From Wenyingzhuangia aestuarii (GTDB lineage Bacteria; Bacteroidota; Bacteroidia; Flavobacteriales; Flavobacteriaceae), in the NCBI RefSeq assembly GCF_011927765.1, contig NZ_JAATJG010000009.1:62001-126000 (forward strand): 64,000 nt of DNA. The letters run 5' to 3'. Every line of letters starts with the position of its first letter. Within the stretch, counting starts at the first letter, position 1. The notes under the pieces were generated by a model. That model ran no database searches and was not told where the DNA came from. It saw only the letters and a list, made by a program, of their open reading frames with translations. Shown piece by piece: positions 1 through 64,000 of the stretch. The position numbers were made by a program, and so were the translations under genes.

Positions 1-2
1 GA

Positions 3-446
3 GCTGAAGCTGTAAAAATATTATCAATGCCTCAGTATGTAGGTGCTGACGAAACCGTATTAGCAAACTCTATGACAGGTACTTTTGAATTTGAAAAAGG
101 AGACAAACGTGACATGCCAGACTTTAATGTATTCTACCGTTACAATGCAACCTACCCTTTCTACTCTGATGCTGTATGGTTCTTAACTCAAATGAGAAGA
201 TGGGGACAAATTCCTGAAACAAAACCTGCTGAATGGTATGCAGAAAAAGCTAAAGAAATTTACAGACCAGATATCTGGAAAAAAGCTGCTGATATTTTAG
301 TTACTGAAGGTAAAATTCCTGCAACTGACATTCCTACAACAGACGGATACAAACCAGCAACTACAGACTTTATTGACGGAAACAAATACGACGGTAAAGA
401 CCCAATCGGATACATCAATTCTTTTAAAATTGGAAACAAAGACTAA
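3..446 (+). CDS. Nitrate ABC transporter substrate-binding protein, C-terminal part
   Basis: This is the 3' end of a gene that begins before the window; the frame is open from base 3, so the first ATG at 27 is probably internal. The visible ~147 residues ([10 protein letters not shown]..., then [20 protein letters not shown] and 'MRRWGQIP') resemble the C-terminal lobe of NrtA/CmpA-type periplasmic nitrate/bicarbonate-binding proteins. Permease and two ATPase genes follow, which fits a NrtABCD transporter. The protein would deliver nitrate (or nitrite) to the permease in the periplasm. Cyanate or bicarbonate cannot be excluded from this fragment, but nitrate reductase and Mo-cofactor genes downstream favour nitrate. 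Confidence 0.82.
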
Positions 447-466
447 TCTACTTAAAAAGATTAACT

Positions 467-503
467 AAAATCTGGAGTGCTAATTACTAGCACTCCAAAT
501 TTT
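467..503 (+). terminator. Intercistronic hairpin between binding protein and permease
   Basis: A 10-bp perfect stem, TGGAGTGCTA (473-482) with TAGCACTCCA (488-497), has a five-base loop. AAAAT on the 5' side and ATTTT on the 3' side extend it with one mismatch. The T-run is short, so it may act as a partial terminator or as a 3' stabiliser giving more binding protein than membrane components. That role is inferred. Confidence 0.55.
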
Positions 504-550
504 AACCCTACTGAATATTTAAGAGCACTTTAAGGAAAACACAATACATC

Positions 551-1648
551 ATGAAAGATTCAATCATCAGAGCACTAAAGTTTATTGGACTTGGTTTTTT
601 AGAACCATTAATACGCTTAATCAATAAAGAAGAACCTACAAAAAACACCAAAGAAGTATTTAGAAAAATAATAGCTCCTGTAGCCTCTGTTTTTATTTTT
701 GTAGGACTTTGGCAATTAGGATCTACAGCTCTTTATAACATAGAAGCTGAATACAAGATTGAAGCTACTTTAAAAAGTCAAGGAGAAGCAGAAGCGCAAA
801 AGATAAAAGAATGTATGGAGTCTGGAGACCCTGGTTGCCAACCCAATACTTTACCTTCACCCTCGCAAGTATACGCTTCTTACCTTACCCTTTTAGAAGA
901 CCACAGAACAATTGCTGCTGATAAAAAAGCCTTTAAAGAAAAGACTTTTGAAATGAACAAAAAACGTGTAAAACAAGGAAAATCTGTAATTACCTATACA
1001 GGTAGACCTTCTTTTGTGGATCAAATTAAAACAAGTTTAAAAACAGTATTTGCAGGATTTTTACTAGCCTTATTTATTGCTGTTCCTATTGGAGTTGTTA
1101 TTGGATTAAGCTCAACACTAAGAGGATCTATTAGTTGGATTATTCAAATATTCAAGCCTGTATCACCCGTAGTATGGTTATTATTAGTTTTTATGATTGT
1201 AAAAACCTTAACTAAAAATTCAGAAGGAGACAGTGCCTTTATTATTTCTTTTATCTCTGTAGGATTATGTTCTATGTGGGCTACATTAGTAAATACCGCC
1301 ATGGGAGTATCATCTGTAAACACAGATTATATTAATGTTGCAAAAGTTTTAAGACTTAGACCTCTACAAAAAATATTCAAAGTTATTTTACCAGCCTCTT
1401 TACCTTTAATATTTACAGGTTTACGTATTACTTTATCTGTAGCATGGATGGTATTAATTGCTATTGAATTATTAGCTCAATCTCCTGGATTAGGTTCATT
1501 TGTATGGGAAGAATTCCAAAATGGAGCCATGGATTCTAACTCAAAAATTATTGTTGCCATGTTTGTTATTGGTATGATTGGTTTCGCTCTAGATAGAATC
1601 ATGTTATTTATTCAAAACTTGATTTCATTCGAAAAAGAAACAATTTAA
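551..1648 (+). CDS. nrtB: Nitrate ABC transporter permease (NrtB-like)
   Basis: 365 residues. A membrane helix at about 41-60 is followed by a long hydrophilic region (about 61-150), then the binding-protein-dependent permease core from about 157 to the end. The EAA loop region appears as 'YINVAKVLRLRPLQKIFKVI' before the last helices. The N-terminal part is longer than the usual 270-300-residue NrtB. It contains two cysteines, C88 and C96, that could form a periplasmic disulfide, and an 'LPSPSQVY' stretch like the LPxP segment before the permease domain of this family. The gene lies 20 bases before the first ATPase. Family assignment is firm; nitrate specificity is inferred from the neighbourhood. 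Confidence 0.88.
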   Translation: MKDSIIRALKFIGLGFLEPLIRLINKEEPTKNTKEVFRKIIAPVASVFIFVGLWQLGSTALYNIEAEYKIEATLKSQGEAEAQKIKECMESGDPGCQPNTLPSPSQVYASYLTLLEDHRTIAADKKAFKEKTFEMNKKRVKQGKSVITYTGRPSFVDQIKTSLKTVFAGFLLALFIAVPIGVVIGLSSTLRGSISWIIQIFKPVSPVVWLLLVFMIVKTLTKNSEGDSAFIISFISVGLCSMWATLVNTAMGVSSVNTDYINVAKVLRLRPLQKIFKVILPASLPLIFTGLRITLSVAWMVLIAIELLAQSPGLGSFVWEEFQNGAMDSNSKIIVAMFVIGMIGFALDRIMLFIQNLISFEKETI

Positions 1649-1668
1649 GAATCCTTAAAAACAATATT

Positions 1669-2520
1669 ATGGCAATTTTAGAACTAAAAAACGTCTTTAA
1701 AACCTACAATCCTGCAAAGGAATACAAAGGTGAAATTTTAGACAACATCAATTTAACTATTGAAGAAGGAGAATTTGTAGCCATTGTTGGGTTTTCAGGA
1801 AGCGGAAAAACAACCTTAGTAAACCTAGTTAATGGTTTATTAAAACCCACAGAAGGAGAAGTTATTTTTAAAGGAAAACCCGTAGAAGACACAAGTCATG
1901 AGCGCGGTGTTATTTTCCAAAACTACTCACTACTACCTTGGCTAACCGTATACCAAAACATAGACATGGCTATTCAAGAAGCTTTCCCTAAAGCTTCTAA
2001 ACAAGAAAAAGATGTTAGAGTAAAAGAATACATAGAAATGGTGGGTTTAACACATGCTACCAACAAAAGACCTAAAGAACTTTCAGGAGGAATGAGACAA
2101 CGTGTATCTGTAGCCAGAGCACTATGCATGGATCCTGAAATGATTATTATGGATGAACCCTTAGGAGCCTTAGATGCTTTGACTCGTGGAAATTTACAAG
2201 ATGAAATTCTTAAAATCTGGGAAAGAAACAAGCGTACAGCTTTATTAATTACCAACGATGTTGACGAAGCTATGTACATGGCCGATAGAATTATTCCATT
2301 AAAACCAGGACCCAACGCAACATTAGGACCCGAATTTAGAGTAAATATTGAGAGACCTAGAGACAAAACAGCTCTTAATGACAACGAGGAATACAAAAAA
2401 ACTCGTCTTAAAATTATTGAATACCTAATGGATTTAGGAGATGCTCAAGCAGCAGAAAGCACCGCTACTTATGAGCTACCAGAACTTCAACCAAAGGACT
2501 TTAGATGGGATGCTAATTAA
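1669..2520 (+). CDS. Nitrate ABC transporter ATP-binding protein (NrtC-like, no C-terminal binding domain)
   Basis: 283-residue ABC ATPase. Walker A is GFSGSGKTT (41-49), the signature LSGGMRQR (138-145), and Walker B MIIMDEP (158-164) followed by LGALDALTR. The switch histidine position reads 'LLITNDVDEAMYMADRI', with Asn where most relatives have His, so this subunit may be a weak or degenerate ATPase paired with the next one. Unlike cyanobacterial NrtC it has no fused substrate-binding domain, only a short C-terminal tail. It is 12 bases from the second ATPase gene and probably translated with it. Confidence 0.88.
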   Translation: MAILELKNVFKTYNPAKEYKGEILDNINLTIEEGEFVAIVGFSGSGKTTLVNLVNGLLKPTEGEVIFKGKPVEDTSHERGVIFQNYSLLPWLTVYQNIDMAIQEAFPKASKQEKDVRVKEYIEMVGLTHATNKRPKELSGGMRQRVSVARALCMDPEMIIMDEPLGALDALTRGNLQDEILKIWERNKRTALLITNDVDEAMYMADRIIPLKPGPNATLGPEFRVNIERPRDKTALNDNEEYKKTRLKIIEYLMDLGDAQAAESTATYELPELQPKDFRWDAN

Positions 2521-2532
2521 AAAACTGTAACT

Positions 2533-3345
2533 ATGACTCTTATAACCAACAACCCAAAAATAGAACGCTTCCCTTCTAACGAAGTGATGTTAGATTTAAT
2601 AGATTTAAAAAAAGTATACCCAACACCCAAAGGAGATTATGTGGTTTTAGAAAACCTAAATCTACAAATCAAAAAAGAAGAATTTATTACCATTATTGGT
2701 CATTCTGGATGTGGTAAAACCACCATGCTTTCTATGATGGCCGGATTAAACGAAATATCAGGAGGTAAAATCTCGGTACTAGGATCTAGCATTAAAGGAC
2801 CCGGACCAGACAGAGGTGTTATTTTTCAAGCACCAAGTTTAATGCCTTGGCTAACCACCATGGAAAACGTAATGTTAGGAGTAAAAAAAGTATACCCGCA
2901 TGCTAGCAAAAAACAAAAAGAAGACATCTGTAAATACTATTTACACAAAGTAGGAATGGAAAGCGCTTTTCACAAAAGAGCTTCAGAAATTTCTCAAGGA
3001 GAACAACAACGTGTAGGTATTGCAAGAGCCTTTGCTATTAAACCCAAAGTACTACTACTAGACGAACCTTTTGGAATGCTAGATTCTTTAACCAGAGGTC
3101 AATTACAAGATGTATTGATTGACGTTTGGAACAAAGAAAAAATTACCGCTGTTATGATTACACACGATGTAGATGAAGCTATTTTTTTAGCAGACAGAGT
3201 AGTAATGATGACCAGTGGACCTAGAGCTAAAATTGGTGATGTTTTACCTATTGAATTTGAAAGACCTAGAACCCGTAAATCTGTTTTAGAACATGATGAT
3301 TACTACAAATACAGAAAACATTTAATTGATTTTTTAGAACACTAA
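2533..3345 (+). CDS. Nitrate ABC transporter ATP-binding protein (NrtD-like)
   Basis: 270-residue ABC ATPase. Walker A is GHSGCGKTT (56-64), the signature variant ISQGEQQR (153-160), Walker B VLLLDEP, and the switch histidine is present in 'MITHDVDEAIFLADRV'. It complements the preceding ATPase, which lacks this histidine, so the pair looks like a heterodimer with one canonical hydrolysis site. Both belong to the nitrate/sulfonate/taurine ATPase group. The gene ends the transporter operon proper and is followed after 80 bases by an outer-membrane channel gene. Confidence 0.88.
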   Translation: MTLITNNPKIERFPSNEVMLDLIDLKKVYPTPKGDYVVLENLNLQIKKEEFITIIGHSGCGKTTMLSMMAGLNEISGGKISVLGSSIKGPGPDRGVIFQAPSLMPWLTTMENVMLGVKKVYPHASKKQKEDICKYYLHKVGMESAFHKRASEISQGEQQRVGIARAFAIKPKVLLLDEPFGMLDSLTRGQLQDVLIDVWNKEKITAVMITHDVDEAIFLADRVVMMTSGPRAKIGDVLPIEFERPRTRKSVLEHDDYYKYRKHLIDFLEH

Positions 3346-3425
3346 AATATGACCAAAATCATTTAAACCACACCCTAATTACCTTAATATTATCAACTAA
3401 AAAATATAACTAAATATTTATAATT

Positions 3426-4613
3426 ATGAAATTCACTAAATCATTATTAGCTGCTACATTTGCGTTTACTGCAATTGCAAACGCACAAGAAACCCCAAGT
3501 TTTTCTTTAGAAGGAGAGTTTAGACCACGTACAGAATGGTTTGGACACGGACAATCTAAAACAGCAGCAAACGGAACAGAAGGATATGTTTCTACAAGCG
3601 TAAGAGCTGCATTAAACGCTACTTACAAAACAGAAAGCTATACCACTTACTTAGGAATTCAAGAAGTTTTTAAATTTGGAGATCGTCCTCAAATTTCTGC
3701 AACCGGAAACGGAAACTTTAGAGTTCAAGAAGCATGGGCAGACATTAAATTAAGTAAAACATCTACCTTTAAAATTGGTCGTCAACCATTATCTTATGAT
3801 GATCAACGAATTTTAGGAGGTCTAGGTTGGGCACAACAAGCAAGAACTCACGATGCAGGAGTTTTTAAATACAGTAATGATGGATACTCTTTAAACATTG
3901 GTGGGGCTCTAAACACTCCAAACAGCTCAATCTACGACACAGCTGCCTTATTTTCATACAGAGAAATGGCATTTGTTCACGCTAATAAAAAATACAACGA
4001 CTTTAATTTAAGCGCATTAATTTTAGCCAACACATACCAAGCAACAACAGAAAACAAATCAACTTTATTAACCGCTGGTTTACATGCAGATTACAAAATT
4101 GATATTGTGACTTTAAAAGCAAACGCATACATTCAAGATGGTCAAAGAGTTGGAGACGTAAATGTAAAAGGAGCTTACTTAGCAAGTTTAGATGCTAGCA
4201 TAAAAGCAACGGACATTACAAGTATTAGCGCTGGAGCAGAAATTATTTCTGGAAAAAAAGATGATTCTGCAGCATTCTTTCCTTTATACGGAACCAACCA
4301 TGCTTTTAATGGTTTAATGGATCGTTTTTATGTAGGAAACCACGCAAACGCAGGTGGATTGGTAGATCTAAATTTAGGTATTGCTACTAAAATTAAAGGT
4401 TATGCTGTAAAACTAAAAGGACATCATTTCTCAGAACAATCTCAAGGTAAAGACAATTTAGGTTCTGAATTAGACTTAGTTGTTGCTAAAAAATTTAAAG
4501 GATACTCGTTAGTAGGAGGATATTCTCAATTTTTTGAACCAAGTGAAGTTACTGGAAAAGACACCCAAAACTGGGCATGGTTAATGTTAGTTATTAAACC
4601 AAAATTTTTATAA
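3426..4613 (+). CDS. Alginate-export-type outer-membrane beta-barrel channel
   Basis: 395 residues with a clear Sec signal peptide ending near ANA/QE (cleavage around residue 21). 'FSLEGEFRPRTEWFG' and 'KIGRQPLSYDDQRILGGLGWAQQARTHDAG' are typical of the alginate-export (AlgE-like) barrel family. The protein ends in an aromatic-containing strand, '...WLMLVIKPKFL'. No alginate genes are nearby. Its position at the end of the nitrate transporter genes and before a terminator suggests it is the outer-membrane route for nitrate or another anion; this substrate is inference. Alternating hydrophobic strands run through the whole mature protein. Confidence 0.8.
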   Translation: MKFTKSLLAATFAFTAIANAQETPSFSLEGEFRPRTEWFGHGQSKTAANGTEGYVSTSVRAALNATYKTESYTTYLGIQEVFKFGDRPQISATGNGNFRVQEAWADIKLSKTSTFKIGRQPLSYDDQRILGGLGWAQQARTHDAGVFKYSNDGYSLNIGGALNTPNSSIYDTAALFSYREMAFVHANKKYNDFNLSALILANTYQATTENKSTLLTAGLHADYKIDIVTLKANAYIQDGQRVGDVNVKGAYLASLDASIKATDITSISAGAEIISGKKDDSAAFFPLYGTNHAFNGLMDRFYVGNHANAGGLVDLNLGIATKIKGYAVKLKGHHFSEQSQGKDNLGSELDLVVAKKFKGYSLVGGYSQFFEPSEVTGKDTQNWAWLMLVIKPKFL

Positions 4614-4651
4614 GAAATTAAGGAATCCTTAACCCTTAATTATTCAGTGTT

Positions 4652-4683
4652 AAAAGCTCAAGCATTTTGCTTGGGCTTTTTTC
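4652..4683 (+). terminator. Rho-independent terminator of the nitrate transport operon
   Basis: The stem AAGCTCAAGCA pairs with TGCTTGGGCTT (one G-U pair) across a short T-rich loop and is followed by TTTTTT. It starts about 40 bases after the stop of the channel gene. Confidence 0.88.
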
Positions 4684-4757
4684 GTAAACACCTGTAAACA
4701 AAACAAGTAGATCTAAAATCTAAACTGAGAAAACACAACAATACAACCGCTATAAAA

Positions 4758-4774
4758 CAACCAATACATGGTTG
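4758..4774. promoter_or_regulatory. Small dyad upstream of the globin operon
   Basis: CAACCA and TGGTTG (6-bp arms, 5-base spacer ATACA) form a perfect dyad about 85 bases before the globin start. The spacing and symmetry suit a dimeric repressor or activator site. No consensus I know matches it well, and I see no clear TAnnTTTG box in the gap. Confidence 0.3.
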
Positions 4775-4856
4775 ATTAACAGCCTATAAAAAGAAGTTTC
4801 CTCTTATTTTTATAAAAGAGAAACAAGCTAAATCATCAATCTTAAATACCCACACT

Positions 4857-5336
4857 ATGAGTTCATTTTTATCAAAATTATTTGGAAAGAAAAAAACAGA
4901 AGCCGTAGCAGAAGAAATCATCCCTGCTAAAACTATAGAATTGGTTCAAGTTTCTTTTGAAGCTGTAAAACCAATTGCAGCTACAGCTGCTGATATATTC
5001 TACTCTAAACTTTTTGAACTAGACCCCAAACTAAAACCTTTGTTTCCTGCTGCCGACAAAGACAAAATGAAAGACCAAGGAAACAAACTAATGACCATGT
5101 TATCATCAGCTGTTGCTGGTCTATCAAACATAGAGGCTTTAATTCCTGTATTACAAGATCTTGGAAAAAGACACGTAGCCTACCGTGTTGAAAAATCACA
5201 CTACGACACTGTTGGAGCCGCATTAATTGGTACTTTAGCCGTCGGTTTAGGAGATGATTTTACCCCTGAAGTTGAACAAGCCTGGACCGATGTTTATAAC
5301 CTAATGGCCTCTGTAATGATTGATGCAGCCTATTAA
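4857..5336 (+). CDS. Single-domain globin
   Basis: 159 residues with no signal peptide, so cytoplasmic. The globin fold runs from about residue 25 to 155. The region 'FYSKLFELDPKLKPLF' corresponds to helices B-C/CD, a Gln at the E7 region (KDQGNKL) suggests a bacterial-type distal pocket, and His106 in 'GKRHVAYRV' is the likely proximal heme ligand. The first ~22 residues are a charged extension. Single-domain globins of this kind bind O2/NO and often need a separate reductase, and an FAD/2Fe-2S reductase is encoded three genes downstream. First gene of a tight five-gene operon. A role in NO dioxygenation or in protecting nitrate reduction is inferred. Confidence 0.85.
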   Translation: MSSFLSKLFGKKKTEAVAEEIIPAKTIELVQVSFEAVKPIAATAADIFYSKLFELDPKLKPLFPAADKDKMKDQGNKLMTMLSSAVAGLSNIEALIPVLQDLGKRHVAYRVEKSHYDTVGAALIGTLAVGLGDDFTPEVEQAWTDVYNLMASVMIDAAY

Positions 5337-5363
5337 ACTTAAACAACTAAAAAAATAATCAAC

Positions 5364-6176
5364 ATGAATACAATCAAACTAAACCTAAAAAAACTACTCC
5401 TATTTATCTCTTTACTAATTGTTTCTTGTGGAGGTATTCCCGAAGAATCAACAACCAGTAGTTCAGAGAAAAAAGCCTTTTCTGTTGCCGATGTGTTAAT
5501 TATGGTAGCTCATGAAAACGACATTACAAGAACTCTGTACACCAAAGCCATTGTAGGAGGCGGAAAAAAACAAGGCTTTAAATTTGACGAAGAATGGCAA
5601 GACGAAAAAGTAGAAGCAGGTCCTTTGCCAGCCTTATTTTTAAGAGGAATTGCCAACGATATTAGAAAAGGAGACGTCCCTTTAGGACTGTACCTAAGTT
5701 CTGATTTTCCTATTAGCGCTTCTAACCAATTGGTAGGAAAACAAGCCGATTTATTTAAAGAAATCAAAGAAAACAGAAAACCTCAACACTTTTTTGATGA
5801 AGATTCAAAACTATACACTGCTATGTTTGCAGATGTAGCTGGAGCTCCAGCATGTGTAAGTTGCCATAACAATCATCCAAAAACTACTAAAACCGATTGG
5901 AAACTTGGAGATGTAATGGGAGCAACTACCTGGCAATATCCTGCAGACTCTTTAAGCTACACAGAAGCCATGAGTGTCTTAAAAGCTTACAGAGATGGTA
6001 CCACTGCTGTTTACAACGATTATTTAGAGGAGATTAAAAACTTTAAAGAAACCAAAAAACCAGAAGTTGGAGAAAAATGGCCATCAAGCGGTAACTACCT
6101 ACCTGCTCCTGAAGTTTTTATTGATAGCGTTAGAAAACTATCAGCCTATGTAACTATGTCATCACTAATGAAATAA
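5364..6176 (+). CDS. Lipoprotein with Tll0287-like (DUF3365) domain and one c-type heme
   Basis: 270 residues. The N-terminus is a lipoprotein signal with lipobox cysteine at residue 22 (LLIVSCGG), so the protein is exported and lipid-anchored. A single CXXCH motif, CVSCH at 164-168, is followed by 'NNHP' and 'DWKLGDVMGA', the hallmark of the DUF3365 heme domain found as a sensor module or electron carrier. There is no kinase or cyclase attached, so here it is probably a stand-alone periplasm-facing cytochrome. It sits 27 bases after the globin and 9 bases before the membrane heme-b protein. Confidence 0.82.
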   Translation: MNTIKLNLKKLLLFISLLIVSCGGIPEESTTSSSEKKAFSVADVLIMVAHENDITRTLYTKAIVGGGKKQGFKFDEEWQDEKVEAGPLPALFLRGIANDIRKGDVPLGLYLSSDFPISASNQLVGKQADLFKEIKENRKPQHFFDEDSKLYTAMFADVAGAPACVSCHNNHPKTTKTDWKLGDVMGATTWQYPADSLSYTEAMSVLKAYRDGTTAVYNDYLEEIKNFKETKKPEVGEKWPSSGNYLPAPEVFIDSVRKLSAYVTMSSLMK

Positions 6177-6185
6177 GATAGCCTC

Positions 6186-6665
6186 TTGAAAAATCAAAAA
6201 GTTATAACCATTATAGGCCTAGTATTATTCTGTAGCTACATTCTACAGGATTTACTAGGTTTTAAAATAGCATCTTTAGAAAAACTCCAATCTCAAGAAA
6301 TGTATAAGAGATGGAGCGGATTGGCAATAGCGTTATTTATAACTTTTCAGTGGTTTTTAACGTTTACCAGAATTATTCCTAAACTAAAAAAACACTCCGT
6401 TAAACTTACCGAAATCCACAAATGGATAGGTGCCTTTAGCCCTATATTATTTTACCTACACACAACAAGTTATGGATACGGTTACTTAGCTTTATTAAGC
6501 TATGTGTTTTTTGCCAACATGCTATTAGGAACTATTAATCTAGATCTTATAAAATCTCAAAAAGAATGGATTTTTAAAGGATGGATGATTGCTCATGTAA
6601 GTCTATCAATGCTTATTACAGCAATTTTATTTCTCCACATAGGAACTGTATTCTATTACAAATAA
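6186..6665 (+). CDS. Four-helix membrane protein with two H-X13-H di-heme b motifs (ferric-reductase-like)
   Basis: 159 residues from a TTG start; the next ATG (6300) would remove the first helix. Four membrane segments lie at about 6-24, 43-62, 80-117 and 133-156. Two H-X13-H pairs, His78/His92 and His137/His151, lie in the third and fourth segments. That spacing is the diagnostic ligand pattern of two stacked b hemes in ferric reductase/NADPH oxidase proteins. Here the core is minimal and the FAD/NAD(P) part is a separate gene 17 bases downstream. It could carry electrons from cytoplasmic NAD(P)H to periplasmic cytochromes. Direction of electron flow and acceptor are inferred. Confidence 0.72.
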   Translation: MKNQKVITIIGLVLFCSYILQDLLGFKIASLEKLQSQEMYKRWSGLAIALFITFQWFLTFTRIIPKLKKHSVKLTEIHKWIGAFSPILFYLHTTSYGYGYLALLSYVFFANMLLGTINLDLIKSQKEWIFKGWMIAHVSLSMLITAILFLHIGTVFYYK

Positions 6666-6682
6666 CAGACGGAACTAAAACA

Positions 6683-7708
6683 ATGATATTAAAAGTAACT
6701 GACATAATTCAAGAAACCCCAGAAGCTGTAACGGTATGCTTTAAAAATGGTAATTTTTTCAGAAAAATCAAGTATTTACCTGGTCAATTCATCATGCTCG
6801 ATTTTAAAATTGGGAAAGACACCGTAAAAAGAGCCTACTCATTTAGCAGTAGTCCAGATACAGAAAACGACCTAAGAATTACTGTAAAAAAAGTAAAAAG
6901 CGGTTATGTTTCTAATTACATAAATAACGTTTTAAAAGTTGGCGATAAAATAAAAGCTGATGTTGCCATGGGAACATTTAATATTATCCCAAACAAAGAT
7001 AACACAAAACAATACATCCTTTTTGGAGCAGGTAGCGGAATTACTCCAGTATTTTCTATTGCAAAATCTGTACTTGCAAAAGAGCCTAATTCTAAAGTTT
7101 TACTGATTTATGCAAATCAGAACAAAGAGAATATTATTTTTTACGAAACACTAAAAAAACTAGAGAAAGAAAACGCTAATCAACTATTTGTAGAACATAT
7201 TCTTAGTGAGAACATCAATCCACAATTTCACACAGGATTTTTAACGGAAGAAATTTTAGACACCATATTCAAAAAATACAATCTAGATTTTGGAGACCAC
7301 AAATACATGATGTGTGGTCCTAGCGGTTTTATGGACAATACCGTACAAATCCTAAAAAACAAAGGAGTTAATAGAAAACAAATTTTACTAGAAGCTTTTA
7401 AAGCACCCGCAGTTAAAGTCAATAGAAAAAACTTAGTTAGCAAAGTAACCATTCATTACAAAAAGGAGACTTACCAACTAGAAGTTCCAGGTAACAAAAC
7501 CATACTACAACATGCCATGAGCAAAAACATCCCACTACCCTACTCTTGTAGATCAGGTATGTGTAGTACTTGCAAAGGAACTTGTATTGATGGAGAAACC
7601 ACCATGAGTAAAGGCCATTTACTAAGCGATGAACAAGTAAATAGCGGAGAGGTTTTAACCTGTATTACTTATCCAAACAGCGAAAGTGTAACTATTGAAA
7701 TAGCTTAA
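6683..7708 (+). CDS. Ferredoxin-NAD(P) reductase-type flavoprotein with C-terminal [2Fe-2S] domain
   Basis: 341 residues from the ATG at 6683. A longer upstream reading would overlap the preceding gene and is unlikely. The FAD-binding motif is RAYS (50-53), the NAD(P) nucleotide loop is FGAGSGITP (about 114-122), and 'MCGPSGFM' fits the C-terminal NAD(P) segment. A plant-type [2Fe-2S] ferredoxin domain follows with C289, C294, C297 and C327 (CX4CX2CX29C). This is the PaaE/Hmp-reductase architecture. Possible partners are the globin (as a split flavohemoglobin) or the di-heme b protein. It has no signal peptide and should be cytoplasmic. Two bases separate it from the pentaheme gene. Confidence 0.88.
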   Translation: MILKVTDIIQETPEAVTVCFKNGNFFRKIKYLPGQFIMLDFKIGKDTVKRAYSFSSSPDTENDLRITVKKVKSGYVSNYINNVLKVGDKIKADVAMGTFNIIPNKDNTKQYILFGAGSGITPVFSIAKSVLAKEPNSKVLLIYANQNKENIIFYETLKKLEKENANQLFVEHILSENINPQFHTGFLTEEILDTIFKKYNLDFGDHKYMMCGPSGFMDNTVQILKNKGVNRKQILLEAFKAPAVKVNRKNLVSKVTIHYKKETYQLEVPGNKTILQHAMSKNIPLPYSCRSGMCSTCKGTCIDGETTMSKGHLLSDEQVNSGEVLTCITYPNSESVTIEIA

Positions 7709-7710
7709 TT

Positions 7711-8424
7711 ATGTTTGAAATTAATCCACTTAGAAAAAGACAGTTTTACGGAATTTTAATAGGATTTGTCATCGCTATTATTGCCATTTCATCACTCCTT
7801 TTTATAAAACCTGCAGAAGAATATCTAAGTATTGGCCCTATGAACACAGGTCACGAAGGATTTTCTTGTAACACATGTCATCAAGATGCAAAAGGTACTT
7901 GGATGCAACAAATACAGTCCAACTCAGAACACGCATTAGGACTTAGAAAAAAAATGGTAGAATTTGGTTCTCTACCCGTAACTACAAAAAAATGTTTGTC
8001 GTGTCACGATAGAGATAATGACAGACATCCAACCCATCGTTTTTTAGAACCCAAACACAAAAAAGCAATTCAGAAAATTGATGCCACTAATTGTGCAACC
8101 TGCCATAGTGAACACAATGGTATTAGAGTAAGCTTAGCACAAGGAAACTACTGTATGAACTGCCATAGTGATACCAAAATTAAAGACGACCCTATAGACA
8201 CTCCTCACTCAGAATTATTTAAAAAAGGAATGTGGAGCACTTGCTTACAATGTCATGACTTTCATGGAAATCATCAAGCGGAGGCTGCTCTTTTTATGAA
8301 AGACACTATTCCGTTAAGCAAAATTAAAGCTTATTTTAAAGGTGGTGATGATCCATATGAAGGTGTTAAAAAATTCAAGGCATTATCAGAACAAGAATGG
8401 ATAAAAAAATACACTAAAAAATAA
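7711..8424 (+). CDS. Membrane-anchored pentaheme cytochrome c
   Basis: 237 residues. One N-terminal membrane anchor (about 14-32) is followed by a periplasmic domain with five CXXCH motifs: 53-57 (CNTCH), 95-99 (CLSCH), 128-132 (CATCH), 148-152 (CMNCH) and 178-182 (CLQCH). Extra histidines (48, 74, 106, 109, 116, 135, 166) could give bis-His ligation. The spacing recalls cytochrome c3/NapC-NrfH-like chains but I cannot assign it to a named family. It ends the five-gene operon and probably exchanges electrons with the di-heme b protein or the one-heme lipoprotein. No catalytic heme motif such as CXXCK is present. Confidence 0.82.
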   Translation: MFEINPLRKRQFYGILIGFVIAIIAISSLLFIKPAEEYLSIGPMNTGHEGFSCNTCHQDAKGTWMQQIQSNSEHALGLRKKMVEFGSLPVTTKKCLSCHDRDNDRHPTHRFLEPKHKKAIQKIDATNCATCHSEHNGIRVSLAQGNYCMNCHSDTKIKDDPIDTPHSELFKKGMWSTCLQCHDFHGNHQAEAALFMKDTIPLSKIKAYFKGGDDPYEGVKKFKALSEQEWIKKYTKK

Positions 8425-8518
8425 TTTTTAACTTCCTAAAAACCAACCATCCTTAAAACAATAGAGTTACACACATCACCTTAGGTTAAAATCTGTTGAT
8501 AAGATTTACGGATAAAAC

Positions 8519-8545
8519 TACGTATATATACTTAATATATACGTA
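8519..8545. promoter_or_regulatory. 11-bp inverted repeat at the nitrate reductase promoter
   Basis: TACGTATATAT (8519-8529) is perfectly mirrored by ATATATACGTA (8535-8545) around a five-base centre. It ends 8 bases before the -7 element TATATTTG, where the -33 region would be, and no TTG -33 box is visible. A dimeric activator or repressor responding to nitrate or ammonium is plausible but inferred. Confidence 0.5.
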
Positions 8546-8552
8546 TTTTTCA

Positions 8553-8560
8553 TATATTTG
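8553..8560 (+). promoter_or_regulatory. Bacteroidota -7 promoter element TATATTTG
   Basis: Perfect TAnnTTTG match 29 bases before the nitrate reductase start, directly downstream of the 8519-8545 dyad. It is probably the main promoter of the nitrate reductase/Mo-cofactor operon. Confidence 0.6.
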
Positions 8561-8588
8561 CAACTAGTATCTTCTAAACCAGAAACTC

Positions 8589-11500
8589 ATGTCTGCAAAT
8601 AAATCATATAAAACAACTTGTTCTTACTGTGGAGTAGGTTGTGGAATCATAGTAAACAAAGATAATAACGGAACTCTAAAAGTTACAGGAGACACCGAAC
8701 ATCCAGTTAACAAAGGAATGCTTTGTTCTAAAGGGATGAACTTACATTACGTTGCACAAGACACTACCGATCGTATTTTATATCCAGAAATGAAATGGAG
8801 TAAAAATCATCCTTTAAAAAGAGTTTCTTGGGACACTGCCTTTGAAAGAGCAGCAGCTGTTTTTAAATCTATTATAAAAAAACACGGACCAGACAGCGTT
8901 GGTTTTTACGTATCTGGGCAATGTTTAACCGAAGAATACTACTTAGTAAATAAATTAACCAAAGGTTTTATTGGAACCAATAATATTGATACAAACTCTA
9001 GGTTATGTATGAGTTCTGCCGTTGTTGGATATAAAAAAGCATTAGGAGAAGATTCAGTACCTATTGCCTATGCCGATATTGAATTGGCTGATACTTTTTT
9101 AATAACAGGAGCCAATCCTGCTTGGTGTCACCCTATTTTGTACAGAAGATTAGAAGCTCATAAAGAAGCAAATCCTAACACAAAATTTATAGTTGTAGAC
9201 CCTAGAAAAACACAAACAGCTGCCATTGCCGATTTGCATTTACAAATTAAAGCAGGAACAGATGTGGTATTAAACAATGCCATTGTACGTGCGTTGATTG
9301 AAACTGACAAAATTGATTTGGATTTTATTTTAAATTATACCAATAATTTTGAAGACGTTAAAAAACAAGTATTTGAAACTTCTTTAGAAGAAGCTGCTAA
9401 AATTTGCGACATCCCGTTAAAAGACATTCAACTAGCTGCCGAGTATATTGGAGATGCTAAAGGATTTATTAGCATGTGGACCATGGGATTAAACCAGAGT
9501 ATTATTGGTGTTGATAAAAATGTTTCTCTACTAAACATTTCTTTAGTTACAGGACAAATTGGAAAACCTGGTTCGGGTCCTTTTTCTTTAACTGGACAAC
9601 CCAACGCAATGGGTGGACGTGAAGTTGGAGGAATGGCCAATTTATTAGCAGTACACAAAGACTTAAACAATCCTGAACACAGAAAAGAAGTCTCAGATTT
9701 TTGGGGGAGTAATCCTATCAACCCAAAACCAGGATACACGGCTACCAAAATGTTTGATGCCTTAGACAAAGGAGACCTAAAGGCTATTTGGATTATTTGT
9801 ACCAATCCTGTAGTAAGTTTACCCAACTCTAACAAAATAGAAAGAGCACTTAAAAAAGCAAAATTTGTGGTGGTTCAAGATATTTCTCACAATTCTGAAA
9901 CCACAAAGTTTGCAGATCTATTATTACCTGCAGCAGGTTGGTTAGAAAAAGAAGGAACCATGTCTAACTCAGAACGTAGAATTTCTTATTTAGAAAAAGG
10001 AATTGAACCTCCTGGAGAAGCGCTACCAGATGTAGAAATTCTCTGGAAATTTGCACAAGCCATGAACTACAGAGGTTTTGATTTTAAAAACGCAGAAGAA
10101 GTTTACAGCGAATACTGTAGAATGACCAAAGGAACCAATATTGATATTTCTGGTTTGTCTTATGAAAAATTAAAAAAAACAGGAACCATTCAATGGCCAG
10201 TACCTTCAGAAGAAAGCGAAGGAACTCCAAGGTTGTTTACAGATAAAAAGTTTTATACTCCTGACGGAAAAGCAAACTTTAACGTACCTCAACACATTTA
10301 CAATCAGTCAGAACAACCTACAGCAGAGTTTCCTCTGGTTTTAAACACCGGTCGTATTCGTGATCAATGGCACACACGTACCAAAACAGGAAAAGTAAAA
10401 CGACTCCTAACACATATTGATGGTCCTTACGTAGAAATACACCCCGAAGATGCTAAAGATAGAAATATAGAAGACGGAACTATTGTAGTAGTAAACAACC
10501 ATAGAGGAACCACTAGAGTTAAGGCTGTGGTAAACAAAGACATTAAAAAAGGAGCTATTTTTATGCCAATGCATTTTGGTAGAATTTCTGATAATGATTT
10601 TGGTAGAGCCAATAATTTAACAAACGAATTAATAGATCCTATTTCTAGCGAACCCGATTTTAAACATGCCGTTGCACAAGTAACCAAGTTTAAAAAAGAA
10701 AAACAAAAAATATGTTTAATTGGAGCAGGATCTGCTTCTTACCGATTTATTCAAACCTATAGAGAGCACAATTTTGAAGATGAAATTGATGTATTTTCTT
10801 TAGAACCTTACCCATTTTACAACAGAGTAATGTTACCAGAATACATTAACGAAGAAATGACTTGGGAACAATTACAAAAAGTAAAAAAGGGAGAGTTAGA
10901 AAAACTAAAAGTATCGTTACATGCAAGTTGTAGCATTACTCAAATTAACAGAGCCGAGAAAACAATTGTAGACAGCAATGGAAAAACCCATGCTTACGAT
11001 ATTTTAATAATGGCTACAGGTAGTAGAGCATTTGTTCCTAAAGACTTTAGATTAGATATGCCTGGTGCTTTTACCATGCGTACTAAAAAAGATGCTGATG
11101 ATTTAAAATCGCATTTAGCAAAAACAGGTTTACCAGAAAAAGAACAACACGTAACTATTGTGGGAGGTGGATTGTTAGGATTAGAATTAGCAGCATCGCT
11201 TTCTAAAATAAACATCAAATCAAGTATTATACAACGTGCCAACAGATTAATGGAACGTCAATTAGACTTAGTTTCTAGTAGATTATTAGGTCAAGATGTT
11301 GCAGAAAGAGGAATTCAAGTTCACTACAATAACGAAGTAGATACTGTTTTTGAAACCGAAAAAGAAACAGAATTAGAAGTACGATTAAAAACTGGAAAAA
11401 TAATCAAAACCAATGCTGTAGTTTATGCTATTGGTACACTTCCAAATATAGAGTTAGGTAGAGCCATTAAATTAAATTGTGGTAGAGGAATAGAAGTTAA

Positions 11501-12119
11501 TCAACATTTACAATCTAGCGATCCTCATATTTTTGCCTTAGGAGAAATTGCACAATATAACGGATGGTTATTTGGAATCACCTCAGCAGCAGAACAACAG
11601 GCAGACATTGCTGCTAAATATATTTTAGGAGATTTAGGAAGTGTGTACGACGGTTCTGTGCTAATGAACATTCTAAAATTTGAAAACCTAGACTTGTGTA
11701 GTATTGGAAATATAGAAGTTCCTAAAGGAGACAAATCTTACGAACAAATTATTTTAACCGATGAACGAAAGCGTTACTATAAGAAATGTGTGGTTAAAGA
11801 CGATATTTTAGTAGGAGCGGTTTTAATGGGTGATAAAAAAGAATTTGCAGAGTTTAAAGCCTTAATAGAAGATCGTGTAGAATTATCAGACAAACGTGAT
11901 GAATTGTTACGTGGTAGCGGTGGCGGAGAACCTGTTATAGGAAAACTAGTTTGTTCTTGTAGTCAAGTTGGAGACGGAAACTTAAAACAAAAAATTGCAG
12001 GAGGTTGTACAGACTTTGCAGAGCTTTGCAAAACAACGGGAGCTGGTTTAGGATGCGGAAGTTGTAAGCCCGAAGTAAGAGACATTTTAAAAGAGGAATT
12101 AATGACTATTAACGCTTAA
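8589..12119 (+). CDS. Assimilatory nitrate reductase fused to an NAD(P)H-FAD-2Fe-2S reductase module
   Basis: 1176 residues. The N-terminal [4Fe-4S] site is C11, C14, C18 and C46. The molybdopterin domain spans about 50-580 with the likely Mo-ligand Cys140 (SRLCMSSAVVGYK), and the MGD-binding C-terminal domain is at about 585-690. Then a pyridine-nucleotide-disulfide-type FAD/NAD(P) reductase starts at about 701 (ICLIGAGSASYRF), with a second dinucleotide fold 'VTIVGGGLLGLELA'. A BFD-type [2Fe-2S] domain lies at the end (C1122, C1124, C1156, C1159). In Klebsiella these modules are split between NasA and NasC; here one chain can take electrons from NAD(P)H to nitrate. No Tat or Sec signal, so cytoplasmic. 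Four bases separate it from the rubredoxin protein. Confidence 0.92.
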   Translation: MSANKSYKTTCSYCGVGCGIIVNKDNNGTLKVTGDTEHPVNKGMLCSKGMNLHYVAQDTTDRILYPEMKWSKNHPLKRVSWDTAFERAAAVFKSIIKKHGPDSVGFYVSGQCLTEEYYLVNKLTKGFIGTNNIDTNSRLCMSSAVVGYKKALGEDSVPIAYADIELADTFLITGANPAWCHPILYRRLEAHKEANPNTKFIVVDPRKTQTAAIADLHLQIKAGTDVVLNNAIVRALIETDKIDLDFILNYTNNFEDVKKQVFETSLEEAAKICDIPLKDIQLAAEYIGDAKGFISMWTMGLNQSIIGVDKNVSLLNISLVTGQIGKPGSGPFSLTGQPNAMGGREVGGMANLLAVHKDLNNPEHRKEVSDFWGSNPINPKPGYTATKMFDALDKGDLKAIWIICTNPVVSLPNSNKIERALKKAKFVVVQDISHNSETTKFADLLLPAAGWLEKEGTMSNSERRISYLEKGIEPPGEALPDVEILWKFAQAMNYRGFDFKNAEEVYSEYCRMTKGTNIDISGLSYEKLKKTGTIQWPVPSEESEGTPRLFTDKKFYTPDGKANFNVPQHIYNQSEQPTAEFPLVLNTGRIRDQWHTRTKTGKVKRLLTHIDGPYVEIHPEDAKDRNIEDGTIVVVNNHRGTTRVKAVVNKDIKKGAIFMPMHFGRISDNDFGRANNLTNELIDPISSEPDFKHAVAQVTKFKKEKQKICLIGAGSASYRFIQTYREHNFEDEIDVFSLEPYPFYNRVMLPEYINEEMTWEQLQKVKKGELEKLKVSLHASCSITQINRAEKTIVDSNGKTHAYDILIMATGSRAFVPKDFRLDMPGAFTMRTKKDADDLKSHLAKTGLPEKEQHVTIVGGGLLGLELAASLSKINIKSSIIQRANRLMERQLDLVSSRLLGQDVAERGIQVHYNNEVDTVFETEKETELEVRLKTGKIIKTNAVVYAIGTLPNIELGRAIKLNCGRGIEVNQHLQSSDPHIFALGEIAQYNGWLFGITSAAEQQADIAAKYILGDLGSVYDGSVLMNILKFENLDLCSIGNIEVPKGDKSYEQIILTDERKRYYKKCVVKDDILVGAVLMGDKKEFAEFKALIEDRVELSDKRDELLRGSGGGEPVIGKLVCSCSQVGDGNLKQKIAGGCTDFAELCKTTGAGLGCGSCKPEVRDILKEELMTINA

Positions 12120-12123
12120 TAAG

Positions 12124-13566
12124 ATGGTAGAAACATTAAAAAGAATTTTTATAAAAGGTGGAGTAATTACACCTAACGAATTAAAACAAGTTATTTACCT
12201 AGCCAAAGCCCTAAACTTAGATAGTATTAGCTTTGGTTCTAGACAAGATATTTTATTGCCTGTTAAAGAAAATCAAGAGCATTTATTAAAAACATATTTT
12301 CCTCAGTTTAAACAAGATGTTGAAGAAAATCATAAATTTCAAAACATTGTATCATCCTACGTTTGTGCCGATGTTTTTTCGCAAACACCTTGGTTAAGCG
12401 CTACTACATATTTGTATTTGCACGAAGAATTTAAATACAGTCCGTGTTTAAAAATAAACTTGGTAGATCCACAGCAAAATTTAGTACCTATTTACAACGG
12501 ACAATTAAATTTTATAGCTTCTAAAAATGAAGATTATTGGTATTTAAATTTAAATCTGCCAGGTTGGAACAAAAACACATCTTATCCTGTTTTGGTATAC
12601 ACTTGGAATATTTCTAAAGTTGCCAAAGCCATAGAAGATGAGTATAAAAACTTTGACAACATTCAAGATTTATACAATCGTGTAAACGAATTGGTAGACT
12701 CTAACAACAAAGTAATTACAACACCTTTAACCATTCCATTTAGACCTTTTCCTTATTACGAGGGAATGAACAAAATGGGAATTAGTCAATATTGGTTGGG
12801 ATTGTATTGGAGAAACAACAAATACGATATTAAATTCTTAGAAGAATTTTGTGATTTCTGTATGGATTATAAAATCAGTAGAATTTGTATTACTCCTTGG
12901 AAATCTTTTATTGTAAAAGGAATAGAAAAGGATTATAAATTTATGTTGGAAAAATTCTTAGGTCAACGAGGAATTAATGTTCGTCATTCCTCTTTAGAAT
13001 TAAACTGGCACTTACCTGTAAACGATGCAAATGCTTTAAAACTAAAACGTTTTATTGTAAAATCTTTTGATCAAAATGATATTAGCACTTATGGTTTAAC
13101 CATTGGTTATCATGAAAGAAGTGAACATCCTCAGTATTTTACCTCTATGATTATAGAGAAAAACCCATCACCTAAAATGGCCAATGAGTTTGAAACTATA
13201 AGCTCATACAACGTTTTATACTGTAAAAACTTTGATCCAAACACAGGAGAATACATTCAGTACGCTCAAAATGTAGAAGAAATAGAACTACCCGGTTTGT
13301 TAATGAAATTGAGTCAATTATACTTTGAACAATTAGATACCAATTCGGAAAATGTAGCAAAACCCAAAGAGAATAAAGATACTGGAATTGGTCAAGACAA
13401 AATCCATCAATGTAAAAACTGTATGACGGTTTATGATGAAGAGTTAGGTGATGTAGAAGCAAATATTACAGCAGGAACTTCTTTTGATGAATTGCCATCG
13501 GACTATGTTTGTAATTTATGCGAAGCTCCTAAAAAAGATTTTATAGAAGTGGTACTTCAAGAATAA
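12124..13566 (+). CDS. Nitrite/sulfite-reductase-like scaffold with C-terminal rubredoxin domain
   Basis: 480 residues. An N-terminal region resembles the ferredoxin-like half-domain of nitrite/sulfite reductases (GGVITPNELKQVIYLA ... SRQDILLPV), and a second half-domain-like segment appears near 214-275 (MGISQYWLGLYWRNNKY ... CITPWKSF). I do not see the paired CX5C...CX3C cysteines that bind the siroheme/4Fe-4S centre. The C-terminus is a rubredoxin with C430, C433, C463 and C466. It may be an electron donor or assembly partner for the nitrate reductase encoded just upstream rather than a nitrite reductase. Rubredoxin is firm; the reductase-scaffold relation is by eye. Confidence 0.68.
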   Translation: MVETLKRIFIKGGVITPNELKQVIYLAKALNLDSISFGSRQDILLPVKENQEHLLKTYFPQFKQDVEENHKFQNIVSSYVCADVFSQTPWLSATTYLYLHEEFKYSPCLKINLVDPQQNLVPIYNGQLNFIASKNEDYWYLNLNLPGWNKNTSYPVLVYTWNISKVAKAIEDEYKNFDNIQDLYNRVNELVDSNNKVITTPLTIPFRPFPYYEGMNKMGISQYWLGLYWRNNKYDIKFLEEFCDFCMDYKISRICITPWKSFIVKGIEKDYKFMLEKFLGQRGINVRHSSLELNWHLPVNDANALKLKRFIVKSFDQNDISTYGLTIGYHERSEHPQYFTSMIIEKNPSPKMANEFETISSYNVLYCKNFDPNTGEYIQYAQNVEEIELPGLLMKLSQLYFEQLDTNSENVAKPKENKDTGIGQDKIHQCKNCMTVYDEELGDVEANITAGTSFDELPSDYVCNLCEAPKKDFIEVVLQE

Positions 13567-13596
13567 ATCCTAATTTTAGTCTCTTATTTACAACAT

Positions 13597-14790
13597 ATGG
13601 ACAGCAATTACATGGTAAGCATACAAGAAGCAATTGAACTAGTAAATACCCACACAAATGTTGGTACAACCACCAGTGAATCGCTTTTAAATGCTTTGGA
13701 TTTATTTTTAGCAAAAGACACTTTTTCTACCATCAACATGCCACCATTCAACCAATCTGCAATGGATGGTTATGCGGTTTTGTATGATGAACAACATCAG
13801 AACAATTTTGTTTTGGTTGATGAAATTAAAGCAGGAGATAATAACAAGAGAACGTTAGAAGTTGGTCAAGCGGTAAGAATTTTTACAGGAGCTCCTACTC
13901 CCACCAATGCAAATGCTGTAATTATGCAAGAAAACACAGCAGTTGCTGATGGAATTCTTACTATAGAAGACACGCTAACCAACAATAAAAACATTCGTTT
14001 AGCCGGAGAACAAATCAAAAAAGAAGAATTGGCATTAGCTACAGGCTCTAAATTAAATCCTGCTGCTATTGGTTTTTTAGCAACTTTAGGAATTACCAGT
14101 GTAGAGGTTTATCAAAAACCAAGCATTACTATTGTGGTAACTGGAAACGAATTAGCCGAGGCAGGAAAACCTTTAGACTTTGGTCAGATTTACGAAAGCA
14201 ATGCTATTATGTTGCAATCTGCTTTGCTTAAAAAAGGGTTTAACAACATTACCATTTTAAAAGTTAAAGACAATTACCAAGCCACCAAAGAAAGTTTACA
14301 TACAGCTATTAACCAAAGTGATTTTGTGTTGATTTCTGGAGGAATTTCTGTTGGAGATTATGATTTTGTAGGCAAAGCCCTTTTAGAACTAAACACCCAA
14401 CAATTGTTTTATAAAATAAAGCAAAAACCAGGAAAACCGTTGTTTTATGGTAAAAATGGAAATACCAATATTTTTGCTTTGCCAGGAAATCCAGCATCTG
14501 CCTTAACCTGTTTTTACATTTATATAGAGGCTGCTTTGCAACAATTTATAGGAAATCCTAATTACAAAAAACAAACCATAAGCTTAAGTCTAAAAGACGA
14601 ATACATCAAAAAAGGAATTAGAGGAGAGTTTTTAAAAGCAACTGCAACAGGAAAAGAAGTTAGTATTCTAGGTAGTCAGAGTTCTGCCATGCTAAATACT
14701 TTTGCCAATGCAAATGCTTTAATTTACTTAGATGAGGGTGTAGGAACTATTCAGAAAAACACAACAGTTACCACATACATTATTGATTAA
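13597..14790 (+). CDS. moeA: Molybdopterin molybdotransferase MoeA
   Basis: 397 residues, normal for MoeA. FNQSAMDGYA (51-60) and SGGISVGDYD (247-256) are the family's conserved active-site blocks, with 'LPGNPASALTCF' after them. The enzyme inserts molybdate into adenylylated molybdopterin in the cytoplasm, giving Mo-molybdopterin for the nitrate reductase. ATG at 13597 is used; the internal ATG at codon 6 (MVSIQEAI) is an equally good start by similarity. It is 13 bases upstream of mobA. Confidence 0.95.
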   Translation: MDSNYMVSIQEAIELVNTHTNVGTTTSESLLNALDLFLAKDTFSTINMPPFNQSAMDGYAVLYDEQHQNNFVLVDEIKAGDNNKRTLEVGQAVRIFTGAPTPTNANAVIMQENTAVADGILTIEDTLTNNKNIRLAGEQIKKEELALATGSKLNPAAIGFLATLGITSVEVYQKPSITIVVTGNELAEAGKPLDFGQIYESNAIMLQSALLKKGFNNITILKVKDNYQATKESLHTAINQSDFVLISGGISVGDYDFVGKALLELNTQQLFYKIKQKPGKPLFYGKNGNTNIFALPGNPASALTCFYIYIEAALQQFIGNPNYKKQTISLSLKDEYIKKGIRGEFLKATATGKEVSILGSQSSAMLNTFANANALIYLDEGVGTIQKNTTVTTYIID

Positions 14791-14802
14791 ATACAAATTG
14801 TT

Positions 14803-15372
14803 ATGCAAAAAAACATTACCGGAATAATTCTAGCAGGAGGAAAAAGCTCAAGAATGGGTACCGACAAAGGAACTATATTACTTAATGACATAACATTTAC
14901 TCAGCACATTATTAACAACCTTGCTCCTATTGTTGATGAAATTATTATTGTGAGTGACAATGAAAACTACGATCAGTTTGGAGTAAAAAGAATTCCAGAC
15001 AACGTAAAAAATTACGGTCCGGTAGCAGCTGTTTACACCGGATTAAAAGCAAGTAAAACCGCCTATAGCATTATTGTTAGTTGCGATTCTCCTAAAGTAG
15101 ATTTGGATGTTTTTAAACCTCTGTTAGCACACAGAAACAACAAATACGATATTGTTCAATACATTTGCAATTCTAGAACCACTCCCTTAACAGCATTGTA
15201 TAACAGAAAATGTTTGGGAATTTTTAAACTAGCTTTAAAAAATAAAATTCAGAAATTACGTTTTGTAATTAAACAATTGGACGACAAAACAATTCCTGCT
15301 CCTGATGAAATTAAGGACAAAATTGTAAACATCAATACTCCAAAAGATTTAGAAAGATACAACATATGCTAA
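14803..15372 (+). CDS. mobA: Molybdenum cofactor guanylyltransferase MobA
   Basis: 189 residues. The N-terminal nucleotide-binding signature LAGGKSSRMGTDKG lies at residues 10-23, and 'VSCDSPKVD' is the metal-binding Asp region. MobA attaches GMP to Mo-molybdopterin to make the MGD form needed by the DMSO-reductase-family nitrate reductase upstream, so its presence fits. The stop codon overlaps the moaD start by 7 bases, indicating translational coupling. Confidence 0.93.
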   Translation: MQKNITGIILAGGKSSRMGTDKGTILLNDITFTQHIINNLAPIVDEIIIVSDNENYDQFGVKRIPDNVKNYGPVAAVYTGLKASKTAYSIIVSCDSPKVDLDVFKPLLAHRNNKYDIVQYICNSRTTPLTALYNRKCLGIFKLALKNKIQKLRFVIKQLDDKTIPAPDEIKDKIVNINTPKDLERYNIC

Positions 15373-15608
15373 TTACTATTAAATATTTTGGAATGCTTAC
15401 AGAGCTTACCAAACAACATCAAGAAACACTAAACACTCCTGATGCTGTTATGACTATCCAAGATTTAGAATTGCTTATTACAGCTAAATATCCTGCATTA
15501 AAAAACACAACTTATAACATTGCTCAAAATCAAAAAATAGGCAATAAACAACAACAATTAAACAACGGAGATGAACTTGCTTTTTTACCTCCATTTGCAG
15601 GAGGTTGA
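15366..15608 (+). CDS. moaD: Molybdopterin synthase small subunit MoaD
   Basis: 80-residue ubiquitin-fold protein ending in the obligatory Gly-Gly (PPFAGG) that is converted to the thiocarboxylate sulfur donor. It works with MoaE, encoded next. The activating enzyme MoeB that adenylylates this tail is not seen in the window and must lie elsewhere. The start overlaps mobA. Confidence 0.92.
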   Translation: MLITIKYFGMLTELTKQHQETLNTPDAVMTIQDLELLITAKYPALKNTTYNIAQNQKIGNKQQQLNNGDELAFLPPFAGG

Positions 15609-15647
15609 TTATATTTGTTGTTCAATCTTAACAAAAGACGGAGTCGT

Positions 15648-16082
15648 ATGAAGAAAAAAAATGTATTTGTAGAAGGAGCTATCACCCCAGATTTTATTGC
15701 AAACTCAATAGCAAAACACCAAACCAAAACCACCATTGGTGCTCATGATATTTTTTTAGGTCAGGTAAGAGCCGATGAAATTGATGGAAAAACGGTTGCC
15801 GCTATAGAATACACTGCTTACGAAGAAATGGCCAACACTAAGTTTGATGAAATTAGAGAAGCTACTTTTGAAAAGTTCGATTTAACTTGTATGCATATCT
15901 ATCACAGTTTAGGTACTGTAAAAGCAGGTGAAATTTGCTTATTTGTATTTGTATCATCACCTAGAAGAAAGCAAGCAATTAAAGCCTTAGAACATTTAGT
16001 AGAAGTTATAAAAGCGGAAAGCCCTATTTTTGGCAAAGAAATTTTTGAAGACGAAACACATCAGTGGAAAGTAAACTCTTGA
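15648..16082 (+). CDS. moaE: Molybdopterin synthase catalytic subunit MoaE
   Basis: 144 residues from the ATG at 15648; a TTG 33 bases upstream would add a basic extension not typical of the family. Conserved regions include 'GAHDIFLGQVRAD', 'AIEYTAYEEMA', 'YHSLGTVKAGEICLFV' and the C-terminal 'KAESPIFGKEIFED', with the catalytic lysine region. It transfers sulfur from MoaD to precursor Z (cPMP). The stop is followed at once by the inverted repeat that borders the four-helix-bundle gene. Confidence 0.92.
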   Translation: MKKKNVFVEGAITPDFIANSIAKHQTKTTIGAHDIFLGQVRADEIDGKTVAAIEYTAYEEMANTKFDEIREATFEKFDLTCMHIYHSLGTVKAGEICLFVFVSSPRRKQAIKALEHLVEVIKAESPIFGKEIFEDETHQWKVNS

Positions 16083-16090
16083 TGTTGAGA

Positions 16091-16108
16091 TGTTGATTTG
16101 TTTAATTG
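16091..16108. repeat. Left inverted repeat of the four-helix-bundle element
   Basis: TGTTGATTTGTTTAATTG. Its 13-base part ATTTGTTTAATTG (16096-16108) is perfectly inverted at 16463-16475, and the outer TGTTGATT (16091-16098) is inverted at 16489-16496. The tandem GATGTTGA copies at 16081-16096 overlap it. Confidence 0.65.
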
Positions 16109-16114
16109 TTTATT

Positions 16115-16477
16115 ATGTATCTATTTTCATTTGAAAAGTTAAATGTTTGGAACGACTCCAAAGAGTTGGTTAAGGAAATATACAAAACAACAAATGGTTT
16201 TCCAGAATCAGAAAAATACGGATTGACATCACAATTAAGAAGAGCTTCTATTTCTGTTCCATCAAACATAGCAGAAGGTAGTTCTAGAAAAACATCAAAA
16301 GACCAAGCTCATTTTACTACATTAGCTTATAGTTCTTTAATGGAAGTTTTAAATCAAATTATTATTGCTTACGAATTGGTATATATAAATAATCAAACAT
16401 ATCAAAATCTCCGTTCTCAAATAGAAATGATTTCAAACAAATTAAATGCTTTACGTAACACTCAATTAAACAAATAA
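16115..16477 (+). CDS. Four-helix bundle protein (S23 / 23S rRNA intervening-sequence family)
   Basis: 120 residues from the ATG at 16115; a TTG at 16106 would add only three residues. 'FEKLNVWNDSKELVKEIYK', 'GLTSQLRRASISVPSNIAEG' and 'SSLMEVLNQIIIAYEL' are the conserved blocks of the TIGR02436 four-helix-bundle family. That family is known from intervening sequences in 23S rRNA genes and as scattered single genes. Its biochemical role is not established. The gene interrupts the Mo-cofactor operon between moaE and moaCB, in the same direction, and is bordered by inverted repeats, so it looks like an inserted element rather than a cofactor gene. Confidence 0.88.
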   Translation: MYLFSFEKLNVWNDSKELVKEIYKTTNGFPESEKYGLTSQLRRASISVPSNIAEGSSRKTSKDQAHFTTLAYSSLMEVLNQIIIAYELVYINNQTYQNLRSQIEMISNKLNALRNTQLNK

Positions 16478-16496
16478 ACAACCCTACGAATCAACA
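16463..16496. repeat. Right inverted repeat of the four-helix-bundle element
   Basis: CAATTAAACAAAT (16463-16475, overlapping the gene's last codons) and AATCAACA (16489-16496) mirror the left repeat, separated by 13 extra bases. In RNA the two ends could form an 18-base-pair interrupted stem enclosing the whole gene. Confidence 0.62.
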
Positions 16497-16500
16497 CTCC

Positions 16501-17409
16501 ATGGTAGACATCACACATAAAAGTAATACTCTTAGAACTGCAACAGCCCAAGCAATTGTAATTGTTAGCAAACAAGAAACCATTGATGCCATTCTAAACA
16601 AAACCGTTCCTAAAGGAGATGTGTTTGAAATGAGTCGTGCAGCAGGTTTGTTAGGAATTAAACAAACTCCGTATTTATTACCCGATTGTCATCCGTTACC
16701 TATAGAATTTACAGGGGTAGAATATCAAATAAATGGTTTAGAAATTACCGTTTTAATGACCGTTAAAACCATCTATAAAACAGGAGTAGAAGTAGAAGCT
16801 ATGCACGGTGCTAGCGTTGTTGCTTTAAACATGTACGACATGTTAAAACCTATTGACAAACACGTGGAAATAGGAAGCATTAAACTCTTAGAAAAAAGAG
16901 GAGGTAAATCTACATTTCACAAAAAGAATGGAAAAGGCTTAAAGGCATCTGTAATTGTTTGTTCTGACACTATTTCTGCGGGAACTAAAGAAGACAAGGC
17001 AGGTAAAGCAATTATTAAAAAACTAAACGAATGTGAAGTGAGTATTGGTGAATACACCATTATTCCTGATGAAAAAGATATTATTCAAGAAAAAGCTATC
17101 AGTAATAGTCAAAAAGATTTTGACTTGATAATTTATACTGGTGGTACAGGTTTATCTAAAAGAGATGTAACTCCAGAAGCTTTACTTCCTTTACTAGAAA
17201 GAAGAATTCCTGGAATAGAAGAAACCATTAGAAACTACGGACAACAAAGAACTCCGTACGCAATGCTATCTAGAAGTGTAGCAGGTATTATTAACAACAC
17301 TTTGGTAATTGCCTTACCTGGTTCTACCAAAGGAGCAGAAGAATCTATGGAAGCTATTTTCCCTGCAATTTTACACATTTACGGTGTGCTAAAGGGAGAA
17401 AGACATTAA
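16501..17409 (+). CDS. moaCB: Fused MoaC-MoaB/MogA molybdenum cofactor protein
   Basis: 302 residues. Residues 1-148 are MoaC (cyclic pyranopterin monophosphate synthase) with LPDCHPLPIEF (60-70) and EAMHGASVVALNMYDMLK (99-116). Residues 149-302 are a MoaB/MogA domain (SVIVCSDTISAG, YTGGTGLSKRDVTPEA, 'LPGSTKGAEESMEAI') that adenylylates molybdopterin before MoeA. The fusion joins an early and a late step of the pathway. After its TAA stop the same frame stays open into moaA without any standard start codon. Confidence 0.92.
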   Translation: MVDITHKSNTLRTATAQAIVIVSKQETIDAILNKTVPKGDVFEMSRAAGLLGIKQTPYLLPDCHPLPIEFTGVEYQINGLEITVLMTVKTIYKTGVEVEAMHGASVVALNMYDMLKPIDKHVEIGSIKLLEKRGGKSTFHKKNGKGLKASVIVCSDTISAGTKEDKAGKAIIKKLNECEVSIGEYTIIPDEKDIIQEKAISNSQKDFDLIIYTGGTGLSKRDVTPEALLPLLERRIPGIEETIRNYGQQRTPYAMLSRSVAGIINNTLVIALPGSTKGAEESMEAIFPAILHIYGVLKGERH

Positions 17410-17490
17410 TCAATAATTGACAAAAAGGTCTTTGAGCAAAGTAGAGAAGTAATCCATAAAACAACAAATCTTATCAGTACAACCAACAAC

Positions 17491-18483
17491 ATATTAGTAG
17501 ATTCGTTTCACAGAGAACACACCTATTTACGTATTTCTATTACAGAAAGATGTAATTTTAGATGTACTTACTGCATGCCTGCAGAAGGAATACCGTTGTC
17601 TCCCAAAAAACACATCATGACCTATGATGAAATCTATACCGTTGCTAAAAAGTTTGTAGACTTAGGAGTTACTAAAATCCGAATTACAGGAGGAGAACCC
17701 TTGGTTAGAAAAGATGTAGAAGTTGTTTTAAGAAAATTAGCTACGTTACCCGTAGAATTATCTATTACCACTAACGGAGTTTTAATTGATAAATACATCG
17801 ATGTTTTTAAAGAATGTAATCTTAAAAAAATCAACATCAGTATTGATTCTTTAAGCCCTACTAAATTTAACTCCATCACCCGAAGAAAAGATTTTCAAAA
17901 GGTTCTAGACAATATTCAGCTATTTACCAATGATGATTTTTTTAAAGTAAAACTGAATTGTGTATTAATGAAAGGAACCAATGATGATGAAATTATTGAT
18001 TTTATAGACTACACCAAACACCACAATTTAAATTTACGTTTTATTGAATTTATGCCTTTTGACGGAAACAAATGGGATTTAGACAAACTAGTATCTTTAG
18101 AAACTATTACCCAAACGGCAATTCAACATTTTGGAACAGATAATGTTGTTAAATTACAAGATGCTCCAAACGACACTTCTAAAAACTATCAAATTAAGGG
18201 AGCTGTGGGTAGTTTTGCCATTATAAGCACCGTTACCAATCCGTTTTGCGACAGTTGTAACAGAATTAGACTAACCGCCAACGGAATGCTTAAAAACTGT
18301 TTATTCTCTGGTGGAGAAACCAACTTGCTAGAAAGTCTTAGAGCAGGTGATGATATTGAAAAACCCATAAATATTGCCATTCAATCTAAAAAGAAGGTAC
18401 GTGGCGGAATGGACACTCAAGATAAGTTTACTTCAGAAAACTTACGTTTAGACAATCGTAGCATGATTGCTATTGGTGGTTAG
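17491..18483 (+). CDS. moaA: GTP 3',8-cyclase MoaA, probable ATA start
   Basis: 330 residues if translation begins at ATA 17491 (reads I/M-LVDSFHREHTYLRI), which matches the usual MoaA N-terminus beginning 'MLVDSF'. The radical-SAM cysteines are C21, C25 and C28 (CNFRCTYC) and the second cluster is C253, C256 and C270. The protein ends in the conserved GG. The first in-frame ATG (17575) comes after all three radical-SAM cysteines and cannot give an active enzyme, and between the moaCB stop and that ATG there is no in-frame ATG, GTG or TTG. With MoaC it converts GTP to cPMP. Either AUA initiation or a sequence error or mutation applies. Confidence 0.85.
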   Translation: MLVDSFHREHTYLRISITERCNFRCTYCMPAEGIPLSPKKHIMTYDEIYTVAKKFVDLGVTKIRITGGEPLVRKDVEVVLRKLATLPVELSITTNGVLIDKYIDVFKECNLKKINISIDSLSPTKFNSITRRKDFQKVLDNIQLFTNDDFFKVKLNCVLMKGTNDDEIIDFIDYTKHHNLNLRFIEFMPFDGNKWDLDKLVSLETITQTAIQHFGTDNVVKLQDAPNDTSKNYQIKGAVGSFAIISTVTNPFCDSCNRIRLTANGMLKNCLFSGGETNLLESLRAGDDIEKPINIAIQSKKKVRGGMDTQDKFTSENLRLDNRSMIAIGG

Positions 18484-18547
18484 AGAATCTATCTTTTTTT
18501 AGCATTTTGAGATTCCTTTTTTTATACTTTTATAAAAAATAATTTGA

Positions 18548-19378
18548 ATGAATGCTATTAGCAATTTCTTAGATATTAACGTGCTTTCTTTTGGAGAACA
18601 CACCATTAAGATTTACAATCTTTTACTAGCCTTATTAATCTTTATTTTTACCAAAATAATTTTATGGTTGGTTGCTAAACTTATTAGAAAAAGAAACACA
18701 CTTAACAACACTAACACCAACACTTATGCTATGATTCAGATAAGTGCTTACTTTTTCTGGACAGTAGCTGTGGTTTTTATGTTGGAAAGTTTAAGTATAG
18801 ATGTAAAACTAATTTTAGCAGGTTCTGCAGCCTTATTAGTAGGTATTGGTTTAGGATTGCAACAAACTTTTAATGATTTTATATCTGGACTAATTCTTTT
18901 GTTTGAAGGAACTACCAAAGTGGGTGATATTTTAGAAATTGATGGAGATATCGTTAGAATTCAGGAAATTGGTTTAAGAACTTCTAAAACTATCAATCGT
19001 TTTGATATTTCTGTGATTATTCCCAATTCCTTAATCACTACAAATAAAGTAATCAACTGGAGTCATCACGAAACAAAAACCTTGTTTACCGTAAAGGTAG
19101 GAGTTGCCTACGGATCTGACGTAGATTTGGTTATTAACACCCTAAAAGATTGTGCCAACAACCATCCGGAAATTATTAAAAACGATCAAACAGATGTTCG
19201 CTTTTCTGACTTTGGAGCCTCCTCTTTAGACTTTACCTTATTGTTTTACACCCGAAATATTTTTGCTGCAGAAAGAATAAAAAGCGATATTAGAATAAAT
19301 ATTGCCAAAGCTTTTAACCAAAACAATATTACTGTTCCTTTTAACCAATTAGATATTCACGTTAAAAAAGAAGCTTAA
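18548..19378 (+). CDS. Small-conductance mechanosensitive channel (MscS family)
   Basis: 276 residues. Three membrane helices lie at about 22-45, 57-78 and 84-116. The last is the Gly/Ala-rich pore helix 'LAGSAALLVGIGLGLQQTFNDF' region, followed by the beta domain (GDILEIDGDIVRIQEIGLRTS) and a C-terminal alpha/beta domain. It should open under membrane tension to release solutes. It overlaps the start of the CorA-like gene by one base (TAATG), so the two are translationally coupled. It lies 65 bases after moaA, in the same direction, but has no obvious tie to molybdenum. Confidence 0.92.
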   Translation: MNAISNFLDINVLSFGEHTIKIYNLLLALLIFIFTKIILWLVAKLIRKRNTLNNTNTNTYAMIQISAYFFWTVAVVFMLESLSIDVKLILAGSAALLVGIGLGLQQTFNDFISGLILLFEGTTKVGDILEIDGDIVRIQEIGLRTSKTINRFDISVIIPNSLITTNKVINWSHHETKTLFTVKVGVAYGSDVDLVINTLKDCANNHPEIIKNDQTDVRFSDFGASSLDFTLLFYTRNIFAAERIKSDIRINIAKAFNQNNITVPFNQLDIHVKKEA

Positions 19379-20358
19379 TGAAAAACAACTTTTTAAACAG
19401 CACTTCTTTAATCAACTACTCTAAAGAGACTTATAGCTGTAATCCTATTGCCGCTATTGAGGACATTAATTTCGAGAGTAAAGACAAGTCCATATCATGG
19501 TTAAACACCTACGGAACTTATCACACCAAAGAATTTAAACAGATTATTTCTTCTACTTATTTAGATGATTTTTTACTAAAACTAATTAGTAATGACAAAC
19601 ATCCAAACAAAGTTCTAGAATTAGACAATGTTGTTTTTATTGCCATTAAAGTATTAAAAACAGAAACCGAAAACTTTGATACGGAACAGATGTTCTTTAT
19701 TCTAACTCCTCATTATCTATGGAGTATTCAAGAAAAAAAAGGAGACTATTTTGAATGGATTAGAGAGCGTATTAGAGAAAACAAAGGGATTGTAAAATCT
19801 AAAAAAACAGACTACTTACTTTTCTTGCTACTAGAATCTATTATAGACAATTACGAAGACACTTATGATGAGATTTCTGCATCTATGACAACGCTTAACG
19901 AAACTAGCGATGTAAAACCAACTCCTGAGTTTACTCAGAACGTAGAAAAAGAAAAGAACACTCTTATTACGTTTAAAAGAGCTGCAAATAGCTTAAGAGA
20001 TATTATTTCTAAACTAGAAAAAGTAGAGCAACAAAAAATTAACAAAAAGTTTTATAGCGAACTACATACACAGGTAAATAATCTTGTGAATACTATTGAT
20101 TTTGACTTACAAGAATTAGAAAGTAAAATTAATATGATTTTTAGTATTCAGGGACATCGATTAAATGAGGTGATGAAAACCTTAACTATTTTTTCGGTAA
20201 TTTTTATTCCGCTAACCTTTTTGGCAGGTATTTATGGAATGAATTTTAAAAACATTCCAGAATTACAAACAGAATATGGCTACTTTGTATTACTTGGAGT
20301 TATGGTAATAGTCACCTTAATTTCTGTATACTTATTTAAAAAGAAAAAGTGGTTTTAA
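19378..20358 (+). CDS. corA: CorA-family divalent metal ion transporter
   Basis: 326 residues. A large cytoplasmic N-terminal domain with helical segments is followed by two C-terminal membrane helices. The signature YGMNF carries the GMN motif at 287-289 at the end of the first helix, and the chain ends in a basic tail. It transports Mg2+ or Co2+/Ni2+. Coupled to mscS upstream. It converges on the DegT gene, and the two stop regions overlap by 4 bases. Confidence 0.92.
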   Translation: MKNNFLNSTSLINYSKETYSCNPIAAIEDINFESKDKSISWLNTYGTYHTKEFKQIISSTYLDDFLLKLISNDKHPNKVLELDNVVFIAIKVLKTETENFDTEQMFFILTPHYLWSIQEKKGDYFEWIRERIRENKGIVKSKKTDYLLFLLLESIIDNYEDTYDEISASMTTLNETSDVKPTPEFTQNVEKEKNTLITFKRAANSLRDIISKLEKVEQQKINKKFYSELHTQVNNLVNTIDFDLQELESKINMIFSIQGHRLNEVMKTLTIFSVIFIPLTFLAGIYGMNFKNIPELQTEYGYFVLLGVMVIVTLISVYLFKKKKWF

Positions 20359-21467
20359 CAATTTTCTAAAATCACTTTACAAACTCTAGCCAAATTATCT
20401 TCTGTTAATAACGAACCACTTGGTAAACACAAACCTCTCTCAAACAAATCATCACTTACCCCGTTTTTATAAAAGGAACATTCGTTATATATGGTTTGTT
20501 GATGCATCGGTTTCCACAAAGATCTACTTTCTATATGCTCACTAGCCAAAGCCAATCTTACCTTTTCTTTTAAAGAGTTAGACGGAAATAACACACATGT
20601 TAACCAGTAATTACTTTCTGTATTTACATGAGGTTCTAAAAACACAAGCTCTTTTTTCTCTAAAGCCTTTTTATAATATTGATGATTCTTTTTTCTAGCA
20701 ATCAAAAACTCAGGCAACAATTCTAACTGTGCCACACCAATAGCCGCTAGCACATTACTTAAACCGTAATTATATCCTATTTGATTGTGTTGATAATCGG
20801 GAGTATTCTCTTTAGCTTGTCTAGACAAATACCTAGCCTCTTGTATATATTTTTGATGATTAGACACCAACATTCCTCCCCCCGAAGTCGTTATTATTTT
20901 ATTTCCATTAAAAGAATACACTCCCACATCTCCAAAAGTTCCTACTGCCTGCTGTTTAAAACTTGCTCCCAATGCAGATGCTGCATCTTCTAAAACTAAA
21001 ATATTGTACTTCTTTGTAATGGCTAAAATTTCATCAACCTTAGCAGGAGTTCCATAGCCATGTACCAACACCAAAGCTTTGGGTTTTTCTCCTTTTTTAG
21101 TTTCTTCCACAATAGCTTGCTCTAACAAAACCGGACAAATATTCCAAGTATCCACCTCTGCATCTATTAATACAGGAATTGCTCCCAAATACGTAACAGG
21201 ATTCACAGAAGCTACAAACGTAAAACTAGAACACAATACCTTATCTCCCTTTTTAACTCCCAAAACTTGTAATCCTAAATGAATAGCTGCTGTTGCAGAA
21301 TTTAAAGCTACAGCATTAGACACTTCTACCAAATTCGCTAACTTCAATTCAAATTCATCCAGCATGGGTCCCATGGGAGCTATCCAATTACTTTGAAATA
21401 CAGACTGCACCAAATCTTGCTCATTTCCCCTTAAATCTGGAGGTGATAAATATATTTTCTCTTTCAA
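20355..21467 (-). CDS. DegT/DnrJ/EryC1/StrS PLP-dependent aminotransferase
   Basis: 370 residues from a TTG start; an in-frame stop lies upstream and no ATG is available before residue 30. Hallmarks are 'YLSPPDLRGNEQ', 'NSATAAIHLGLQVLGV', 'LEDAASALGASFK' and the PLP lysine in VYSFNGNKIITTSGGG. Family members aminate nucleotide-linked keto-sugars for O-antigen, glycoprotein or capsule sugars. The substrate cannot be read from the sequence, and no sugar-nucleotide genes are adjacent. Confidence 0.85.
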   Translation of the reverse strand: MKEKIYLSPPDLRGNEQDLVQSVFQSNWIAPMGPMLDEFELKLANLVEVSNAVALNSATAAIHLGLQVLGVKKGDKVLCSSFTFVASVNPVTYLGAIPVLIDAEVDTWNICPVLLEQAIVEETKKGEKPKALVLVHGYGTPAKVDEILAITKKYNILVLEDAASALGASFKQQAVGTFGDVGVYSFNGNKIITTSGGGMLVSNHQKYIQEARYLSRQAKENTPDYQHNQIGYNYGLSNVLAAIGVAQLELLPEFLIARKKNHQYYKKALEKKELVFLEPHVNTESNYWLTCVLFPSNSLKEKVRLALASEHIESRSLWKPMHQQTIYNECSFYKNGVSDDLFERGLCLPSGSLLTEDNLARVCKVILENC

Positions 21468-21597
21468 GTAGTAGGTTTTTAGCTAAGGTAACAAAAAAGC
21501 AAATGTGATGATAAACACAGTTTAATTTTAAAAGCAATCCTAGTAATTATTTGTTAAAATCTAATTAATTTGCCAAACTAATTATTAAAACTAAACT

Positions 21598-22188
21598 ATG
21601 GCTACAGAAAACACCAGTCTAATGCATTCTGCAAGAAAATCTTTAGAAAACAAATGGGGAATTGCTATTGGAACTTTTCTTATTTACACTATTATTATAT
21701 CTATAGGATCTTATGCTGCTATTATAATTACAGGTCCTTTTGCTTTAGGACTTGCCTTTTTCTCTTTAAATTTATCTAGAAATAAGGAAGTTAAAATTGA
21801 ACAAATTTTTGATGGGTTTAAAAGATTTACTGATGGACTAATTGCTTATTTATTAATTCTATTGTATGTTCTTTTATGGACTTTATTATTTATAATACCT
21901 GGTATTATTAAAGCTTTTTCATACTCTATGACTTTTTTTATTATGGTTGATGAACCCAACTTAAGCCCGCAAGAAGCAATGGCAAAAAGTCAAGAAATGA
22001 TGGATGGTTACAAAATGAAATACTTTAGACTTACTTTGCGTTTTATGGGTTGGTCTTTACTATGTATGTTAACTTTTGGAATTGGATTTTTATGGTTAAT
22101 TCCATACATGTATGTTACCAACGCTAAGTTTTATGAAGATTTAAAAACAGACCCTCTTCAAGAAATTGGAATTGAAATTAATCACTAA
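21598..22188 (+). CDS. DUF975-family integral membrane protein
   Basis: 196 residues with about four membrane segments (about 20-55, 75-105, 145-170). 'IPGIIKAFSYSMTFFIMVDEPNLSPQEAM' and 'SQEMMDGYKMKYF' are the conserved DUF975 blocks. Function unknown for the family. Divergent from the DegT gene with a 130-base gap, and closed by a strong terminator. Confidence 0.78.
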   Translation: MATENTSLMHSARKSLENKWGIAIGTFLIYTIIISIGSYAAIIITGPFALGLAFFSLNLSRNKEVKIEQIFDGFKRFTDGLIAYLLILLYVLLWTLLFIIPGIIKAFSYSMTFFIMVDEPNLSPQEAMAKSQEMMDGYKMKYFRLTLRFMGWSLLCMLTFGIGFLWLIPYMYVTNAKFYEDLKTDPLQEIGIEINH

Positions 22189-22207
22189 ACTAAAACACGA
22201 TATAACT

Positions 22208-22240
22208 AAAAAGCCCATCAACTATTTGATGGGCTTTTTT
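22208..22240. terminator. Bidirectional terminator
   Basis: AAAAAGCCCATCAA (22208-22221) pairs perfectly with TTGATGGGCTTTTT (22226-22239) around CTAT. It serves the DUF975 gene on the plus strand and the flavoprotein gene on the minus strand. Confidence 0.92.
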
Positions 22241-22266
22241 ATGTTAACTGTCTACTATTCTTAAAA

Positions 22267-23364
22267 CTAATCGTACACTTCTCCAGATAACGACCTAATA
22301 ATACTTTCATCAGACCTTAATTTAGTCAACAAAATGGCCATATCTACCAAGTAGTCTTTTTTAGAATATTTAAATATTTTTTCTTGAGAATACTTTGCTC
22401 GCTTGTAATTAGTTAAGAATTTTTTTCTCCATGCCACTTCATAAGAATGTAACAAAGTCAAATCTTTTTTAGCTAAAGCTTCTATAATTGCTTTACTTGC
22501 CATAATAGCAGCTTCAAAAATAAATTTGTATCCCTCACCAACAATAGGATTTACCTGTGAAACACTATCACCTACACACACCAAGTTTTGTTGTACAAAT
22601 TTTTCTAACACAGGAGTAATAGGTAAACTTCCTCCCTCTACGGTTTCGTTATCTTTTTCTACCAAAGATTGAATCAACGGAAGTTCCAAAATATCATTCA
22701 ATCTATGCTTTAATTCCTTAGCTACCTGATTATCAAAAGTTCCAAAACCTAAAATAGCTCTTCCATTTTGCAAAGGAAAAATCCATCCATAACCTCCTTG
22801 GTATTGTTTTCCCACAAACAAATGTCCCTGACTAGGATTTCCTTTGTATTTAACATTATACTCTACTCCTGTTCCTAACAATACACTTTTAGGCATAAGC
22901 CCTACTTGCTTGCTAATTACCCCAACAGTACCAGAGGCATCTACAATAATTTTTCCTGTATAATTATTTCCGTTTTTATCTAAAACCTGTGTAATCTGCC
23001 CTGAAGCATCTTTAATAATTTCTTTAATATGTACTCCTGTTTTAAAGTTTACATAGTTAGAATCAATACTATTTATTAACTCTTCATGCAATTTAGATTT
23101 ATCTAAAATGTACCCATTCCCTTTAATGGTTCTAGTAAAATATCTAGAATACAGTACTGCAGTTTCCATTTTTTGAGCAACTACATAGTCTGTTAACTGA
23201 TACCTGTCTAAGTCTATAAAACTCCCTAGCGTACTAAAAGAAAAACTTAGTAAATCTTTTTTACGATCTAACAGTAAGGTCTTTAGTCCAGATTTACCTA
23301 ATTCTCTAGCAAGCATTAAACCAGCTGTACCTGCACCAACTATTAAAACATCATAATTATCCAT
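22267..23364 (-). CDS. Geranylgeranyl-reductase-family FAD-dependent oxidoreductase
   Basis: 365 residues. The N-terminal Rossmann FAD motif VLIVGAGTAGLMLARELG (6-23) is clear, and later blocks are 'DASGTVGVISKQVG', 'GYGWIFPL' and the FAD-binding 'CVGDSVSQVNPIVGEGYKFI'. Relatives reduce isoprenoid chains or act on menaquinone-, carotenoid- or archaeol-like lipids. Substrate not determinable here. It is monocistronic, with its own -7 box upstream and a shared terminator downstream. Confidence 0.78.
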   Translation of the reverse strand: MDNYDVLIVGAGTAGLMLARELGKSGLKTLLLDRKKDLLSFSFSTLGSFIDLDRYQLTDYVVAQKMETAVLYSRYFTRTIKGNGYILDKSKLHEELINSIDSNYVNFKTGVHIKEIIKDASGQITQVLDKNGNNYTGKIIVDASGTVGVISKQVGLMPKSVLLGTGVEYNVKYKGNPSQGHLFVGKQYQGGYGWIFPLQNGRAILGFGTFDNQVAKELKHRLNDILELPLIQSLVEKDNETVEGGSLPITPVLEKFVQQNLVCVGDSVSQVNPIVGEGYKFIFEAAIMASKAIIEALAKKDLTLLHSYEVAWRKKFLTNYKRAKYSQEKIFKYSKKDYLVDMAILLTKLRSDESIIRSLSGEVYD

Positions 23365-23390
23365 AACAAAAATTATATTTCAAACATAGT

Positions 23391-23398
23391 TATTTTAT
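23391..23398 (-). promoter_or_regulatory. -7 element TATGTTTG for the flavoprotein gene
   Basis: On the minus strand the sequence reads TATGTTTG, a perfect TAnnTTTG match 27 bases upstream of the flavoprotein start codon. I see no obvious -33 box. Confidence 0.45.
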
Positions 23399-23476
23399 GG
23401 AACTTAATAAACTAAAAAAACAGGCTAGTGTTAAAAAACTATGAATCTTAATTCTATAAAATACTTTTTAAAAAAC

Positions 23477-23504
23477 AAAACCCGAGTCTTAGGACTCGGG
23501 TTTA
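23477..23504 (-). terminator. Terminator of the short-chain dehydrogenase gene
   Basis: AAACCCGAGTC pairs with GACTCGGGTTT around a short loop (8-bp GC-rich core CCCGAGTC at 23481-23488 and GACTCGGG at 23493-23500). On the minus strand the stem is followed by TTTTGTTTTTT. It lies 30 bases after the dehydrogenase stop. Confidence 0.85.
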
Positions 23505-23533
23505 AAATTATTGCTACTATAAATGAAAAACAA

Positions 23534-24250
23534 TTAAGGATTTGTTGACCAAATACCTGCATCTTTCACAAAAACTCTTCTATTTAATTTTAATTGAGCT
23601 ACAATTAACTCTGCAATATCTTCTGGTTGCATAACCGTTTCTGGGTTACCATCCGTTAAATTCATGTCTTTAGCCATATCTGTAGCTGTAGTACTTGGTG
23701 TTAATGCAGTTACTCTAATGTTATATTTTCTAACTTCCTGCATTAAAGACTCTGTTAATCCTAACACTCCAAATTTTGAAGCACTATATGCGCTTGTAAC
23801 CGCAGCACCACGTAAACCTGCAGTAGATGAAATATTAATAATATCTCCTGATTTTCTTTCAATCATTTGAGGTAAAAAAGTTCTAGTTACATAGTAAGTT
23901 CCCATTAAATTTACCTGAATTATTTTCTCCCAGTCTTTAATTTCTAACTCCATAAACTTTCCAAACCCACCAACACCTGCATTGTTTATTAAAATATCAA
24001 TCGTATCAAACTTGGTAAAGACGGTTCCTGATGCCTTGTTTACTTCTTCTAACGAAGATACATCAGCTACTGCTGTGACTACTTTTACTCCTAAAGCAGA
24101 TACTTCTTTAGCCACCTCTAACAAATCTTTTTCAGTTCTAGCTAACAAAGCTACATTTACACCTTCTGCTGCCAATGCCAATGCTATTGCTTTTCCTATT
24201 CCTTTTCCTGCTCCTGTAATTAGTGCATTTTTTCCTTTTAATTGAATCAT
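23534..24250 (-). CDS. Short-chain dehydrogenase/reductase (3-oxoacyl-ACP reductase-like)
   Basis: 238 residues. The cofactor loop is TGAGKGIG (12-19), followed by the NNAG motif, catalytic Ser in '[10 protein letters not shown]', and YxxxK as AYSASKFG. The typical SDR length and '[15 protein letters not shown]' region place it among FabG-like or sepiapterin-reductase-like enzymes. NAD(P)-dependent. True substrate unknown; it is not in a fatty-acid cluster. Two inverted repeats lie in its upstream gap. Confidence 0.85.
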
Positions 24251-24275
24251 TGCTTGTATTTTTTGTATTATTTTC

Positions 24276-24295
24276 TACCTCTAAAATAAGAGGTA
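24276..24295. repeat. 7-bp inverted repeat in the SDR leader
   Basis: TACCTCT (24276-24282) and AGAGGTA (24289-24295) with a six-base spacer, 26-45 bases before the SDR start. It could be a leader hairpin or an operator half of a regulatory region together with the 24316-24342 dyad. Confidence 0.4.
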
Positions 24296-24315
24296 ATTTT
24301 TAGTTACTACATAAA

Positions 24316-24342
24316 CTAATGTTAGGAATCTGCTAACATTAG
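24316..24342. promoter_or_regulatory. 10-bp perfect inverted repeat upstream of the SDR gene
   Basis: CTAATGTTAG and CTAACATTAG flank the seven-base spacer GAATCTG, 66-92 bases upstream of the dehydrogenase start. It is not followed by a U-run in either direction, so an operator is more likely than a terminator. The cognate regulator is not identified. Confidence 0.45.
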
Positions 24343-24360
24343 CTCTTTTAAATTTATGAC

Positions 24361-24400
24361 AAAAAAAATCCCAAACTAAAATTAGTTTGGGATTTTTTTT
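24361..24400. terminator. Terminator of the metX-thrA-metZ operon
   Basis: An 18-bp perfect stem, AAAAAAAATCCCAAACTA with TAGTTTGGGATTTTTTTT, lies around a tiny loop and touches the last stop codon of metZ. A/T tracts on both sides allow function in either direction; on the minus strand it ends the methionine operon. Confidence 0.92.
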
Positions 24401-25571
24401 AAGCTTCTAATGCTTGTTTGATATCTGCTATAATATCATCTATATGTTCTAATCCTAAAGAACAACGCACCATTCCATCAGTAATTCCCACAGCTTTTTT
24501 AACCTCTGGCTCTACCTTTGCATGTGTTGTACTTGCAGGATGTGTTACAATGGTTCTTGTATCTCCTAAATTGGCAGATAAAGAACACATTTTAATATTA
24601 TCAAAAAAGTTTCTTCCTCCATCTACACCACCTTCTACTTCAAAAGCAACAATGGTACCTCCTAATTTCATTTGCTTGATGGCAATTTCGTATTGAGGAT
24701 GCGATTTTAAAAACGGATATTTTACCCATTTTACTTTAGGATGACTTTCTAAAAATTCGGCCAATTTTAAAGCATTCTCACATTGTCTATCTGCTCTTAC
24801 CGCTAATGTTTCTAAAGATTTAGACAACACCCAGGCATTAAATGCACTTAAAGCCGGACCTGTTAAACGTGAGAATAAATAAATTTCACGAATTAATTCT
24901 TTATTCCCTACTGTAATTCCTCCTAACACTCTTCCTTGTCCATCTATCAACTTTGTGGCTGAATGAATTACCAAATCTGCACCAAACTTAATTGGTTGTT
25001 GCAAATAAGGTGTAGCAAAACAATTGTCTATAATTAATAAAATTCCGTGCTTTTTGGCAATTTTACTCAACACCTCTAAATCTAACACATCTACACCTGG
25101 ATTTGTTGGTGTTTCTGCATAAATAAATTTAGTAGTAGGCTGAATTAAGCTTTCTATTTTATCTACATCTTTTACATCAAAATAAGAACAATTGATATTC
25201 CATTTTGGAAAATATTTGGTAAACAAACCATGAGTAGCTCCAAAAACAGAACTACAAGAAACCACATGGTCTCCGGCACTTAACAAAGCTCCAAACGTAG
25301 AAAAAATAGCTGCCATTCCGCTTGCAAAAGCAAATCCAGCTTCTGCACCTTCCATTAAACAAATTTTATCTACAAACTCATTTACGTTCGGATTGCTATA
25401 TCTACTATATAAATCGCGTTGTTTTTCTTCTGCAAAAGAAGCTCTCATTTCTTCTGCATCTTCAAATACAAATCCTGATGTTAAATACAACGGAACTGAA
25501 TGTTCAGAAAACTGAGTAGTTTCACTCTGCGTACGAACCGCTAGGGTTTCGAAGTTTTTTTTATCGCTCAT
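24399..25571 (-). CDS. metZ: O-succinyl/acetylhomoserine sulfhydrylase-type trans-sulfuration enzyme
   Basis: 390 residues. Cys/Met metabolism PLP enzyme: 'LYSRYSNPNVNEF', 'EAGFAFASGMAAIFSTFGALLSAGDHVV', 'YAETPTNPG', and the PLP lysine in 'VIHSATKLIDGQGR'. Closest by eye to O-succinylhomoserine sulfhydrylase MetZ, which makes homocysteine from the activated homoserine ester and sulfide. It follows metX and thrA on the same strand, so it probably uses the ester MetX makes. Cystathionine gamma-synthase activity cannot be excluded. A second, longer sulfhydrylase lies at 30324-31598. Confidence 0.82.
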   Translation of the reverse strand: MSDKKNFETLAVRTQSETTQFSEHSVPLYLTSGFVFEDAEEMRASFAEEKQRDLYSRYSNPNVNEFVDKICLMEGAEAGFAFASGMAAIFSTFGALLSAGDHVVSCSSVFGATHGLFTKYFPKWNINCSYFDVKDVDKIESLIQPTTKFIYAETPTNPGVDVLDLEVLSKIAKKHGILLIIDNCFATPYLQQPIKFGADLVIHSATKLIDGQGRVLGGITVGNKELIREIYLFSRLTGPALSAFNAWVLSKSLETLAVRADRQCENALKLAEFLESHPKVKWVKYPFLKSHPQYEIAIKQMKLGGTIVAFEVEGGVDGGRNFFDNIKMCSLSANLGDTRTIVTHPASTTHAKVEPEVKKAVGITDGMVRCSLGLEHIDDIIADIKQALEA

Positions 25572-25583
25572 TTTATTCGCTTT

Positions 25584-25663
25584 AGTACAAAGTACCGAGT
25601 ACTGAGTACATAATTTTACATTCTTTTTAAACTGACTACTTTGTACTTATTACTCAGTACTAA
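25584..25663. repeat. AGTAC-rich inverted repeat cluster between thrA and metZ
   Basis: The left part reads AGTACAAAGTAC then CGAGTACTGAGTACATAA. The right part (25636-25663) reads CTACTTTGTACTTATTACTCAGTACTAA, whose reverse complement contains the same AGTACTGAGTA, ATAA and AGTACAAAGTA blocks in a different order. It fills the gap between the thrA stop and the metZ start. It may fold the operon mRNA or be a member of an interspersed repeat family. Confidence 0.55.
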
Positions 25664-25670
25664 CTTAAAT

Positions 25671-28097
25671 TTACAACTCAAGTTCTGTCAATCGCATAAT
25701 ATCACCAAACACACCACGTGCTGTTACATCTGCTCCTGCTCCTGCTCCTTGAATTACTACGGGTTGTTCTCCATAAGATTCTGTATAAATCTCAAAAATA
25801 GAATCTGCTCCTTTTACTTGTCCTAAAGCAGAATCGTTAGGTACAGAAACTAATTTCACCTCTAAAACTCCTTTATCCGAAGCTAAATCTCCGTGTAAAT
25901 CTCCAATATAACGCAATACGTGATTTGGTTTTTGATTGTCTTTGATCGCTTGATAAACAGGATCCAAATCTTCTAATTTATTTAAGAAAGATTGTGTATC
26001 TCCATCTCTTAAGTTTCCTGGAATTAAATTATGAATTTGCACATCGCTAAACTCATTTTCTAAGTCTAGTTCACGAGCTAAAATTAACAATTTACGACCT
26101 ACATCATTCCCATTTAAATCTTCTCTAGGATCTGGCTCTGTAAACCCTTGGTCTGCTGCCTCTTTTAAGACTTCGCTAAATTTTACATCTTTAGCAGAAA
26201 AATTATTGAACAAATAACTTAATGTTCCAGAAAAAACTCCTTTAATTCTTGTGATATTTTCACCCGATGCATGCATCAACTTAATGGTATCAATTAAAGG
26301 TAAACCAGCTCCCACGTTAGTTTCGTACAAATACTGTTTTCTATTTTGTAATAATGAAAAACGCAACTCATTATAAAAATCTAACGATTTTGTATTTCCT
26401 ATTTTATTAGAAGAAACTAAGTTAAATCCGCTTTCTATTAACGGAATATAATTCTCTGTCATTCCTGCACTTGCAGAATTATCAACAGCAATTAAATTTC
26501 CTAAATGATGCTCTTTGGCATATTTAACAACAGCATCTATTCCTTTATAAGGAACCCCATTTTCTTTTAAATCTTGTTTCCAAGTAGTAGCAATACCCTC
26601 TGCATTAAAGTGTACTTTTTTAGAATTTGCCACAGCAAACACGTTTAAATCAATACCTCTACGCTTTAAAATAGTTTCTTTACTTTCTAATATTTGTTTG
26701 ATTAATGTTCCACCAACCAAACCAACTCCAAAAACAGCTACATTAATTTTTTTGGCAATTCCAAAAATCTCTCCATGCATTACATTTACTGCTTTTCTTA
26801 ACTCTTTATTATCTATCACCAAACAAACGTTATTACCTGTAACCGTGTTGTTAATTAACAACGGTTTTATATTATTATTTACCAATGCTGTGTAACTAGT
26901 TTTAAAAGAACTTAATGAATTCCCTAAAATTGATACAACTGCTACTCCTCTTGTAATGGTAATCTTATTGATATCATTACTTAAAAAATCTAAATTAAAT
27001 TCATTTCCTAAAGCATCTTTTGCTTTGTGAGCATCTCTACCACTCACCACAAAACTAATACCACGTTCTGATGATCCTTGAGAAATAATTCCCACACTTA
27101 CATTTTCTCTTTGTAGTGCTGTAAACAAACGTGCATCAATACCAACTTTACCTAACAAACCACGACCTTCCAAACTTACCAAAGCCATGTTTTCTTGTAC
27201 AGAAATTGCTCTAATTCCATTTTTAGAACTCATTTCTGCATTAATTAACGTTCCTGGACTTTCGGGCTCAAACGTATTTAAAATACGTAAAGAAATGTTC
27301 TTTTTAACCAAAGGTATAATCGCTTTAGCATCTAACACGTTATCTCCTAAATTGGCCAACTCATTTGCTTCATTAAAAGACAAATGATTTATTTTTTGTG
27401 CATTAGAAACCAATGATGGATTGGCTGTATAAATACCACTTACAATGGTATAATTTTCTAATTCTTCTGCATTTAAATAACCTGCAATTAAAGAAGCTGA
27501 ATAATTACTACCGTTTAATCCTATTGTTGTAGTTTCTCCATCTAAGCTTGCTCCTACAAATCCTGTAACTACAGGTATTGTGTTTGAAAAATCAACCGTA
27601 GAAAAATACTTTTTAGCATTTTCTTCTGTAATTTCTTCTAATAATGTTGCCGCTCCATATACATTATCCGTTTTAAACAAACTTCTAGAATCTGTATACT
27701 GTGCATTTACTTTTTCGTTAGCCAACAAAGCGGTAATCATTTTACCACCTAATAACTCACCATAAGCAGTTACCAAGTCTTTTATTTTTGGGCTGTAATC
27801 TTCTAACAAATTTACTCCCTCAAATATTTTTTCTAAAAAGGTAAACTCCTCAGAAAAATCTATAGTAGGTAACGGCTCTAATTGATAGTTTTTAAAAGCT
27901 GTAAAAGCTTCTTGATATTCTTCTCCTTTTTTAGCTCGCTCTAATAACTCTAACAAATCATCTGTAGCAGTTCCTCTTGCAGAAACTACAATAACAACTT
28001 CTTCTTTATTTTGTATTTTTTTTAAAAGAATAGATATAACGCTTTTTATCCCTTCTCCGTTAGCTAATGATTTTGCTCCAAACTTTAATACTTTCAT
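25671..28097 (-). CDS. thrA: Bifunctional aspartokinase / homoserine dehydrogenase
   Basis: 808 residues. The aspartokinase domain spans about 1-290 (MKVLKFGAKSLANGEG, then 'TTTIGLNGSNYSASLIAGYL'), ACT regulatory domains about 300-440, and homoserine dehydrogenase about 448-805 ('INVAVFGVGLVGGTLIKQIL', 'ETNVGAGLPLIDTIK', 'DPREDLNGNDVGRKLLILAREL'). It makes aspartyl phosphate and later homoserine for methionine and threonine. The usual KFGG of the kinase reads KFGA here. It is 12 bases from metX, under the same SAM-I riboswitch, so homoserine supply is tied to SAM level. Feedback by Thr is expected of the family. Confidence 0.93.
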   Translation of the reverse strand: MKVLKFGAKSLANGEGIKSVISILLKKIQNKEEVVIVVSARGTATDDLLELLERAKKGEEYQEAFTAFKNYQLEPLPTIDFSEEFTFLEKIFEGVNLLEDYSPKIKDLVTAYGELLGGKMITALLANEKVNAQYTDSRSLFKTDNVYGAATLLEEITEENAKKYFSTVDFSNTIPVVTGFVGASLDGETTTIGLNGSNYSASLIAGYLNAEELENYTIVSGIYTANPSLVSNAQKINHLSFNEANELANLGDNVLDAKAIIPLVKKNISLRILNTFEPESPGTLINAEMSSKNGIRAISVQENMALVSLEGRGLLGKVGIDARLFTALQRENVSVGIISQGSSERGISFVVSGRDAHKAKDALGNEFNLDFLSNDINKITITRGVAVVSILGNSLSSFKTSYTALVNNNIKPLLINNTVTGNNVCLVIDNKELRKAVNVMHGEIFGIAKKINVAVFGVGLVGGTLIKQILESKETILKRRGIDLNVFAVANSKKVHFNAEGIATTWKQDLKENGVPYKGIDAVVKYAKEHHLGNLIAVDNSASAGMTENYIPLIESGFNLVSSNKIGNTKSLDFYNELRFSLLQNRKQYLYETNVGAGLPLIDTIKLMHASGENITRIKGVFSGTLSYLFNNFSAKDVKFSEVLKEAADQGFTEPDPREDLNGNDVGRKLLILARELDLENEFSDVQIHNLIPGNLRDGDTQSFLNKLEDLDPVYQAIKDNQKPNHVLRYIGDLHGDLASDKGVLEVKLVSVPNDSALGQVKGADSIFEIYTESYGEQPVVIQGAGAGADVTARGVFGDIMRLTELEL

Positions 28098-28108
28098 TTC
28101 TATAAGGT

Positions 28109-29083
28109 TTAAAAAACGTCTTTTAATAATTCTTTTAACTGTTCATCTTCTACCAAAAATCCATCGTGACCATGAATAGAAGTTATTTCTTTATATACTG
28201 ACGAAACTCCCAATTGAGCTAACAAACTATGTGTTTCTCTATTTTCTTCTGGAACAAAAAAGAAATCTGAATCTATTCCTATCTGAATAATTTTAGCATT
28301 AATGGTTTTAGCAACCTCTTCAAAACTTCCTCTTCCTTCAGTAATATCTAGCGTACTTAACAAATGATTTACCATTTGATAAGCTTTTAACTCAAATCTT
28401 TGTTCTAATTTATAACCGTGATGCAACAACCAACTCTCTACGTTAGAAATTCCCAAAGCCTCATTCTGAGTCCTGTTAAATTTCTCTTTAAAAGAGGCTG
28501 CTGTTCGGTAAAACAACATAGCCATCATACGAGCATCGTGAACTGGTTTTTTTGAGTTCATTAAAATTTGCTCTTGCACTTTGTTATGTGCTAAAATCCA
28601 GTCGGTAGCTTTCCAATCCGATGCTATTGGAATTACATAATCTGCTAAATTTGGAAACAACACTGCCATTTCCCAAGCAATACCACCACCTAAAGATCCT
28701 GCTAGAATAGCATGTAATTTGGTAATTTCTAAATCTTCTAACAGCAAACCAAATAACCGAGCAATATCTCTTGCTGTAAAGCTTTTTACATCCTCAATTA
28801 AATTTTCTGGTTTATTGTCGTACCCATTTCCAGGAATGTTAATAGAAATAATAGTGTACTTATCTGTATCTACTAAATTTCCTTTAGACACAATTCCTTT
28901 CCACCAACCGGTGTGCTCCCCTGCCACGTCAGAGTTTCCAGTTAATGCATGATTTACCAACACAATAGGAGCTGTGTGCAATGGTTGTCCAAAAACTTCG
29001 TAAGAAAGTTCTAAACTAGCATAATACACACCTACCAAGGTAGTGTAATCTTTTAGGGTTCTATGTTGTAAACTTTTGTTCAA
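28109..29083 (-). CDS. metX: Homoserine O-acyltransferase MetX (alpha/beta hydrolase)
   Basis: 324 residues, a little shorter than the usual 350-380. The oxyanion segment is 'VNHALTGNSDV', the nucleophile Ser130 lies in LAGSLGGG, the Asp region is 'GIDSDFFF', and the C-terminal His is in 'HGHDGFL'. It acylates homoserine, normally with acetyl-CoA in this family, and feeds MetZ/MetY. First gene of the metX-thrA-metZ operon, whose leader holds the SAM-I riboswitch. Acetyl versus succinyl specificity is not decided by what I can see. Confidence 0.9.
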   Translation of the reverse strand: MNKSLQHRTLKDYTTLVGVYYASLELSYEVFGQPLHTAPIVLVNHALTGNSDVAGEHTGWWKGIVSKGNLVDTDKYTIISINIPGNGYDNKPENLIEDVKSFTARDIARLFGLLLEDLEITKLHAILAGSLGGGIAWEMAVLFPNLADYVIPIASDWKATDWILAHNKVQEQILMNSKKPVHDARMMAMLFYRTAASFKEKFNRTQNEALGISNVESWLLHHGYKLEQRFELKAYQMVNHLLSTLDITEGRGSFEEVAKTINAKIIQIGIDSDFFFVPEENRETHSLLAQLGVSSVYKEITSIHGHDGFLVEDEQLKELLKDVF

Positions 29084-29190
29084 TGTCTTAAAATCATTTA
29101 AAACTCAACCATCTCTATTCTATACAAATGTAGAATGAAATTGTGTAGTGTTTGTAAGTTATCGTGATTTTGTAAGAGAATTGCTCTTGG

Positions 29191-29309
29191 GTTATCTATC
29201 CAACTTCTGTTGGTAGAACGTAGCACCTTCTTTTTAAGAATTTTAGTCTTTCGCTAAAAAGGGTTGCTAAGGCTTCAACGGGTCTATTCCCTCTACCTTT
29301 CATGATAAC
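29191..29309 (-). ncRNA. SAM-I (S-box) riboswitch
   Basis: On the minus strand the RNA begins GTTATCATGAAAGGTAGAGG and contains the hallmark blocks AGAGGGA, GACCCGTTGAAGCC, TTAGCAACC, GGTGCTACGTTC and GATAGATAAC. P1 closes between GTTATC (29304-29309) and GATAAC (29191-29196). It lies about 107 bases before metX and would lower expression of metX-thrA-metZ when SAM is abundant. A short hairpin AAGAG-CTCTT follows P1, but no strong terminator is evident, so control may be at translation. Confidence 0.94.
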
Positions 29310-29335
29310 ATACTTCAATACATAATGAGCTGATG

Positions 29336-29366
29336 CAAATCTATAAATTATATTATAGATAACCAA
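29336..29366 (-). promoter_or_regulatory. Promoter of the metX-thrA-metZ operon
   Basis: On the minus strand TTG (29366-29364), a 20-base spacer and TAGATTTG (29343-29336) match the Bacteroidota TTG-N17-23-TAnnTTTG promoter. Transcription would start near 29329, about 20 bases ahead of the riboswitch. The remaining part of the 29084-29475 gap shows no gene. Confidence 0.75.
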
Positions 29367-29475
29367 TTTAATTTATAGGCGATTACAACGACCTATTATA
29401 AAATGATTTCTAAAATTATTTAGCATCATTTTTGTATGGTACCTTTTAACCGAGTTATTAAAACAAATCATCATC

Positions 29476-30255
29476 ATGAAATATATTACCGTTCTTCTTT
29501 TATCCTTACCTCTTTTGCTTAGTTATTCTTGCAAAACAAAAGAAGCTAAACCACTACAAGTTATAGATTATCAACAAAACATTTCTACTGCAGAAAAAAT
29601 CATCAACAATGCCATTGCTACCCATGGAGGCAACTTATACGATGATGCTTCTTACGCTTTTACTTTTAGAGGTGATGAATACACTTTTACCAACAATAAT
29701 GGGGCTTATAAATATACCGTCACTAAAAATAATGGTGCTATAAAAACAGTAGATGTTTTAGAAAATGGAAAATTTACACGTTACCAACAAAACAAAAAAG
29801 TAAACTTATCTAATACAGAAATTAAAAGATACACGGGAGCTTTAAATTCAGTAATCTATTTTACATTATTACCTTATAAATTAAATGATGCTTCTGTAAA
29901 CAAAACAGACAAAGGATTAGTTACTATTAAAAACAAAGAATACAACGTAATTCAGGTTACGTTTGACCAAGAAGGAGGTGGAGAAGATTATCAGGATATT
30001 TTCTATTATTGGACCAATACCCACACCAACACTGTTGATTATATTGCTTACAAATATGATGTAAATGGTGGTGGAATACGTTTTAGGAGTGCTTACAACC
30101 AAAGAAATGTAGATGGAATTTTATTTCAAGACTATGTGAACTACAAAGTTCCTAAAAACCTTAATTTATCGGAAATTCCTAAATTGTACGAGAACGATAA
30201 ACTTGAAGAAGTTTCTAAAATAGAACTAGAAAACATTGTTCATTTACCTAAGTAA
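29476..30255 (+). CDS. Lipoprotein of unknown function (DUF6503-like)
   Basis: 259 residues with a lipoprotein signal: hydrophobic stretch then SYSCKTK, Cys at 19. The mature part 'AEKIINNAIATHGGNLYDDASYAFTFRGDEYTF' and 'GVDYIAYKYDVNGGGIRFRSAYNQR'-like beta-rich segments resemble the LolA/DUF6503-type outer lipoproteins common in flavobacteria. The assignment is by eye and tentative. No enzyme motif visible. It stands alone between the divergent methionine operon and a strong terminator. Confidence 0.62.
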   Translation: MKYITVLLLSLPLLLSYSCKTKEAKPLQVIDYQQNISTAEKIINNAIATHGGNLYDDASYAFTFRGDEYTFTNNNGAYKYTVTKNNGAIKTVDVLENGKFTRYQQNKKVNLSNTEIKRYTGALNSVIYFTLLPYKLNDASVNKTDKGLVTIKNKEYNVIQVTFDQEGGGEDYQDIFYYWTNTHTNTVDYIAYKYDVNGGGIRFRSAYNQRNVDGILFQDYVNYKVPKNLNLSEIPKLYENDKLEEVSKIELENIVHLPK

Positions 30256-30263
30256 AAAACTAA

Positions 30264-30301
30264 AAAAAGCTCGTTTTTGATAAATCAAAAACGAGCTTTT
30301 T
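30264..30301. terminator. Bidirectional terminator
   Basis: A 17-bp perfect stem, AAAAAGCTCGTTTTTGA (30264-30280) with TCAAAAACGAGCTTTTT (30285-30301), has loop TAAA. It is shared by the lipoprotein gene (plus) and metY (minus). Confidence 0.92.
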
Positions 30302-30323
30302 AAACTGCAATATCTTAGTATAA

Positions 30324-31598
30324 TTATAAAGTAGCAAAAGCGTTTGCTAAATCTAATTTTAAATCTTCAATATTTTCTAATCCTACAGACAAACGAATTA
30401 AATCTTGAGTAACTCCCGCTCCAGCTTGCTGATCAACAGTTAATTGTTGGTGTGTAGTACTTGCTGGGTGAATAATTAAAGATTTTGTATCTCCAATATT
30501 TGCTAATAAAGAAAAAACTTTGGTTGCATCTGTTACTTTCTTAGCTGCTTCAAAACCACCTTTTAAACCAAAAGTTAACAAACCACTTTGTCCGTTTGGT
30601 AAATATTTTTTAGCTAAGTCGTGATATTTACTACTCTTTAATCCTGGATAATTTACCCACGTAACCTCTTCTCTAGACTCTAACCATTCTGCCAACTCTA
30701 ATGCATTTGCACTGTGCTGCTTAATTCTTACCGGTAAAGTTTCTAATCCTTGAATAATGTTAAATGCATTGGTAGGACTTAAAGCTCCACCAAAATCACG
30801 TAATCCTTCTAAAATTAATTTAAAAGTAAATGCTGCTGCTCCTAAAGCATCGTGATACACCAATCCGTGGTATCCTGCAGATGGTTCTGTAAACTCAGGG
30901 AATTTTCCATTGGCCCAGTTAAAAGTTCCAGCATCAACAATAGCTCCTCCTAAAGAATTTCCTTGTCCACCAATATATTTTGTTAAGGAATGGATAACTA
31001 AATTAGCTCCGTGTTTAATTGGATTTAACAAAGCTGGTGATGCTACTGTGTTATCCACAATAAAAGGTACCTCTGCTGCTTTTGCTTGTTCAGCAATTGC
31101 CTCTAAGTCTAACACATCTAATTTTGGATTCCCTAAAGATTCTACAAAAAAGGCACGTGTATTATCTTGTACAGCTGCTTTAAATTCTTCGGGATTAGAT
31201 GCATCTACAAACGTAGTTGTAATTCCCAATCTTGGCAAAGTAACATTTAACAACGTATAAGTTCCTCCGTATAAACTACTAGAAGCCACAATATGATCTC
31301 CTGCTCTTAACAAAGTCATCAATCCTGTTGCAATTGCAGAGGTTCCAGAAGCAAAAACTACCGCTCCAACTCCACCTTCTACAGCCGCTAAACGCTCTTG
31401 TAAAACTTGGTTAGTAGGATTATTTAATCGAGTGTAAATAAATCCTAATTCTTTTAATCCAAATAAATTGGCAGCATGTTCTGTATTATTAAATACATAT
31501 GATGATGTTTGATAAATAGGTACAGCTCTTGTTCCTTGTGTGTTTGTCACATCGTGTCCTGCATGTAAAGCAGCGGTCTCTAGTCTTTGAATATCCAT
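30324..31598 (-). CDS. metY: O-acetylhomoserine aminocarboxypropyltransferase (sulfhydrylase)
   Basis: 424 residues, the usual MetY length. Conserved blocks: 'PIYQTSSYVFNNTEHAANLF', 'YTRLNNPTNQVLQERLAAVEGG', 'ESLGNPKLDVLD', PLP lysine in 'VIHSLTKYIGGQGNSLGG', 'HPASTTHQQL'. It makes homocysteine (or cysteine) from the O-acetyl ester and sulfide. It stands apart from the metX operon under its own promoter, giving this genome two parallel sulfhydrylases. Divergent from metK, with a 285-base gap between them. Confidence 0.93.
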   Translation of the reverse strand: MDIQRLETAALHAGHDVTNTQGTRAVPIYQTSSYVFNNTEHAANLFGLKELGFIYTRLNNPTNQVLQERLAAVEGGVGAVVFASGTSAIATGLMTLLRAGDHIVASSSLYGGTYTLLNVTLPRLGITTTFVDASNPEEFKAAVQDNTRAFFVESLGNPKLDVLDLEAIAEQAKAAEVPFIVDNTVASPALLNPIKHGANLVIHSLTKYIGGQGNSLGGAIVDAGTFNWANGKFPEFTEPSAGYHGLVYHDALGAAAFTFKLILEGLRDFGGALSPTNAFNIIQGLETLPVRIKQHSANALELAEWLESREEVTWVNYPGLKSSKYHDLAKKYLPNGQSGLLTFGLKGGFEAAKKVTDATKVFSLLANIGDTKSLIIHPASTTHQQLTVDQQAGAGVTQDLIRLSVGLENIEDLKLDLANAFATL

Positions 31599-31634
31599 AA
31601 TATATTTTTAAATAATTTCTAATTCCGTAGTTAG

Positions 31635-31642
31635 CAAATATA
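31635..31642 (-). promoter_or_regulatory. -7 element TATATTTG for metY
   Basis: The minus strand reads TATATTTG, a perfect TAnnTTTG match 37 bases before the metY start. No clear -33 TTG at the expected distance, and no SAM-I elements on this strand. Confidence 0.5.
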
Positions 31643-31725
31643 TAAAAATCTGTTTTCCTTAAGGGGTTATTAAAAATCAATAAAAATAAAGATGCGATAA
31701 AAGGTTCTATATGGTTTCTTTTTTA

Positions 31726-31733
31726 TAATTTTG
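31726..31733 (+). promoter_or_regulatory. -7 element TAATTTTG for metK
   Basis: Perfect TAnnTTTG match. The expected transcription start, about 6-8 bases downstream, falls at the first base of the structured leader at 31740, which supports both calls. Confidence 0.6.
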
Positions 31734-31739
31734 TCGTCA

Positions 31740-31849
31740 CTAAAGGGGAAAGATTTGAACTGATTGCCACCTCTTTTACAATTCTAATTGTAAGAAATAA
31801 AGAGCTAAAGCAGTAATTTTCTACTCCTTTAGCCGACCAAGGCAATCAG
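31740..31849 (+). ncRNA. Structured metK leader RNA, candidate regulatory element
   Basis: CTGATTGCC (31760-31768) pairs perfectly with GGCAATCAG (31841-31849). Inside lie two hairpins: CTCTT...AAGAG with inner TTACAAT/ATTGTAA (31771-31804), and CTAAAGcAGTA/TACTcCTTTAG (31805-31832, one mismatch). Together they make a three-way junction. The 5' end CTAAAGGGG (31740-31748) can pair with 31824-31832 instead, which would open the second hairpin and create a pseudoknot. The element ends 34 bases before metK. I see no SAM-I blocks and do not match it to another class I know. Confidence 0.6.
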
Positions 31850-31883
31850 CACAATAAATATAAATTAATAAACACAAATAGAT

Positions 31884-33140
31884 ATGTCATATTTATTTAC
31901 ATCGGAGTCTGTTTCAGAAGGACATCCAGATAAAATTGCAGATCAAATTTCTGATGCATTGATAGACCATTTTTTGGCTTATGATGCAGATTCTAAAGTA
32001 GCATGTGAAACTTTAGTAACTACAGGTCAGGTGGTATTGGCAGGAGAAGTAAAATCTAAAGCTTATTTAGATGTACAGCAAATTGCACGTGATACCATTA
32101 ATAAAATAGGATATACCAAAGGAGAATATCAGTTTGATGGTAATTCTTGTGGAGTATTATCGGCTATTCACGAACAGTCTCAAGACATTAACCAAGGAGT
32201 TGATAGAGCTAGTAAAGAAGAACAAGGTGCAGGTGATCAAGGAATGATGTTTGGTTATGCAACTAACGAAACAGAAAACTATATGCCTTTGGCTTTAGAA
32301 ATTTCTCATCGTTTGTTAAAAGAATTAGCTGCTTTACGTAGAGAATTAACCGACATTCCTTATTTACGTCCTGATGCAAAAGCACAAGTAACCTTACAAT
32401 ATTCTGATGACAACAAACCAGAACGTATTGAAGCGATTGTAGTTTCTACACAGCATGATGATTTTGGACCCGATGATGAAAGTATGTTAGCTAAAATTAA
32501 GGCTGATATTATTAACATATTAATTCCACGTGTAAAAGCTACTTTTAGCCAAGAAGTTCAAGCATTGTTTGGTGATGATATTAAATTTCACATTAACCCA
32601 ACAGGTAAATTCGTAATTGGAGGACCTCATGGTGATGCTGGTTTAACAGGTCGTAAAATTATTGTAGATACTTATGGAGGTAAAGGTGCACATGGTGGTG
32701 GTGCTTTTTCTGGAAAAGATCCTAGTAAAGTAGACCGTTCTGCAGCTTATGCAACTCGTCATATTGCTAAAAACTTAGTGGCAGCAGGTGTTGCTACAGA
32801 AATTTTAGTACAGGTTTCTTACGCAATTGGTGTAGTAGAACCTATGGGAATTTTTGTAAATACTTACGGAACTAGCAAAGTAGATTTAACTGACGGACAA
32901 ATTGCAGAAATAGTAACTTCTATTTTTGACATGAGACCTTTTGCTATTGAAACTAGATTAAAGTTACGTAATCCTATTTATACAGAAACAGCTGCTTACG
33001 GACACATGGGACGTGCCCCAGAAGTTAAAACTGTAGTTTTTGAATCTCCTTATGAAGGAAGAAAAGAAATTGAAGTAGAAACGTTTACTTGGGAAAAGTT
33101 AGACTACGTAGAAAAAGTAAAAGCAGCTTTTAAACTGTAA
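31884..33140 (+). CDS. metK: S-adenosylmethionine synthetase
   Basis: 418 residues. [14 protein letters not shown] (11-24), '[12 protein letters not shown]' (substrate/ATP loop), and '[20 protein letters not shown]' (P-loop-like, triphosphatase region) are diagnostic. It joins ATP and methionine to make SAM, the ligand of the SAM-I riboswitch 2.6 kb upstream. Longer than E. coli MetK (384) mainly through internal insertions such as the '[17 protein letters not shown]' region, as seen in Bacteroidota. Preceded by the structured leader and closed by a terminator. Confidence 0.96.
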
Positions 33141-33160
33141 TTCACTTTTCAAATCATATT

Positions 33161-33188
33161 AAAAATCCTGCTTTTCAGCAGGATTTTT
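33161..33188 (+). terminator. Terminator of metK
   Basis: AAAAATCCTGC (33161-33171) pairs with GCAGGATTTTT (33178-33188) around TTTTCA, 20 bases after the metK stop. Confidence 0.92.
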
Positions 33189-33244
33189 CTTTTCCCTTAA
33201 TTTAAAGGACTGCTAAACTACAAAACCAAGCAAATTTTCTTAAG

Positions 33245-33271
33245 TTGTTCTCTGTCAACAAAAAATATTTG
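33245..33271 (+). promoter_or_regulatory. Possible putA promoter
   Basis: TTG (33245-33247), a 16-base spacer and AATATTTG (33264-33271, one mismatch to TAnnTTTG) lie 13 bases before the putA ATG. Weak evidence. Confidence 0.3.
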
Positions 33272-33284
33272 AATAATTAGTAAT

Positions 33285-36200
33285 ATGCAGCCTATGAAAA
33301 CAAATACCACAGAAATATTACAATTAGCAGAAAAATTAGAAACCAAAGACTCATCTAAAGCAGCAGAGAGCAATCCTTTCTCAGACAGGTTAAAAACCAT
33401 TATAGAAATTCCAGAATCCAAGTATTTTTTAATACAAATGATGGATGTTGCGTTTAGGTCTAAAAACTACAAAAAAGTAGCTGAGCATGTTATTTATTTA
33501 TTAAAAACGCATAAGAACTATCAAGCGCTTTTTACCCCGGTAGAAAACTTATTATTAAAAGCATTTACCGTTACAGGAAAACTAATCCCATCTATTAGTG
33601 TATCCATCATGTTACAAAAAATTCAAGCCACTTCTAGTGATGTTGTCTTTTTTATGAACAGTCAGAAATTTAAAAATCATCTGCAAAAAAGAAAAGAGCA
33701 AAACATAACGCTAAACATCAACTCTATTGGAGAGGCTTTAATTGGAGAAGATGAGGCTCAGAAAAGGATTTTAAGTTATTTGGCTTTATTAAATAGAAAA
33801 GATGTGAATTACATTTCTATTAAAATTTCTACTATTTTTTCTCAAATATCATCTTTAGCGCACGAAGATACGGTAGAAAAACTATCGCATAGATTGGCTA
33901 TGTTTTACGATGAAATTCTTAAAATTCAAAGAGAAACAGGAGTTCAAAAATTTGTAAACCTAGACATGGAGGAATACAAAGATTTAGAAATTACTTACGA
34001 TGTTTTTGTAAAAACATTATCTATTCCAGAATATAAAAACATTAGAGCCGGAATTGTTTTACAAGCCTACATTCCAGAAATGATTCACTATTACCGAAAA
34101 CTACTTTCTTGGGCAACCGAAAGAGTAAGAAATGGAGGTTCTTCCGTAAAAGTAAGATTGGTAAAAGGTGCTAATATGGAAATGGAACTAACCGAATCTT
34201 CTATTGAAGACTGGCCGTTGGCAACCTATAGCACCAAAGCAGAAACTGATGCCAATTACAAAAAAATACTTTCGGAAATGTTAACTCCAGAAGCTGCCAG
34301 AGTAGTAAACATTGGAGTGGCTTCTCACAATGTTTTTGATATTTCTTTTGCTTTAAACTTGGTGCAAGAGCATCAATTAAAAGATTGTGTAGATTTTGAA
34401 ATGTTAGAAGGAATGGCCAATCAGTTGGTGAGTAATTTAGCTGCCGAAAAAGTTCGCTTATTACTCTATACTCCTACCGTAAAAAAAGATCAATACAATG
34501 CGGCTATTGCTTATTTAGTAAGACGATTAGATGAAGGAACTCAACCTGGAAACTTTTTAAAAGAAGGTTATAATTTACAAGTAGGTTCTGAAAAATGGGA
34601 AAGTTTAAAAGATGAGTTTTTAAAATCTATAGAACTTATGGAAACCTTAGAGACCAACCCAAACAGAACGCAAGACAGGAATATTGAAAAACCTGAGTTA
34701 ATGCAAACTTTTCATAACGTTCCTAATACCGATTGGAATTTGCCCCAAAACATTTTATGGGCTCAGCAAATTAAAACCAATTGGCAAACTCCAGAAAACA
34801 TTATAGGAACTACCATTCCTGTTGTTGGAGATGTAGATGACTTACAACGTTATACGGTAAAAATTAGCAATTGGGCAGGAACCCCTCCTTGGGACTATGA
34901 AATGGCCATTAAAGAAGATTATCAAAAAGCCATTGATACTCCTACAGAATGGCAAGAATATGATACAGAAAAAAGAGCGTTTCTTTTAAAGAAAGCTACT
35001 GTAGAAATAGAAAAAAATAGAGCCAACTTAATTGGTGTAGCTGTTGCAGAATTAGGTAAAACGGTTAAAGAAGTAGATGTAGAAGTTTCTGAAGCTATTG
35101 ATTTTGCTAATTTTTACGCTGAAAGTAGTTTAGAAATTGCTCAAGAGTTTGAAACTATAAACACTGGAATCAACCTTGTTTTATCTCCTTGGAATTTCCC
35201 TATTGCCATTCCCGTTGGAGGAGCCTTAGCTTCTTTAGCTGCAGGAAAAAAAGTAGTTTTAAAACCTTCTACCAACGCATCGGCTTGTGCCTATTTAATC
35301 TGTAAGTGTTTATGGGAAGCAGGAATCCCTAAAAACGCACTGTACTTTTTACCTTGTGAAGAAAGTACTTTAGATGATTTTTTAAGTACAGGTAATGTTT
35401 TTGATGCCGTTATTTTAACAGGAGGAACAGAAACAGCTCACTTTTTATTAGAAAGAAATCCGCAGTTAAATTTATATGCAGAAACAGGAGGAAAAAACAG
35501 CACTATTGTAACTAGTTTGGCCGATAAAGAACAAGCTTGTATTAATATTGTACAGTCTGCTTTTGGTAATGCTGGTCAAAAATGTTCTGCCACCTCTTTG
35601 TTAATTTTAACCGAAGATGTTTATGAGGATAAAGAATTTCAGAATTTATTAAAAGATGCTGCATTAAGTAAGGTCTTTGGAAATCCTTGGGATTTTTCTA
35701 CAGAAATTGGCCCTTTAGCCGTTCCTATTTCCGAAAAAATAAAACATGTAATTCAAAACACTCCAGATGATCAATGGTTGGTAAAACCTAGATTAAACGG
35801 AAATCATATGTTATCACCAGGAATTTTATGGAATGTAACTACCGATGATTATTCTTATCAAAATGAATTGTTTGGTCCTATTTTATCTGTATTAAAAGCT
35901 ACCGATTTAAAAGATGCCGTTGCCATTGCTAACAATGTAGCTTACGGATTAACTTCTGGTTTAGAATCTTTGGATGAAAATGAAATTGAATATTGGAATA
36001 CACATATAGAAGCAGGAAATAAATATGTAAATAGATCTACCACAGGGGCTATTGTACAAAGACAACCCTTTGGAGGAATTAAAGCTTCTTGTTTTGGTTT
36101 TGGAATGAAAGCCGGGGGAATTAATTATGTATTACAGTTTACCAACTTAAAATCTAAAACTACCGATTGGAAAGAAGATTATGCAAAATGGTACAATGAA

Positions 36201-36620
36201 TTGTTTAGTAAAAAAATTGATTATGTAAATCTACGTGGTCAGTATAACATTTCTAGCTACATTACTTATAAAGAAATTCTATTGTTATATGATGTACATA
36301 CACCACAAAAACATATAGACAAAATAGAATACATTGCAGAATTTTTAAACATTCCGTTAATTAAAGATACTTGTGGAAATGCATTAAAACATCACCCTAC
36401 CAACAATACTTGTGTAAGAGCTTTAGGGATTTTATCTGATCACTTTTTAATTAGATGTCATCAAAATGCTATTCACGTTTACAACTACGAACCTAGAAAT
36501 AGTGGTCGTTTAGAGTTGTTAAACTATTTAATAGAACAGAGTTATTCTCACAATTATCACAGATATGGTAATTTAATGGGAGTGGATTACAATCCTACTG
36601 ACAAACCTAAAGTATATTAG
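33285..36620 (+). CDS. putA: Bifunctional proline dehydrogenase / L-glutamate gamma-semialdehyde dehydrogenase
   Basis: 1111 residues. The FAD-dependent proline dehydrogenase barrel spans about 80-440 ('VRLVKGANMEMELTES', 'AYLVRRLDEGTQPGNF'). The NAD-dependent aldehyde dehydrogenase spans about 540-960 ('SPWNFPIAIPVGGALASLAAGKK' region, Glu in 'YAETGGKNS', catalytic Cys in 'GNAGQKCSAT'). A C-terminal piece with 'VNLRGQYNISSYI' typical of PutA follows. It oxidises proline to glutamate with channelled intermediate. There is no N-terminal ribbon-helix-helix repressor domain, so it is an enzyme-only PutA. The start could also be the ATG at codon 4. Confidence 0.94.
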   Translation: MQPMKTNTTEILQLAEKLETKDSSKAAESNPFSDRLKTIIEIPESKYFLIQMMDVAFRSKNYKKVAEHVIYLLKTHKNYQALFTPVENLLLKAFTVTGKLIPSISVSIMLQKIQATSSDVVFFMNSQKFKNHLQKRKEQNITLNINSIGEALIGEDEAQKRILSYLALLNRKDVNYISIKISTIFSQISSLAHEDTVEKLSHRLAMFYDEILKIQRETGVQKFVNLDMEEYKDLEITYDVFVKTLSIPEYKNIRAGIVLQAYIPEMIHYYRKLLSWATERVRNGGSSVKVRLVKGANMEMELTESSIEDWPLATYSTKAETDANYKKILSEMLTPEAARVVNIGVASHNVFDISFALNLVQEHQLKDCVDFEMLEGMANQLVSNLAAEKVRLLLYTPTVKKDQYNAAIAYLVRRLDEGTQPGNFLKEGYNLQVGSEKWESLKDEFLKSIELMETLETNPNRTQDRNIEKPELMQTFHNVPNTDWNLPQNILWAQQIKTNWQTPENIIGTTIPVVGDVDDLQRYTVKISNWAGTPPWDYEMAIKEDYQKAIDTPTEWQEYDTEKRAFLLKKATVEIEKNRANLIGVAVAELGKTVKEVDVEVSEAIDFANFYAESSLEIAQEFETINTGINLVLSPWNFPIAIPVGGALASLAAGKKVVLKPSTNASACAYLICKCLWEAGIPKNALYFLPCEESTLDDFLSTGNVFDAVILTGGTETAHFLLERNPQLNLYAETGGKNSTIVTSLADKEQACINIVQSAFGNAGQKCSATSLLILTEDVYEDKEFQNLLKDAALSKVFGNPWDFSTEIGPLAVPISEKIKHVIQNTPDDQWLVKPRLNGNHMLSPGILWNVTTDDYSYQNELFGPILSVLKATDLKDAVAIANNVAYGLTSGLESLDENEIEYWNTHIEAGNKYVNRSTTGAIVQRQPFGGIKASCFGFGMKAGGINYVLQFTNLKSKTTDWKEDYAKWYNELFSKKIDYVNLRGQYNISSYITYKEILLLYDVHTPQKHIDKIEYIAEFLNIPLIKDTCGNALKHHPTNNTCVRALGILSDHFLIRCHQNAIHVYNYEPRNSGRLELLNYLIEQSYSHNYHRYGNLMGVDYNPTDKPKVY

Positions 36621-36633
36621 ATTATATTTGAGT

Positions 36634-37347
36634 ATGAAACTTTGGCTCATCACTCTTTTTTGTTGGTCTTGTTGCATCGGACAAAATCTACTACAAACCA
36701 ATGTAGTAGATTTTGTGGGTGTAGACATTTACGACAACTATTATTACTTACAAAACAACTCACTACACAAAAGCGGAAGTACTAACGATTATCAGAACCT
36801 AAAATATGGAACTCCTGATGGTATAGACATTAGCAATCCGTTACAAATTTTAGTATTTTATAAGTTCTTTAACAAAGTTGTTGCCTTAGACAATCGTTTA
36901 AACTTTATTGCTGCATACAACATACCTATGGGTACCGATTTAATTGCTAGTGCTGGAGAAAATAAAATATGGACGTACAACAACATCCAAAAAGTTTTGA
37001 GTATTTACAATTTAAAAACAGAAAAAACAGAAATTAGCACTATTCCTATTACCAACAAAATTACACAGCTTAAAGGAAACCTTAACAAAGCTATTGTAAA
37101 AACAGAAACTAATGAGTTAGAGACTTATAATTTTGTAGCCAGAAAAACATCTTCTAAAAAACTAAAGCATCAATTACTACCCATATCTATGCATAGTTTG
37201 TATACCTTACAAAACAATGCATTGTATAAAGAAACAACACAAATAATAAGTGTACCAGATTCTATTAATTCTTATGAAGTACAGAATAATGTATTGTATT
37301 ATTTAAAAGATAGCAATATCTACAAAACACCTATTAAACAACCTTAA
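36634..37347 (+). CDS. Exported protein of unknown function, beta-propeller-like
   Basis: 237 residues from the ATG at 36634 (a TTG two codons earlier is possible). The N-terminal hydrophobic signal 'LWLITLFCWSCCIGQ' suggests export. The body has repeated short beta segments of the type 'ALDNRLNFIAAYNIPMG' and 'NKIWTYNNIQKVLSIYNL' that resemble blades of a beta-propeller. No catalytic motif. 13 bases after putA, possibly cotranscribed; convergent with the AsmA-like gene, leaving only 3 bases between stops. Confidence 0.65.
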   Translation: MKLWLITLFCWSCCIGQNLLQTNVVDFVGVDIYDNYYYLQNNSLHKSGSTNDYQNLKYGTPDGIDISNPLQILVFYKFFNKVVALDNRLNFIAAYNIPMGTDLIASAGENKIWTYNNIQKVLSIYNLKTEKTEISTIPITNKITQLKGNLNKAIVKTETNELETYNFVARKTSSKKLKHQLLPISMHSLYTLQNNALYKETTQIISVPDSINSYEVQNNVLYYLKDSNIYKTPIKQP

Positions 37348-37350
37348 GCT

Positions 37351-38841
37351 TTACGAAACAACATCTAAAATACCTGTACGTAAACTTATCCACAAAAAGT
37401 TAAACAACGATTTTGTTTGCACTCTTTCTTCTTTAATAGTTCCTTTCCTAAATTGCTCTGGTTCTTTGCTAGAAGTATTCTTTAAAACTAAATTTCCTAC
37501 AGCATGCAACGTTCTTTTTAAAAGATTGTACTTGTTAATTTGCAATTTTAAATTATCATATTTCATTTTAACATCTCCTGTTGCTAGCGTATTATTTCCG
37601 CTAATAGTAAAATACAAATCATCTATTTCTCCTTTTAATTCCGTATTTAAAATTTTATATAAAAAAGGATTTATATAATCTGTTTTAAAATCTTTTAACA
37701 CTCCTTTACTTGTAAAATTATTGTGAGCCAAATCTGTAAACTCAATAGTTAAAGCAAAAGGAGATTTTTCCATAAACATAGATTCTGCATCTAAACACAA
37801 CTGTTCCCTACCTTTTAAATTAGATACTTTTAAAATTGCGTTTACATCATTAAAAACCAAAGCACCTATTTCATCTCCCTCATCCATTAACATTTCGTAC
37901 ACCACCAACCCTTCTTTAATTTCTATTACAGGAAAATCTATAAGGGTCTTTAACCTCATCAATTTTTCGCTATACAAAGGTTTGTAAATTGTATTATCGG
38001 CCACTCGTTTGTCTCTAAAAAACTTAAGCTCAGGAGCTATAATTTTAACATTACTTGCTGCTAATTTTTGTTGATGATTTACTTCTGTAATGCAAAAATC
38101 CTCTAACTCTATTCGTTTAAAAAACAAATCCAAATGTTCTTTTTCTTCCGTTAACTTTTTAGACAATTCCTTTTTAGAATCTTTTGACTGAATGATTAAG
38201 TCTGTAATGGCTACAGTTCCATTAACAGTCTTTAATTCTTTAAACTTTAACAGTTCTAATTCTGATAAATCCGTATAAAAATCAGCAACATTAAAAGAAC
38301 TATCTCCATACTCAAAAGGGATTTTATTTTTTAGGGTCTGTGCTGTTAACTTAATATCTTTTACTAAAAAACTAATTGTTGCCGAAGTACTTTTGCTTTG
38401 CTGTTTAAAAAACAGGTCTGCATGATCCACCTCAAATTCATCAATTAAAATGGCAGAAAAACCATCCATATTAACTTCTTTTGTAGATGATTTTACATCT
38501 TTTTCCTTAACATATCTAAACACAGGATTGACAATAATTAATTTGCCAAAATGGAGTTGTTCTTTACTGATGAAGTCCATCAAACTAAAACCTTGCAGTT
38601 TTAATAAAGCTACGTTAGCACGGTAACTATTCTCTGCATTATTACTTGCATTTATACTGGTAACCTGTAATTCATTAAACAATAAACTATAATCTAACAA
38701 CTCATAAGTTATTGTAGGTTTTGTCTTTTTTAAAACCTCTGTAACTTTAGCATTAATTAAATAATTAAGTCCCATTTGCACCCCCATAAAAAGCACAAAA
38801 ACACTTAGTAAGATTATTAAAACAGTTTTATTTTTTTTCAT
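37351..38841 (-). CDS. AsmA/DUF748-like membrane-anchored protein
   Basis: 496 residues. One N-terminal membrane helix (about 6-28) precedes a large periplasmic part rich in beta segments: 'LLDYSLLFNELQVTSINA', 'LHFGKLIIVNPVFRYVKE', 'AILIDEFEVDHADLFFKQ', 'LKGEIDDLYFTISGNN'. This pattern is typical of AsmA/DUF748 relatives, which are implicated in envelope lipid transport. The assignment is by pattern, with no strict motif. Single gene; no terminator is apparent in the 3-base gap to its convergent neighbour. Confidence 0.62.
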   Translation of the reverse strand: MKKNKTVLIILLSVFVLFMGVQMGLNYLINAKVTEVLKKTKPTITYELLDYSLLFNELQVTSINASNNAENSYRANVALLKLQGFSLMDFISKEQLHFGKLIIVNPVFRYVKEKDVKSSTKEVNMDGFSAILIDEFEVDHADLFFKQQSKSTSATISFLVKDIKLTAQTLKNKIPFEYGDSSFNVADFYTDLSELELLKFKELKTVNGTVAITDLIIQSKDSKKELSKKLTEEKEHLDLFFKRIELEDFCITEVNHQQKLAASNVKIIAPELKFFRDKRVADNTIYKPLYSEKLMRLKTLIDFPVIEIKEGLVVYEMLMDEGDEIGALVFNDVNAILKVSNLKGREQLCLDAESMFMEKSPFALTIEFTDLAHNNFTSKGVLKDFKTDYINPFLYKILNTELKGEIDDLYFTISGNNTLATGDVKMKYDNLKLQINKYNLLKRTLHAVGNLVLKNTSSKEPEQFRKGTIKEERVQTKSLFNFLWISLRTGILDVVS

Positions 38842-38967
38842 AAGTAGTAATGGGAATGGTTATAATTTAAAATTAACGAATTAAAAAAAGGTATAAGTTA
38901 ATCTGTATCAACTCCACCTAAGAAATCCATCTTTAAAACATATTTTTAGATAGATAATTTATAACAT

Positions 38968-38996
38968 TTGGTATTCCCAAATTTTACCTATTTTTA
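38968..38996 (+). promoter_or_regulatory. Promoter of the deoxynucleoside kinase gene
   Basis: TTG (38968-38970), an 18-base spacer and TATTTTTA (38989-38996, last base off consensus) lie 19 bases before the kinase start. The rest of the 38842-39015 gap shows nothing else. Confidence 0.5.
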
Positions 38997-39015
38997 GGTT
39001 TCAAATTTTGAGACT

Positions 39016-39630
39016 ATGCACATAGCTATTGCGGGTAATATTGGAGCTGGAAAAACTACACTAACGGAACTTTTAGCCAAACACTACAAATGGGATGCAC
39101 ATTTTGAGAGTGTAGAAGACAATCCTTATTTAGATGATTTTTACAACGAAATGGAACGTTGGTCTTTTAACCTGCAAGTATTTTTTCTAAACAACAGATT
39201 TGAGCAAATTCTAAAAATTCAGCAAAGCGGAAAAGACATTATTCAGGATAGAACTATTTATGAAGATGCTAAAATATTTGCTCCCAACTTACATGCTATG
39301 GGATTGCTAACCAATAGAGATTTTCAGAACTATAGCAAGTTATTTGAATTGATGGAAAACTTAGTTACACCACCTGATTTACTAGTCTATTTAAGAGCCG
39401 ATATTAAAACGCTAGTTGGACAAATTCACAAACGTGGTCGTGAATACGAAAGTTCTATTAACATAGATTATTTAAGCAGATTAAACGAACGTTACGAAGC
39501 TTGGATTAGCACTTACGACAAAGGAAAAAAATTAATTATTGATATTGATGATTTGGATTATGTGAGTAATCCTGAAGATTTAGGGAAAATTATTGATCGA
39601 ATTGATGCACAAGTTCACGGTTTATTTTAA
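39016..39630 (+). CDS. Deoxynucleoside kinase
   Basis: 204 residues. P-loop GNIGAGKTT (7-15), the substrate region 'FNLQVFFLNNRFEQI', DRTIYEDAKIFA (the DRS-like motif), and the LID arginines in 'IHKRGREYESSI'. It phosphorylates deoxyribonucleosides for salvage; the base preference (dA/dG or dC) is not evident. Monocistronic, closed by a strong terminator shared with the pyrophosphatase gene. Confidence 0.9.
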   Translation: MHIAIAGNIGAGKTTLTELLAKHYKWDAHFESVEDNPYLDDFYNEMERWSFNLQVFFLNNRFEQILKIQQSGKDIIQDRTIYEDAKIFAPNLHAMGLLTNRDFQNYSKLFELMENLVTPPDLLVYLRADIKTLVGQIHKRGREYESSINIDYLSRLNERYEAWISTYDKGKKLIIDIDDLDYVSNPEDLGKIIDRIDAQVHGLF

Positions 39631-39646
39631 CCTAATTACAACACAT

Positions 39647-39680
39647 AAAAAAACTCAGTCTAATTAGACTGAGTTTTTTT
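39647..39680. terminator. Bidirectional terminator
   Basis: A fully self-complementary 34-base sequence, AAAAAAACTCAGTCTAA and its mirror TTAGACTGAGTTTTTTT. Shared by the deoxynucleoside kinase (plus) and pyrophosphatase (minus). Confidence 0.92.
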
Positions 39681-39731
39681 ATGATATATATATTTCCTAT
39701 CAACTTGACCTTTAAGCAGTATCCGGAAATT

Positions 39732-40646
39732 TTACAACACTGGAATAATTTGTTTTTTACGAGATACTACACCTGGTAGTACTACTAAATCTCCAGTTAC
39801 TGTTGCATTAAATTTAGTTTCAGCAATTGTTTTTACAGCATCATTAGGAACAAATAAAGTAGCTTGTTCTTGTAAAATATCTACTACAAACAATAAAACA
39901 TCGTCTAACTCCTCTTTAGCTTTTACTTCTTCCATACTCGCTAAAATAGAATCTTTTCTATCTAACACAATATTTGGAGCAGTAGTCTCTAATACAGAAA
40001 CACGATATTTAAAACCACTAGCTTCGTATTTTTTACTATCCATTTTGATTAATTCTTCATCAGAAAAAGCAGAAATATCAGATTTTGCTTCAAACATTTT
40101 AGTAGCATATTCATTAATATCTATTTCTAACTTATGTGCTAAGTGTTGAGCCATTGCTTTGTCATCTTCTGTAGTCGTTGGGCTACGGAATTCTAATGTA
40201 TCAGAAATAATACAAGAAAGCATTAATCCTGCAATTTCGTTTGGCAAATCAGAAACCTCATCAACTCCCATCATTAAATACATTACTGATGCTGTAGATG
40301 CTAAAGGTTTTATAGTTATATCTATAGGGCCTGCTGTTTGAATTCCTCCAACCAATTTATGGTGATCAATAATTTGAACAACTCCAGTCTCATTAATATT
40401 CTCAAACAACTCTTCTGGATTGTTAGTATCTACAATAACAACCTCGTCATCCGCTGTTACTGATGTTAAAATTTCAGGAACTTGAAATCCCCAATGTTTT
40501 AACACAAAAAGTGCTTCGGTATTAGGAACTCCTAACACATATGGAGTTGCTTCAATTCCTTGTTGACTTAAATACCAAGCCCAAACAATAGCCGATGCTG
40601 TTGCATCTGTATCTGGAGATCTGTGTCCAAAAATTTTTATTGCCAT
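39732..40646 (-). CDS. ppaC: Manganese-dependent inorganic pyrophosphatase
   Basis: 304 residues, family II (DHH) pyrophosphatase. GHRSPDTDATASAI with metal ligands His8, Asp12 and Asp14, 'VDTNN', the DHH motif in 'IIDHHKLVGG', and the C-terminal substrate motif SRKKQ. It hydrolyses pyrophosphate in the cytoplasm and normally uses Mn2+ or Co2+. Single gene with its own -7 box. Confidence 0.95.
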   Translation of the reverse strand: MAIKIFGHRSPDTDATASAIVWAWYLSQQGIEATPYVLGVPNTEALFVLKHWGFQVPEILTSVTADDEVVIVDTNNPEELFENINETGVVQIIDHHKLVGGIQTAGPIDITIKPLASTASVMYLMMGVDEVSDLPNEIAGLMLSCIISDTLEFRSPTTTEDDKAMAQHLAHKLEIDINEYATKMFEAKSDISAFSDEELIKMDSKKYEASGFKYRVSVLETTAPNIVLDRKDSILASMEEVKAKEELDDVLLFVVDILQEQATLFVPNDAVKTIAETKFNATVTGDLVVLPGVVSRKKQIIPVL

Positions 40647-40693
40647 GATTCTATTTTTATAGTTTTCTATGAAAGTTTCTGTTTTTTAGTGAG

Positions 40694-40701
40694 CAAAAAT
40701 A
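40694..40701 (-). promoter_or_regulatory. -7 element TATTTTTG for the pyrophosphatase gene
   Basis: Minus-strand TATTTTTG, a perfect TAnnTTTG match, lies 48 bases before the ppaC start. No -33 box seen at the usual distance. Confidence 0.4.
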
Positions 40702-40716
40702 CAAATAAATAAAATG

Positions 40717-43236
40717 TTAAAAAGTAAATCCAAAAGAACCTTTAACTCCAAATTTATTAGCCCCTGGTCGGTCTAAATAACTACCTCTCCAAAAGAAATC
40801 TACTCTAAACACTTTAAAAATATTAGCCACCGCAGCATTGTATTCGTAATACACCTCGCTAGGAGCTACATTTTTAGCATTAATTACAACTCCTTGTAAT
40901 GATGGTAATGAATTTAACGCAGGAGCATTCATGACTACATTTTCATCAGAAATACTACCATAAATTCCTTTAATCCCTACAACTTCCCTTAAATTTAATT
41001 TTCTTAGGAAAGGAATTTTACCAAAAATTCGTCCGTTAAAATTATGTTCAAAATGCATAGATGCATAGGTATCTGTTACAAATTCATAATAATTTAACAA
41101 TCCAAAAGTATTTTGAATATTAAAAAAAGATTGATTTCCTGGAACTACATTTAACAATCCTAAAGAAGCCTTTCCATAAGTTTTACCAACCTCTACTGTT
41201 GTGGTAGTTCTACCTAACAATCCTAAATAAAAAGGTTGCTTGTAATACAATTGAATTTTATGATAGTTAAAATCACTACTTAAAAAACCACCCATACCAT
41301 TGGCATAGCTTGCATAAAACACTGGATAATTATCATTAACTTCTTTACGTTCTACACCATTACCAAACAGTTTTCTTCTAGGGGTATATTTAATAGCAAA
41401 CCCAACCTCTGTTTCTCTTGTTTTGTCTTTTACATTTCCAGCATCATCAATATAAGCCATGCTAAAAGCAGTAGAAGCCGACTTTAAGTGTCTGTTTACA
41501 AAACTAATTTCAAAGTTGATATTATCTACAGGCTCTGCACTTAAGAACACATTGGTTAATTGAATGTCTGTTAACAAATTAGAGGCTCCACTAGAAAACA
41601 AACCTGAACTGGCAAAGCTTCGTCCAAGCACATCGTTACTAACGGTTAATCCTGCTCCTGTTTGCTCAACATCATCTCTTCTACCTAATCCAAAAATTAA
41701 TCTTTTTTGTTTATCAAACATGTACTTATAAGAAAGTCCATATTTAAATCTATGATCTTTAAAACCATATGCCGTATACCCTTGCAATCGCCACATGTCA
41801 TTAATTCCAAAATAGGTTCTTCCTCCCACTCTAACTCTAACCCCTTCTACGTCGTTAAAATCAAACGTAGAAAACACAGGACCGTAATCAAAATTGGGAA
41901 ACTCAACGTAACCCGTAGCCAGAATAATTCCTAAATTATAAATTCGCTTAAACTTAGGAACTGTTTTTAGAGTATCTAACATGCTATAAACTCCCTGTTC
42001 GCTTTTATCTAATTTTTCTAATCTGTTCTTTTTCCAATAGTCATCAGTTGCATTGTAAATACTATCTTCAAAAATGTCTGATTTTACTTTGTAAAAACCA
42101 TCATTTCTAGTTTTGTTAAACGTGTAATCATCATAATAAGTAGTTCTTTTACCAAAAACTCCCATGGATGTTTTTTTCTTTCGTAAACTAAAATCGGCCA
42201 GCATATAATCTCTTTCTGGCAGAATGGTAGAATCGTTTAACACTTTAAAATCTTGCTCTAAATAAACTTCTTTTACCCAGTTTAAATTGGCACTTCTAGA
42301 CACTTGCATGTTAATATCTTTAACCGCAAAAGTGGTATCAGCAATCCACATATCTCCTTTAAAAGTTAACTCATTTTTTCTGATAGGGTAGTACACAATA
42401 TTGTAACACCATTTTCCACCAATAGTTGCACTATCAGACAATACATAGTTATAGGTATTTACACCAGCCTTACCTACAGGGCTTGCAAAACTTTTTCCAA
42501 ACAAACGGATGTAATCATCGTATACATTGTAATCAACATACAAATCTTTAATATAAGTAGTTACTCCTGCTCCTGCTCCAATACCCGAGTTTTTATTAGC
42601 AACTAAATCCTCCCTAACTAACTCATCATTCCCTTTATTTTTACCGTAAACATTGTACACAGATTCGTTAATGTAAACAGGTAAAAAGTTTTTACCAGAA
42701 ACACGAGAAGTATCTATTTCTTTAAAAATAAACTCCATTCCTTTAAACACTTTTTGTTGTGTAAAAGAGGAATCTATGTTATTTAAATCGAACTGAATTT
42801 TTTCGTATTTATTGTAGTCAAAAGATTCAAACATTTTAAATCCGTTACTACGTTTTTTTGCCCATACTTTTTCTAACAAAGCAATGGCTGGATTTCCTTT
42901 TTTCTTAACCCTACCTGTATAAATTGTTACCGTTTGTAGTTGACTAGCACTTTCTTCTAAAACAATCTTAAATAGTTGATTTTGTTTTTCTATAGGTAAA
43001 GTAACCTTATCAAAGCCCACAAAACTTGCTTGTAGTTCTTTATAATTTTTAGGAGATGACAAATAAAAATCTCCATCTTCATCTGTAATAGTTCCTTCTG
43101 TTGAATTTTTAAAAATTACACTAGCAAATGGTAACGGGTTTCCATCAACATCTACCACACTACCTTTTACTTTGGTTTGCCCCAAAACAACGGTTGTAAT
43201 TAATATTGTAAAAAGTAAAAGTGTTTGTTTTAGCAT
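40717..43236 (-). CDS. DUF5686 outer-membrane protein with N-terminal carboxypeptidase-regulatory-like domain
   Basis: 839 residues with a signal peptide ending near VVLGQ. Residues about 22-100 form the CarboxypepD_reg-like domain ('KGSVVDVDGNPLPFASVIF', 'GTITDEDGDFYL'), then the large DUF5686 region and a C-terminal barrel ending 'FGVKGSFGFTF' with a terminal Phe. These proteins sit in the outer membrane of Bacteroidota; their role is unknown, though TonB-linked-receptor-like domains suggest transport or surface function. Single gene, in the same direction as and downstream of pdhB, with a terminator between. Confidence 0.85.
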   Translation of the reverse strand: MLKQTLLLFTILITTVVLGQTKVKGSVVDVDGNPLPFASVIFKNSTEGTITDEDGDFYLSSPKNYKELQASFVGFDKVTLPIEKQNQLFKIVLEESASQLQTVTIYTGRVKKKGNPAIALLEKVWAKKRSNGFKMFESFDYNKYEKIQFDLNNIDSSFTQQKVFKGMEFIFKEIDTSRVSGKNFLPVYINESVYNVYGKNKGNDELVREDLVANKNSGIGAGAGVTTYIKDLYVDYNVYDDYIRLFGKSFASPVGKAGVNTYNYVLSDSATIGGKWCYNIVYYPIRKNELTFKGDMWIADTTFAVKDINMQVSRSANLNWVKEVYLEQDFKVLNDSTILPERDYMLADFSLRKKKTSMGVFGKRTTYYDDYTFNKTRNDGFYKVKSDIFEDSIYNATDDYWKKNRLEKLDKSEQGVYSMLDTLKTVPKFKRIYNLGIILATGYVEFPNFDYGPVFSTFDFNDVEGVRVRVGGRTYFGINDMWRLQGYTAYGFKDHRFKYGLSYKYMFDKQKRLIFGLGRRDDVEQTGAGLTVSNDVLGRSFASSGLFSSGASNLLTDIQLTNVFLSAEPVDNINFEISFVNRHLKSASTAFSMAYIDDAGNVKDKTRETEVGFAIKYTPRRKLFGNGVERKEVNDNYPVFYASYANGMGGFLSSDFNYHKIQLYYKQPFYLGLLGRTTTTVEVGKTYGKASLGLLNVVPGNQSFFNIQNTFGLLNYYEFVTDTYASMHFEHNFNGRIFGKIPFLRKLNLREVVGIKGIYGSISDENVVMNAPALNSLPSLQGVVINAKNVAPSEVYYEYNAAVANIFKVFRVDFFWRGSYLDRPGANKFGVKGSFGFTF

Positions 43237-43248
43237 ATTATTGAATAC

Positions 43249-43284
43249 AAAAATTCCTTTCTCAAAAGTAAGAAAGGAATTTTT
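43249..43284 (-). terminator. Terminator of the pyruvate dehydrogenase beta gene
   Basis: AAAAATTCCTTTCT (43249-43262) pairs perfectly with AGAAAGGAATTTTT (43271-43284) around CAAAAGTA. It lies just past the pdhB stop on the minus strand. Confidence 0.9.
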
Positions 43285-43309
43285 AAAATTTTATGTTGTT
43301 TAGCAGTAT

Positions 43310-44290
43310 TTACTTTACGTATAAAGTTGCTTTTACAGCATCTACTACATCTTGTGCATTTGGCAACCACTCTTCTAATAAAACTGGAGAATATGCTGCA
43401 GGTGTATCTGCTGTGTTAATTCTTTGAATTGGAGCATCTAAATAATCAAATGCTTGCTCTTGAACTCTGTATGCAATTTCGGTAGCTACGGAACCAAATG
43501 GCCAAGCTTCTTCTAAAATTACCAAACGGTTTGTTTTCTTAACAGATTCTATAATCGCTTTGGTATCCATTGGACGAACCGTACGTAAATCAATAATTTC
43601 TATTGAAATTCCTTCTTTTTCTAAAACCTCAGCAGCTGCATAAGCTTCTTTGATTATTTTTCCGAAAGAAACAACTGTTACATCTGTACCTTTTCTTTTA
43701 ATATCAGCAACTCCTAAAGGAATAATATATTCTCCTTCTGGAACTTCACCTTTATCACCATACATTTGCTCAGACTCCATAAAAATAACCGGATCGTTAT
43801 CACGAATAGCTGCTTTTAATAAACCTTTTGCATCGTAAGGGTTAGATGGCACTACTACTTTTAAACCTGGAGTGTTTGCAAACCAGTTTTCAAAAGCTTG
43901 AGAGTGTGTAGCCCCTAATTGTCCTGCAGAACCAGTAGGCCCTCTAAATACAATTGGACATGGAAACTGACCACCAGACATTTGTCTGATTTTAGCTGCA
44001 TTGTTAATAATCTGATCGATACCTACTAATGCAAAGTTAAATGTCATGTACTCTACAATCGGTCTGTTACCTGTCATAGTAGATCCAACGGCAATACCAC
44101 CAAATCCTAATTCAGCAATCGGTGCATCAATTACACGCTTTTCACCAAACTCATCTAACATTCCCTTAGAAGCTTTATAAGCTCCATTGTATTCAGCAAC
44201 CTCTTCACCAATTAAGTAAACGCTTTCATCAGAACGCATTTCTTCACTCATCGCTTCGCAAATTGCTTCTCTAAATTGTATAGTTTTCAT
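43310..44290 (-). CDS. pdhB: Pyruvate dehydrogenase E1 component, beta subunit
   Basis: 326 residues. Transketolase-type beta subunit: 'FREAICEAMSEEMRSDESVYLIGEEVAEYNGAYKAS' region (ThDP-binding Glu near VAEYNG), 'FVGIDQIINNAAKIRQMSGG'-like block, 'GPTGSAGQLGATHSQ', and the C-terminal transketolase domain 'RTVRPMDTKAIIESVKKTNR'. With an alpha subunit encoded elsewhere it decarboxylates pyruvate and loads acetyl groups on lipoyl-E2. The lipoyl ligase-route gene lipB lies 16 kb downstream. A branched-chain 2-oxoacid E1 beta is a less likely alternative. Confidence 0.9.
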   Translation of the reverse strand: MKTIQFREAICEAMSEEMRSDESVYLIGEEVAEYNGAYKASKGMLDEFGEKRVIDAPIAELGFGGIAVGSTMTGNRPIVEYMTFNFALVGIDQIINNAAKIRQMSGGQFPCPIVFRGPTGSAGQLGATHSQAFENWFANTPGLKVVVPSNPYDAKGLLKAAIRDNDPVIFMESEQMYGDKGEVPEGEYIIPLGVADIKRKGTDVTVVSFGKIIKEAYAAAEVLEKEGISIEIIDLRTVRPMDTKAIIESVKKTNRLVILEEAWPFGSVATEIAYRVQEQAFDYLDAPIQRINTADTPAAYSPVLLEEWLPNAQDVVDAVKATLYVK

Positions 44291-44432
44291 GTATTCTATT
44301 TTATTTAAACCTCCACAAAAATAACAAAAACACTCCCATATTTTCTAATATTATAGCAAAATATTTACAAAAAATAAATTACATTAGCTTCTACTTATTT
44401 AGAAATATATATTAATAGATAAACATCTCAAT

Positions 44433-45179
44433 ATGAAAATATTAGTTTGTATAAGTCACGTTCCAGATACTACTTCTAAAATCAATTTCACAGGTGATTC
44501 GACAGAATTTGATACAAATGGAGTACAATTTGTTATAAATCCTTATGATGAGTTTGCTTTAACAAGAGCAATCTGGTTTCAAGAAAAACAAGGAGCAACA
44601 GTTACTGTTGTAAATGTAGGAGATGCTACTACAGAACCTACCCTAAGAAAAGCATTGGCAATTGGTGCAGATGCAGCTATTAGAATTGATGCAAAACCTA
44701 CAGATGGTTATTTTGTAGCTCAACAATTGGCTGAGTTATATAAAAAAGAAAACTACGATTTAGTTTTAATGGGAAAAGAGTCTATTGATTACAACGGAGC
44801 TATGGTTCCTGGTTTACTTGCCTCTTTCTTAGATATTGATTATATTAATGCTTGTATTGGATTAGAAGTAGAAGGTACTAACGCACAAGCCTCAAGAGAA
44901 ATTGATGGTGGTGTAGAAAAAGTAAGTGCTACTTTACCAATTATTGTGGCAGGTCAAAAAGGATTGGTAGAAGAAAAAGACCTTAAAATTCCTAACATGA
45001 GAGGAATTATGATGGCTCGTAAAAAACCATTAACCGTAATGCCAGCTACAGATGCTTCTGCAACTACTGAAATCAACAGTTTTGAAAAACCTGCTGAAAA
45101 AGGAGCTTGTAAAATGATTGATGCTAGTAATGTTGATGAATTGATCAACTTATTACACAACGAAGCAAAAGTAATCTAA
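44433..45179 (+). CDS. etfB: Electron transfer flavoprotein, beta subunit
   Basis: 248 residues. 'MKILVCISHVPDTTSKI', 'NPYDEFALTRAIWF', 'LVLMGKESIDYNGAMVPGLLASFL' and 'IPNMRGIMMARKKPL' are classical ETF beta blocks, with AMP binding. It pairs with EtfA to take electrons from acyl-CoA or similar dehydrogenases to the quinone pool. Head of the etfB-etfA-nuclease run; divergent from pdhB across 142 bases. Confidence 0.95.
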   Translation: MKILVCISHVPDTTSKINFTGDSTEFDTNGVQFVINPYDEFALTRAIWFQEKQGATVTVVNVGDATTEPTLRKALAIGADAAIRIDAKPTDGYFVAQQLAELYKKENYDLVLMGKESIDYNGAMVPGLLASFLDIDYINACIGLEVEGTNAQASREIDGGVEKVSATLPIIVAGQKGLVEEKDLKIPNMRGIMMARKKPLTVMPATDASATTEINSFEKPAEKGACKMIDASNVDELINLLHNEAKVI

Positions 45180-45191
45180 TTAAAAACTCAC

Positions 45192-45207
45192 GCTCTTTTT
45201 AAAGAGC
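45192..45207 (+). other. Small hairpin between etfB and etfA
   Basis: GCTCTTT and AAAGAGC with a two-base centre form a self-complementary 16-mer in the 46-base gap. No T-run follows, so an mRNA processing or stability role is more likely than termination. Confidence 0.4.
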
Positions 45208-45225
45208 AACTAAAAACATACATAT

Positions 45226-46188
45226 ATGTCTGTATTAGTATTCGCTGACGCTAGTGAAGGAAAGTATAAAAAAGCCGCTTTAGAAGCAGTTTCTTATGCC
45301 AAAGCAGTTGCTGAACAATTAAGCACTGAGTTAACTGTGGTAACCATTAACGCAAATAATCCTGAAGAGGTTAATGCCTATGGAGCCAACAAAATTTTAA
45401 ACGTAAAAAACGATGCTTTAAATTCGTTTAACGCAAAAATATATGCAGGTGTTATTACACAAGCTGCACAACAAGCCAACAGTACAGTTGTTGTAATTAG
45501 CAACAATTCTAACGGAACTTATTTAGCTCCTTTAGTTGCTGCACAATTAAAAGCTGGATACGCTTCTAACGTAGTTGCCACCCCAAGTAACACTGCTCCT
45601 TTTACCGTAAAAAGAAAAGCTTTTTCTAGCAAAGCATTTGGTAACACTGTAATTACATCTGATGTAAAAGTTATTGGATTGGCTAAAAACTCTTTTGGTC
45701 TAGTAGAAAACAACACACAGGGTGTTATTGAAGAATTTACACCAACTTTAGCAAGCTCTACAATTTCATCTGTAGCTATTGAAAAAGCTTCTGGTAAAAT
45801 TGCCATTGCGGATGCTGACATTGTAGTATCTGGAGGTAGAGGATTAAAAGAAGCTGCTAACTTTAAAATGATTGAAGATTTAGCTGATGTTTTAGGTGCT
45901 GCCACAGCATGTTCTAAACCTGTATCGGATATGGGATGGAGACCACATGGTGAGCACGTTGGACAAACAGGAAAACCTGTAGCTGCTAATTTATATATTG
46001 CCGTTGCAATTTCTGGAGCTATTCAACACCTAGCAGGAGTAAACGCTTCTAAAACTAAAGTTGTTATTAACACAGACCCAGAAGCTCCTTTCTTTAAAGC
46101 AGCAGACTATGGTATTGTAGGTGATGCTTTTGAAGTAGTTCCTGAATTGATTGAAAAATTGAAAGCATTTAAAGCAGAGAATGCTTAA
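45226..46188 (+). CDS. etfA: Electron transfer flavoprotein, alpha subunit
   Basis: 320 residues. The N-terminal ETF domain is followed by the C-terminal FAD-binding domain: '[26 protein letters not shown]' start, '[17 protein letters not shown]', '[11 protein letters not shown]' and '[19 protein letters not shown]' carry the FAD contacts. Forms the ETF heterodimer with EtfB. The bifunctional nuclease gene follows 17 bases later and is probably cotranscribed. Confidence 0.95.
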
Positions 46189-46205
46189 ACCCGTAAAATG
46201 ATAGA

Positions 46206-46838
46206 ATGAGTTTAGTACAGTTAGACATACGCGGTATATCCTATAGTCAAACACAAACAGGTGCTTATGCCTTAGTGTTAAATGAAGTGGACGGAGAAAG
46301 AACATTACCCATAGTAATTGGAGCTTTTGAGGCACAATCTATTGCTATTGCTTTGGAAAGTGAAATTACACCTCCTAGACCTCTAACTCATGATTTGTTT
46401 AAGACTTTTGCAGAGTCTTACGGTGTTATTGTAAAACAAGTAATTATTCACAAATTAGTAGATGGAGTCTTTTTTTCTAAGATGATTTGCTTGCAAGGAA
46501 GTGAAGAAAAAACATTTGATGCAAGAACATCTGATGCAATTGCTTTGGCTATTAGATTTAATGCTCCTATTTACACACATCAGGATATTTTAGAAAAAGC
46601 AGGTATTATTCTAAAACAAGAAGACTTTATTGAAGACGATAAAGAAGAAGAGGATGATTTGTTTGAGAACACCGATGATGAATTAACAGACTTGGTTAAT
46701 AATGCTTCTTCTAGTGAAAAAACATCAGACTACTCTAAATATTCTGTTCAAGATTTAGAACAAAGATTAAATGCTGCCATTACCAAAGAAGATTACGAAA
46801 CTGCTGCAAGCATTAGAGACGAACTAAACAAGAGGTAG
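46206..46838 (+). CDS. Bifunctional nuclease family protein (DUF151) with C-terminal UvrB/UvrC motif
   Basis: 210 residues. The BFN/DUF151 domain spans about 1-135 ('GAYALVLNEVDGERTLPIVIGAFEAQSIA', 'DARTSDAIALAIRFNAPIY'). An acidic linker (DDKEEEDD) follows, then a UVR motif at about 177-210 ('YSVQDLEQRLNAAITKEDYETAASIRDELNK'). The family was named from a plant nuclease; its role in bacteria is poorly defined. The added UVR motif suggests protein or nucleic-acid contacts. Cotranscribed with etfBA. Confidence 0.88.
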   Translation: MSLVQLDIRGISYSQTQTGAYALVLNEVDGERTLPIVIGAFEAQSIAIALESEITPPRPLTHDLFKTFAESYGVIVKQVIIHKLVDGVFFSKMICLQGSEEKTFDARTSDAIALAIRFNAPIYTHQDILEKAGIILKQEDFIEDDKEEEDDLFENTDDELTDLVNNASSSEKTSDYSKYSVQDLEQRLNAAITKEDYETAASIRDELNKR

Positions 46839-46865
46839 TTATTTTAGTCATCTCTTTAATAACAG

Positions 46866-46898
46866 AAAGTCGATACAAACCGTATCGACTTTTTTTTT
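46866..46898 (+). terminator. Terminator of the etfB-etfA-nuclease operon
   Basis: AAAGTCGATAC (46866-46876) pairs perfectly with GTATCGACTTT (46882-46892) and runs into nine T residues. Confidence 0.92.
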
Positions 46899-46928
46899 AA
46901 ATTTACAACTCCAATAGATCCTAAAAAC

Positions 46929-47753
46929 ATGAAGCAATATTTAGATTTTATCAGTCACATTAAAGAAAACGGTATTCAAAAAGGAGACCGTACAGGAACC
47001 GGTACTAAAAGTGTTTTTGGTTACCAAATGCGTTTTGATTTGTCTGAAGGTTTTCCAATGGTAACAACCAAAAAACTACATTTAAAATCTATTATTCATG
47101 AATTGCTTTGGTTCTTAAAAGGAGACACAAATATTGCCTACTTAAAAGAAAACGGTGTAAAAATATGGGATGCTTGGGCCGATGAAAATGGAGATTTAGG
47201 TCCTGTATATGGTCACCAATGGAGAAACTGGAATGGCGAAGAAATTGATCAAATTTCTGAGGTAATAGAAACTATTAAAACCAATCCAAACAGCAGACGT
47301 ATGTTAATTTCTGCTTGGAACCCAAGTGTATTGCCAGACACCTCTGTTTCTTTTACAGAAAATGTAGCCAACAACAAAGCTGCTTTACCTCCATGTCATG
47401 CTTTTTTTCAATTTTATGTAGCAGACGATAAATTATCTTGCCAATTATACCAACGTAGTGCCGATGCTTTCTTAGGAGTTCCTTTTAACATAGCTTCTTA
47501 CGCATTATTGGTTTTAATGATTGCACAAGTAACAGGTTTAGAGCCTGGAGATTTTGTTCACACCTTTGGAGATGCTCATATTTACAACAATCACTTTGAG
47601 CAAATAGAGCTTCAATTAACTAGAGAACCTAAACCACTACCTAAAATGATTTTAAATCCAGAGATAAAAAACATCTTTGATTTTACATTTGAAGATTTCA
47701 CTTTAGAGGGTTACGATCCACACCCAACCATTAGAGGAAAAGTTTCTGTATAA
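46929..47753 (+). CDS. thyA: Thymidylate synthase ThyA
   Basis: 274 residues. '[20 protein letters not shown]', '[20 protein letters not shown]', the catalytic Cys156 in '[11 protein letters not shown]', '[20 protein letters not shown]' and 'GDAHIYNNH' are all canonical. It methylates dUMP to dTMP using methylene-tetrahydrofolate, giving dihydrofolate that the folA product 1.1 kb downstream recycles. A ten-residue insertion near '[12 protein letters not shown]' makes it longer than the 264-residue E. coli enzyme. Confidence 0.97.
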
Positions 47754-47782
47754 ACTTTTTACATTCTTACATAGCTCAACTT

Positions 47783-47809
47783 TTGTCTGTTAAATTTTAA
47801 GTACTTTTG
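47783..47809 (+). promoter_or_regulatory. Promoter upstream of the thyA-folA lipoprotein gene
   Basis: TTG (47783-47785), a 16-base spacer and TACTTTTG (47802-47809, perfect TAnnTTTG) end 19 bases before the GTG start of the lipoprotein gene. Confidence 0.62.
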
Positions 47810-47828
47810 CGCTTAAATTTTTAAAAGA

Positions 47829-48800
47829 GTGATAAAAAATGGACTTATAATTTTAACTATCCTGATTGTTTTTACTGCATGTAAAAGCAAGCAGAAAATT
47901 GTAGTGCCCAAAACAGAACCTCAAGAGGTATTAGAAATTCGTCAAAACGATAGTATTGAAATTTTTAATAAGTACGAAGCTAAAATACTTCAAAAAGTAG
48001 AAGATATTTCTAGTTATCAAAATCCTATCACTACTCATTTTAAAAAACATATTTCTAGAAGAGCACTTAAAGCTGTAGAGTTTAAAGAATGGCGAAAAAA
48101 TATTTATATAGAATTCACATTAGATAAATACAAAAGATTAACAAGTATTGCCTCTAACACTTCGTCTGCTAAATTAGAAAATCAACTAAAGAAAGCTTTT
48201 AAAAAATTAAGTTTTGAAGCTTTACAAATTGAAAACTTTGACCCTAAATACAAATATACACTTGTTATAATTCAAGACTTAAGTGGTATTCCTGCTGTAA
48301 AATGTGGTGTAAAAGCTATTGGCTACATTCCTCCTATTTACCAAGAATGTAGCAAAGAAAACAACTATCAAAGTTTAAACAAATGCAACTATATGTACAT
48401 TACCAACTTTTTGTATGACCATGTAGATTTAAGTTACGTTTCTAGTTTAGACATAGACAATAATCATCAAATACTTCCTAAATTTATTATAGATAAATCT
48501 GGAGAAGTTGTGGCGGCAAAAGTAGAATCTCAAAACAAAGAATTTTTAGAATCTTACTACAAAGCCATTATGAAACTACCTAAAGCAATAGCTCCTGCCA
48601 AACTTAATGGTACAAATGATTATTACGGATATAACTTTCCGACAAGCATAAAAAACATCATTCGAAACAACAACGATTTTAAAAAATTCTACTATCAAAG
48701 AAGGTTTGAAGCTACTGATATTAAAGAAATAATGAAAGAATTTGTTGCCATAGAATATCAAAAGAGATTAAATAAACTGATTTACAAAGTAGGATTCTAA
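47829..48800 (+). CDS. Lipoprotein of unknown function between thyA and folA
   Basis: 323 residues from a GTG start, the codon that keeps the full lipoprotein signal (LILTILIVFTACKSKQK, Cys about 18). The mature protein is charged. It has two similar alpha/beta parts, one near 75-155 ('EFKEWRKNIYIEFTLDKYKRLTSI', 'LKKAFKKLSFEALQI') and one near 205-265 ('HQILPKFIIDKSGEVVAAKVESQNKE', 'YYKAIMKLPKAIAPAKLNG'). Both read like TonB-C-terminal-type modules. That comparison is by eye and no family is assigned. Confidence 0.6.
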   Translation: MIKNGLIILTILIVFTACKSKQKIVVPKTEPQEVLEIRQNDSIEIFNKYEAKILQKVEDISSYQNPITTHFKKHISRRALKAVEFKEWRKNIYIEFTLDKYKRLTSIASNTSSAKLENQLKKAFKKLSFEALQIENFDPKYKYTLVIIQDLSGIPAVKCGVKAIGYIPPIYQECSKENNYQSLNKCNYMYITNFLYDHVDLSYVSSLDIDNNHQILPKFIIDKSGEVVAAKVESQNKEFLESYYKAIMKLPKAIAPAKLNGTNDYYGYNFPTSIKNIIRNNNDFKKFYYQRRFEATDIKEIMKEFVAIEYQKRLNKLIYKVGF

Positions 48801-48870
48801 AACAACTGTTAGCATTTCTATCATCTACATAGAAAATTACAGAAGGTAAAATCCGCCTTAATTTTATACA

Positions 48871-49353
48871 ATGACAACACTTATAGCCGCTATAGGAAAA
48901 AACAACGAACTGGGTAAAAACAACGATTTAATATGGCATTTACCCGCAGATTTAAAAAGATTTAAACAAGTTACTTCTGGTCACTATGTTATTATGGGTA
49001 GAAACACTTATGAATCTATTGGAAAACCATTACCTAATAGAACTACCGTAATTATTACTAGAAACAAAAATTATACGGCCCAAGGTTGTATTATTACAGA
49101 TTCTTTAGAAAATGCTATTGAAATTGCTAAGAACGATGACAATGCTTACGTAATTGGAGGAGCAGAAATTTACAACCAAGCAATTAATCTTGTAGATGTT
49201 TTAGACATATGTGAAGTACATCAGGCTTTTGATGCAGATGTTTATTTTCCAGAAATAGACAAAACTATTTGGGTAGAAACAAAAAGAGAACGTTTTTCGT
49301 CAGATGATAAAAACAAATACGACTACAGTTTTGTGAAATATCAAAAAAAATAA
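48871..49353 (+). CDS. folA: Dihydrofolate reductase
   Basis: 160 residues, normal DHFR size. 'LIAAIGKNNELGKNNDLIWHLPADLKRFKQ' (with the substrate Asp and Trp region), 'VIMGRNTYESIGKPLPNR', 'AYVIGGAEIYNQAI' and 'HQAFDADVYFPEID' cover the active site and NADPH sites. Regenerates tetrahydrofolate; functionally tied to thyA upstream. Confidence 0.97.
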   Translation: MTTLIAAIGKNNELGKNNDLIWHLPADLKRFKQVTSGHYVIMGRNTYESIGKPLPNRTTVIITRNKNYTAQGCIITDSLENAIEIAKNDDNAYVIGGAEIYNQAINLVDVLDICEVHQAFDADVYFPEIDKTIWVETKRERFSSDDKNKYDYSFVKYQKK

Positions 49354-49378
49354 TTTTATAAAACGCTTTTAGCATCAC

Positions 49379-51775
49379 ATGAATAAATTCCTCCTTTTTA
49401 TTGTTCTTTCTGTATCACAAATAACTTTTTCTCAAACTAGTAAAAATATTGTTTCTGGAAACATTATCAATTCTAAAACCAATGAGTCTGTTCCTTTTGT
49501 AACAGTTACATTAAAAAATGTAAATCAAACAAAATCCACCATTGCTAGTGATGAGGGAAAATTTGTACTAGAAAATTTAAGTTATCAAAAATACAAATTA
49601 ACCATAGAGGCTATTGGATACAATACCTACACAAAGGCTATTGCATTTACCAATCAAAATTATCTGGAACTAGGAAACATTCAGTTAGAAGAAAATATAG
49701 AAGCTTTAGATGCTGTTGTTATTAGAGCAGAAACAACTACGGTAACGCAAAAGATAGACAGAGTAGTAATTAATGTAGGTAAAGATTTAACCACTGCTGG
49801 TTCCGATGCATCAGAAGTCTTAAACAATGTACAATCGGTATCTGTAGACCAGCAAACGGGAGAATTATCTTTAAGAGGAAATACCAACGTAAAGGTATTA
49901 ATAGATGGAAAACCAACCAACATTCCTACAGATCAATTATTACAACAAATTCCATCAAGCGCTATTAAAAATATTGAATTAATTACCAATCCATCAGCCA
50001 AATACAATCCTGAAGGAAACAGTGGAATTATTAATATAGAATTGGTAAAAAATACTCGTTTAGGAATTAACGGTAGTGTATCTATCAACAGTCAGTACGG
50101 ACGAAATTTTTCTCACACAGGAGGATTAAACATTAACTATAAAGTTAAAAATGTAAACTGGTATGGGAGTTATAGTATTAAAGATGGTAAAAAAAATGTA
50201 CAAGGAAGGTTAACTCGTTTTGATCCTGATTACTACCAAAGAATTGACGGTAATGACGATTTTACAAATCACCTTGCCAAAATTGGTGTAGACATTAATT
50301 TTACAGAAAAATTCAGTTTAGGATTGTCTACTTCTCAAAACTTTTCTTCATTGGATTACAGCAACAACACTCAAATTTCGGAAACTAAAGGAAGTCCATT
50401 AACTAGTGATAATTTATTTGCTTTTGATAGAAAACCAACCAATCAAAATTATAGATTAAGTCTATATCAAATTTTTGACGACAAAAAACACACTTTAACG
50501 TTTGATGCCATGGTTAGTTTAAGAAACAAACCGGAAAATAGTGAATGGTCTAACGCTATAAACACAAGTGAAAACAGTAGTAACTACGTGGAATCTCTTT
50601 CTGAAGATAGAGATTTATTACTTTTTAACCTTGACTATAGCAAACCTATTGGAGAGGGTTATTTTGAAGTAGGAATAGAAAGTAGAAGCGAAAAAACAGA
50701 CAGTAAAAACAATTCTACTCAAGAAGTATTAAACAGTAGCAGAGCACCTACAACAAGTGGATTGTCAAGCTTTACATATAAAAGAGAAATTTATTCTGCT
50801 TATATGAACTTAAAGCAACAATTTGGAGATTTTGGAGTACAAGCAGGGCTTAGAGCAGAATCTTACAGAATTGATGGAGATTTTCATGCAGATGTAGACA
50901 ATCAGAATGATGAAATAAACCAAACAGTAAATTCTCTATACCCATCGTTTTTTACCACTTATAAATTAAACGATAAAAATCAAATTCAATTTAGTTACTC
51001 TAGAAGAGTAGACAGACCGTCTATTAAACAAGTTACACCTATTAGAAGTTGGGGAACTCCTTTGCTAACCTCTAAAGGAAATCCAGATTTAAAACAACAA
51101 TTTACCAACTCTTTAGAATTTAGATATAACAAAGAAATTCCGTTAGGAAACCTATCTGCCACCACTTTTTATAGAAATATAAAAGATGATATTAGCAGAA
51201 CTATATCTGTAGATCCAAACGTTCCCGATAGAGGAATTTTATCATATAGCAATTTTGATGACACTCATAGTTATGGTATAGAATTTTCTGCTTATTTAAA
51301 ATTACAAGAATGGTGGAGAATAAATACCAGTGCAGATGTCTATTCCCAAAATCAAAAAGGAATTGTGGCTAACGAATACACTACAGTAAAAAACAACCGC
51401 TTTAACTTTAGAATTAATAATACCTTTAAAGCTAACAACAAATTAAGCCTACAATTATTTAGTATGTACCGTGGAGCCAACAAAAGTTTACAAAGAGAAA
51501 CCAGTCCTATGTACATGGTAAACACAGGTGCTAGCTATAAAGTATTAAAAGAAAAGGGAACCGTTACTTTGTCTGTAAGTGATATTTTTAACACGTTTGG
51601 ATTATCATTTACCTCTGACAAACCTTTTAAACAAGATGGAAACTTTAATTGGGAAAGCAGAAAAATTAGCCTAAGATTTGTTTACAATTTTGGAATAAAA
51701 CCTAAAGAAAATTCCAATAAAAGAAAAAGAAATCACGAAGACGGAGAAGCGGACAGTGGTGATGGAGGTTTTTAA
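49379..51775 (+). CDS. TonB-dependent-receptor-like outer-membrane barrel with N-terminal carboxypeptidase-regulatory domain
   Basis: 798 residues. Signal peptide ends near ITFSQ. Residues about 22-110 are the CarboxypepD_reg-like domain ('VSGNIINSKTNESVPFVTVTLKN'), about 120-220 a plug-like domain ('VLNNVQSVSVDQQTGELSLRGNTNVKVLIDGKP'), and the remainder an outer-membrane barrel of the OMP_b-brl_3 type ('SYSRRVDRPSIKQVTP', 'KGNPDLKQQFTNSLEF'). The tail is basic then acidic (NKRKRNHEDGEADSGDGGF). The substrate is unknown. Starts 25 bases after folA, possibly cotranscribed. Confidence 0.86.
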   Translation: MNKFLLFIVLSVSQITFSQTSKNIVSGNIINSKTNESVPFVTVTLKNVNQTKSTIASDEGKFVLENLSYQKYKLTIEAIGYNTYTKAIAFTNQNYLELGNIQLEENIEALDAVVIRAETTTVTQKIDRVVINVGKDLTTAGSDASEVLNNVQSVSVDQQTGELSLRGNTNVKVLIDGKPTNIPTDQLLQQIPSSAIKNIELITNPSAKYNPEGNSGIINIELVKNTRLGINGSVSINSQYGRNFSHTGGLNINYKVKNVNWYGSYSIKDGKKNVQGRLTRFDPDYYQRIDGNDDFTNHLAKIGVDINFTEKFSLGLSTSQNFSSLDYSNNTQISETKGSPLTSDNLFAFDRKPTNQNYRLSLYQIFDDKKHTLTFDAMVSLRNKPENSEWSNAINTSENSSNYVESLSEDRDLLLFNLDYSKPIGEGYFEVGIESRSEKTDSKNNSTQEVLNSSRAPTTSGLSSFTYKREIYSAYMNLKQQFGDFGVQAGLRAESYRIDGDFHADVDNQNDEINQTVNSLYPSFFTTYKLNDKNQIQFSYSRRVDRPSIKQVTPIRSWGTPLLTSKGNPDLKQQFTNSLEFRYNKEIPLGNLSATTFYRNIKDDISRTISVDPNVPDRGILSYSNFDDTHSYGIEFSAYLKLQEWWRINTSADVYSQNQKGIVANEYTTVKNNRFNFRINNTFKANNKLSLQLFSMYRGANKSLQRETSPMYMVNTGASYKVLKEKGTVTLSVSDIFNTFGLSFTSDKPFKQDGNFNWESRKISLRFVYNFGIKPKENSNKRKRNHEDGEADSGDGGF

Positions 51776-51869
51776 GACTGACATCGTGTCACAATACATC
51801 TTTTGGTACTCTATTTGTTTAATCAACTGCAAAGATTATTATAACAAATAACCAAAACATATTATTATT

Positions 51870-53780
51870 ATGGCTAAAGGAAACATTAATGTATCGGTAG
51901 AAAATATCTTTCCATTAATTAAGAAGTTCTTATACTCAGATCACGAAATATTTTTACGTGAATTGATTTCTAATGGAACAGATGCAACGTTAAAATTACA
52001 ACACTTAATCACTATTGGTGAAGCTGAAGGTGTTGAATTAGGAGATGCTAAGCTTGAAGTAAAAATTGATAAAGAAGGTAAAAAACTTCACATTATCGAT
52101 CAAGGTTTAGGGATGACTGAAGATGAAGTAGAAAAGTACATCAACCAAATTGCATTTTCTGGAGCTGAAGAGTTTATTGAAAAATACAAAGACAAAGTAG
52201 AAGATTCTGGAATTATTGGTCACTTTGGATTAGGGTTCTACTCTGCATTTATGGTAGCAGAAAAAGTAGAATTAATCACCAAATCTTACAAAGATGCACC
52301 TGCTGTAAAATGGTCTTGTGACGGTTCTCCAAACTACGATTTAGAAGTTGTAGAAAAAGAAGAAAGAGGTACAGAAATTATTTTACACATTGCAGAAGAT
52401 TCTTTAGACTTTTTAGAAGAATCTAAAATTTCTGGATTGCTATCTAAATACAATCGTTTTAACCAAGTGCCAATTAAATTTGGAACTAAAAAAGAAAACG
52501 ATCCTAACTTTGAACCAAAGGTCATCAAAAAAGAAGATGGTACTGAGGAAAAAGAACCACACAAACAAATAGAGGTAGATAATATCATCAACAATACAGT
52601 TCCTGCTTGGACTAAAAAACCTGCTGACTTACAAGCTGATGACTACAAGAGTTTCTACCGTGAATTGTATCCTATGCAGTTTGAGGAGCCTTTGTTTAAC
52701 ATTCACTTAAACGTAGATTATCCTTTTAACTTAACCGGTATTTTATATTTCCCTAAGTTGTCTAAAAACATGGACATGCAAAAGGATAAAATCCAATTGT
52801 ATCAAAACCAAGTTTTTGTAACAGACAACGTAGAAGGAATTGTTCCTGATTTCTTACAAATGTTAAAAGGAGTTATAGACTCTCCAGACATTCCTTTAAA
52901 CGTATCGCGTTCTTACTTACAGGCAGATGGTGCTGTAAAAAAGATTTCTGGATACATTACTAAGAAAATTGCAGATAAATTAAGTTCTATCTACAAAAAA
53001 GACAGAGAAGCTTTTGAAGGTTACTGGGATGATATTAAAGTAATTATTGAGTACGGAATGTTATCTGACGAAAAGTTCTTTGATAAAGCTAAGAAATTTG
53101 CTTTGTACCCAACTACAGACGGTGGTTACTTAACTATTGATGAAATTAAAGAGCAATTTGCAGCTGCTCAAACAGATAAAGACGGAAAATTAGTGGTGTT
53201 ATATGCTGCTAACAAAGAAGCTCAACACGGATTTATTCAGTCTGCAAACGATAAAGGATACAAAGTATTATTGTTAGACTCTCCTATTGTATCTCACTTA
53301 ATTCAAAAATTAGAGCAAACTAACGAAAACGTAACGTTTGTACGTGTAGATGCAGATCATGTTGACAACTTAATTAAGAAAGACGACAACGTAATTTCTA
53401 AATTATCTGACGAAGAAAAAGATAAATTAAAACCAATTATTGAAGCTGCTGTTCCTAAAGAAAACTACACAGTTCAGTTAGAAGCTATGGACTCTTCTGC
53501 TTCTCCTTTCTTAATTACCGTACCAGAATTTATGCGTAGAATGAAAGAAATGAGTGCTACAGGTGGTGGTGGAATGTTTGGAATGGAAAACATGCCAGAA
53601 ATGTACAACTTAGTAGTAAACACGAACAACGAATTGGTTTCTGAAATTTTAAATGCAGATGAAGAAAAGCAAAAAGGATTAATTTCTCAAGCTTTTGATT
53701 TGGCTAAATTATCTCAAAACTTATTACACGGTGAAGAATTAACTAAGTTTATCAAACGTAGTTACGAGTTGATCAAATAA
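51870..53780 (+). CDS. htpG: Molecular chaperone HtpG (Hsp90)
   Basis: 636 residues. The N-terminal GHKL ATPase domain begins 'NINVSVENIFPLIKKFLYSDHEIFLRELISNGTDA' and carries the motifs 'IIDQGLGMTEDEV' and 'IGHFGLGFYSAFMVA'. The middle domain has 'LNVSRSYLQADGAVKKI' with the catalytic arginine region recognisable as NVSRSYLQ, and the C-terminal dimerisation domain ends near 'LLHGEELTKFIKRSYELIK'. An ATP-dependent cytoplasmic chaperone. Asn-Gly-Thr-Asp-Ala replaces the commoner N(A/S)xDA; single gene with a strong terminator. Confidence 0.97.
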   Translation: MAKGNINVSVENIFPLIKKFLYSDHEIFLRELISNGTDATLKLQHLITIGEAEGVELGDAKLEVKIDKEGKKLHIIDQGLGMTEDEVEKYINQIAFSGAEEFIEKYKDKVEDSGIIGHFGLGFYSAFMVAEKVELITKSYKDAPAVKWSCDGSPNYDLEVVEKEERGTEIILHIAEDSLDFLEESKISGLLSKYNRFNQVPIKFGTKKENDPNFEPKVIKKEDGTEEKEPHKQIEVDNIINNTVPAWTKKPADLQADDYKSFYRELYPMQFEEPLFNIHLNVDYPFNLTGILYFPKLSKNMDMQKDKIQLYQNQVFVTDNVEGIVPDFLQMLKGVIDSPDIPLNVSRSYLQADGAVKKISGYITKKIADKLSSIYKKDREAFEGYWDDIKVIIEYGMLSDEKFFDKAKKFALYPTTDGGYLTIDEIKEQFAAAQTDKDGKLVVLYAANKEAQHGFIQSANDKGYKVLLLDSPIVSHLIQKLEQTNENVTFVRVDADHVDNLIKKDDNVISKLSDEEKDKLKPIIEAAVPKENYTVQLEAMDSSASPFLITVPEFMRRMKEMSATGGGGMFGMENMPEMYNLVVNTNNELVSEILNADEEKQKGLISQAFDLAKLSQNLLHGEELTKFIKRSYELIK

Positions 53781-53809
53781 ATTGCTTCTTTAAAAGCACC
53801 TATTTATAT

Positions 53810-53848
53810 AAACAGCCTTTGTCATTTATTGACAAAGGCTGTTTTTTT
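53810..53848 (+). terminator. Terminator of htpG
   Basis: AAACAGCCTTTGTCA (53810-53824) pairs perfectly with TGACAAAGGCTGTTT and runs into further T residues. Confidence 0.93.
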
Positions 53849-53911
53849 ATACGATATCCATATCACCCTTCTTTATTTTGATTTTCTCACTTAATTATTC
53901 AATCAAAAAGT

Positions 53912-53919
53912 TATTTTTG
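53912..53919 (+). promoter_or_regulatory. -7 element TATTTTTG for the HAD gene
   Basis: Perfect TAnnTTTG match 23 bases before the HAD hydrolase start; no -33 TTG at the usual spacing. Confidence 0.5.
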
Positions 53920-53942
53920 TCTAATCTCAAATACAATCATAC

Positions 53943-54752
53943 ATGGATATCAAAATAGCTTTTACCGATATTGACGGGACTTTATTAAACTCAGAACGTG
54001 AAGTCTCTGAAATGTTAAAAGAACAAGTTGCTCGAATTTCAGAACAAAATGTTCCTTTTATCTTAATATCCTCTAGAATGCCAAGTGCTATGACTCACTT
54101 ACAAGCAGACTTAAATATAGAAGGACTTCCTATGATTTGTTATAACGGAGGTTTGGTATTAGTAGATGGTGAAATTGTAGATAATATTTCTATTGCTCCT
54201 ACAATTTTGGAAGACATTGCAGAATTAAACAAAGAAGGAAAATTCCATATTAGTCTTTATAACAATAATGATTGGTACGTTCCTGAAATGGATTTTTGGG
54301 CAAAAAGAGAAGAAAATAACACAAAGGTCACTCCTATAGTAAAACCAACCAAAGATGTAATTAATCTATGGATAGAAGAAGAAAAAGGAGCTCATAAGGT
54401 AATGTGTATGGGAGACAAAGAACATATGGATTTTGTGTACTCGGAACTTGGTAAATTACATGGTGATAAATTGCATTTATACAGATCTAAAGACACCTAT
54501 ATAGAAATTGCCAACAAAAACATTTCTAAACTAACAGGTATAGAAGAATTATTGGCTTGTAAATACCCGCACTTAACATTAGACAACTGTATTGCTTTTG
54601 GAGACAACTACAATGATATTGAAATGTTAAAAGCAGTTAAAATGGGTGTTGCTGTTGGAAATGCAAAAGAAGAAGTGTTGGTTATTGCCGATGCCGTTTC
54701 TGATGTGAATAAAAAAGATGGAGTTGCCAAAGCTATTCTAAAATTTATCTAG
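53943..54752 (+). CDS. Cof-type HAD-IIB family phosphatase
   Basis: 269 residues. Motif I FTDIDGTLLNS with nucleophile Asp9 and Asp11, 'LISSRMPSAM' as motif II, 'DNISIAPTIL' cap start, 'ISKLTGIEELL' (motif III lysine region) and 'IAFGDNYNDIEMLKAVKMGVAVGNA' as motif IV. A cytoplasmic phosphatase for sugar or flavin/pyridoxal phosphates; substrate cannot be told from sequence. Single gene, followed by a 156-base gap. Confidence 0.9.
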   Translation: MDIKIAFTDIDGTLLNSEREVSEMLKEQVARISEQNVPFILISSRMPSAMTHLQADLNIEGLPMICYNGGLVLVDGEIVDNISIAPTILEDIAELNKEGKFHISLYNNNDWYVPEMDFWAKREENNTKVTPIVKPTKDVINLWIEEEKGAHKVMCMGDKEHMDFVYSELGKLHGDKLHLYRSKDTYIEIANKNISKLTGIEELLACKYPHLTLDNCIAFGDNYNDIEMLKAVKMGVAVGNAKEEVLVIADAVSDVNKKDGVAKAILKFI

Positions 54753-54908
54753 AGACAGTAACTTTGTACTTCTGAGTATTTTAAAGTGTCTAACAGTAAA
54801 TAATTCAATCGTTATAGTAAAAACATAAACTTATCGTAAAAAAACGACACTAAAATTACTATTTTTTCGCTCTTAAAAAAAAACAACTTAATTAAATACT
54901 TAAATAAT

Positions 54909-56615
54909 ATGATTTTATCAATAGCTTCATTTCTTGGCTTTACTCTTTTGGTAGCCTTGATCGCTTGGCTAGCAACTAGAAAAAACGTTAACTCTTCTGA
55001 TGGGTACTTTTTAGGAGGTAGAAGTTTAACAGGACCTGTAATTGCAGGATCTTTATTGTTAACAAACCTTTCTACAGAACAAATTGTTGGACTGAATGGT
55101 GCAGCTTTTGAAGAAGGTGTTGTTGTAATGGCTTGGGAAACTTTAGCTGCAATTGCTATGGTACTTACAGCCATGTTTTTATTACCAAGATATTTAAAAG
55201 GTGGTATTACAACTGTTCCTCAGTTTCTAGAAACTAGATACGATAAAATGACAAAAACATGGGTATCTGCATTATTCCTTTCAGGATATGTTTTTATCTT
55301 ATTACCTATTGTTCTTTATTCTGGAGCTTTAGCTGTAAACACAATGTTTGATGTGCCACAGGCATTAGGTTTAGTAATTCCTGCAGATGTTGCGAACACA
55401 TTAAACCCTGCCGAACTAGCAAGTTTACAAAGAGAATATGACTTTATGGCTTTATGGCCTACCGTATTTGCCATTGGATTTATTGGAGTTATTTATGCTG
55501 TGTTTGGTGGATTAAAAGCCGTAGCAGTATCAGATTCTATCAATGCAATTGGATTATTAATTGGTGGATTGGCTATTCCTGTTTTTGGATTATTAGCTAT
55601 TGGAGACGGTTCTATTGGAACTGGTATTTCTAACTTATCAACTGAATTCCCTGGTAAATTTAATGCTATTGGAAAATCAGATGCTTCGGTTCCATTTGCT
55701 ACTATCTTTACAGGGTTAATGTTAGTTCAAATGTTCTACTGGGGTACAAACCAAGCAATTATCCAAAGAGCCTTAGGAGCTAAAAACTTAGCAGAAGGAC
55801 AAAAAGGATTATTAATTGCTTCTTTCTTAAAAATATTAGGTCCTTTAATGTTAGTATTACCTGGTATTATTGCATTCTACATGTCTCAACATCCTGAATC
55901 ATTTGAATACTTTGCAGGTGGAACAGGAATCTTAAAAGATCAAGCATACCCATTATTAGTGAAACAAGTATTACCAGCAAGTATGGTTGGTTTCTTTGCA
56001 GCGGTATTGTTTGGAGCTATCTTAAGTTCTTTTAATGGTGCTTTAAACTCATCTGTAACTATTTTTGGATTAGATATTTACAAAGCTCACATTAACACAG
56101 AAGCTTCTGAAGCTAAGGTTGTAAAAATGGGTCAGGCATTTGGTATCTTTTTAGCTATTGGTGGTGCATGTATTGCTCCTTTCTTAATTTATGCTAAAGG
56201 TGGTTTATTTAACTACTTACAAGAAATTAACGGATGTTATTCTATTCCTATTTTTACCATTATTATTGTTGGTTATACAACTAAACGTGTACCTGCTATT
56301 GCTGCTAAAATTGGATTAATTTCTGGGGTAGTATTATATGCTATTAGCCAATTTATAATCAAACCAATTGTTATTGATGGTGGAGGAACATATCCTCACT
56401 TTTTACACGTTGTAGCTATATTATTTGTATTAAACGCTGTAATTATGTTAGTAATTGGTAAAATTAAGCCTCGTAATGAAGATTTTGTTCAACAATACAC
56501 AGAACAAGTAGACATTACACCATGGAAATATTTAAAACCGGTTAGTATTATAGTAACTGTAATCGTAGTACTTACCTATGCATACTTCAGTCCTATAGCA
56601 AATTTCTTAAAATAA
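54909..56615 (+). CDS. Sodium/solute symporter (SSS/SLC5 family)
   Basis: 568 residues with about 14 membrane helices. 'SSDGYFLGGRSLTGPVIAGSLLLTNLSTEQIVGLNGAAFEEG' is the N-terminal family signature, 'GGLKAVAVSDSINAIGLLIGG' the core sugar-transporter-like motif, and 'FNGALNSSVTIFGLDIYK' near helix 9. It resembles the sugar/sialic acid-type SSS branch (SglT-like), but the substrate cannot be fixed. Its terminator also carries the promoter of the next gene. Confidence 0.9.
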   Translation: MILSIASFLGFTLLVALIAWLATRKNVNSSDGYFLGGRSLTGPVIAGSLLLTNLSTEQIVGLNGAAFEEGVVVMAWETLAAIAMVLTAMFLLPRYLKGGITTVPQFLETRYDKMTKTWVSALFLSGYVFILLPIVLYSGALAVNTMFDVPQALGLVIPADVANTLNPAELASLQREYDFMALWPTVFAIGFIGVIYAVFGGLKAVAVSDSINAIGLLIGGLAIPVFGLLAIGDGSIGTGISNLSTEFPGKFNAIGKSDASVPFATIFTGLMLVQMFYWGTNQAIIQRALGAKNLAEGQKGLLIASFLKILGPLMLVLPGIIAFYMSQHPESFEYFAGGTGILKDQAYPLLVKQVLPASMVGFFAAVLFGAILSSFNGALNSSVTIFGLDIYKAHINTEASEAKVVKMGQAFGIFLAIGGACIAPFLIYAKGGLFNYLQEINGCYSIPIFTIIIVGYTTKRVPAIAAKIGLISGVVLYAISQFIIKPIVIDGGGTYPHFLHVVAILFVLNAVIMLVIGKIKPRNEDFVQQYTEQVDITPWKYLKPVSIIVTVIVVLTYAYFSPIANFLK

Positions 56616-56639
56616 GAATTATATATTCTGAATTTCAAT

Positions 56640-56668
56640 TTGTTAATAATATTAAATAGATATATTTG
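56640..56668 (+). promoter_or_regulatory. Promoter for the DUF4369 lipoprotein, overlapping the preceding terminator
   Basis: TTG (56640-56642), an 18-base spacer and TATATTTG (56661-56668) make a near-ideal Bacteroidota promoter. The predicted start near 56675 lies inside the terminator hairpin at 56670-56696. Confidence 0.65.
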
Positions 56669-56669
56669 T

Positions 56670-56696
56670 AAGCCCACTGCCATAGGTAGTGGGCTT
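56670..56696 (+). terminator. Terminator of the symporter gene
   Basis: AAGCCCACTGCC (56670-56681) pairs with GGTAGTGGGCTT (56685-56696) with one G-U pair and loop ATA; TATTTATT follows. 54 bases after the symporter stop. Confidence 0.8.
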
Positions 56697-56714
56697 ATTT
56701 ATTACAATTTTAGT

Positions 56715-57392
56715 ATGAAAAAAATTATCTGTATCGCTTTAAGTGCTTTGGCACTAGGTTGTACCTCTAAATCAAAAGGAAATTTTAATCTTGAAGGTCA
56801 AATTTCAGGATTAAGAAAAGGAACCATTTACTTAGAAAGATTTGAAAACGGAAAAATTGTAGTTATTGATTCTCTTTATATTGATGACGGAAGCGAAGAT
56901 TTTACCTTTTCGAAAACAATTACGGAACCAGAAATCTTTATCTTATCTTTAGATAAGTTAAACACTAAGCAATTAACTTTTTTTGGTGAACCTGGAACAA
57001 TCCATGTTGAAACTTCTTTAGACAATTTCATCACCAATCGTAAAGTTACAGGATCTACTCTAAATGATATTTTAGAAAAGCACGATTCTTATGCTAAGAA
57101 GATTAATCAACAAAATTTAGATTTAATTAAAGATAAGTTTGAAGCCTTAAAATTTGGAGACACTAAGAGTGTTGATGAAATAGAAAGCAAAAGGCTAACC
57201 AACTTAAAAAGACTTTATTTGTTTTCTGCAAATTATGCCATTGCTTATAATGATAAGGCGGTAGCACCATTTATAGCATGTTATAGAATGGAGCAAGCAA
57301 CACCTGCTTTAAAACAAAAAATTTACGATGCTTTAACTCCGGAAATTAAAGAAAGTAAATATGGTAAAATATTAAAAGAATCTCTTAACTAA
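56715..57392 (+). CDS. DUF4369-domain lipoprotein
   Basis: 225 residues from the ATG at 56715. A longer reading from TTG 56640 would translate through the terminator and promoter and disrupt the signal. Lipobox ALALGCTS, Cys at 16. 'FNLEGQISGLRKGTIYLERFENGKIVVIDSL' is the DUF4369 domain, here without the thioredoxin-like domain that often follows it. Envelope lipoprotein of unknown role. Its stop codon lies inside a hairpin that also contains the stop of the convergent DUF4442 gene. Confidence 0.85.
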   Translation: MKKIICIALSALALGCTSKSKGNFNLEGQISGLRKGTIYLERFENGKIVVIDSLYIDDGSEDFTFSKTITEPEIFILSLDKLNTKQLTFFGEPGTIHVETSLDNFITNRKVTGSTLNDILEKHDSYAKKINQQNLDLIKDKFEALKFGDTKSVDEIESKRLTNLKRLYLFSANYAIAYNDKAVAPFIACYRMEQATPALKQKIYDALTPEIKESKYGKILKESLN

Positions 57393-57403
57393 GAGATTCT
57401 TTT
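57374..57403. terminator. Bidirectional terminator containing both stop codons
   Basis: AAAAGAATCTCTTA (57374-57387) pairs with TAAGAGATTCTTTT (57390-57403), leaving two bases between the arms. The TAA of the plus gene (57390-57392) and that of the minus gene (57387-57385) both lie in the stem. Confidence 0.8.
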
Positions 57404-57849
57404 GTTTTTATACTCCAATTAAAATTAAACTTAGCAACCTCATCACCAGCTTCATCTACTCCAGTTGATGTTAATGTAAAGGCTACTCCTTCTTTAGTTT
57501 TTATAGCTGTTTTAATACAATCATCTAATTGATGAACATCTGCACATGTAAAGGTAATTTTACCCACAGCTTTTTTAGAAAACTGAGCATTCATCCCTAC
57601 TACTAAAGTTGAAAATTTAGCCTCTGTGCTGTTTGTTTTTTTTAAAACCAATGCTCCTGTAGATAATTCTGCAGCCATGGCTAAAACAGCAAAGTAAATA
57701 GATTTAAAAGGATTCTGATTCATCCACTTAAACTTTACGGTAGTGCTACATAGCGTATTGTCTAATTTAAATACCCTAACTCCACACAAATAAGCAGAGG
57801 GTAGTTTAAATATTATAAATCGATTAAGTTGTTTTGCTGAAAGTTTCAT
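57385..57849 (-). CDS. DUF4442 hotdog-fold protein (putative thioesterase)
   Basis: 154 residues from the ATG at 57849; a longer start at 57879 is less likely. 'MNQNPFKSIYFAVLAMAAELSTGALVL' is the hallmark of DUF4442, a hotdog-fold group related to acyl-CoA thioesterases of the PaaI type, with an N residue in the usual catalytic region. Small cytoplasmic enzyme; substrate unknown. It overlaps the convergent DUF4369 gene by 8 bases. Confidence 0.8.
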   Translation of the reverse strand: MKLSAKQLNRFIIFKLPSAYLCGVRVFKLDNTLCSTTVKFKWMNQNPFKSIYFAVLAMAAELSTGALVLKKTNSTEAKFSTLVVGMNAQFSKKAVGKITFTCADVHQLDDCIKTAIKTKEGVAFTLTSTGVDEAGDEVAKFNFNWSIKTKESLS

Positions 57850-57903
57850 TGTAAATTTAATAATATCATTAAGATACATAAATTAACCTTATCAAAAAAC
57901 AAT

Positions 57904-58257
57904 ATGTATATAGACACCAAAACAGAAAGAGTTTTAGCTATGATTCTACATTTATCCGGTTTTTTAAACGGAATGCTTCCTTTGGTAGTACCCTTGGTTA
58001 TTTGGTTACTAAAAAAGGATGATAGCTTTTTTATTAAAGAACATGGTAGAGCCGCAATTAACTTTCAATTGTCTGTAATTGTTTTAGGAATTGGAGCCGT
58101 ATTCTTTATCTTTTTCACCATTGGGATTGGAGCCTTTTTAGTAGCCCCTTTAGCCATTGTGTTTGGATTGCTATATATTTATTTTATCGTTATGGCAACC
58201 ATAACAGCAAGTAACGGACAATTATACAAATACCCAATCACGTGGGAGTTTATTTAG
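57904..58257 (+). CDS. DUF4870-family membrane protein
   Basis: 117 residues, with three membrane segments (about 13-33, 51-80, 83-108). 'LSGFLNGMLPLVVPLVIWLLKKDDS' and 'EHGRAAINFQLSVIV' are the DUF4870 (Tic20-like) signature. Function unknown. It converges on gldA with an 8-base overlap. Confidence 0.85.
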   Translation: MYIDTKTERVLAMILHLSGFLNGMLPLVVPLVIWLLKKDDSFFIKEHGRAAINFQLSVIVLGIGAVFFIFFTIGIGAFLVAPLAIVFGLLYIYFIVMATITASNGQLYKYPITWEFI

Positions 58258-59143
58258 TAAACTCTGCAAATAAAGACTCTAAGGTTTTATTCTGAGTATT
58301 CATTTGTAAAATTTTAAGTCCTTGCTCTTGTGCAAAATCAAAAATAGCAGCTCTTTTATCTTCTTGAACATTAAAGGTAAATTCCCATTTATTATCATGG
58401 TAATTATCAAAAGACTTTAAATTTTCTATTCTTTTTACAAACTGTTCTTCTATTTTAAAATCGAACTCTACTTGAATAATTTGCTCTTGTCCTGATTTTA
58501 ATTCTGATAAGTTTGCATCTACCTTTAAATCTCCTTTGTTAATAATAATTACCCTATCGCAAACAGCTTCTACCTCTTGCATTATATGAGTAGAAAACAA
58601 CACAGTTTTATCTTTCCCTAAATCTTTAATTAACTGTCTAATTTCAATAATTTGATTAGGATCTAATCCTGTAGTTGGTTCATCTAAAATTAATACCGAT
58701 GGATTGTGAATAATAGCTGCAGCAATTCCAACTCTTTGTTGATACCCTTTAGACAATTGATGTATTTTTTTTGAAGCTTCAGGAGTTAAACCCGTTTGAT
58801 GGATAACCTCATCAATTTTAGAATTTGAAACTTTATGAATATTAGCTATAAAACTTAAATATTCTTTAACATACATTTCCTTATACAAAGGATTGTGCTC
58901 TGGTAAATAACCAATGTTTTTATTGGTTGTTTTTTGTGTAGGCACAACCAACTCATCACAAATATATAGCGCTCCGTTAGTTGGAATCACATAACCTGTT
59001 AACATTTTCATTAAAGTAGATTTTCCTGCTCCATTAGGCCCTAAAAACCCCACAATCTCACCTTTTTTAATTTCAAAACTCAAGGAATTTACCGCTACTT
59101 GATTCTGATATTTTTTAGAAACCTCAACTACTTTAATAGACAT
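58250..59143 (-). CDS. gldA: Gliding motility ABC transporter ATP-binding protein GldA
   Basis: 297 residues. Walker A GPNGAGKST, signature 'LSKGYQQRVG', Walker B 'VLILDEP', and the D-loop TTGLDPNQ. The C-terminal extension after residue 210 ('VEFDFKIEEQFVKRI ... ILQMNTQNKTLESLFAEFTK') is typical of GldA and of related export ATPases. GldA works with GldF and GldG in the inner membrane; neither is in the window. Gliding-type or Bacteroidota-general export is the expected role. Confidence 0.88.
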   Translation of the reverse strand: MSIKVVEVSKKYQNQVAVNSLSFEIKKGEIVGFLGPNGAGKSTLMKMLTGYVIPTNGALYICDELVVPTQKTTNKNIGYLPEHNPLYKEMYVKEYLSFIANIHKVSNSKIDEVIHQTGLTPEASKKIHQLSKGYQQRVGIAAAIIHNPSVLILDEPTTGLDPNQIIEIRQLIKDLGKDKTVLFSTHIMQEVEAVCDRVIIINKGDLKVDANLSELKSGQEQIIQVEFDFKIEEQFVKRIENLKSFDNYHDNKWEFTFNVQEDKRAAIFDFAQEQGLKILQMNTQNKTLESLFAEFTK

Positions 59144-59214
59144 CTACTGGTATTTTAAAACAAAAATAAACATTCTTTTAGTACTTTTAGCAAAAAGAAA
59201 AATTGCTTATAAAC

Positions 59215-59949
59215 ATGAAAAAAATCATTCTATTTATTACTCTTTGTACCCTATGTATAAGTTGTGAAATTAAAGAAGAATTATACATTACTAAAAGAGG
59301 AAAAGGAGAACTTAATTTTAAGGCCGATTTTGGTCGTATGCTTTCTTTTGTAAATAGTATGCCTAAAAACACTGAGGCCACTGCAAAAACAAATAAAAAA
59401 ATTGATACTATTTTTCACTTTGACGAGCTATTTGAAAAAATGAAAGATTCTATATCTAAACTAAGCAAAGAGGATCAAGATTTAATAGAGAAAATGAAAA
59501 CATACAGCATGCAAATGACTGTTGATTTTAATAATAGTAAAGGACTTTTTGCACTTTCTACAACTTTTGATGATGTGGATGAAATAAACAATTTTCCCGA
59601 AATCTTAAACAAAGCTAGTTCTTTTAATAAAAAAACTAAAAAGATGGCAAGTCCAGAAAAATATGGATTTAGATATGAACTAAACCGAAAAAAATTTAAG
59701 AGATTTGTAACAGAGAAAAAACTGTCAGAAGAGGAAGAGCTAAAATATCAAAATCAAATAAAAACGAGTAAAATGATATTATCTGGTTCTAATTACACAC
59801 TTTTATATCATTTTGATAAAAAAATAAAAAGTATTAGTAATAAAGATGCTGTTCTTACTCCTGATAAAAAAACATTAGAAATTACCTATCCTATGGATAC
59901 GTTAATTTTAAACCCTTACCTATTAGAATTTGAAGTTACCTTTAAATAA
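59215..59949 (+). CDS. Lipoprotein of unknown function
   Basis: 244 residues from the ATG at 59215 (TTG at 59203 would lengthen the signal). Lipobox TLCISCEIK with Cys about 17. The body is highly charged with alpha-helical 'LFEKMKDSISKLSKEDQDLIEKMKTYSMQMT' and later beta stretches ('TPDKKTLEITYPMDTLILNP'). I do not recognise the family. A degenerate -7 box TACTTTTA precedes it. It overlaps the lipB reading frame by 20 bases. Confidence 0.62.
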   Translation: MKKIILFITLCTLCISCEIKEELYITKRGKGELNFKADFGRMLSFVNSMPKNTEATAKTNKKIDTIFHFDELFEKMKDSISKLSKEDQDLIEKMKTYSMQMTVDFNNSKGLFALSTTFDDVDEINNFPEILNKASSFNKKTKKMASPEKYGFRYELNRKKFKRFVTEKKLSEEEELKYQNQIKTSKMILSGSNYTLLYHFDKKIKSISNKDAVLTPDKKTLEITYPMDTLILNPYLLEFEVTFK

Positions 59950-60643
59950 AAAAGTTGTTTACCAAAACATTGGTAAAAAAGGATACAAAGAAACCTGGGA
60001 TTATCAGGATCAATTGTTTCAAGGAATTATCCAAACTAAAATGGATAATAGAAAAAATGAAACTCTAACTGAAACTGAAAACTACTTTTTATTTGTAGAA
60101 CATCCGCACGTATATACTTTGGGTAAAAGTGGAGATATTTCTAATTTACTCTTAAACGAAGCTCAGCTACAAGCCAAAGGAGCTACATTTTATAAAAGTA
60201 ACAGAGGGGGTGATATTACATATCACGGCCCTGGTCAAATTGTAGGCTACCCTATTATTGATTTAGATAATTTTTTTACAGATATCCATAAATACTTACG
60301 CTTTTTAGAAGAAGCTATTATTCTAACTTTAGCAGAATACGGATTACAATCTGAACGAAGCAAAGGAGAAACAGGAGTTTGGCTAGGAGTAGGAACTCCG
60401 TTTGCTAGAAAAATTTGTGCTTTAGGTGTTCGTAGCAGTCGTTGGGTAACCATGCACGGTTTTGCCTTAAATGTAAATGTAGATTTAGGTTATTTTGACA
60501 ATATTATTCCTTGTGGAATTAAAGGAAAAGCAGTTACCTCTATGCAAGCTGAATTGGGTAAAAAAGTAGATATTAACGAAGTGCAACAAAAAATACTAAA
60601 GCACCTTTCTATTCTTTTTGAATGGGAGTTAGTTACTTCTTAA
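59930..60643 (+). CDS. lipB: Octanoyltransferase LipB
   Basis: 237 residues. '[17 protein letters not shown]', '[23 protein letters not shown]', '[34 protein letters not shown]', and the catalytic Cys/Lys region '[14 protein letters not shown]'. It moves octanoyl groups from ACP to lipoyl domains such as those of pyruvate dehydrogenase E2. The only suitable start is a TTG at 59930, inside the last codons of the upstream lipoprotein gene, which suggests translational coupling. Its 3' end overlaps rnhB by 11 bases. Confidence 0.95.
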
Positions 60644-61241
60644 ACAACTCTAGTTGTACATCTGGTAACAGCTTAAACGTGTGCCTATGATGTATGCAAC
60701 TTCCAATTTCTCTAATAGCTTGTCTATGCTCTTTGGTAGGATACCCTTTGTTTTTTTTCCAATTGTATTCTGGAAATTCATCATGTATTTTTTCCATATA
60801 CAAATCTCTATATGTTTTAGCTAGTACAGATGCTGCTGCTATAGGCAAATACTTTCCATCTCCTTTAATAATGGTTTCGCTAGGAATATTTTTATAAGGT
60901 CTAAATTTATTTCCATCAACAACAATAAACTCAGGCTCTACACTTAATGCATCAATAGAACGATGCATGGCTGTAATAGAAGCTTGTAAAATGTTAATTT
61001 CATCTATTTCTTGCTGATAGACAAACGCAACTCCAAAAGCTATTGCTTCTTTTTCTATAATAGGCAACAACAATTTTCGTTGCTTTTCCGATAATTTTTT
61101 AGAATCATCTAACAAAGGATGTTCAAAATCTTCTGGTAAAATAACAGCTGCTGCTACCACAGGTCCCGATAAGCATCCTCTACCTGCTTCATCTGTACCC
61201 GCTTCTAACTTATTTCCCGAAAAATTAATGGCTAATGGCAT
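60633..61241 (-). CDS. rnhB: Ribonuclease HII
   Basis: 202 residues from the ATG at 61241; a TTG seven codons upstream (61262) is possible. '[24 protein letters not shown]' carries the first catalytic Asp and Glu, with '[14 protein letters not shown]', 'FIVVDGNKF', and '[23 protein letters not shown]' carrying later acidic residues. It removes ribonucleotides from DNA. Convergent with lipB. Confidence 0.95.
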
Positions 61242-61292
61242 ATTATTCGTAGTGTAGCCCAATATTAATCAAACTAATTCGTTTAAAAAAAT

Positions 61293-61300
61293 TACCTTTG
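61293..61300 (+). promoter_or_regulatory. -7 element TACCTTTG for the porin gene
   Basis: Perfect TAnnTTTG match 17 bases before the porin ATG; no -33 TTG at the usual distance. The spacing leaves only a very short leader. Confidence 0.5.
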
Positions 61301-61317
61301 CTTTGCAACTATCGAAT

Positions 61318-63279
61318 ATGAAAAAAAGTCTATTCCTTTGGGTGATTCTTATTGCGTTTAACTCTGTTTTTTCTCAAGAAAAAGTAGCGGTTGTAGAACG
61401 TAAAATTGTCACCAATAAAAAACAAGATAAAAAAAACATTCCTTTGGACAGCATCACTAATATGTATGGTGCTAGGTATGTAGACTATAAAATTATTACA
61501 TCTGAATATGACACTATTCAGGTGGATACAACTTTAACCATCCAAAAATATTTTAAACACAACTATACTCAAAAAGACGATTTTGAGTGGTTAGGTTTTG
61601 CCAACCAAGGACAGACTTATACCAAATTAGGATATAATTTGGTAGACAATCAAATTACTCCTAAACTTGGAGTTACAGCTAAGCTATTTAATTATTACGA
61701 TGTTGATGATATGGAATATTATCATGTTCCCACTCCTACCACAATTTTATATTATCGTTCTGGGTTTGATGGTCAAGTTTTAAATAGCACCTTTGCTACT
61801 AACTTTGGAAAATTTCAAAATTTTTCTATTGGTTATAAAGGATTACGTTCTATTGGAGATTATCAAGAATCTAGAGCTAGTCATGTAAACTTTAGAGTTG
61901 CTTATACTTTTTACAATCCTAAAAAAAGGTATCAATTTAGGTTTCATGTCATCAGTCAAAAAATAGACAATCAGGAAAACGGTGGATTAACAAACACCTC
62001 TATTACTGGTTTTAAAGAAGATGATCCAGATTTTAGTTCTAGAAGTAGGTTAAATGTAAATTTATACGATTCTGAAAGCTTTTTTAAAACAACTCGCTAT
62101 TACTACGAGCACGAATTAAGAATTTTAAATTCTAAAGATAGTTTACAAAAGAATTTAACCAATTTAAAACTAGGTCACACCATTAGTCTTGAAAATAAGA
62201 AATACGAATTTCAATCTACAGACACTGAATATTTTGATGCTAATCCATCTATATATGGAACTAGAACAGATGATATTACTAACGATAAAACTGAATTTAA
62301 CACAGCTAAAAATCAAGTATATTTAAAATTTAACTCTCCTTGGATTTTAGGAAATTTTAAAGTTTTTGGATCCTTGTACAACACTGCTCAGGTATACGAA
62401 ACACTAAAAACAGTAGGTACAGAAAGTATTTCTAAAGAGAACAACATAGATTATACTAGCTTTGGAGCGACTTGGAACAGTAAATACAAAGGTGTCTTTT
62501 TAAACGCTTACGGAGAACAAGTAATTAATGGAGGTAACTTGGGTAGTAATATTCATGTAAATGCAGGATTCACTTTAAAAAACAACACACTAGTAAAAGC
62601 TGGATTGCAATTAAAAACAGCAGCCCCTAATAGTAACACCACATTATTCCAATCTAATTTTAGCAATTTAAACTGGGACAATGTTTCTAGTTTTGATAAT
62701 GAAATTTCTAGAATACTTTACGGAAACATTAAAACCAAATGGATTAATGCAGATGTTTATTTACATCAATTAAAAAACTACACTTATTTTAATACAAATA
62801 GTGTAGCCTCTCAATACAACCAAACTATTGATTACGTAAAAATTAAATTAAGTAACGAATTTGAGTTTGGAAAATTTCATTTAAACAACAGTATTTTATT
62901 TCAGAAAGTAACACAAGGAGCAGATGTTTTTAGAGTACCCGATTTGGTAACTAGAAATGCTTTTTATTATCAGGATTATTTTTTTAAAGGAGATCCTTTG
63001 TTTGCTCAAATAGGAATTTCTTTTAAGTACTTTACCAAATACTATGCTAACGAATTGAATCCTGTATTAAACGAATTCTATATACAAAACAATACACAAA
63101 TTGGAGGTTTTCCAACCTTTGGTGCCTTTGTAAATGGAGAAGTTAGACGTACCAGAATTTATTTTAAAGTAGAAAACATAACTGCTAGTTTAACTGGAAG
63201 AAATTATTTTGCATCTCCAAGTCAACCAACGAGTGATTTAACAATGAGACTAGGTGTTGTTTGGAACTTTTGGAACTAG
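61318..63279 (+). CDS. Putative porin (Bacteroidota outer-membrane barrel)
   Basis: 653 residues from the ATG at 61318. Signal peptide ends near VFSQ. After a short basic region it is made of long alternating beta strands ('KAGLQLKTAAPNSNTTLFQS', 'FRVPDLVTRNAFYYQDYFF') and ends '...MRLGVVWNFWN', as in the family annotated 'putative porin' in Bacteroidota. 'KYFKHNYTQKDDFEWLGFANQG' is the typical N-terminal block. Outer-membrane location is firm; substrate unknown. Converges with the partial barrel gene over a 4-base gap. Confidence 0.85.
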   Translation: MKKSLFLWVILIAFNSVFSQEKVAVVERKIVTNKKQDKKNIPLDSITNMYGARYVDYKIITSEYDTIQVDTTLTIQKYFKHNYTQKDDFEWLGFANQGQTYTKLGYNLVDNQITPKLGVTAKLFNYYDVDDMEYYHVPTPTTILYYRSGFDGQVLNSTFATNFGKFQNFSIGYKGLRSIGDYQESRASHVNFRVAYTFYNPKKRYQFRFHVISQKIDNQENGGLTNTSITGFKEDDPDFSSRSRLNVNLYDSESFFKTTRYYYEHELRILNSKDSLQKNLTNLKLGHTISLENKKYEFQSTDTEYFDANPSIYGTRTDDITNDKTEFNTAKNQVYLKFNSPWILGNFKVFGSLYNTAQVYETLKTVGTESISKENNIDYTSFGATWNSKYKGVFLNAYGEQVINGGNLGSNIHVNAGFTLKNNTLVKAGLQLKTAAPNSNTTLFQSNFSNLNWDNVSSFDNEISRILYGNIKTKWINADVYLHQLKNYTYFNTNSVASQYNQTIDYVKIKLSNEFEFGKFHLNNSILFQKVTQGADVFRVPDLVTRNAFYYQDYFFKGDPLFAQIGISFKYFTKYYANELNPVLNEFYIQNNTQIGGFPTFGAFVNGEVRRTRIYFKVENITASLTGRNYFASPSQPTSDLTMRLGVVWNFWN

Positions 63280-63283
63280 AACA

Positions 63284-64000
63284 CTACCTCTGTACTAATT
63301 GACCTATATTTATTTTTATTCCTAAATCAATCATAACAGGAGTAAAATTACCTTGTGACACAGGTCTTACTTGTCCTAAACTAGCAATAAAACTCCATCT
63401 ATTGTTTAATTGTTTTTGAACACCTACAGCATACTGATAAGCCATTCCGCTACCTAAATTAATATCTCCACCTCCACCAGCACCCAATAGAGTTTTAGCT
63501 GTAGCTTTCCATTTATTAGTTAATGCATAATAATACTGTAAACCTAACCATCCTTCTGCATAAGCTCCATAGTTTCCTTGATAAGCCCATACTGTAGCTG
63601 CAACTAAACTAAAGTTTTGATTTAAATTCTTTTCCAACTCAAAACCTATCAAATTAAAAATTTGATCATATTCTCTACCAGCTTTATCTAAATTATTTGC
63701 CGAAACATAGCTTCTATTAAATGTAGAAAAGCTAAAATCTTCTTTTAACACATTGTCCCTAGCTATAACCTCTGTTCTATCATTACTGTTACTAGTATAA
63801 ATATTAAACTTTTTACCCAATGCAATATCTAAATGATTAGATTTAAAATTTCCATTTGGAGCATAAGTATTACCAACGTTAATATTTAATAAATAATCAG
63901 AAACTTTTACACCAACACCAGCTTCTATTTGAGTCGCTAAACCTCCACCAAACTGAACGTTTCCTCCTCCCGCTCCACCTATTAAAGCTTTAGCATCTAA
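63284..64000 (-). CDS. Outer-membrane barrel protein, partial (continues past the right edge)
   Basis: The frame is open from the stop at 63284 to the window edge, 238 visible residues; the TTG at 63820 is internal, not a start. Beta-strand repeats occur twice in similar form: 'AKALIGGAGGGNVQFGGGLA' near the edge and 'AKTLLGAGGGGDINLGSGMA' further on, each followed by a strand with 'GV' turns. The C-terminus 'MIDLGIKINIGQLVQR' resembles the last strands of a small barrel. The N-terminal part and any signal peptide are outside the window. Family not recognised. Confidence 0.72.
   Translation of the reverse strand, partial: LDAKALIGGAGGGNVQFGGGLATQIEAGVGVKVSDYLLNINVGNTYAPNGNFKSNHLDIALGKKFNIYTSNSNDRTEVIARDNVLKEDFSFSTFNRSYVSANNLDKAGREYDQIFNLIGFELEKNLNQNFSLVAATVWAYQGNYGAYAEGWLGLQYYYALTNKWKATAKTLLGAGGGGDINLGSGMAYQYAVGVQKQLNNRWSFIASLGQVRPVSQGNFTPVMIDLGIKINIGQLVQR

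Follow-up and report, generated by a model that had tools for sequence, protein, structure and literature searches.

The metK leader of Wenyingzhuangia aestuarii belongs to the known long-loop SAM-II class and is predicted to carry a competing anti-aptamer strand

In the window analyzed here, a 64,000-nucleotide stretch of the Wenyingzhuangia aestuarii genome, metK lies on the forward strand behind a structured leader RNA. The identity of the gene, judged from its protein sequence, is secure (TIGR01034, 507.3 bits against a cut-off of 309.4), and 65 nt separate the end of the aptamer match in the leader from the metK start. Upstream, a TAATTTTG box, which we take to resemble the Bacteroidetes -7 promoter box, stops 5 nt short of the point where the aptamer begins, in line with the promoter and transcription start proposed in an earlier description of these bases (the sequence-only reading). 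That reading had also recognized metK downstream and a plain SAM-I elsewhere on the contig, and both are where it put them: SAM-I (RF00162) matches at 29189-29311 on the reverse strand, placing SAM-I and SAM-II in one genome and within the window. Behind SAM-I lies a metX-like gene (28109-29083, reverse strand) whose best score, 185 against 500 bits, is far below the NCBIfam MetX cut-offs. The features of the leader and its gene are as follows.

31726..31733, forward strand: TAATTTTG box, identified by sequence, with a presumed likeness to the -7 promoter box
31739..31818, forward strand: SAM-II riboswitch aptamer, long-loop form (RF01726), covariance-model match
31742..31748, forward strand: 5' strand of P1, AAAGGGG, partner of 31770-31776; RF01726 alignment; pairing in 95.9% of cells across the 7 congeners
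31759..31767, forward strand: L1 and 5' strand of P2; conserved motif in the RF01726 alignment
31770..31776, forward strand: 3' strand of P1, CCUCUUU; RF01726 alignment and congener pairing
31777..31792, forward strand: long-loop hairpin (UACAAU/AUUGUA); the minimum-energy fold pairs 31774-31782 with 31787-31795
31804..31814, forward strand: 3' strand of P2, GCUAAAGCAGU; RF01726 alignment and congener pairing
31815..31843, forward strand: strand with 18/29 pyrimidines and 4 G, predicted to be freed upon aptamer formation; putative role in output
31827..31833, forward strand: putative anti-aptamer element 1, CUUUAGC, partner of the P2 3' strand at 31804-31810; hairpin 2, invariant in 7/7
31841..31854, forward strand: putative anti-aptamer element 2, GGCAAUCAG..CAA, partners L1 31760-31768 and 31755-31757; outer stem
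31884..33140, forward strand: metK, methionine adenosyltransferase, TIGR01034

In a scan of the 64-kb window with the 4227 Rfam 15 families, two matches reach the gathering score, RF00162 and RF01726 (SAM-II, long loop). For RF01726 no further match is reported in the genome, and this one covers the full model (positions 1-60 of 60), scoring 47.0 bits where the gathering score is 44. None of the conserved blocks (GAUUUG, GAUUGC and GCUAAAgCAG) is missing, and the one deviation is a C in place of A after UUGC; in the alignment the GAUUUG, GAUUGC and GCUAAAGCAG blocks stand where expected, and the additional long-loop bases can form a hairpin. In the predicted SAM-binding pseudoknot, ACUG and GC of 31759..31767 pair with 31811-31814 and 31804-31805; we wrote these P2 pairs from the motif, and the Rfam structure line shows nested stems only. 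Over the 7 congeners, P2 is paired in 100% of cells and P1 in the proportion given above, and the P2 pairs are invariant, so that support for P1 and P2 within the genus is conservation only, with 0 two-sided changes. The downstream gene, metK, is a SAM/methionine gene. A permissive scan of 31600-32000 (E<=5) returned, besides RF01726, only snR50 and mir-274, chance matches far below their cut-offs; at the same threshold this region has no SAM-I match, and none of the SAM-III to SAM-VI, SAH and MTA classes that Rfam 15 includes matches the leader. A second aptamer or other Rfam class in the 3' part of the leader was considered and dropped, with none found at E<=5.

The metK leader is thus a member of the already known SAM-II class, and it very probably senses SAM. 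The sequence-only reading was right that the leader is structured and is not SAM-I, and mistaken in suspecting a different RNA class: it had named in advance a high-scoring match to a known Rfam class as the result that would speak against this, and RF01726 matches over the whole model, exceeding its cut-off by only 3 bits. The departure after UUGC lies at 31768, which is C throughout the genus (7/7) and A in 190/223 metK leaders (TTGC[A]ACC). This C may bear on SAM binding, and it gives the anti-aptamer stem one further pair.

The leader is present in 7/7 genomes of the genus, in six by Rfam and in the seventh by DNA similarity; in this seventh genome, which gives no RF01726 match, the loop of the leader is much longer, and the long loop differs in length and sequence among congeners generally. 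Hairpin 2 is invariant at 11/11 pairs in 7/7 leaders, and the outer stem at 6/9 pairs. The outer stem reaches 9/9 only in the window, the other six leaders having 8/9 with the mismatch within the middle three pairs. At 31844-31846, each of these six is one base off the perfect complement (ACT, CAT, ATT, AAA, ACT, ATT); the imperfection may be deliberate or may be chance. A third helix, joining the 5' strand at 31740-31748 to 31824-31832, has 84.1% standard pairs over the 7 congeners. Among the seven leaders there are no two-sided changes in hairpin 2, the outer stem, P1 or P2. The genus alone therefore neither proves nor refutes these helices. Such a lack is expected: ligand binding fixes the aptamer strands, and changes should fall mainly on the other side. 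Element 2 of the window stands out against shuffles (p 0.005 for the 9-nt match, p 0.015 for duplex energy), and among the six genus leaders tested in this way (G005 left out) only the window has a duplex p below 0.02, the other five ranging from 0.0498 to 0.30.

The minimum-energy fold of 31736-31890, at -31.1 kcal/mol, is far more stable than shuffles (-19.9 +/- 3.5 kcal/mol, z -3.25, 0/200 as stable) and contains the outer stem, hairpin 2 and the loop hairpin. Much of the architecture drawn in the sequence-only reading is therefore recovered: the 9-bp outer stem (31760-31768 with 31841-31849) is perfect in the window, and hairpin 2 pairs 31804-31810 with 31827-31833 and has a further 4 bp inside. 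The other hairpin, which had been placed at 31771-31804, exists as the long-loop hairpin, but with the predicted pairs 31774-31782/31787-31795 and not the outer pairs of 31771-31804. What changes is the meaning of this architecture. The outer stem takes 31760-31768, that is L1 and the P2 5' strand, and hairpin 2 takes 31804-31810 within the P2 3' strand. Since the outer stem crosses P1 and both helices occupy P2 strands, the three-way fold cannot coexist with the SAM-II pseudoknot. The junction had been offered as the sensing fold; by this modeling it is most likely the ligand-free competing fold, an anti-aptamer, and not the sensor. Likewise, the proposed pseudoknot of 5' strand and outer stem gives way to the P1/P2 pseudoknot of SAM-II.

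With P1 enforced and the P2 strands reserved, the fold reaches -15.3 against -31.7 for the free fold, a comparison in which the energy of P2 and of the ligand is uncounted. This gap suggests that the switch may be decided during transcription and not at equilibrium. In equilibrium, ligand-free folds of the growing transcript, P1 has a probability of 0.58-0.42 for transcripts ending at 31810 to 31825 (0.50 at 31815-31820) and of 0.00 at 31830, and the outer stem and hairpin 2 have a probability of 1.00 once 31850 is transcribed. The last aptamer base emerges at about 31814, so that SAM would have to act while roughly the next 15 to 35 nt are transcribed; because P1 is at 0.00 by 31830 in the ligand-free fold, this time may be short. 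The helix 31740-31748/31824-31832, which the sequence-only reading had drawn as a competitor of hairpin 2, is predicted at 0.75-0.88 in transcripts ending at 31835-31845 only and falls to 0.00 from 31850. Its conservation is lower, the outer two pairs failing in 3/7 and 5/7 congeners, and we discarded it as a lasting part of the structure; it is predicted to be a passing folding intermediate.

Long-loop SAM-II leaders are common among relatives. RF01726 is found in 283/299 genomes drawn from the family Flavobacteriaceae, 275 of them over the cut-off, and in 52/60 relatives from genus to order; the named metK relatives are labelled Bacteroidetes in 79/80 cases and Verrucomicrobia in one, the first two listed being a Tenacibaculum and a Polaribacter. 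Of those 299 family genomes, 234 carry SAM-I and 283 carry SAM-II, and 6/16 genomes lacking SAM-II carry SAM-I (rows read by eye), leaving 228 with both. At five places in relatives (G235:C6:154740-155031, G103:C2:569208-569517, G107:C1:2736104-2736395, G202:C1:1569158-1569467 and G238:C1:275823-276130), SAM-I and SAM-II lie about 125-140 nt apart on opposite strands, facing apart, so that a single intergenic region there holds two different SAM sensors. One small genome (G010) has two SAM-II; one of them precedes a gene whose start, by eye, resembles that of the window's metY, and at this locus (L032) GTCAAATC again lies downstream of the aptamer.

Beyond the genus, we compared the 5' half of the aptamer with the region from aptamer to start codon, against dinucleotide shuffles, in metK leaders drawn from 263 loci. 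These loci lean toward high-scoring Rfam matches, because the better-scoring matches were the ones listed, and include 120 further listed places that were added. Dropping seven loci without a recognizable aptamer pattern (L059, L066, L071, L096, L098, L108, L115) and 31 without a recognized metK start left 225, of which 223 pass a stricter pattern and 222 have at least 20 nt downstream; removal of near-duplicates gives 180 leaders, with the window's own as sole representative of its genus. Among the 222 leaders, 142 reach p<=0.05 by duplex energy (69 of them p<=0.01) and 92 by longest exact complement. In the non-redundant set, 108 of 180 reach p<=0.05 by duplex energy where 9 are expected, 57 reach p<=0.01, and the median p is 0.03; on the energies of the 222-leader test, p<=0.05 is reached by 22/45 leaders from named contigs and by 90/135 of the others. 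Controls at p<=0.05 give 16/180 with the downstream region reversed, 15/180 with the aptamer half reverse-complemented and 0/180 with the first 60 bases of metK, two of the three being above the expected 9. The remaining 72/180 leaders have no significant pairing. Taken singly, the parts of the aptamer show less: L1 alone reaches p<=0.05 in 49/180, a weaker enrichment, and GCUAAAGCAGU alone gives 28/180 against 17/180 in the reversed control, a mild one.

Recurrent motifs account for two ways of pairing. Of the 180 downstream regions, 72 contain CAAATY (shuffle mean 22.9, max 35), 46 contain GCAATY (shuffle mean 9.8, max 17) and 16 contain both, and the double element of the window's type, CTYTAG followed by GCAAT within 18 nt, occurs in 21/180 (shuffle mean 0.13, max 1, 100 rounds). 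The two registers strike different parts of one loop, which argues that complementarity itself is kept. The aptamer form sought is present in 145/223 leaders, and in the 68 of these with CAAATC downstream, the base before GATTTG and the base after CAAATC are A-T in 35, A-C in 5, G-C in 18, G-T in 2 and others in 8 (Fisher test on four cells, 5.4e-9, species kinship uncorrected); a slightly wider pattern applied to the non-redundant leaders gives A-T 27, A-C 3, G-C 12, G-T 1 and others 8 (3.5e-7, likewise uncorrected). The base before ATTTG and the base after CAAAT also fit, with counts of G-C 52, G-T 11, G-A 3, A-T 7, A-A 4 and A-C 1. A third position fits poorly: T after ATTTG is accompanied by A before CAAAT in 3/10 only, although A after ATTTG goes with T before CAAAT in 51/65. 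By sequence comparison, then, one aptamer base varies together with its presumed downstream partner in related leaders. The covariation anticipated for the three stems appears only in this wider set and in the other register, the genus itself having no two-sided changes. Leaders also pair better with their own downstream regions (mean duplex energy -17.81) than with swapped ones (-15.19; 0/2000 permutations as low), a comparison that, like the Fisher and shuffle tests, leaves the shared ancestry of species uncorrected. These patterns suggest a widespread anti-aptamer platform across related metK leaders.

Our model builds on the computed family membership, on the pairings with their mutual exclusion and on an anti-aptamer strand that recurs across many related leaders; SAM binding, the OFF logic and the output step are what we infer. 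We propose, as a likely reading, that the long-loop SAM-II element is an OFF switch of metK and that the downstream strand holds the anti-aptamer fold when SAM is scarce. With SAM plentiful, transcription to about 31814 would let the nascent leader fold into the P1/P2 pseudoknot with SAM inside, and closing of the pseudoknot would turn metK down, as the class suggests. With SAM scarce, the strand 31827-31854 would capture both P2 halves, 31804-31810 through hairpin 2 and 31760-31768 through the outer stem, and the resulting three-way fold would allow metK expression. As to output, the freed pyrimidine-rich strand may promote early, probably Rho-dependent, termination, decided co-transcriptionally. 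The composition of 31815-31843 (18/29 pyrimidines and 4 G), together with the presence of rho in the genome, makes Rho-dependent attenuation our first guess, and no intrinsic terminator was found in 31600-32000. We rank this output ahead of a translational one, and hold it tentatively, at somewhat under an even chance.

A translational output would have SAM binding free the downstream strand to re-pair near the start codon and lower initiation. We regard this as possible, at perhaps one chance in three: structure tunes initiation in F. johnsoniae, according to PMC6847099, the start region is less accessible by more than 0.15 without the aptamer in 14/180 leaders (the opposite holds in 2), and three leaders (L008, L018, L023) have, by eye, a stem whose 3' arm adjoins the ATG. 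In the window, however, modeled start-region accessibility is 0.48 in both states, and over the 180 leaders the mean shifts by 0.013 (0.555 against 0.542), in a model that ignores pseudoknots and ligand; we set start-codon sequestration in the window aside on this same equality. The region between aptamer and initiation site in the window has a predicted mean unpaired probability of 0.51 in the full leader and 0.75 with the aptamer removed. Another rival is plain direct occlusion, in which the SAM-closed P2 itself blocks initiation and downstream complementarity is incidental. This is the SAM-II model given in a review (PMC10907184) and the one put forward for the compact metX SAM-II RNA, but it is improbable here, given the 65 nt between the aptamer match and metK, the description of Bacteroidetes mRNAs as having no Shine-Dalgarno sequences (PMC6847099), and a downstream complementarity that exceeds shuffles in 108/180 leaders and varies together with the aptamer.

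The idea of an undescribed ligand-binding class with the three-way junction as its sensing fold draws on the stability of the fold (z -3.25) and on the large share of the sequence conserved in the genus. Yet the same bases are covered by RF01726, the strands conserved in the genus downstream of the aptamer include those complementary to it, and the downstream strand of related leaders is directed at a different register of the aptamer, which fits anti-pairing and not a fixed junction; we consider such a class very improbable. Returning to the SAM-II switch with a distal anti-aptamer strand, a broader hypothesis, which we put forward with less than even confidence, is that Flavobacteriaceae SAM-II leaders share an undescribed platform: a downstream strand would capture the pseudoknot loop, using one of at least two registers (GUCAAAUC or GCAAUCAG), and in one group, including the window, also the P2 3' strand, and a one-time co-transcriptional decision, possibly Rho-coupled, would replace Shine-Dalgarno occlusion. 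In the open-access literature, supplements aside, we found no description of a distal anti-aptamer for long-loop SAM-II, nor, going by titles and abstract openings among the papers listed, one on SAM-II switching in Bacteroidetes. If confirmed, a family-wide anti-aptamer would show how a riboswitch class commonly portrayed as a direct block of ribosome-binding sites works where such sites are absent, and its two short elements are open to mutation and compensation.

Compared with known systems, the metK leader is an ordinary member of its class, and the switching arrangement is what deserves note; the sensor is settled as a known one, with the three-way fold explained as a competing state. Long-loop SAM-II (RF01726) is listed for Bacteroidetes and marine sequences by Weinberg et al. 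2010 (PMC2864571), and the window's leader resembles it in its full-length match, P1, L1, P2, long loop with hairpin, downstream metK and Bacteroidetes host, differing in the C at a usually-A position and in an anti-aptamer strand that lies outside the Rfam model. With the SAM-II or metA motif (RF00521) described by Corbino et al. 2005 (PMC1273637) it shares a single stem plus pseudoknot, a promoter a few nucleotides before P1 and an association with methionine/SAM genes; many members of that family are reported there with putative intrinsic terminators, whereas the window has none that we found in 31600-32000. Accounts of SAM-II describe intrinsic terminators as often lying downstream (PMC1273637, PMC2258182, PMC9373788) or, for direct occlusion, a ribosome-binding site inside P2 (PMC10907184). 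The SAM-I element at 29189-29311 on the reverse strand (72.3 bits) also senses SAM on the same contig, but it belongs to a different Rfam family and precedes the metX-like gene. The compact metX SAM-II from the Sargasso Sea metagenome is likewise an H-type pseudoknot with SAM in P2 (PMC10907184, PMC9373788); there, the Shine-Dalgarno sequence lies within P2, whereas the window's leader has its start codon 65 nt farther on and would depend on a distal strand for switching.
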